IMG/VR virus record: IMGVR_UViG_3300034061_002274
Span: 1-22,400 of that record
Source: a virus
Length of the DNA stretch: 22,400 bases
Reading direction: 5' to 3' (one strand)
The position numbers and the translations under genes were made by a program. The notes under the pieces were generated by a model. The model was not told where the DNA came from, ran no database searches, and was given only the letters and a program-made list of their open reading frames with translations. How positions within the stretch are numbered: position 1 is the stretch's first letter; each line of letters starts with the position of its first letter. Positions 1 through 22,400 of the stretch are shown here, in pieces.

Positions 1-98
1 ACAGATTCCTGAACCGTAGCATTTTGTGGTGCTGGCTGAGGTTGTGCTTGTGGTTGAGGTGCCGCTTGTGCTTGATTTTTTTTACATCCGCATCCCAT
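1..98 (-). CDS. N-terminal fragment of an unknown Ala/Gln/Pro-rich protein
   Basis: The minus strand reads an open frame from an ATG at 98 to the window edge, giving 32 residues. It begins MGCGCKKNQ, then becomes a low-complexity run of Ala, Gln and Pro (AQAAPQPQAQPQPAPQ). A second in-frame ATG at 104 would add Met-Ile. No Shine-Dalgarno is visible upstream. The two cysteines followed by lysines could suggest a short anchor or metal site, but there is no hydrophobic signal sequence. The gene continues beyond the window, so its product cannot be named. It is divergent from the gene at 182. Confidence 0.6.
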   Translation of the reverse strand, partial: MGCGCKKNQAQAAPQPQAQPQPAPQNATVQES

Positions 99-148
99 GA
101 TCATTTGTTTTTATTAGGTTTATTTATCTATAAATATCTAAAGATTAT

Positions 149-156
149 TATATTTG
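149..156 (+). promoter_or_regulatory. Possible Bacteroidota-type -7 element
   Basis: TATATTTG matches the Bacteroidota -7 consensus TAnnTTTG and lies 26 bases before the ATG at 182. The matching -33 TTTG is weak (TTTA at 123-126, spacing 22). A T4-late-like octamer TATAAATA is also present at 129-136. Either could drive the LRR-like gene. Confidence 0.35.
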
Positions 157-181
157 TAAAGAATTGAATATTTATTATTAT

Positions 182-1672
182 ATGTCAAGAATAGTAGAGA
201 TAAAGGAAAGTGATTTAGTTGATCTAATAAAAACTATAATATTTGAGGAAACTGAAGATCAAAATGATTATTATGATCTTTCACCTGAACAGTATTATAA
301 ATTGTTACGATCTGTTAATTATGTGGCTCAGGCAATACCTAAGTTACCAATGTTTAAAGGTAAAAAACTTAGAGTTAATGGTAATTTAAATTTATCCGAT
401 AAACCTATTAAAAGTTTGGGTGAATTATCAATAACTGGACAGTTAGATTTTAGGAATACAAATATAAAAAGTTTAGAGGGTGTTGAATATGGTGTCCTTG
501 GGACTTATTATGGTACGCCATATTCGGAAGAAATTGAAAGACGTAAAAAACAAAAAGAAAGAGACGATGCCGATCAGAGAAGAATTGATGATGAGTGGAA
601 TTTAAACGATACTGATAATACTGGGGAAATGGCTCATGCGGTATTCCGATTTATGGTTAATGAGGGTGATATTGATGAGTTAGATGAAGATGAAATTGAA
701 GAGTTAAAAAGTTTAGAACAAAAACTAGAGGAACTCCAAGATAGGATTGATGTTGAATCAGATGCTGATGTGGTTGATGAATTAACAAATGATTATGATG
801 AGTTACAATATGATATTGACGAACTTAAATCTAAAAATAATGATGTTTACGGATTAATTCCAACCGGTTATAATCATTATGAGATGGATACATTTAGATC
901 AATTCATGATGATACAAATGGAAATACATATGCGGTTGGTACCGAATACGAAGCGGATAAATCTCTTGAAACTTATTATGATGATATGGTGGATGATTTA
1001 AGTAATTTTGATAAAAATACTTTATCTTATTATATTGATGGTGATGAGGTGGCTGAATATTTTGAGGAAACAATAAGAGAATGGATCTATGATGACCCGG
1101 ATAATTATGATGTGACAAGATATCTGTCCAAATCTCAAGAAACCGAAATAAAAGAATTAGAGGTTGAGTTATTTTTATTAAACTATGGTATTATACCACC
1201 ATTAGAATTGGTTGTTAACCGAGAAAATAATTGGGAGTACACTGATGGTGTCGGAAATAAAATAAACTTTATTTCCAACCAAGACGGTAGTAGTACGGTT
1301 TTATTAAATGGGACACCAACTCTCAAGAATCCGGTATATGAAGATATTGATTGGGATGAAATGTCAGAAAATATTTCTGAAAGAATTGTTGATATTAATG
1401 ATGAGATAGAAACAATAAAAGATAATCCGGATGGAGATCTTGATGACAGTACTGTTGAAAGAGAAGTTGAAGAAAAAATGGATGAAATAAAAGATGATCC
1501 AGTTAGATGGTTGGACGACTATGGTATGGAGTATCAACAATTTGTAGATGTGAGAGGTTTAAAGGACCAATTAGTAAGTGAATCGGATTATGGTACATTG
1601 GCAAGTTATGACGGAACTTATGATGAAATTAGAGTTGATAATACAAACTACGTTGTCTTTAGAATTGACTAA
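182..1672 (+). CDS. Acidic LRR-like phage protein with a propeptide-like N-terminus
   Basis: About 496 residues from the ATG at 182. An in-frame TTG at 164 exists but is less likely, since the ATG follows an A/T-rich leader typical of this phage. Residues 1-23 contain the motif IVEIKESDLVDLIKTIIFEE, which resembles the starts of the sigma gene (minus strand, 10621) and the 12680 gene and ends in I-F-E. Around residues 60-100 there are two or three leucine-rich-repeat-like strands (NGNLNLSDKPIKSLG, then GQLDFRNTNIKSLEG). The rest is very acidic, rich in Asp, Glu and Tyr, with coiled-coil-like segments around residues 165-220 and a later Glu/Asp-rich region. No enzyme motif is visible. A virion or head-associated role is inferred from the N-terminal motif only. 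Confidence 0.75.
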   Translation: MSRIVEIKESDLVDLIKTIIFEETEDQNDYYDLSPEQYYKLLRSVNYVAQAIPKLPMFKGKKLRVNGNLNLSDKPIKSLGELSITGQLDFRNTNIKSLEGVEYGVLGTYYGTPYSEEIERRKKQKERDDADQRRIDDEWNLNDTDNTGEMAHAVFRFMVNEGDIDELDEDEIEELKSLEQKLEELQDRIDVESDADVVDELTNDYDELQYDIDELKSKNNDVYGLIPTGYNHYEMDTFRSIHDDTNGNTYAVGTEYEADKSLETYYDDMVDDLSNFDKNTLSYYIDGDEVAEYFEETIREWIYDDPDNYDVTRYLSKSQETEIKELEVELFLLNYGIIPPLELVVNRENNWEYTDGVGNKINFISNQDGSSTVLLNGTPTLKNPVYEDIDWDEMSENISERIVDINDEIETIKDNPDGDLDDSTVEREVEEKMDEIKDDPVRWLDDYGMEYQQFVDVRGLKDQLVSESDYGTLASYDGTYDEIRVDNTNYVVFRID

Positions 1673-1713
1673 TATCTTTACAGAATAGAAAAATATTATT
1701 ATCTTTATGTGTA

Positions 1714-2496
1714 ATGGGAAGAAAGAAAAAAATAGAGTTTTTAATGAACACCGAGTGGATGTTTGAAAAACCTATTGACCAAGAGCACAAAGAATACAAG
1801 TTATTATCGTACTTCCAAAAAATGGGAGAAAAATTAGACAACATGGAACTGTATCCAAGTTTCATTGAATTATCATTACATTTAGCGAATATCCAAACCT
1901 TAATTAAGGATAAGAAAATAATTTATACCGATAAGAAATTTTCAACAATAGACGATGAGTTACTTGTTAAAGATTTAAAGATCAAAGAAATCCCAACACT
2001 GGAAAGTGATGAAATGGGTGAATTTACAAAAATACTTTCGTATAGTGCTCCAAGGATGTTAGAATACTTTAACATAGCAAAATCTGTTTGGGAAATAGTT
2101 TTTGATAGTATTGTTATGAAGTTAAAGAAAAACAAAAGTGAAGTTTTACAAAAAAAAGGTTATTTTTATTATATTAATCCTAAAGATGAGATGTATTATG
2201 TTTGGGAGTATGATATTAAACCTGTTAATAAAAAATCACCTGAAAGTAAAACTTTAGTGAATTTAATATATTCAGATAAAAAAAATAATTTGACAATTAC
2301 AAAAATTATAAATACATTTAGTCAATGGAACACAGAAAATAAATCAAAGTTACCTCTATTTGAAATGAGTTGTGAGGGTGAGTTTCCGATTAATGAAACA
2401 CTTTTACCTCTTTTCAAAAGAAAGTTGATTAGTTATGTAAACCAAGTACAAATGTTGGAAAACTACAAAAAGAACAAGGAACAATTAAATTCTTAA
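1714..2496 (+). CDS. Hypothetical protein, 260 aa
   Basis: An open frame of 260 residues starting MGRKKKIEF. It has a mixed charged and aromatic composition, no signal peptide and no recognised catalytic motif. It looks mainly helical in the N-terminal half, with a Lys-rich C-terminus. The stop is followed two bases later by the next start (2498), so it begins a close-packed run that continues into glutamine synthetase. A TATCTTTA sequence just upstream (about 1700) is one base off the Bacteroidota -7 element. Function unknown. Confidence 0.8.
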   Translation: MGRKKKIEFLMNTEWMFEKPIDQEHKEYKLLSYFQKMGEKLDNMELYPSFIELSLHLANIQTLIKDKKIIYTDKKFSTIDDELLVKDLKIKEIPTLESDEMGEFTKILSYSAPRMLEYFNIAKSVWEIVFDSIVMKLKKNKSEVLQKKGYFYYINPKDEMYYVWEYDIKPVNKKSPESKTLVNLIYSDKKNNLTITKIINTFSQWNTENKSKLPLFEMSCEGEFPINETLLPLFKRKLISYVNQVQMLENYKKNKEQLNS

Positions 2497-2497
2497 T

Positions 2498-2650
2498 ATG
2501 GATAAAAATTTTGACAAATTAATTGAAAAATTAATTAAGGATCTACCAAATGATATGGAGTTAGGTAGAGAAATCAGAAAGGCATATATTAAAAATGTAA
2601 AAGAAAAAAAATCCGAAACCCTTAAATCTAATTTAAATGGGATTCAATAA
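2498..2650 (+). CDS. Small hypothetical protein, 50 aa
   Basis: An open frame of 50 residues beginning MDKNFDKLIEKLIKDL, charged and probably helical. It starts one base after the stop of the 260-aa gene and overlaps the next gene by 14 bases, which fits translational coupling. No domain is recognised. Support comes from the tight packing and codon use like its neighbours. Confidence 0.6.
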   Translation: MDKNFDKLIEKLIKDLPNDMELGREIRKAYIKNVKEKKSETLKSNLNGIQ

Positions 2651-2819
2651 AAGAATTTTCACAAAAGAACTTATTATAAGACACATTTATGATATTGAAA
2701 GATATCTAAGTGTTGATGCGGCATTTTTGAGAGATGATTTCTCAAGAGATGTTTATAGAATGCATAATGAGGGAAAATCAAAAGAAGAAATAATAAAATA
2801 CATAAATGAAAACAAATGA
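2637..2819 (+). CDS. Small hypothetical protein, 60 aa
   Basis: A 60-residue protein starting MGFNKRIFTKELIIRHIYD and ending KSKEEIIKYINENK, predicted helical and highly charged. Its stop overlaps the glutamine synthetase start as ATGA at 2816-2819, so the two are probably translationally coupled. A small regulator or partner of the synthetase is possible but not shown. No known family recognised. Confidence 0.65.
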   Translation: MGFNKRIFTKELIIRHIYDIERYLSVDAAFLRDDFSRDVYRMHNEGKSKEEIIKYINENK

Positions 2820-3940
2820 AAATTAAGTTAGAGTATGTTTGGCTTGATGGATACAAACCAGAACCAAACCTTAGAAGTAAAGTTAAAATTGTTGAAAGTG
2901 AAGTTCCTATGGAATTAAAAGATATTCCGGTATGGAATTTTGATGGATCATCCACTTCTCAAGCGGAAACAGGTAATTCGGATCGTCTTTTAAAACCTGT
3001 TAGACAATATACAACCCATGGATTCCCATTCATAAATGATACTGTGTATGTGTTATGTGAAGTATTAAATCCTGATGGTACACCACACGAATCAAATAAA
3101 AGATCTCAGATTGGAGATAACTTTGAAGATCTTTGGTTTGGTTTTGAACAAGAATACTTTATTCGTGAAGAAATTAACGGAAACATTTTAGGACATAAAA
3201 GAAACATTCTTAAAGGTCAGGGTGAATATTATTGTGGTGTGGGTCATAATGTTGTTGGTCGTGATTTTGTTGAAGAACATTTAGAAATGTGTTTAAACTA
3301 CGGAATTGATATTACCGGTATAAATGCTGAAGTTGCTTTAGGCCAGTGGGAATATCAAGTATTTTCAAAAGGAAAACATAAAGGAGGAGATGATCTCTGG
3401 ATGACTCGTTACTTCTTATTTAAGATGGGGGAAAAATACGGATATCATATTGAACTACATCCAAAACCATTAACTCACGGAGAATGGAATGGATCAGGAC
3501 TCCACACAAATTTTTCAACAGATATGATGAGAAACGAGGGGAATGAGAAATATTTTATGGCTTTGTTTAATGCATTTGAATCAAGACACCAAGATCATAT
3601 TAAAGCGTATGGGTCCAACAACAACCTTCGTTTAACTGGTGAGTATGAAACTCAATCAATTGATAAGTTCAGTTGGGGTGTGTCTGATCGAGGAGCGTCA
3701 ATTAGAGTTCCACAAGATACCGCAAAAGAATGGAAAGGTTATGTTGAAGATCGTAGACCTGGATCAAACGCGGATCCATACAAAATTATTCGTGAGATTG
3801 TTAAATCATTAGACACCACTAAACAAATCTATGAAATGAAAGATATAATGACTAGATTTGTTGATATGGATGGTTTAAGTGGTAAGTACAATGCCATATC
3901 AAATGAAGAATTATTAAAAGAATATAGAGAGGAGGAATAA
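2816..3940 (+). CDS. glnA: Glutamine synthetase, type II (eukaryote-like)
   Basis: Full-length 374-residue glutamine synthetase, which makes glutamine from glutamate, ammonia and ATP. The N-terminal beta-grasp part carries WNFDGSSTSQA (40-50). The catalytic domain shows the metal and glutamate ligands in FGFEQEYF (E111, E113) and NAEVALGQWE (E172, E179). It also has HPKP (215-218), NGSGLHTN (225-232), RLTGEYET (272-279), SWGVSDRGASIRVP (286-299) and EDRRPGSNADPY (311-322). This pattern and the length match type II enzymes rather than the roughly 470-residue type I enzyme with its adenylylation site. All key residues appear present, so it is likely active. It sits in an overlapping operon with DUF3310 and RmlB-like genes. 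It may feed glutamine to nucleotide synthesis during infection; this role is inferred. The enzyme is unusual for a phage. Confidence 0.95.
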   Translation: MKIKLEYVWLDGYKPEPNLRSKVKIVESEVPMELKDIPVWNFDGSSTSQAETGNSDRLLKPVRQYTTHGFPFINDTVYVLCEVLNPDGTPHESNKRSQIGDNFEDLWFGFEQEYFIREEINGNILGHKRNILKGQGEYYCGVGHNVVGRDFVEEHLEMCLNYGIDITGINAEVALGQWEYQVFSKGKHKGGDDLWMTRYFLFKMGEKYGYHIELHPKPLTHGEWNGSGLHTNFSTDMMRNEGNEKYFMALFNAFESRHQDHIKAYGSNNNLRLTGEYETQSIDKFSWGVSDRGASIRVPQDTAKEWKGYVEDRRPGSNADPYKIIREIVKSLDTTKQIYEMKDIMTRFVDMDGLSGKYNAISNEELLKEYREEE

Positions 3941-3942
3941 TA

Positions 3943-4227
3943 ATGGATAATTTAAAAGTGTGTTTATGTGGGGGTACAGGACCTTGTCAGTGTCCTCCAC
4001 TAAAAGTAGAACAAGTTAACCATCCACTACATTATGGTGGAGTAAACAATCCTTACGAAGCCATCAAGGTAATAGATGCTTGGGGATTAGGATTTAGTTT
4101 AGGTAATACAGTAAAATACATTTCAAGAGCCGGAAAGAAAGATTCGGATAAAGAATTACAAGATTTAAAAAAGGCATTATGGTACTTACAACACCATATT
4201 AAAATGTTAGAAAATCAAAATGGATAA
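3943..4227 (+). CDS. DUF3310 protein with Cys-rich N-terminus
   Basis: 94 residues. The core VNHPLHYGG, then AIKVIDAWGLGFSLGNTVKYISRAGKK and DLKKALWYLQHHIKM, is the DUF3310 signature. This is a small helical phage family often annotated as nucleotide-kinase-associated, with no proven function. Residues 7-18 add an unusual CLCGGTGPCQCPP stretch with four cysteines that could bind metal. It starts two bases after the glutamine synthetase stop. A strong Shine-Dalgarno, GAGGAGG, at about 3928-3936 lies inside the synthetase end, one of few in this window, so translation may be high. Confidence 0.85.
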   Translation: MDNLKVCLCGGTGPCQCPPLKVEQVNHPLHYGGVNNPYEAIKVIDAWGLGFSLGNTVKYISRAGKKDSDKELQDLKKALWYLQHHIKMLENQNG

Positions 4228-4540
4228 AAAAACTAAAAAAGTATTAGAAAAAGAGATTGTTGTTTTAGATGCGATAACAAGTCCGGGGGAACTTATAAGA
4301 GAAACTTTAATTAATTTTACTTGGGGATTATTAGGGAACTCCGTAGTGGTTTTTGTTTCTAAAGAAATGGATTTCATGGTTTTAATTAACTATATTTTAT
4401 ACTACATTTTAATATCATATATTGTGAATAGAAAAAAATACGAAACCATGTTAGGTAAGTTTATTGTACTTCCTGGATCGGCAGCAATCGGTGCTTATAC
4501 GGGATACAAAATTGCACAATTAATTTCAGGAACATTATGA
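4220..4540 (+). CDS. Small membrane protein, 106 aa
   Basis: 106 residues with a charged cytoplasmic-looking N-terminus (MDKKTKKVLEKEI). Three hydrophobic segments follow at about 27-48, 50-70 and 78-104. It overlaps DUF3310 by 8 bases and the RmlB-like gene by 4 bases (ATGA), so it belongs to the same operon. No family recognised. An inner-membrane location is predicted from hydrophobicity only. Confidence 0.7.
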   Translation: MDKKTKKVLEKEIVVLDAITSPGELIRETLINFTWGLLGNSVVVFVSKEMDFMVLINYILYYILISYIVNRKKYETMLGKFIVLPGSAAIGAYTGYKIAQLISGTL

Positions 4541-5475
4541 AAATAGTAGTAACGGGAGGGGCGGGTTTTATAGGTTCCGCATTTATAAATCACTTATTAG
4601 ATAACTTTGAATGTGATGTTCTTTGTATTGATAAACTGACTTATGCTGGTAAAAGAGAAAATATCAAACATAATGTTTCGTTTCTACAAAAAGATATTTG
4701 TGAGGTGACGGCAGATCAACTTGGTGAATTTGATTATATTGTTCATTTTGCTGCGGAATCTCATGTAGATAATTCAATTAAAAATGGGTTACCATTTGTT
4801 AGAACTAATGTGGAAGGAACATTCAATTTGTTGGAGATTTCAAGAAAGAATAAAAATCTTAAGAAATTTATTCACATCTCAACTGATGAAGTTTATGGGG
4901 ACATGGATGATCATTTTGCAATAAACCATACTGCAACAGAGGAGAATAAGATTAAACCAAGTTCCTATTACTCATCAACTAAGGCAGCTTCTGATATGTT
5001 AGTTATTTCCGCAAATAGGACATATGGGTTACCATACTTAATCACAAGAACTTGTAATAATTTTGGGGAACATCAATTTGAAGAGAAATTCCTCCCAACA
5101 ATTACAAGATCAATTAATGAGGGTAACTCAATACCTGTTTATGGTGATGGAAAACAGGTAAGGGAATGGATGTATGTGTATGATAATGTAAAAGTAATAT
5201 GTGACCTAATGTTTGATGATGAGGTTATAAATCAAATTTTTAACATTGGAACACGTTTTAGATTAACTAATTTAGATATTATTAAAGAAATAGGTATTAT
5301 TTTAAATAAAGATGTTAAAATAAAACACGTTGAGGATAGATTAGGTCATGATAAGAAATATGGTTTAAATACCAATAAAATGGATAACTACTATAAAAAT
5401 AAACATGGACAAATACCTGAATTTTTAAATTTAATAAACTATCTAAAAAAAATTTACGGAAATGAAATGGGATAG
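4537..5475 (+). CDS. rmlB: dTDP-glucose 4,6-dehydratase-like SDR enzyme
   Basis: 312-residue extended short-chain dehydrogenase. The NAD-binding motif GGAGFIG is at 7-13, HFAAESHVDNS at 70-80, and the catalytic STDEVYGD at 115-122 carries the dehydratase Thr-Asp-Glu. The Y145-x3-K149 pair lies in SYYSSTKAASD, followed by TRTCNNFGEHQ, GDGKQVREWMYV and the late RLGHDKKYGLN. These are hallmarks of RmlB, which converts dTDP-glucose to the 4-keto-6-deoxy intermediate of rhamnose and related sugars. It is somewhat shorter than cellular RmlB (about 350). No RmlA, RmlC or RmlD is in view, so it may act with host enzymes in surface-glycan remodelling or modification of phage components; another sugar-nucleotide substrate cannot be excluded. 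Confidence 0.85.
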   Translation: MKIVVTGGAGFIGSAFINHLLDNFECDVLCIDKLTYAGKRENIKHNVSFLQKDICEVTADQLGEFDYIVHFAAESHVDNSIKNGLPFVRTNVEGTFNLLEISRKNKNLKKFIHISTDEVYGDMDDHFAINHTATEENKIKPSSYYSSTKAASDMLVISANRTYGLPYLITRTCNNFGEHQFEEKFLPTITRSINEGNSIPVYGDGKQVREWMYVYDNVKVICDLMFDDEVINQIFNIGTRFRLTNLDIIKEIGIILNKDVKIKHVEDRLGHDKKYGLNTNKMDNYYKNKHGQIPEFLNLINYLKKIYGNEMG

Positions 5476-5599
5476 GAATGAATGGCAAGGAAGATCGGAG
5501 GAACAGGTAAAACGTAACTATAAAGTATTTGGAATGGGTATTATAAGTATTTTTGTTGTTACCACTGGACTTTTAATTATTTATTTATTATTATTATAA
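5462..5599 (+). CDS. Small single-pass membrane peptide, 45 aa
   Basis: An open frame of 45 residues overlaps the end of the RmlB-like gene by 14 bases in another frame. It starts MKWDRNEWQGRSEEQVKR and ends in a single membrane-spanning stretch from about residue 24 to 45 (IISIFVVTTGLLIIYLLLL). A charged head plus a hydrophobic tail suggests a tail-anchored inner-membrane peptide. Its translational overlap and position argue for a real gene. Function unknown. Confidence 0.6.
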   Translation: MKWDRNEWQGRSEEQVKRNYKVFGMGIISIFVVTTGLLIIYLLLL

Positions 5600-5615
5600 A
5601 AAACAAAAAAAAGAA

Positions 5616-6461
5616 ATGATAGAAACAGGAAAAATAATAAATGGGGATTGTGTTGAGGTAATGAAAACACTACCTGAAGGAACGGTAGATCTGATTGTAA
5701 CGTCTCCACCTTATGGGGTTGGCATTGCGTATGATGTTCACGAAGATGATGTTGAATTTGATGAATATGTTGAGTTTGCAAAAAATTGGTTAACAGAAGC
5801 GTATAGATTATTAAAAGATGATGGAAGAATCGCTTTGAATATTCCATATGAGATTAATCGTCAAAAAAAAGGAGGTCGTATCTTTTTTGTATCTGAGATG
5901 TGGCAAATTATGAAAGAGATTGGTTATGGGTTCTTTGGAATCGTTGACCTTGAAGAACAATCACCACATAGAAGCAAGACAACGGCTTGGGGATCTTGGA
6001 TGAGTCCTAGTTCACCATATATCTATAACCCAAAAGAATGTGTTATCTTAGCGTATAAGAAACAACACATCAAAAAAGTTAAAGGTCAACCACAATGGAC
6101 CGGAGTTCCAACTGATATTGAACAGGAAGATGGAACATTAAAGAAAAAAGTAGTTTATGAAGAGGAAGATAAGAAAGAGTTTATGGAGCTTGTTTTTGGT
6201 CAGTGGAATTATTTTGCAGATACAAAATCACTCACCAAGGCGACCTTCTCAATGGACATCCCAACGAAAGCAATCAAAATATTGTCCTACAAAAACGATG
6301 TAGTATTAGATCCGTTTGCGGGATCTGGAACAACTTTAGTGGCGGCAGAAATATTAAATCGTAGATGGTTAGGAATTGAATTATCACCTAATTATATGGA
6401 AATTGCTTTAGAAAGAGTTAGTTTATTTGCGAATCAGAAATCACTCTTTGATCAAAATTGA
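5616..6461 (+). CDS. Orphan DNA methyltransferase (N4/N6, beta-type order)
   Basis: 281-residue SAM-dependent DNA methyltransferase. The catalytic TSPPYG motif is near the N-terminus (29-34) and the SAM-binding motif DPFAGSGTT near the C-terminus (about 232-240), followed by RRWLGIELSPNYMEIA. This is the beta-class order of the N4/N6-methylase family. SPPY rather than DPPY favours N4-cytosine methylation but does not prove it. No restriction endonuclease is adjacent, so it probably protects phage DNA from host restriction or marks it. The C-terminus overlaps the convergent DUF192 gene by 21 bases. Confidence 0.92.
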   Translation: MIETGKIINGDCVEVMKTLPEGTVDLIVTSPPYGVGIAYDVHEDDVEFDEYVEFAKNWLTEAYRLLKDDGRIALNIPYEINRQKKGGRIFFVSEMWQIMKEIGYGFFGIVDLEEQSPHRSKTTAWGSWMSPSSPYIYNPKECVILAYKKQHIKKVKGQPQWTGVPTDIEQEDGTLKKKVVYEEEDKKEFMELVFGQWNYFADTKSLTKATFSMDIPTKAIKILSYKNDVVLDPFAGSGTTLVAAEILNRRWLGIELSPNYMEIALERVSLFANQKSLFDQN

Positions 6462-6797
6462 ATCTCCCTCGGTGATATCGTATTTGATACAATCACCACC
6501 ATTGATCTCTAAGATCATATCACCAACACCTTCATAGTGGGAACATTTCGTATTGTCTTGTTCCCTACATGGAGGACAGTCACTGTAAATTTTTTGAATT
6601 TTACCGTCTGATATGTAAATGATGTCTAAAGAAATCAAACAATCTTTCATCCAAAATGAATGATAACCTTCATTCATTACAAATAACATTCCATTAAATG
6701 TGTCATTAAATTTTTTACCTTTCATCCCTTCTTGAATGTCTTTATCAGTTATTGCTGATTTGACATTAAAAAGATTATTGTTTATTATTATTTCCAT
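6441..6797 (-). CDS. DUF192 family protein
   Basis: 118 residues on the minus strand. The family signature is clear: an early KGKKF segment, GMLFVMNE, then FWMKDCLISLDIIYI, a cysteine cluster CPPCREQDNTKC, YEGVGDMILEINGG and a final GDSIL. DUF192 proteins are small beta-barrel domains of unknown biochemical role found in bacteria, archaea and phages; this one lacks the signal peptide of secreted versions. The extra cysteines (four within about 20 residues) could bind metal. It is the only minus-strand gene in this part of the window, tail to tail with the methyltransferase and head to head with the Nudix gene, with 19 bases between the two start codons. Confidence 0.88.
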   Translation of the reverse strand: MEIIINNNLFNVKSAITDKDIQEGMKGKKFNDTFNGMLFVMNEGYHSFWMKDCLISLDIIYISDGKIQKIYSDCPPCREQDNTKCSHYEGVGDMILEINGGDCIKYDITEGDSILIKE

Positions 6798-6816
6798 ATT
6801 TATAAATATAGGAGGT

Positions 6817-7236
6817 ATGAAGAAAAATAAAAGATTTTCCGGTATATTAGTTAAATGTAATGATAAGGTATTGTTGTGTAAGAGAAGTAATGATAATACT
6901 TTACCTGGCGTTTGGTCAATACCTGGTGGTGGGATAGAAGATGGGGAAAGTCCTGAAGATGCTGCTCGTAGAGAGTTTTATGAAGAAACAAATATCAAAG
7001 TTGATGGTAATTTAGATTTAGTTGGATTTATTGATCGTTATAATAAAGACGGGACTTATTTAAAAGGATTTATGTATGTGTACTCTTTAGAGGTGGATGA
7101 AGAGATTTATCCCGATTTAGAAAACGCAGTTGATGGTGGAGAACATACTGAATGTGGTTACTTTGGTATTAATAATTTACCATTGGATAAAAAAAATGAT
7201 GAATTTTATAATATTATTGTAAATAATTTAAAATAA
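6817..7236 (+). CDS. Nudix hydrolase
   Basis: 139 residues from an ATG preceded by GGAGGT (6811-6816). This Shine-Dalgarno decides the start over in-frame upstream codons that overlap the DUF192 gene. The Nudix box is complete at residues 38-60: GGIEDGE, seven residues, then REFYEETNI, with Asn in place of the usual second Gly. The enzyme hydrolyses a nucleoside diphosphate linked to another moiety. Candidates are oxidised nucleotides, ADP-ribose, NADH or capped RNA; the sequence does not decide which. LCKRSNDNTLPGVWSIPGGG resembles MutT-like house-cleaning members. Confidence 0.92.
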   Translation: MKKNKRFSGILVKCNDKVLLCKRSNDNTLPGVWSIPGGGIEDGESPEDAARREFYEETNIKVDGNLDLVGFIDRYNKDGTYLKGFMYVYSLEVDEEIYPDLENAVDGGEHTECGYFGINNLPLDKKNDEFYNIIVNNLK

Positions 7237-7326
7237 AATTGAATTTTGGTAAATAATGGTATATTTATATCATACAAAAACAACCAAAATCCCCCTTCTC
7301 AGTTATTTAATGGTTAATCAAAACAT

Positions 7327-7367
7327 AATCCCATAATTTTTTTAAAAAAAAAGTTGTGGGATTTTTT
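7327..7367 (+). terminator. Rho-independent terminator after Nudix gene
   Basis: AATCCCATAA pairs with TTGTGGGATT (one G-U), with an A/T-rich inner stem between, and runs into TTTTTTG. The 195-base gap 7237-7431 holds this terminator, then the promoter at 7375-7405. No open frame is visible in it. Confidence 0.75.
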
Positions 7368-7374
7368 GTTTTTG

Positions 7375-7405
7375 TTTGGCAGTTTAAAAAATAGTATTAC
7401 CTTTG
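7375..7405 (+). promoter_or_regulatory. Bacteroidota sigma-A-type promoter
   Basis: TTTG at 7375-7378, a 19-base spacer and TACCTTTG at 7398-7405 match the Bacteroidota consensus TTTG-N19-TAnnTTTG. The start of transcription is expected near 7412, about 20 bases before the ATG at 7432. The host housekeeping polymerase could therefore read this unit early in infection. Confidence 0.8.
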
Positions 7406-7431
7406 TAGTGTAATTAAAAACATAAACAATT

Positions 7432-7890
7432 ATGACAACTACAAAAACCAACACAATTATCACAGTTAATGAAGGAACAATGGCTGGTGACGTATTCTAC
7501 GGATCTTTTAGTACAATCGTTAAAAACAAGGTACATAAGGTACTAGTTACTAATCATCTTAAAGATGAGAATCAAGAATATGAATTCCGTATCGCGGGAA
7601 AATGTAGAGCAGGGTTTATTAGTATCCACGATACTAAAGGAACACCTTCTAGTGTTATTCGTGGGTATAAGAAAAATGTATTAGTTAACATCCAAATGAA
7701 AAATGAGTTTGGTCATTGGATGAATGTTTATACTACTAAAGGTGGTAAGTGGTTTTCAATAGATAAAGCATTCTTGGAAACATTAACTGTTGGGACTATG
7801 AGAGAATCATTCCCTGATATGTGTGACATGAATATTTGGACCCGAATGGGAGCAAAAACTTGGGCTGATAAAGCGTTTAGTCAAAATTAA
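7432..7890 (+). CDS. Hypothetical protein, 152 aa
   Basis: 152 residues starting MTTTKTNTIITVNEG. It contains predicted beta-rich segments (AGKCRAGFISIHDTKG, HWMNVYTTKGGKWFSID) and a C-terminus with several Trp and Met. No signal peptide, membrane segment or recognised catalytic motif. It is the first gene behind a consensus host-type promoter and is followed by a strong terminator, so it is probably a single-gene, highly and early expressed unit. Function unknown. Confidence 0.75.
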   Translation: MTTTKTNTIITVNEGTMAGDVFYGSFSTIVKNKVHKVLVTNHLKDENQEYEFRIAGKCRAGFISIHDTKGTPSSVIRGYKKNVLVNIQMKNEFGHWMNVYTTKGGKWFSIDKAFLETLTVGTMRESFPDMCDMNIWTRMGAKTWADKAFSQN

Positions 7891-7896
7891 TTAATC

Positions 7897-7927
7897 TTCC
7901 CCCCTTAATTGGGGGGATTTAAATTTT
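7897..7927 (+). terminator. Rho-independent terminator
   Basis: Six C (7899-7904), loop TTAATT and six G (7911-7916) form a perfect GC stem followed by ATTTAAATTTT. It directly follows the stop at 7890. Confidence 0.8.
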
Positions 7928-7933
7928 AAAACA

Positions 7934-8263
7934 ATGGGAACTTACATTTATACTTACAAGAAGAAATTAGATAAGAAGGCAACTCTTGATGGACAAGAGG
8001 TTATAGTTGGAGAAGCAACTTTCTTGTGTAGACAAGATTGGTCTGGAAATTACACACCACAAGAAAAACGTGAAATGACAAGATCAGCATCTTTACTTGA
8101 ACACGATCAACCGGAATATATTACATTCGGTGAAGAAGTTTATAAAAATAATAAACGTGGTCTTTGGAGTGATGGTAGTGGTTTTTGGTCAGGAATTGAT
8201 TATAAAAACGACTATGTTGGTAAGTTAGAAAAACAAGGTAAAAAATATATAATAACAAAATAA
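7934..8263 (+). CDS. Hypothetical protein, 109 aa
   Basis: 109 residues starting MGTYIYTYKKKLDKKA, Lys- and Tyr-rich with an aromatic centre (LWSDGSGFWSGIDYKNDY). It looks like a small beta-rich protein. The ATG is just downstream of the terminator at 7897-7927, so transcription must read through or start within the A/T-rich spacer. It is followed after one base by the zinc-ribbon gene. No family recognised. Confidence 0.7.
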   Translation: MGTYIYTYKKKLDKKATLDGQEVIVGEATFLCRQDWSGNYTPQEKREMTRSASLLEHDQPEYITFGEEVYKNNKRGLWSDGSGFWSGIDYKNDYVGKLEKQGKKYIITK

Positions 8264-8264
8264 T

Positions 8265-8717
8265 ATGGGAAGTGTAATTGATAATATCGAATGTCCAAAC
8301 TGTAAACAAGAAGCGTTTAGCGACTTCTATTATAAAACAGGAGAAGAATATATAGGTTGTAATAATTGTGGTTATCGTAGATTGGCATTTTATAAAAGAG
8401 ATGAGAACGGTAAACTTGTAACCGAAGATGGTACTGATAATTATAAATTTGAAAATCTTATTATGGAATTTTCGGAACTTAAAAATCCATATGGATCATA
8501 TAGGATAAAGACCTACAACTCACCGGCAACACAGATAGGTTCATTTGAAAATGAAGAACAATATAATGAGTTTAAGTTACAACTTGAAGGGGATGTTGAA
8601 ATTGAGTTTTGTTCCGTGTCAAAATTTGTTGATGGTGAAATAAAAGTTGAAGTTTTAATTGATAATGGGCCACAAATTGATTCATCAGGATTTACACATG
8701 AAGATAATTTTTTATAA
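8265..8717 (+). CDS. Zinc-ribbon protein, 150 aa
   Basis: 150 residues. The N-terminal part has two Cys pairs, CPNCKQ (about 10-15) and CNNCGYRR (about 32-39), spaced as in a zinc ribbon. The remaining 100 residues are acidic and probably beta-rich, with no recognised motif. It starts one base after the preceding stop and so is likely co-translated with it. Zinc-ribbon proteins often bind nucleic acid or polymerase; that role here is only a possibility. Confidence 0.75.
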   Translation: MGSVIDNIECPNCKQEAFSDFYYKTGEEYIGCNNCGYRRLAFYKRDENGKLVTEDGTDNYKFENLIMEFSELKNPYGSYRIKTYNSPATQIGSFENEEQYNEFKLQLEGDVEIEFCSVSKFVDGEIKVEVLIDNGPQIDSSGFTHEDNFL

Positions 8718-8723
8718 TAAAAA

Positions 8724-8754
8724 TTTGTTATTGTAAAATAGTTTACTATCTTTG
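8724..8754 (+). promoter_or_regulatory. Bacteroidota sigma-A-type promoter
   Basis: TTTG at 8724-8727, a 19-base spacer and TATCTTTG at 8747-8754 match the consensus exactly and have the same spacing as the promoter at 7375. The next ATG is at 8771, implying a leader of about 10 bases. Confidence 0.82.
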
Positions 8755-8770
8755 TTTAAAATTATAGAAT

Positions 8771-9055
8771 ATGTCAAAACCAACAATTACAGGATACACA
8801 TTAAAAGTCATCAACGAGAACATGGGTGTGTTAATTGATGAGAAGTTTATGGATCAGATTCAATTCAAATTGTTTCTAAAAATGATTCATGGATCAATTG
8901 AGTTAAAACACAATTTAAGTTTTTACAATGGTGATACATTTTTAGTTCACATTCCATATAAAATTTTGGTTAACTCTGTAATTATTAGTAATGAGAGTGA
9001 GATCTTAATGTCAGAACAAGTTAAGAGTAAGATTGAATCATTAGTAACACAATAG
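8771..9055 (+). CDS. Hypothetical protein, 94 aa
   Basis: 94 residues starting MSKPTITGYTLKVINENMG, alternating hydrophobic residues consistent with a mixed alpha/beta fold. No motif recognised. It is first behind the promoter at 8724 and three bases upstream of the lipoprotein gene, so it is likely co-transcribed with the lipoprotein and the 9514 gene. Confidence 0.72.
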   Translation: MSKPTITGYTLKVINENMGVLIDEKFMDQIQFKLFLKMIHGSIELKHNLSFYNGDTFLVHIPYKILVNSVIISNESEILMSEQVKSKIESLVTQ

Positions 9056-9058
9056 ATT

Positions 9059-9511
9059 ATGAAGAGAATATTTTTTTTATTAGTATTATCCTTGGGTTTG
9101 TTTTCTTGTGAGAAACAAGTAATTGAACCGGGAGTGTATCAACCACCGGTTCCTACTAACCCAAACCCACAGGATACTACAGAGTATTCATTGGTTGGAC
9201 AAACTTGGGTGATCAAACAATACCGTATTGGTGAAATGGGATTACCATTGGATATGACCCCACCTGATACAATTAAATTTATCACAAAGAGTGTGTATAA
9301 GTATAATTCAATGGGACCATATAACTATGGGTTTAATTCAGTTGGAACTGTTTATTCTTTAACATTGAATTACACAATATTTGGGTATTTGACTGGTAAT
9401 CTGAATAAGGTTAATTTAGAAATGGGATATATAATTGGGGGTAGATTTACAGATATTTCAATAGGTGTGGTTAATCCTCCAAACTACTACCTTTGGATTG
9501 AAAGAATATAG
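9059..9511 (+). CDS. Predicted lipoprotein
   Basis: 150 residues with a classic lipoprotein signal: MKR, a hydrophobic core (IFFLLVLSLGLF) and a lipobox LFSC with the cysteine at residue 17. After cleavage the mature protein begins Cys-Glu-Lys-Gln, followed by a Pro-rich linker (PPVPTNPNPQ). A beta-rich domain follows with a GQTWVIKQYRIGE segment like small lipocalin-type lipoproteins of Bacteroidota. It would sit in the outer or inner membrane. Phage lipoproteins are commonly linked to blocking superinfection or to altering the host surface; this is inferred. It may derive from the host. Confidence 0.85.
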   Translation: MKRIFFLLVLSLGLFSCEKQVIEPGVYQPPVPTNPNPQDTTEYSLVGQTWVIKQYRIGEMGLPLDMTPPDTIKFITKSVYKYNSMGPYNYGFNSVGTVYSLTLNYTIFGYLTGNLNKVNLEMGYIIGGRFTDISIGVVNPPNYYLWIERI

Positions 9512-9513
9512 AT

Positions 9514-9993
9514 ATGGGAACAAATTATTACAGAATACCAACTGTAAATGAATTGGAAACAAGACGAAATCGTCTTATGTCTAGAATTAGACAAATGGAA
9601 TTAACTGTGGAATCGGTTAGTAAAGATTTTACGATTGGGGATCCTACTAAATTTGACAATTGGTCACCTTGGGATGAGTTTAGTGATAATGTAAAAGTTC
9701 ATTTAGGTAAACGTAGTATGGGGTGGAAGTTCCTTTGGAATTTTAATGATGATAAGTATTTTAAGGATAAAGAATCACTATTTAAATTCATTAGATCAGG
9801 ACGTATTATAGATGAATACGGAAATGAAATGAGTCAGGAAAAATTCATTGATATGGCTCTTTCTTGGGGTAAGGAAGATGGTTATGATATTGAGTCATAC
9901 TATTTGGAATATCCTGAACGTAGAACTTCCTGGAGTAAACCTGAACGTTATGTGGATGGATTAAGAATATCAGATTCAACAAACTTTAGTTAA
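9514..9993 (+). CDS. Hypothetical protein of MGTNYY type, 159 aa
   Basis: 159 residues starting MGTNYYRIPTVNELETRR, with a central VHLGKRSMGWKFLWNF. This start and the H(L/I)GKxSxGW motif recur in many phage proteins of unknown function that begin MGTNYY (recognised from general knowledge, not searched). A short coiled coil occupies about residues 12-40. The His, Lys and Trp of the central motif could form a binding site. It is last in the unit from 8771 and is followed by a hairpin-rich spacer and terminator. Confidence 0.75.
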   Translation: MGTNYYRIPTVNELETRRNRLMSRIRQMELTVESVSKDFTIGDPTKFDNWSPWDEFSDNVKVHLGKRSMGWKFLWNFNDDKYFKDKESLFKFIRSGRIIDEYGNEMSQEKFIDMALSWGKEDGYDIESYYLEYPERRTSWSKPERYVDGLRISDSTNFS

Positions 9994-9997
9994 TTTT

Positions 9998-10045
9998 CCT
10001 TGTTTAGTAAAACAAGGTGGTGGAGTCGGACAATTCGTTGTCGAC
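9998..10045 (+). ncRNA. Two stable hairpins downstream of 9514 gene
   Basis: CCTTGTTT (9998-10005) pairs with AAACAAGG (10010-10017). Then GTC-G-GACAA (10025-10033) pairs with TTGTCGAC (10038-10045) around a TTCG tetraloop with one bulged G. Together with the terminator that follows they make three hairpins in a row, more than a terminator needs. It could be a 3' stability element or a short processed RNA. Confidence 0.5.
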
Positions 10046-10050
10046 CTTTA

Positions 10051-10078
10051 AAGGGAGGGGTTAACCTTCCCTTTTTTT
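10051..10078. terminator. Terminator between convergent genes
   Basis: AAGGGAGGG (10051-10059) pairs with CCTTCCCTT (10065-10073), loop GTTAA, followed by seven T on the + strand. It covers the stop codon of the minus-strand sigma gene, so it may work in both directions. Confidence 0.8.
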
Positions 10079-10621
10079 ATTTAGTTTTTCTAAATAAGAT
10101 TTAACATTTGCTTTTGCTTTAAATAAATTTGATTTTGAGGTCCCATCACTAATTCCTAATTCATCGGCAATTTCTTGGTGAGACATATTTTCAAAATAAT
10201 ACATATTAAAAATTCTTTTATATGATGGTGATAAACTTTCCATCGCATCTTTAATATCTGACATAGAAAAAATGGGTTCTTCATTTGGTATATCCTCAAG
10301 ACCTAAATCTTCATAACCAAAATCAACATCTTTTCTTTTTGGAGATCTTTTTTCTTTTCTTAATTCATCAATAATTGTATTTTTTATAATACGTTGAATC
10401 CAACCTTCAAGGCTACCTGAACCATCGTACATAGACATTTTTTGGTGAACTTTAATAAACCCTAATTGACAAAAATCATTTGCCTTTTCTATATCACCAT
10501 TTGCATATCTTAAACAAATTTGTTTAAATAGTTTTGGGTATAATCTTTTATATTCAAGATCAAAATTAAAACCTTCATTTAATAGGTGTTGATATTGTAA
10601 CTCAGTCAAGATAATTTTCAT
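10061..10621 (-). CDS. ECF-like sigma-70 family factor
   Basis: 186 residues. Region 2 spans about 25-90 (ending GSLEGWIQRIIKNTIIDELR), followed by a basic linker KEKRSPKRK and an acidic linker. Region 4 lies at about 125-178 (SLSPSYKRIFNMYYFENM, then the helix-turn-helix MSHQEIADELGISDGTSKSN). The layout is that of extracytoplasmic-function factors common in Bacteroidota. Residues 1-16, MKIILTELQYQHLLNE, are an extension before region 2 that matches the start of the 12680 gene and ends in L-N-E-G, resembling a T4-type head propeptide. It probably redirects host polymerase to middle or late phage promoters, and might be delivered from the virion (inference). It is encoded opposite to most neighbours. 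Confidence 0.9.
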   Translation of the reverse strand: MKIILTELQYQHLLNEGFNFDLEYKRLYPKLFKQICLRYANGDIEKANDFCQLGFIKVHQKMSMYDGSGSLEGWIQRIIKNTIIDELRKEKRSPKRKDVDFGYEDLGLEDIPNEEPIFSMSDIKDAMESLSPSYKRIFNMYYFENMSHQEIADELGISDGTSKSNLFKAKANVKSYLEKLNKKREG

Positions 10622-10668
10622 ACATATAAATAGTTGTTTATTAAAAAAAAATTTTCTATATTTTGATT

Positions 10669-11070
10669 ATGGAAAAAATATTATATATTGTTCGTGGAAT
10701 TCCAGGATCCGGTAAATCCACATTTGCCAAATCTTTAGGTGGTACTCACTTTGAAACTGATATGTTTTTTATGAAAGACGGTGAGTATAAATTTGATATG
10801 TTTAAACTTAAAGAGGCTCATAAATGGTGCCAGGATAGTGTTTATAGTGCAATGCTATTAAATCATACTGCGTTATTAAACAACGTAATTGTTGTTTCAA
10901 ACACATTCACTCAAGAATGGGAAATGAAACCATATTTTGAAATGGCGGAATATTTTGAATATAAAATTTTTTCCATAATTGTGGAAAACAGGCACGGTGG
11001 TATTAACGAACATAATGTACCTGAAGAAACATTAACCTCAATGAGAAATCGGTTTGAAATAAATTTGTAG
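10669..11070 (+). CDS. P-loop kinase, PNK / N4BP2L1-like
   Basis: 133 residues from the ATG at 10669 (an in-frame TTG at 10663 is less likely). The Walker A motif GIPGSGKST is at 10-18. FETDMFFM, KLKEAHKWCQD and VVSNTFTQEWEM follow, then PEETLTSMRNRF near the end. This pattern belongs to small AAA_33-type nucleic-acid or nucleotide kinases related to the kinase domain of polynucleotide kinase and to N4BP2L1. With a phosphoesterase and an RNA ligase nearby, a 5'-OH RNA kinase role in RNA repair is plausible. No phosphatase domain is fused to it. Confidence 0.82.
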   Translation: MEKILYIVRGIPGSGKSTFAKSLGGTHFETDMFFMKDGEYKFDMFKLKEAHKWCQDSVYSAMLLNHTALLNNVIVVSNTFTQEWEMKPYFEMAEYFEYKIFSIIVENRHGGINEHNVPEETLTSMRNRFEINL

Positions 11071-11072
11071 TT

Positions 11073-11987
11073 ATGAGTAGATTAGATAAATTAAAAGAAC
11101 AACATCCTGAATTAAACATTACAATTATTGATCTTATTGGTATGATAGATCCTACCGATACTTACAAGTATTCGGAGTTTCTAATTAAAATTTTGAAAAA
11201 TTGGTATGATAATATGGACATACGATATGGAATTGGGGTTGATCTTTTTGGTGATGAGAATGTAGAGACCTTAAATGAGTTTGAAAAACATTGTAAGGCA
11301 AAAAGAATTGAAAAAAACGATATTAGTCAACATACCACCTTTATAACTTTACAAAGTGAGGTTAATAAGGCTAAAGAAATTCTTAGATTGAAAGAGTTAG
11401 AAAAACAAACCAAAAAATTACTTGAACACGGAGAATGGTTGGTTATGATACCATTAAGTTATGAAGCGGCGAAGTTATATGGGGCAAATACTAAATGGTG
11501 TATAACTGAATTAAAATATTGGAATAACTATGTTGAGAATTATAAAATTATTTATGTGATCAATAGAAGTACGGATGTTAAATACGCTATCTCTAGAGAT
11601 AAAACGGATAATAAAGATTTAAAAGCGTGGTTGTCTGATGATAGTGAGACAAGTCCATTACTATTAAATATACCTCAGGAAATATGGTCGGTGGTAATAC
11701 CTGAATTACAAAAAGAAGAATCAATATGGGATTTACTACCAGATAATAATAAGATTATTCCACATAATTTGGGTTCGGATAACATCCTTGATAGAGTGAG
11801 AAATTTATTAATCAGCAATAGTACGGGCACAACAAATTTGACCGGAGGTTATATGGGTGACATAAATACTGATTTCCGCACTGACGCATATAAAACTTAC
11901 AGTACATATGGTACATATGGAGATGATTTTGAAAAGTATTTAAGAGAATATATGTATACGTCAGATGAATCAATTGATTTACCTTAA
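11073..11987 (+). CDS. YGAxTKWC-motif protein, copy 1
   Basis: 304 residues, starting two bases after the kinase stop. It is paralogous to the protein at 16933: both begin with a short helix then NITIIDLIGMIDPT (here) or a similar stretch, both have an NDIS segment near residue 82, and both share PLSYEAAKLYGANTKWC (127-143 here) followed by a strand pair ending YVINRSTDVKYAIS. The conserved Lys-Trp-Cys is the most invariant part and could be an active site. The C-terminus is Tyr/Thr/Gly-rich (TYSTYGTYG) and ends DLP, like its paralogue. The TKWC motif recurs in phage hypothetical proteins; its biochemistry is not known to me. Confidence 0.8.
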   Translation: MSRLDKLKEQHPELNITIIDLIGMIDPTDTYKYSEFLIKILKNWYDNMDIRYGIGVDLFGDENVETLNEFEKHCKAKRIEKNDISQHTTFITLQSEVNKAKEILRLKELEKQTKKLLEHGEWLVMIPLSYEAAKLYGANTKWCITELKYWNNYVENYKIIYVINRSTDVKYAISRDKTDNKDLKAWLSDDSETSPLLLNIPQEIWSVVIPELQKEESIWDLLPDNNKIIPHNLGSDNILDRVRNLLISNSTGTTNLTGGYMGDINTDFRTDAYKTYSTYGTYGDDFEKYLREYMYTSDESIDLP

Positions 11988-11998
11988 ATAAAAAGAAT

Positions 11999-12652
11999 AT
12001 GAAATTTGATAAAATATTAACAACAGGTAGAGTGTGGGTCACATCGGATCCACATTACAACCATAAAAACATTTGTAGAGGGGTAACGAATTGGAGAACC
12101 CAAGATGGTGAGATTCCTATTAATAGTACAAGAGATTTTCACACAATAGATCTAATGAATAATGTTTTAGTGGATAACATAAACTCAAAAGTTGGACAGA
12201 ACGACACATTAATTATATTGGGTGATGTTGCGTTCGGTGGTTTTGAAAGTATTAGAATTTTCTTGGATCGTTTGGTGTGTAAGAATATTCATTTAGTTAT
12301 GGGTAATCATGATCAACACATAAGAAACAATAGAGATAACATCAAAGATATGTTTTTATCTGTGAGCGATTACCTCCAAGTTAATATTGACGGTGCCGAT
12401 TTTGTTATGACACATTATCCATTTGAAAGTTGGAATGGTCTTAATAAAGGTGTTATACACCTTCACGGACACGTTCACTTACCTGCAAGTAAAAAGTGGG
12501 GTAAAGGTAAACGATTAGATGTTGGTGTTGATGGTAACAATCTATCACCATATAGTATAACTGAAATTGTACATATGATGGATAAACGAGATATCGTTCC
12601 TGAAATGGAAGGTGATCACCATTTAGATGATTTAATTGGGGTTATTGGATAA
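11999..12652 (+). CDS. Calcineurin-like metallophosphoesterase
   Basis: 217 residues with all metal-binding motifs in order: SDPHYNH (16-22), GDVAFGG (75-81), GNHDQH (102-107), THYPFESW (138-145) and HGHVH (156-160). This is a complete binuclear metallophosphatase of the phage and bacterial calcineurin-like family. Candidate substrates include 2',3'-cyclic or 3'-phosphate RNA ends and nucleotides. The kinase 0.9 kb upstream and the ligase downstream favour an RNA-end-processing role, which is inferred from context. No signal peptide. Confidence 0.9.
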   Translation: MKFDKILTTGRVWVTSDPHYNHKNICRGVTNWRTQDGEIPINSTRDFHTIDLMNNVLVDNINSKVGQNDTLIILGDVAFGGFESIRIFLDRLVCKNIHLVMGNHDQHIRNNRDNIKDMFLSVSDYLQVNIDGADFVMTHYPFESWNGLNKGVIHLHGHVHLPASKKWGKGKRLDVGVDGNNLSPYSITEIVHMMDKRDIVPEMEGDHHLDDLIGVIG

Positions 12653-12679
12653 TTTAATATCCTCAATATATTTATTAGT

Positions 12680-13918
12680 ATGAAAATTATTATAACTGAA
12701 AGTCAATGTAGAATTATTAATGAGGCGTTAGGTGTTCCTGACAATATTCTTGATGCCGCAGAAAAACTATTTGAGATAGTATCTAAAGATATTCAAACCA
12801 TTAATACCAAACAAGAAGAATATAATTTTGAGGGGGATTTAGATATTGAGTTAGGGTATAATAAAAAAATAATTATTGATCATTATGAGTTATCGGTTGA
12901 GGTAAAAGAATTTGATGAATACAATGGTGAACCGGATGTTCTATCAATGGGTATGGGTCAAACATTTAGGTTTGATAGAAAAATTATGATGAAAAAAGTT
13001 AAACCATCAACGAATGCCGCTTTAGTAATAACATTTGCGGTTTCACCATATTGGGAACCTAACCAGTTATATGAAACTTTAATAAAAAACAAGAGTGAAC
13101 ATTTATCTTCACTAGCGCATGAACTAAAACATAAGTACGATAAACAAGCGAAACAAACTGATTTAATCGGTAGAGATGTAAAATATAGTGCAACACAAAA
13201 AATCTCTACATTTGGAATACCTGTGATAGATAAACAATTTTTTAGGTATATGTACTATACTTCTATTGCTGAAAATTTAGTAAGACCAACTGAAATTGCA
13301 TCTGGACTTAAAAGTGAAAATATAACAAAATCTCAATTCAGGGAATTTTTACAAAACAATAGAGTTTATAAAGAATTAATTGAAATTAAAAATTTTACAT
13401 ACGAAAAACTTATTGAAGGTTTGTATGAAAGGATGGACAGAGTGGATGCATTACTTAACCATATTGGAGAAGATACGGATGAAATGACGGATCAAGAAAA
13501 AGTTGAAAGAGTACTAGAACTTGTATTTATAAATCTTGCAAATATAAAAATTGAAATATTTGATGAAATGGTTAGTACTGAGAACGATATGTTAAAAAGT
13601 TTTTTTAGACAAATGGTGGGTAATGTACCTTCATTTATGGAAGATGATGAAGAAAAAAACGTGGATAAAGTAAGGAGAAAAATTATAAATAGTATTGTTA
13701 AATATGAAAAAGACCCCTTAAGATTCTTCCAAGACGAGTGCGAAAAATTTAATTACATTACAACAAAAATGTTGAAAAAAATTGGTAAACTTTATGCTAT
13801 GGCAAAAGATGATGAACCGGTTAATGAATCTATCATTAATTGGGAACTTCATCAGAAGTTAATGGAAAAAAAGTATGGAAAAAGACCAATACACAAAAAA
13901 ATTTCTTACTTAAAGTAA
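12680..13918 (+). CDS. Putative HExxH zinc metallopeptidase
   Basis: 412 residues. Residues 1-16, MKIIITESQCRIINEA, form the propeptide-like motif also seen on the sigma factor, ending I-N-E-A. A HELKH zinc-protease motif is at 147-151 in SSLAHELKHKYDK. A glutamate in ENLVRPTEIASG (E198 or E205), about 50 to 55 residues further on, could be the third ligand of a gluzincin-type site. The second half is helical and charged, without membrane segments. A head-packaged protease acting on host proteins, or a maturation enzyme, is possible; activity is not shown. It lacks a signal peptide and obvious family markers beyond HExxH. Confidence 0.65.
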   Translation: MKIIITESQCRIINEALGVPDNILDAAEKLFEIVSKDIQTINTKQEEYNFEGDLDIELGYNKKIIIDHYELSVEVKEFDEYNGEPDVLSMGMGQTFRFDRKIMMKKVKPSTNAALVITFAVSPYWEPNQLYETLIKNKSEHLSSLAHELKHKYDKQAKQTDLIGRDVKYSATQKISTFGIPVIDKQFFRYMYYTSIAENLVRPTEIASGLKSENITKSQFREFLQNNRVYKELIEIKNFTYEKLIEGLYERMDRVDALLNHIGEDTDEMTDQEKVERVLELVFINLANIKIEIFDEMVSTENDMLKSFFRQMVGNVPSFMEDDEEKNVDKVRRKIINSIVKYEKDPLRFFQDECEKFNYITTKMLKKIGKLYAMAKDDEPVNESIINWELHQKLMEKKYGKRPIHKKISYLK

Positions 13919-13938
13919 ATTAATCAAAATTTTTTTAT

Positions 13939-13946
13939 TATCTTTG
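13939..13946 (+). promoter_or_regulatory. Bacteroidota-type -7 element
   Basis: TATCTTTG matches TAnnTTTG and is identical to the element at 8747. The -33 TTTG is not present at the right distance, so strength is uncertain. The next ATG is at 13954, close enough that the transcript would have almost no leader. Confidence 0.5.
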
Positions 13947-13953
13947 TTCTTAT

Positions 13954-14133
13954 ATGAAAAAACCATGTAAGGAATGTCCTCATTTTATCAAAAATCATCA
14001 CAATGATATGATTGTTAGTTTTGCCGAAAGAACCGGTAAAAAACATAATTGTCATATGACGGAAGGAAAAAAAGATTTGTGGAATGTAACGGATAAGAAA
14101 CTTGAATGTTATGGTAGTAGAAAGGACAGTTAA
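13954..14133 (+). CDS. Small Cys-rich protein, DUF6283-like, 59 aa
   Basis: 59 residues starting MKKPCKECPHF, then CHMTEGKKDLW and ECYGSRKDS at the end. CxxCP followed by an isolated Cys-His and a final C-x-G match small phage and bacterial proteins of the DUF6283 type, probably a metal-binding knuckle. It overlaps the next gene by 23 bases. It is the first gene of a probable unit running to the RNA ligase. Confidence 0.65.
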   Translation: MKKPCKECPHFIKNHHNDMIVSFAERTGKKHNCHMTEGKKDLWNVTDKKLECYGSRKDS

Positions 14134-14392
14134 GAAGAAATATATCATTGTGTTTTTAAGTGCTTCGGTTCTTGAAATTGGGAGTACTTTTTACATTAGT
14201 GTGGTCTCAGATAAGGATTATCTTGGTATGATGTTTTTTGCATTTATTGGGCCATTTCTATCATTACCATTTGTTGGTTTTATGGTTGAATCAAAAACTT
14301 GGAAAGAAAGATTAAAACTTGCTTTATGGTCAGGTTTTGGTTATTTGATTGGTTCATTAATAACTATTATATTTTTTGAAATATTAAAATGA
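14111..14392 (+). CDS. Small membrane protein, 93 aa
   Basis: 93 residues from the ATG at 14111 (an in-frame TTG at 14102 is possible). A basic start (ERTVKKK) is followed by three hydrophobic segments at about 13-31, 40-60 and 70-90, separated by SDKDY and ESKTWKERLK. It is likely an inner-membrane protein. It overlaps both neighbours (23 bases and 4 bases). No family recognised. Confidence 0.7.
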   Translation: MVVERTVKKKYIIVFLSASVLEIGSTFYISVVSDKDYLGMMFFAFIGPFLSLPFVGFMVESKTWKERLKLALWSGFGYLIGSLITIIFFEILK

Positions 14393-14751
14393 AAAAAAAA
14401 GAAACAAAATTTGGAACCTATATAGATATGGAAACAAAAAGTAACTCAGAAATAACCGGAGATAAAATCACGGTATTCGTAGAAAGATTAAAAAAGATTG
14501 GTATTGAAGTTAAACTTGTGGGTAACTATCCTTGGGTTTATATTGATGAAATCTGTGGTATTAAAGTAAAAGAGAAGTTCGCGGGTAATCACGGGTTTAC
14601 TATAATCTTTCTTCCTGTAAGAACTGACACACCGCCAAGCGATTTTACCGATATTGGGGAGACATTCAAATTGATAAGAAAATACAGTAGACAAGCTCTA
14701 TTGGTAAAACTTATGAAAGATGATGAAGAAAGTGGAATGTATGAAAATTAA
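14389..14751 (+). CDS. Hypothetical protein, 120 aa
   Basis: 120 residues starting MKKKETKFGTYIDME, coupled by an ATGA overlap to the membrane protein. It has strand-like stretches (KVLVGNYPWVYIDE-type region, NHGFTIIFLPV) followed by a helix (TFKLIRKYSRQALLVKLMKDD). No catalytic motif recognised. Probably a small soluble alpha/beta protein of the same transcription unit as the RNA repair genes. Confidence 0.72.
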   Translation: MKKKETKFGTYIDMETKSNSEITGDKITVFVERLKKIGIEVKLVGNYPWVYIDEICGIKVKEKFAGNHGFTIIFLPVRTDTPPSDFTDIGETFKLIRKYSRQALLVKLMKDDEESGMYEN

Positions 14752-14762
14752 AAAAAATAAAA

Positions 14763-15206
14763 ATGGAAAAACAAAAATATAGAATTTATTTGGATGATGT
14801 AAGAACACCGGTTAGTCCTAACAATGCATTGGTGGATGGTATTCCTGAGTGGACTGTGGTTCGTTCTTACGACGAGTTCGTACAAAAGATAAACTCAATT
14901 GGTTTGGAGAACATTGAGTTAATCTCATTAGATCACGACTTGGGTGACAGTGCTATGTCAGAATGGTTATATGGTGTTACTAAAAACTATTCAATTAACT
15001 ACGATAACATTACCGAAAAAACCGGTATGGATTGTACTAAATGGTTAGTGAATCAATGGTTAGATGGTAAACCTGTTGTTGAAGTTGTAGTTCATTCCGC
15101 AAACGCTGTTGGTAGTGCAAATATGATGGGTTACATTAACAATTACCGACACCTCAATCGTTTACCACAAAATTGTGTGAGAGTACAAATAGAACATACA
15201 GTATAA
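14763..15206 (+). CDS. Cyclic-phosphate-processing receiver domain (cREC)
   Basis: 147 residues with the receiver-like signature of the cREC family: RIYLDDVRTP (7-16), VVRSYDEF (32-39), ISLDHDLGD (54-62), TGMDCTKWLV (87-96) and VHSANAVGSANM (110-121). The paired aspartates (D11, D12) and the second acidic motif probably bind metal. The family was predicted from its gene neighbourhoods in RNA-repair systems to process cyclic phosphate RNA ends; direct enzyme data are limited. Here it stands two genes before an RNA ligase, which agrees with that proposal. Confidence 0.85.
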   Translation: MEKQKYRIYLDDVRTPVSPNNALVDGIPEWTVVRSYDEFVQKINSIGLENIELISLDHDLGDSAMSEWLYGVTKNYSINYDNITEKTGMDCTKWLVNQWLDGKPVVEVVVHSANAVGSANMMGYINNYRHLNRLPQNCVRVQIEHTV

Positions 15207-15216
15207 AAATAAAGTT

Positions 15217-15477
15217 ATGGAATTAGAAAAATTTGAACAAGCAAAAAAAGTAAAAGAAAACCTTGATAGGTTGGAAAGACAGAAGTATAAATTGGAATCT
15301 GCGCTTAAATCTTGTGGTTTGAGTGTCACGATTGGATTTACACACTCTGGAGGATTCAACAGAAAAGGTGAGGTCAGTTTCTATAACAAAGAGATTATTA
15401 AAGAAATGATCTCTAAAGAACTTGATAGAGTGAATGAAGAAATTGATTTAGTAAAAAAAGAATTTGAAAACGTATAA
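15217..15477 (+). CDS. Small coiled-coil protein, 86 aa
   Basis: 86 residues with a Lys/Glu-rich helix at the start (KFEQAKKVKENLDRLERQ) and another at the end, separated by a short strand segment (LSVTIGFTHSGGF). Probably a helical hairpin. It lies between cREC and the RNA ligase with gaps of 10 and 3 bases. No function can be assigned; an accessory subunit to these enzymes is a guess. Confidence 0.7.
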   Translation: MELEKFEQAKKVKENLDRLERQKYKLESALKSCGLSVTIGFTHSGGFNRKGEVSFYNKEIIKEMISKELDRVNEEIDLVKKEFENV

Positions 15478-15480
15478 AAA

Positions 15481-16614
15481 ATGGAAAATTTAAATAGTGT
15501 ATGTTATGTTGGTGTGATCGGAGAGATATTACCAATAGATGGAGCGGATAACATTGAACTTGCATTGGTTGGTGGTTGGCAAGCCATTACTAAGAAAGGT
15601 GAATATAGTGTTGGTGATAAGGTTGTTGTTGCAACTACCGATGCGGTAATCCCTGTTGAATTATCTGATTTAATGGGCGTAACTAATTACCTAAGAAAAG
15701 GTCAAAGAGTTCGCACCGTTAAACTTCGTAAAGTTTACTCTGAGTGTTTGTTAATACCATTCAAATACTTGGCACCAAGGTCTTTGGAGAACAATGTAAA
15801 TGAAGGTCACGACATGATGGAACTGTTAGGTATCACTAAATATGAACCACCAGTTAAGATGGTTGAGATGAGTGTTGGTGGAAGAAAATTCAAATACCAC
15901 CAAAACCCGAACTTCCACATTTACTACAAATTCCCAAATATGAAGAACGTACCTGATATGTTCAATGAGGAGGATGAAGTATGTATCACTCGTAAGTTAC
16001 ACGGAACCAATGCTCGTTACGGTATTGTGAGAAAGAAAAAACTTTCAATCCTTGATAAGATTAAAGGGTGGTTTGGTAATCAATGGGTTGGTTACGAATA
16101 CGTTTATGGATCCCACAACGTTGAGAAGGGATCTGACTCTCAAGGTTTTTATGCAACTGATGTGTGGAAAACAGTTGCGGAAAAATATGATATCCGTAAA
16201 AAACTTTGGGATCACGTTAAAGATACTTTTGATCCTAATGATGTTGGTTCAGGATTTATCATCTATGGTGAAATCTATGGACACGGAATACAAAAGAATT
16301 ACGACTATGGTTTAACTGAAATCCGTTTTGCGGGATTTGACGTTGAGGTTGATGGATCTTATGTTGATAACATTTACCAATCAACTCATTTTAAATGTTT
16401 AGGTTTAGAAGAAGTTGAAACTTTATATTCAGGTCTTTGGTCAAAAGAAGAACAAGATAAATATGTGTTTAATAACAACATTCAAGGAACTAAAGTTCCT
16501 CACGAAGGTATTGTTGTAAAATGTTTATCTGGTAATCGTCATAAGATTGGAAAAGTAATCAACCCTGATTATTTAATTTACGGTGAAAAAAATAACGTAG
16601 GTGACTCCCATTAA
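15481..16614 (+). CDS. RNA ligase, DraRnl (Rnl5)-like
   Basis: 377 residues. An N-terminal OB-like domain (EILPIDGADNIELALVGGW, 15-33) precedes the nucleotidyltransferase domain. The adenylylated lysine is probably K172 in ITRKLHGTNARYG (motif I, KxHG). Motif III is IIYGEIYG (260-267), motif IIIa FAGFDVEV (283-290), motif IV HEGIVVK (341-347) and motif V around HKIGKV (354-359). Domain order matches DraRnl-type ligases, which join 3'-OH and 5'-phosphate RNA ends and favour repair of nicked RNA. It is last in the unit that includes cREC and is followed by a strong terminator that begins inside the gene. Confidence 0.9.
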   Translation: MENLNSVCYVGVIGEILPIDGADNIELALVGGWQAITKKGEYSVGDKVVVATTDAVIPVELSDLMGVTNYLRKGQRVRTVKLRKVYSECLLIPFKYLAPRSLENNVNEGHDMMELLGITKYEPPVKMVEMSVGGRKFKYHQNPNFHIYYKFPNMKNVPDMFNEEDEVCITRKLHGTNARYGIVRKKKLSILDKIKGWFGNQWVGYEYVYGSHNVEKGSDSQGFYATDVWKTVAEKYDIRKKLWDHVKDTFDPNDVGSGFIIYGEIYGHGIQKNYDYGLTEIRFAGFDVEVDGSYVDNIYQSTHFKCLGLEEVETLYSGLWSKEEQDKYVFNNNIQGTKVPHEGIVVKCLSGNRHKIGKVINPDYLIYGEKNNVGDSH

Positions 16615-16635
16615 CTTGATGGGATCACTTTTTTT
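16601..16635 (+). terminator. Rho-independent terminator of RNA ligase unit
   Basis: GTGACTCCCAT (16601-16611) pairs with ATGGGATCAC (16619-16628) with one bulge, and seven T follow. The ligase stop codon lies in the loop, so the last codons form the stem. Confidence 0.85.
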
Positions 16636-16658
16636 ATTTATATTTAAAAAAATAACAA

Positions 16659-16931
16659 ATGAGTTGGGTTAGAATTGATGTGGATTTAGATGAGGTTTAT
16701 AATGAAATGAGCCGCAATGATAAAAGAGATATGGCCGAATGGTTACACGAAGATGGAATTTTGGAATCACATCCAAATCCTGAAATACGTAAAGTGGTTA
16801 GAGGTGACCGAGAATCTCCAGGGGAAAAAGAATTAAGAGATAATCTCCTTAGAATATGGAATTCTTATTATCAGTTAACACAAGAAGATGAAGAAATAAT
16901 AAAAAAAATAACAAATAAATTACCTTTATAG
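16659..16931 (+). CDS. Hypothetical protein, 90 aa
   Basis: 90 residues starting MSWVRIDVDLDEVYNEMS, acidic and helical, with a central ESHPNPEIRKVVRGDRESPGE. It is one base upstream of the YGAxTKWC copy 2 gene and likely shares its transcript. An A/T-rich leader with TTATTTATATTTAA lies just upstream. No known family recognised. Confidence 0.7.
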   Translation: MSWVRIDVDLDEVYNEMSRNDKRDMAEWLHEDGILESHPNPEIRKVVRGDRESPGEKELRDNLLRIWNSYYQLTQEDEEIIKKITNKLPL

Positions 16932-16932
16932 T

Positions 16933-18033
16933 ATGGGAATAAAACATTTAATTCAGGAAAATCCTAATATGGATATAAATTTGGTTCGTTTAATATCTAA
17001 ACTTGATCCAAGCAAAACAAATAAACTAACACCATTTATGGTAAAAGTTTTTAAAAAAAGAATGGTTGATTTTGAAAAAGAAATCACTCAAGAGGAAGGT
17101 ATTTATGGATTAAGATATGAATATGTTAATAGTAAGATGAGTGATGCAAGTGGTTTTGAAAAATTAATATTAACTTGGGTTATAGATCAATTTAGAGCGG
17201 AAAATATTGAAATCTTAAGAGAATTTAATGAGGTTTTGGATAAAGGTTTAGTGGATCAAAATGACATATCTAAATACGAAAATTTTGAAGAGATTACAAA
17301 TCAATTGTCGGTTGCTAGAACAAAAGATTTATTGAAGAAATCTAGAAAAGAAATCTCTGTTGTCTATGAAGATGATGAAATTATGATGCTTAAACCATTA
17401 TCTTTTGAGGCATCTTTGAAATATGGTGCTGGAACAAAATGGTGTACAGCAATGAAAAATGAACCTGAATATTTTTATAGATACTCTAAAAATGGTATTT
17501 TAATCTATCTTATTAATAAAGAAACCGGTAGAAAATTTGGGTGTCATTCGGAAAGATATAATGATAATAGAGTTCAAATCTTTAATGAGATTGATCAGGT
17601 TATTGATTCTTTCCATATGGGTTTACCATATGAAAAATTAACTATCTTAATGGATTTAATGGATTCAGAAAAATATGGTGTTAATTCAGAGTTATTTAGT
17701 GAAGAGGAAAAAAGTAAGTATGGGTTAAGAGTGAATAAATATTCGGTAGATGAGGTGATGGATATGCCAACTGAAGAAATGCCAGTGAATGAAGAATTAC
17801 CAAGATTGATGCCAAGATTGAACAGACGAATCCCAATTACGGATCAAGAAATGAGAATAATGGAAGACCCAATGGTAGAAGAGCAAGGACCGATAGAAAT
17901 TGAATACAATATGGCTGTACCTGATAGAATGTTAATGAGAGAGATTCAAAAAGAAATTGATTCCATTATGGTTCTTGATCGTGCGGGAGCTTTCGCTCAT
18001 CTTGAAAATGAAGAGGGTGACACATTACCATGA
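16933..18033 (+). CDS. YGAxTKWC-motif protein, copy 2
   Basis: 366 residues, paralogue of the 11073 protein. Shared parts: the first 45 residues (a helix, then NLVRLISKLDPS), QNDIS near 110, PLSFEASLKYGAGTKWC (155-171) and a strand pair ILIYLINKETGRKFG (189-203). An aromatic FYRYSKNG follows the Cys motif, as commonly seen in such phage proteins. The C-terminal third is distinct: Met/Pro/Arg-rich (PRLMPRLNRRIPI) and acidic, ending in TLP. The retained core and divergent tails suggest one enzymatic or binding core with different partners. Function unknown. Confidence 0.8.
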   Translation: MGIKHLIQENPNMDINLVRLISKLDPSKTNKLTPFMVKVFKKRMVDFEKEITQEEGIYGLRYEYVNSKMSDASGFEKLILTWVIDQFRAENIEILREFNEVLDKGLVDQNDISKYENFEEITNQLSVARTKDLLKKSRKEISVVYEDDEIMMLKPLSFEASLKYGAGTKWCTAMKNEPEYFYRYSKNGILIYLINKETGRKFGCHSERYNDNRVQIFNEIDQVIDSFHMGLPYEKLTILMDLMDSEKYGVNSELFSEEEKSKYGLRVNKYSVDEVMDMPTEEMPVNEELPRLMPRLNRRIPITDQEMRIMEDPMVEEQGPIEIEYNMAVPDRMLMREIQKEIDSIMVLDRAGAFAHLENEEGDTLP

Positions 18034-18076
18034 TTAGATTACGAAGATAAACAAGGATAAAAATAAATAAAATAAT

Positions 18077-18280
18077 ATGCAAACACTAACATTTAACACA
18101 ACAAAAAGAGAAGTTAAAGTAGTTAACTCTCAAGGGGATACGATTTATAGTCAAGATAACGTCCCAACGGTAAAAGTAATGGAACAACACTATGAAGTTT
18201 ATGTTGAGGATTTTGAAGGAAAAAAAATCCCAACATTTAGAGCCCCAATTGCTAACACAAATATGTTTATTCAAAAATAG
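18077..18280 (+). CDS. Small hypothetical protein, 67 aa
   Basis: 67 residues starting MQTLTFNTTKREVKVVNS, beta-rich throughout (alternating hydrophobic and polar residues, YEVYVEDFEGKK). It is a compact single-domain protein without recognised motif, 43 bases after the preceding stop. Confidence 0.65.
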   Translation: MQTLTFNTTKREVKVVNSQGDTIYSQDNVPTVKVMEQHYEVYVEDFEGKKIPTFRAPIANTNMFIQK

Positions 18281-18286
18281 TAAGTC

Positions 18287-18577
18287 ATGGATGAACCTCA
18301 AGAACGTATTAACAAAATGTATTTGAGAATAAATGGTGAAATAACAGATCGTGAAATGCCACCACCTCCACCTAAAAAAGGTAAAACTAAAACTTTTACT
18401 CTTGATGAAAATCAAGTTAAAAAGTTGGAGGAGTGGCAGAGCCACATAAAGGCAATCTATGGGAGTTATGGAAACTACGAATATACATTCTCAAGTAGTG
18501 GTATAGGACAAAATGTCGTAGTATACAGCGAATTAGCTGACACAGAATTAGATTTGACAGACGTTGATAGTTGGTAA
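18287..18577 (+). CDS. Hypothetical protein with proline tract, 96 aa
   Basis: 96 residues. A run of five prolines (EMPPPPPKKGK, about 24-34) separates a short N-terminal helix from a domain containing FTLDENQVKKLEEWQSHIK and ending TELDLTDVDSW. Similar short domains occur in other phage proteins by my recollection, unsearched. No catalytic residues are evident. It lies six bases after the previous stop and is followed by an inverted repeat. Confidence 0.7.
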   Translation: MDEPQERINKMYLRINGEITDREMPPPPPKKGKTKTFTLDENQVKKLEEWQSHIKAIYGSYGNYEYTFSSSGIGQNVVVYSELADTELDLTDVDSW

Positions 18578-18578
18578 A

Positions 18579-18593
18579 CTGACAAAATGTCAG
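18579..18593. repeat. Perfect inverted repeat CTGACA-AAA-TGTCAG
   Basis: A 6-bp perfect inverted repeat with a 3-base centre begins one base after the stop at 18577. Only a weak T run follows (TATTTT), so it may be an operator, an RNA stability hairpin or a poor terminator upstream of dnaK. The rest of 18594-18677 is A/T-rich with no other clear signal. Confidence 0.5.
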
Positions 18594-18677
18594 TATTTTA
18601 CGAATGGAACATTTTTTGGGAAACTTGGTACGACTGAAAAGTAATAATAAATAAAAAATAAAAACTAAAAATTAAAA

Positions 18678-20534
18678 ATGGGAAAAATAATTGGAATTGA
18701 CTTAGGTACAACAAACTCTTGTGTGGCCGTTATGGAAGGGAATGAACCGGTAGTTATTACAAATAACGAAGGTAAACGAACAACGCCATCTGTAATCGGA
18801 TTCATTAAAGATGGTGAAAGAAAGATTGGGGATCCGGCTAAACGACAAGCGGTAACCAATCCTGAAAAAACCGTACATTCAATTAAACGATTTATGGGAA
18901 CAAGTTTTACTGAATCTAAAAATGAGGTAAAGAAAGTTCCTTATAAAGTTGTAAAAGGAGATGGTGGATCACCAAGAGTGGATATTGATAAACGACAGTA
19001 TTCTCCGCAGGAACTTTCCGCAATGGTTTTACAAAAAATGAAACAAACTGCTGAGGATTATTTGGGTGAGACGGTTACTGAGGCGGTTATTACGGTACCA
19101 GCGTATTTTAATGATGCTCAACGACAGGCAACCAAAGAAGCGGGTGAGATTGCGGGTTTGGAAGTAAAACGTATCATTAATGAGCCAACAGCGGCGGCAT
19201 TAGCATATGGTTTAGATAAAATGTCTAAAGATATGGTAGTGGTTGTGTTTGACTGTGGTGGTGGTACACACGATGTTTCTATTCTTGAATTAGGTGATGG
19301 TGTATTTGAAGTATTGTCTACTGATGGTGATACTCACTTAGGTGGTGATGACTTTGATCAGGTTATTATTGAATGGTTAGCAAATGAATTCAAAGATGAG
19401 AATGGAATTGATGTGACCAAGGATCCGATGGCGTTACAACGTTTACGAGAAGCGGCAGAAAAGGCAAAAGTTGAATTATCTTCAACCTCATCAACGGAAA
19501 TTAATTTACCGTATTTGATGCCGGTAGATGGGATGCCAAAACACTTGGTTAGAACTTTATCAAAATCTAAATTTGAACAACTGGCAGATTCATTAATCAA
19601 ACGAACTATTGAACCTTGTAAGACAGCGTTGAAAAATGCTAAGATGGATGTGTCTGATGTTGATGAAATTATCTTGGTTGGAGGTACAACAAGAATTCCG
19701 GCAATTCAAGAAGCGGTTAAACAATTCTTTGGTAAGGAACCATCTAAAGGTGTTAATCCTGATGAGGTAGTTGCTTTAGGTGCGGCGATCCAAGGTGGTG
19801 TACTTGCTGGTGATGTTAAAGATGTCTTATTATTAGATGTGACTCCATTATCTTTAGGTATTGAAACTATGGGTGGAGTTATGACTAAATTGATTGATGC
19901 TAACACCACGATCCCAACTAAAAAATCTCAGGTGTTCTCAACGGCAGTAGATAATCAACCAACAGTTGAGATCCACGTACTTCAGGGAGAACGAGCAATG
20001 GCAAAAGATAATAAAACCATTGGTAAGTTCAATTTAGATGGTGTTCCACCAGCGATGAGAGGTGTTCCACAAATTGAGGTTACGTTTGATATTGATGCGA
20101 ATGGTATTATCAATGTTTCTGCAATGGATAAAGGTACAAACAAACAACAAACAATTCGTATCGAAGCGTCCTCAGGTTTATCAAAAGAAGAGATTGAGAA
20201 AATGAAACAAGAAGCTGAGTTAAATGCCGAACAGGATAAAAAACTCAGAGAAGATGCTGAAGTTCTAAACACGGCTGATGGTACAATCTTCCAAACTGAG
20301 AAGTCAATCAAAGATTTGGAAGATAAATTAACTGAAGAACAAAAGAGTGAACTTGATGGATTACTTGGAACGTTAAAAGAATCTTACGCAAAAAAAGACA
20401 TTGAGAAGATTAATCAAGATATTGAAAATCTTAATAGTCAGTTCCACCATATTAGTCAATCATTGTACGAACAAACTACAACTGAAGAAGGTAATGATGC
20501 TCCGTCTGACGTTGAATTTGAAGAAGTACTTTAA
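18678..20534 (+). CDS. dnaK: Hsp70 chaperone DnaK, full length
   Basis: 618 residues with the whole DnaK layout. The ATPase domain runs 1-382 ([14 protein letters not shown] at the start, [16 protein letters not shown] near 138-153, [13 protein letters not shown], phosphate-2 motif DCGGGTHD at 192-199). Next come the linker VLLLDVTP (383-390), a substrate-binding domain with HVLQGER and [11 protein letters not shown], and a helical lid. The tail ends DVEFEEVL, close to Bacteroidota cellular DnaK. The phosphate-2 motif differs from the usual DLGGGTFD by Leu to Cys and Phe to His, while the catalytic Thr (T197) is kept. No DnaJ or GrpE is visible, so it likely works with host co-chaperones to fold phage proteins. 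Probably acquired from a host. Confidence 0.96.
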
Positions 20535-20536
20535 AA

Positions 20537-20580
20537 AAGTTATCGGGGCCTCAAAAATAAATTGGGGTCCCGCTTGACTT
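20537..20580 (+). terminator. Long stem-loop after dnaK
   Basis: CGGGGCCTC (20544-20552) pairs with GGGGTCCCG (20564-20572) using two G-U pairs. AAGTTA / TTGACTT extends the stem outward after a small internal loop. No T run follows, so it may be a 3'-end stabilising structure rather than an intrinsic terminator. Confidence 0.55.
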
Positions 20581-20623
20581 AACGGTATTTATAACTTATA
20601 CTTTCATACAAAAAATATTTATT

Positions 20624-21058
20624 ATGACAATTAAGCAAGCTCTGAAACAAAAAAATAAACTGATCAAACAGATTGGTGAGAACACAAAGTTGATGCAAGA
20701 ATACAACTCAATAGAGGTTGGAAATGAAAGACCATATAGTTCAATTATACTATTGGCTAAAATCTCTGAAGACACAAAAGAGTTGGCTAATTTGAAATCA
20801 AAAATCCATATTGCCAACACACCGGTATTGGAAGACATCTTTTTGATGTCAGAGTTGAAATCCATTGCTCAATCACTTAAAAAAATGGATTGTACCGAAG
20901 GTAAATCAAATCGTGATCGTTACCGATTAGAAAGTGAGAGTGTTAAAACCTCAGAAATCTCTTTGGTTAGACGAAATGAAACAATTAAAGAGTTGGAAAC
21001 TCGTATTGAAGAAATCCAAGATCGTTTGGATGTATTCAACGCAACCACTCAAATCTAA
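20624..21058 (+). CDS. DIP1984-like (DUF6847) helical protein
   Basis: 144 residues, largely coiled coil. The opening MTIKQALKQKNKLIKQIGENT, a central NRDRYRLESESVKTSEISLV and the end RIEEIQDRLDVFNATTQI resemble DIP1984 / septicolysin-like proteins, a helical family of unknown biochemical role. The ATG is preceded by TATTTATT. It stands alone between the post-dnaK stem-loop and the structured RNA candidate. Confidence 0.65.
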   Translation: MTIKQALKQKNKLIKQIGENTKLMQEYNSIEVGNERPYSSIILLAKISEDTKELANLKSKIHIANTPVLEDIFLMSELKSIAQSLKKMDCTEGKSNRDRYRLESESVKTSEISLVRRNETIKELETRIEEIQDRLDVFNATTQI

Positions 21059-21236
21059 TATAGTTTGTGGATAGGGTCAAAATGATATGTGTTCTATACA
21101 TGGAGGCTGCATAGTCGGATAATTGATAGTGATAACGTAATGGTCCCAAACTCATTATTCAAATACTCAAAAGTCATTTGATTAAAATTTAAAACTCTTG
21201 TCTACATAATTTTAATTCTTGAAACAAACTATACGA
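21059..21236 (+). ncRNA. Candidate structured non-coding RNA
   Basis: The gap 21059-21299 has no usable open frame. TATAGTTTGT (21059-21068) is the exact reverse complement of ACAAACTATA (21224-21233), closing a 155-base interior. Inside are ATTAAAATT (21181-21189) with AATTTTAAT (21208-21216), CAAAATGA (21078-21085) with TCATTTG (21174-21180, one bulge), and a small hairpin at 21087-21101. A strong terminator follows at once. This looks like a discrete, folded transcript. It does not match tRNA, tmRNA or any RNA class I can recognise. It could also be a long 3' untranslated structure of the preceding gene. Confidence 0.5.
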
Positions 21237-21265
21237 AACCCTCACAGAAATGTGGGGGTTTTTTT
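21237..21265 (+). terminator. Strong Rho-independent terminator with GAAA loop
   Basis: AACCCTCACA (21237-21246), GAAA tetraloop and TGTGGGGGTT (21251-21260), followed by TTTTT. Ten pairs with one T-G; one of the clearest terminators in the window. Confidence 0.9.
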
Positions 21266-21299
21266 GACTATATGATTTTTATTTATTATTATTACATAA

Positions 21300-21581
21300 A
21301 TGAACTCAAACAAGAAAATATTAATTAAAAAGTTTCTTTCCTTACACTATAGTAATTTAGAGTATAGTCCTAAACGAATGCTGTATTATAAGGAAGGTAA
21401 AGTTTATTTTGAGTATCAACCAAAAGACGAAATAATATTTTTGAATTTTAAGTTAATGGTTGAACCAATGATAAGAACACTTAGAATTGATGATAAAGAT
21501 CCTGTCATACTAACAGAAGTTTATAAAGTGATGGAAGAATGGTTTGAGGAGAAGTTTAATATAATAGGTGCAATAACATAA
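21300..21581 (+). CDS. Hypothetical protein, 93 aa
   Basis: 93 residues starting MNSNKKILIKKFLSLHY, basic at first and acidic later (VMEEWFEEKFN). It looks mixed alpha/beta with no cysteine, signal or membrane segment. The N-terminus with LSLHYSNLEYSP and a strand VYFEYQPKDEIIFLN resemble short phage proteins of unknown function. It is three bases before the HAD gene and probably co-transcribed with it. Confidence 0.7.
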   Translation: MNSNKKILIKKFLSLHYSNLEYSPKRMLYYKEGKVYFEYQPKDEIIFLNFKLMVEPMIRTLRIDDKDPVILTEVYKVMEEWFEEKFNIIGAIT

Positions 21582-21584
21582 AGT

Positions 21585-22169
21585 ATGAAAGTATTATTTT
21601 TAGATCATGATGGTGTAATTTGTCTCTCCAATAATTGGGGTGGACGAACAAAGAAATGGGCGAAATATCGTTCTGAAAATCCTGAATCCTCCTCAAATCT
21701 AAAAGAGGGTCCGGTGTCTGTACGATTTGATGACTTTGATCAAAAGGCAATTAAGATCCTTAATGAGATTGTTGAAGAGACAGGATGTGAAATTGTGGTA
21801 AGTTCAGATTGGAAGCTACACGCAACTCTTGAAGAACTTGGTGAATATTATGAATTACATGGGATAAGTAAAAAACCAATTGCGTTAACACCAAATATAC
21901 AAGATTGTAAAGTTCATGGTAATTTATTTATATGGTCACCAAGATGGGATTTAGAACAAACACGAACTATTGAAATCAGACAATATCTTCAGGATCATCC
22001 TGAGGTTACACATTGGGTTTCTGTTGATGATTTAAATATGGGTAAAATTGGTGAGGTTTGGAAAGATGTATGGGCGATAGATAATTTTGTTTTAACACCA
22101 AGATCAAATGAGGGAATTAAACAAAGTGGTGTTAAAGAAAAAATATTAAAGTTTTTGAAGGATGATTAA
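21585..22169 (+). CDS. HAD-family protein, RNA-repair HAD type
   Basis: 194 residues. Motif I LFLDHDGV (4-11) supplies the nucleophile D7 and the acid-base D9. Motif II is IVVSSDWK (70-77) and motif IV is WVSVDDLN (144-151). A cap-like insertion (NWGGRTKKWAKYRS) follows motif I. The LDxDGV, VVSSxW and DD spacing resembles the HAD domain family reported in Swiss-army-knife RNA-repair proteins (PF18143), where it would remove terminal phosphates. A general nucleotide phosphatase is the alternative. Other RNA-end enzymes in this window favour the first. Confidence 0.8.
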   Translation: MKVLFLDHDGVICLSNNWGGRTKKWAKYRSENPESSSNLKEGPVSVRFDDFDQKAIKILNEIVEETGCEIVVSSDWKLHATLEELGEYYELHGISKKPIALTPNIQDCKVHGNLFIWSPRWDLEQTRTIEIRQYLQDHPEVTHWVSVDDLNMGKIGEVWKDVWAIDNFVLTPRSNEGIKQSGVKEKILKFLKDD

Positions 22170-22248
22170 AAGATACATTCAAAAGTTTATGTTATGGGTA
22201 TCTTATAGATTCCCAAAAAAAAGAAGAAAAGATATATGGGAACTATGA
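22162..22248 (+). CDS. Very small basic peptide, 28 aa
   Basis: 28 residues, MIKRYIQKFMLWVSYRFPKK and then a basic tail ending WEL. It overlaps the HAD gene by 8 bases and the next ORF by 4 bases (ATGA). Amphipathic and basic, it could touch membranes or nucleic acid. The double overlap is the main support that it is translated. Confidence 0.4.
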   Translation: MIKRYIQKFMLWVSYRFPKKRRKDIWEL

Positions 22249-22400
22249 CAAAAGAAGATATGGATGAGTATCTTGAGTCCATTGGAGGACTTGAGAGTGG
22301 ATTTTTTACGGATAGACCACCAATTACTGATAGTGGTTTTTTTAGTGTTGGTTTGGGTTGGTACCCAATCATTAAAGATCTAATAGAAGATCTCATTAAA
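22245..22400 (+). CDS. Hypothetical protein, N-terminal part, cut by window end
   Basis: At least 52 residues starting MTKEDMDEYLESIGG and open to the window end. It has FFTDRPPITDSGFF, then SVGLGWYPIIKDLIEDLI. The GWYPIIKDLI segment recalls a short motif (GWY/GWW followed by hydrophobic helix) frequent in small phage proteins of unknown function; this is from memory. Function unknown. Confidence 0.6.
   Translation, partial: MTKEDMDEYLESIGGLESGFFTDRPPITDSGFFSVGLGWYPIIKDLIEDLIK

Follow-up and report, generated by a model that had tools for sequence, protein, structure and literature searches.

A cut by a metal-independent ribonuclease leaves a 2',3'-cyclic phosphate and a 5'-OH. Phage T4 mends anticodon-loop breaks with a ligase of the Rnl1 class and fuses kinase and HAD phosphatase in one protein, Pnkp, while Clostridium thermocellum Pnkp (CthPnkp) holds kinase, metallophosphoesterase (MPE) and ligase as three domains of one chain. 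The Rnl5 ligases DraRnl (DRB0094) of Deinococcus radiodurans and NgrRnl of Naegleria, built from an OB fold and a nucleotidyltransferase, are sealers of nicks in duplexes. RNA-repair sets that would answer RNase-based immunity have been predicted in jumbo phages (Iyer et al. 2021, PMC7824862); in the accessible part of that article they share the predicted chemistry of the locus described here, with polynucleotide kinase, cRec to treat cyclic ends, a stand-alone SAK-HAD or calcineurin-like phosphatase and an ATP-dependent RNA ligase. In Pseudomonas phage Adele, a stand-alone kinase without a 3'-phosphatase domain adjoins an RNA ligase, and tRNA repair has been proposed (PMC12846349, available portion).

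We analyzed a window of 22,400 nt, positions 1 to 22,400 of IMG/VR record IMGVR_UViG_3300034061_002274, from a large uncultured phage. It contains genes that probably act, in a large phage clade, as a split set for healing RNA ends and sealing them. The five genes named in an earlier, sequence-only reading are open frames at the starts it gave, all on the plus strand. Four of them lie within the 6 kb proposed for the cluster; the HAD gene falls outside it, at 21.6 kb, and genes at 11073, 12680, 14102, 14389 and 15217 are interspersed among the set members. Kinase, MPE, ligase and HAD each have their own gene, in agreement with the proposal that the steps are split over separate proteins. The features are as follows.

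10669-11070, plus strand: P-loop kinase (AAA_33; phrog_2071; the ORF caller's start is the TTG at 10663)
11073-11987, plus strand: gene between kinase and MPE in the window, related to the gene at 16933, outside the set
11999-12652, plus strand: calcineurin-like metallophosphoesterase, MPE (Metallophos; phrog_547)
12680-13918, plus strand: gene with a HELKH stretch and an N-terminal MKIIITESQ tag, outside the set
14389-14751, plus strand: conserved neighbor, phrog_38683, outside the set
14763-15206, plus strand: cREC protein (cREC_REC)
15481-16614, plus strand: ATP-dependent RNA ligase, assigned by its domains to the Rnl5/DRB0094 type (PHA02142 and RNA_ligase)
21585-22169, plus strand: HAD phosphatase of the "Swiss army knife RNA repair" family (HAD_SAK_2)

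The window shares with T4 Pnkp and Rnl1 the kinase fold (Z 15.0) and the HAD phosphatase and RNA ligase steps; unlike in T4, kinase and HAD are encoded apart, at a distance of 10 kb, an Rnl5-type enzyme is the ligase, and an MPE and a cREC are added. With CthPnkp and the Pnkp1-Rnl-Hen1 system it has the kinase fold and the kinase, MPE and ligase parts in common, whereas here the parts are three genes and the MPE is nearest to aq_1665. Its ligase has the OB fold and nucleotidyltransferase of DraRnl and NgrRnl, at 121 of the 151 bits of NCBI's DRB0094 equivalog cutoff. The kinase stands alone like that of Adele, so the splitting of steps was already known (PMC12846349, in the portion available). 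Sets of such composition have also been predicted before (Iyer 2021, PMC7824862, accessible part), and the window's set differs by its joining enzyme and is not a new kind. In the same part of PMC7824862 the ligases are mostly Rnl1 or Rnl2 and divergent ligases are rare, whereas in the window's uncultured clade an Rnl5/DRB0094-type enzyme is the sole RNA ligase found, beside a constant kinase and MPE.

All five proteins exceeded the curated Pfam cutoffs for their families, and their catalytic residues are conserved, which bears out the family calls: kinase against AAA_33, 34.1 bits (cutoff 27); MPE against Metallophos, 33.4 (21.5); cREC against cREC_REC (PF20274), 75.6 (27); ligase against RNA_ligase, 51.2 (27), and the PHA02142 OB-fold, 49.9 (27); and HAD against HAD_SAK_2 (PF18143), 75.9 (27.5). 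The profile searches suggested earlier thus held for AAA_33, cREC and PF18143, and failed at the DRB0094 equivalog cutoff. In NCBIfam, the kinase and MPE matches fell far under the cutoffs, and cREC and HAD had no match. The gene at 12680 matched no family in Pfam, PHROG or NCBIfam.

The kinase is a protein of 133 aa alone, without a phosphatase domain; the HAD has its own gene, at 21585. Residues G15, K16 and D31 were invariant among 30 sequences. The single sequence found nothing significant among solved structures (best 0.089). A profile of 30 relatives gave T4 PNK as the best solved relative (1ly1, 7.5e-9, and T4 PNK again at 1.8e-8), followed by a Rhizopus kinase, CthPnkp and Pnkp1 kinases. 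Fold comparison of the kinase model ranked T4 Pnkp first (Z 15.0) and CthPnkp next (14.1), with PSTK (13.7) and PFKFB (12.4) 1-3 Z units behind the Pnkp folds; Foldseek placed PFKFB third, and T4 PNK with DNA was among the structural matches. By profile and fold, then, a P-loop and a conserved Asp occur in a protein whose closest solved relatives are polynucleotide kinases. The product of 10669 is, on this sequence evidence, a stand-alone 5'-polynucleotide-kinase-like protein with a predicted 5'-OH RNA kinase activity.

In the MPE, D17, H19, D76, N103, H104, H139, H158 and H160 were invariant among 15 sequences, in what we take to be the metal motifs D-x-H, GD, GNH, H and GHxH. Sequence profile and fold agreed on Aquifex aq_1665, of unknown function, as the nearest solved relative. 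A CthPnkp-like MPE was not supported, since both methods chose aq_1665 and no known RNA-end phosphatase; fold-based naming gave nothing past aq_1665. Because it is paired with the kinase, the MPE is a candidate 3'-end phosphatase or cyclic phosphodiesterase. It is also a candidate for the phosphatase that the Adele-type kinase lacks and for which the available portion of PMC12846349 names no supplier.

The ligase consists of a PHA02142 OB-fold at residues 13-93 followed by an RNA_ligase domain at 165-359. The OB part (residues 9-126) aligned with NgrRnl at an E value of 1.1e-14, and the second domain gave no significant alignment with NgrRnl. K172, H174, G175, E264, E342, G343, K347 and K358 were invariant among 15 sequences and presumably represent the KxHG lysine, YGE, EGxxVK and KVI..Y motifs. 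TIGR02306 (RNA_lig_DRB0094) spanned the whole protein (E 3.7e-35) at 121.4 bits, under its equivalog cutoff of 151.15 in NCBIfam, and we therefore call the protein Rnl5-type and not a DRB0094 equivalog. Its OB fold and nucleotidyltransferase place it in the Rnl5/DRB0094 type, and duplex-nick sealing is predicted.

In cREC, D11, D12, D57, H111, S112 and N114 were invariant (11 sequences); the profile found no solved relatives. In the HAD, D7, D9, D148 and D149 were invariant (10 sequences), forming a DxD motif at the start and a DD further on, and its profile had one match among solved structures, at chance level. The HAD is a candidate 3'-phosphatase; Burroughs and Aravind 2016 is reportedly one source of the SAK-HAD idea. 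Both cREC and SAK-HAD are linked to RNA-end processing in the accessible part of PMC7824862, and the opening of 2',3'-cyclic phosphates by cREC is a prediction only, made there and in the available part of PMC9503650.

We followed the set through the clade in loci around ligase relatives, taken as the best 80 of 103 matches. Denominators are the loci reaching the position in question, a match anywhere in the locus was counted, the loci include near-copies, and the counts are uncorrected for kinship. Among these best 80 of 103, the kinase was kept in 55/59 loci, the MPE in 58/63, the HAD in 45/48 and cREC in 36/68, and the same counting gave 11/55 for DnaK, 7/57 for a sigma factor and 4/52 for the gene at 7432. 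Some genes outside the set were kept equally often (12680 in 55/64, 14389 in 64/70, 8771 in 43/54), and because these are as well conserved, clade synteny fails to single out the repair genes. The kinase-MPE gap was 60 bases or less in 35 of 60 clade loci; in the window, 11073 separates the two.

Eight clade contigs of 86-304 kb, a selection of the longer ones, all carried kinase, MPE, HAD and RNA ligase (8/8 each), and six carried cREC. Families for a kinase, a 3'-end phosphatase or cyclic phosphodiesterase and an ATP-dependent RNA ligase therefore occur together in one phage. Each of the eight contigs had one PF09414 ligase and no Rnl1. A hidden Rnl1 was rejected for these contigs (0/8), as the same Rnl1 model matched 5/10 other contigs. 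RlaP, 2H (PF13563), RtcB and KptA were each found in 0/8 of these contigs, which are perhaps incomplete. cREC is an optional member of the set: the two contigs missing it had no 2H enzyme either, and 30 clade loci lacked cREC and had 14389 upstream of the ligase. The cREC slot in those 30 was empty in 20 (14-157 bases) and held open frames in 10; a substitute enzyme was rejected, no phosphoesterase being recognized by eye in the 10 filled slots. Ligase relatives in bacterial and archaeal genomes came to a single locus, in a bin of uncultured Bacteroidetes; this locus is probably phage DNA and also had kinase and MPE, with no cREC or HAD in the 17 kb covered. The clade probably infects Bacteroidota.

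Loci outside the clade are stronger evidence than clade synteny. A kinase scan found at least 80 loci; of the 80 listed, we left out 5 on ligase-set contigs and 32 more in which one flank was shorter than 7 kb or the kinase call could not be used. A few of the remaining 43 resemble the window's clade (e.g., L091, whose ligase lies 7.6 kb off and was counted as none). By unbiased clustering of these 43 loci, among the matches listed, the commonest kinase neighbors were MPE (24), Rnl1-type ligase (24; a label assigned by a profile with four cultured phages as its seeds, which Pfam confirms in those four and L084 only) and cREC (10); Rnl5 (6 loci) and HAD (5) were not distinct from other families of 5-8 loci. 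Of the 43 listed loci, 23 had an MPE within 3 kb, 29 had a ligase within 7 kb and 21 had both; 14 had no ligase within 7 kb, and only 4 had a HAD within that distance. Thinning the listed matches to kinases less than 60% identical (n=19) left MPE at 9, ligase at 12 and both at 9. Gene orders differed, with both MPE-kinase-ligase and kinase-MPE-..-ligase present. Together, the clade retention counts and the unbiased neighbor ranking put the grouping beyond chance.

Four cultured phages chosen for look-up behaved similarly. Escherichia phage HMD-6 has Rnl1-cREC-SIR2 divergent from kinase-MPE, phage 2L372X has contiguous MPE-Rnl1-kinase, and K5 and Athena have Rnl1-kinase with an MPE nearby. Co-occurrence of the set in related phages, which the sequence-only reading had named as a check, was thus found in the clade and its eight contigs, and extends to less related phages and these four. 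V5-type phages (HMD-6; V5, PMC9503650, available part) resemble the window in that a cREC gene and an RNA ligase gene share a neighborhood with homologs of its kinase and MPE, but HMD-6 differs in its Rnl1-type ligase (PF09511) and SIR2 gene, and no HAD_SAK is annotated in the HMD-6 stretch examined. The K5 kinase is related to the window kinase, and the K5 ligase is Rnl1-type, unlike the window's.

Among 10 kinase-set contigs, a selection of the longer ones, 4 had Rnl1 alone, 3 the Rnl5 OB-fold alone, 1 both and 2 neither; with one two-ligase contig of 10, alternation of the ligase is usual, not absolute. The ligase partner also varied on a kinase tree, where parsimony counts 9 changes and well supported branches require 3 of them; the tree has 80 rows (among the matches listed; 35 with no ligase or both left out), rests on few columns, leaves 36 of its 77 inner branches open and has long branches that meet. 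The data suggest that kinase and MPE are a constant pair whose ligase partner alternates between Rnl1 and Rnl5 and is apparently exchangeable.

What we observe are the families, the conserved catalytic residues, the genomic grouping of kinase, MPE, cREC and an RNA ligase in diverse phages, and Rnl5 as the sole RNA ligase found in the eight contigs; the enzymatic activities, the order of steps, a host-defense origin of the damage, the RNA mended and the host are inferred. The damage would perhaps come from RNA-cutting defenses of the bacterial host. cREC, where present, or the MPE would open the 2',3'-cyclic phosphate, the HAD and/or the MPE would strip the remaining phosphate to a 3'-OH, the kinase would phosphorylate the 5'-OH, and the Rnl5 ligase would seal the healed ends.

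Which RNA such a set would mend can be read in more than one way. We give somewhat less than an even chance to repair of tRNA anticodon-loop cuts made by PrrC-like nucleases, the kind of repair known from T4. In other phages, Rnl1-type ligases occur together with homologs of this kinase and MPE, and the related 304-kb clade contig has 24 tRNA genes, so tRNA supply matters to the clade; however, the clade contigs have Rnl5 and no Rnl1, and Rnl5 ligases are sealers of duplex nicks. RloC, which the sequence-only reading offered beside PrrC, is disfavored as a source of the cuts. It excises the wobble nucleotide (PMC2610378, available part), and RlaP, the enzyme predicted to restore an excised nucleotide (PMC7824862, accessible part), or one like it would be needed to make good that loss and was found in 0/8 clade contigs, which are perhaps incomplete. 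The ligase type, the lack of a second RNA ligase in 8/8 clade contigs and the varying ligase partner on the kinase tree speak instead for nicks in structured RNA (rRNA, tRNA stems or hybrid RNA), where a switch from Rnl1 to Rnl5 would alter the kind of break open to sealing; this is possible but doubtful, the substrate of this ligase branch being only predicted and its score lying under the DRB0094 equivalog cutoff.

It is unlikely that these are accessory genes of a large phage that work independently, MPE and HAD having nucleotides or signal molecules as substrates and the kinase having nucleotides or other kinds of end, with proximity reflecting inherited order. Interspersed unrelated genes, the equal conservation of genes outside the set, the closeness of the MPE to aq_1665 of unknown function, and a fifth cultured phage, immuto, in which 24.6 kb of sequence contains MPE and cREC but gave no kinase or ligase matches, would all fit such accessories, but MPE, RNA ligase and cREC were the top kinase neighbors in 43 loci picked regardless of them (among the matches listed), and these neighbors recur in differing gene orders. 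A role in DNA end repair or phage DNA metabolism is more improbable still: polynucleotide kinases of the T4 PNK fold can bind DNA, and DNA ligase genes share the neighborhoods of 2L372X, HMD-6 and K5, yet the usual ligase partner, of either of two kinds, is from an RNA ligase family, and published work links cREC and SAK-HAD to the processing of RNA ends (PMC7824862, accessible part).

Returning to RNA healing and sealing, we tentatively propose that kinase and MPE, whose genes overlap in some loci, may form a two-protein "split Pnkp" healing unit, the MPE supplying the missing 3'-phosphatase or cyclic phosphodiesterase. Phages would plug in Rnl1 for loop breaks or Rnl5 for duplex nicks, and the ligase would have been swapped several times; if so, each swap would retune which host ribonuclease the phage undoes. 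Cleavage of RNA is common among antiphage effectors, and the breaks a phage mends may decide which defenses it survives. One healing pair with two kinds of ligase offers a natural experiment.

AAA_33 kinases and MPEs are broad superfamilies, a breadth that weighs against reading the genes as a joint set. Kinase relatives occurred in 615 of 50,697 phage records. The set is small and testable, and it suggests which enzyme may provide the phosphatase that a widespread phage kinase, standing alone, lacks.

The 22.4-kb virus record (GC content of ~31%) carries five putative RNA-repair genes, named here by their start positions. The families assigned to them in the sequence-only reading were upheld, as all five genes exceeded Pfam cut-offs.

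Putative RNA-repair genes of the window, every domain above its Pfam cut-off
10669, kinase: AAA_33; phrog_2071
11999, metallophosphoesterase (MPE): Metallophos; phrog_547
14763, cREC: cREC_REC; phrog_1479
15481, ligase: RNA_ligase and PHA02142 OB-fold; phrog_968
21585, HAD: HAD_SAK_2; phrog_1818

Residues that we take to belong to the named catalytic motifs were conserved in each protein: G15, K16, and D31 of the kinase (30 sequences aligned); D17, H19, D76, N103, H104, H139, H158, and H160 of the MPE (15 sequences); D11, D12, and D57 of cREC (11 sequences); K172, E264, E342, K347, and K358 of the ligase (15 sequences); and D7, D9, D148, and D149 of the HAD (10 sequences).

The single kinase sequence matched no solved structure significantly (best, Pnkp1 at 0.089). 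A 30-relative profile placed T4 polynucleotide kinase on top (7.5e-9), followed by a Rhizopus kinase, CthPnkp, and Pnkp1. The predicted kinase model (mean pLDDT of 90.5) aligned best with T4 Pnkp (Z of 15.0, rmsd of 2.4, 129 residues), with lower Z scores for CthPnkp (14.1) and, close behind, PSTK (13.7) and PFKFB (12.4); in Foldseek, CthPnkp came out on top and a PFKFB-type enzyme took third place. The phosphatase domain is absent from the window kinase. For the MPE, the predicted model (pLDDT of 91.4) and the sequence profile agreed on Aquifex aq_1665. Since this nearest relative has no known function, the predicted RNA role of the MPE derives wholly from association. We also observed an Asp-His-His near the MPE C terminus (residues 206 to 208, window 12614-12622). 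Most relatives retain it, with H207 and H208 conserved in ≥90% of 28 sequences, and it is visible in the MPE of phage 2L372X; it is not known as one of the usual MPE motifs. The ligase has the domain plan of Rnl5. Its OB part matched a Naegleria RNA ligase (1.1e-14 by single sequence, 7e-18 by profile), and TIGR02306 DRB0094 spanned the whole chain at 121 bits, below the 151-bit equivalog cut-off.

We scanned viral contigs with the ligase and used the best 80 of 103 matches (71 to 100% identity, on contigs of up to 304 kb) as the clade. Counting only loci long enough for each position, near-copies included, these best 80 of 103 retained the kinase in 55/59, the MPE in 58/63, and the HAD in 45/48, with cREC in 36/68. 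The co-occurrence in related phages, named in the sequence-only reading as a check, held as near constancy for three genes and in about half of the loci for cREC. DnaK (11/55), the sigma factor (7/57), and gene 7432 (4/52) were variable in the same set. Genes without known function were equally constant there (12680 in 55/64, 14389 in 64/70, and 8771 in 43/54), which counts against a simple reading of repair-gene retention. The usual order was kinase-MPE-12680-14389-(cREC)-(15217)-ligase-HAD. Kinase and MPE lay on one strand in all 60 clade loci with both (best 80 of 103, near-copies included) and were no more than 60 bases apart in 35 of these 60; the genes overlapped by 4 bases in 5 of the 14 loci whose gene ends were listed. 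In one rearranged locus (L061), which has three HAD matches, kinase and MPE had moved together downstream of the ligase, and in loci L045 and L052, cREC and 15217 stood together at another site.

A kinase-profile scan gave at least 80 loci, and 43 of the matches listed were kept to look beyond the clade. Open frames within 7.5 kb of the kinase were clustered blind to function. The largest families in these 43 loci were the MPE (24), an Rnl1-type ligase (24), and cREC (10), followed by one of unassigned function in 8 loci and several in 7, 6, or 5. Because several other families occur in 5 to 8 loci, Rnl5 (6 of the 43 among the matches listed) and HAD (5) do not stand out. Of the 43 loci, 23 had an MPE no more than 3 kb from the kinase, 29 had an RNA ligase of either kind no more than 7 kb away, and 21 had both; thinning these listed matches to kinases of <60% identity (n = 19) left 9, 12, and 9, respectively. 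Gene orders varied (MPE-kinase-ligase versus kinase-MPE-..-ligase), which argues that the link is more than inherited order.

Four of five cultured phages looked up agreed with the association. In HMD-6, the kinase-MPE pair is adjoined by Rnl1, cREC, SIR2, and pyrophosphohydrolase; in 2L372X, MPE-Rnl1-kinase is contiguous; and K5 and Athena have Rnl1-kinase with the MPE nearby. Pfam confirmed Rnl1 (PF09511) in these four and in locus L084; for L109, it confirmed the Rnl5 plan. Flavobacterium phage immuto (L162) had MPE and cREC with no kinase or ligase match within the 24.6 kb examined; there (11944-14003), the MPE relative follows a tRNA gene group, and the cREC relative, annotated as hypothetical, lies ~1 kb downstream. 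Near the Rnl1-kinase pair of K5 (L165) and Athena (L166) are genes for ribose-phosphate pyrophosphokinase and nicotinamide-phosphoribosyltransferase, genes of a kind known as an NAD-restoring counterdefense, and this neighborhood is perhaps a counterdefense island.

A kinase tree was built from 80 rows; it has few columns, many of its forks are open, and the ligase label on it is taken from the neighborhood rather than the whole genome. On this tree, Rnl1/Rnl5 partners required 9 parsimony changes versus 23 for shuffled labels, and well-supported branches force 3 of them. Each of eight clade contigs (86 to 304 kb) had a single PF09414 match; HAD_SAK_2 was present in 8/8 and cREC in 6/8. Rnl1, RlaP, 2H, RtcB, and KptA were each found in 0/8, absences that are provisional because the contigs are possibly incomplete. 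One of 10 kinase-set contigs held both ligase kinds.

End healing and sealing is the best reading of the set, with a chemistry that would follow from the families: cREC or the MPE would open a cyclic phosphate, the HAD and/or MPE would take off the phosphate, the kinase would phosphorylate the 5'-OH, and Rnl5 would join the ends. Host PrrC and RloC had both been proposed as the source of the breaks. PrrC-type breaks are a possible target; RloC-type breaks are not favored, because they lose a nucleotide and RlaP was not found in the eight clade contigs. Rnl5 enzymes seal duplex nicks, which would fit breaks in structured RNA better. On a related 304-kb contig, 24 tRNA genes form one island, distant from the repair genes, suggesting that translation matters to the clade. 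In the piece after this island (L173, 178-580, minus strand), ARAGORN called a tmRNA with the odd tag EKEQTLIIRG, probably a false call. The best cultured MPE relative is from a Flavobacterium phage (47.6%), and the genome collection yielded one ligase relative, from a Bacteroidetes bin; from these two matches we infer that the host may be of Bacteroidetes type.

For jumbo phages, Iyer et al. 2021 (PMC7824862) predict this combination: a kinase, cRec, an SAK-HAD or a calcineurin-like phosphatase, and an ATP-dependent ligase. The V5-type neighborhood is described in PMC9503650, and tRNA repair with two ligases is proposed for phage Adele, whose kinase is without T4's 3'-phosphatase domain (2025, PMC12846349). 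A search of titles and abstract openings, with passages of a few papers and mostly outside subscription journals, found no report of an Rnl5-based phage set or of kinase and MPE as an invariant pair for healing ends. Within that scope, the set appears to be a variant of one already predicted, since the combination is in print and these two features were not found there.

Unrelated proteins (a sigma factor, a HELKH protein, and several without assigned function) have in common the N-terminal peptide M-K-I-I-I-T-E-S-Q-(Y/L)..(L/I)xE.

Carriers of the N-terminal peptide
window 10061-10621, minus strand
window 12680-13918, plus strand
also L170, L110, L102, L086, L101, and other loci

The pattern [TS]E[SAL]Q occurred in the first 20 residues of 46/4433 distinct ORFs, at least 17 of them relatives of 12680, at a density of 0.52 per 1,000 residues versus 0.052 internally; a stricter pattern matched only 2/380 ORFs in the 304-kb contig. 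(L/I)xE resembles T4 prohead-protease sites, and the peptide is possibly a tag that directs proteins into the capsid to be packaged and injected. Two related proteins encoded among and next to the putative repair genes (11073-11987 and 16933-18033) have a G-A-x-T-K-W-C stretch in common and exceed the cut-off of no family in Pfam or NCBIfam; such a protein occurs in 44 clade loci (best 80 of 103), of which 20 had at least 2 copies. The window also carries two other phage-borne genes.

Other phage-borne genes
2816-3940: glutamine synthetase (Gln-synt_C, 7.9e-17)
18678-20534: full-length DnaK (HSP70, 1.9e-258)
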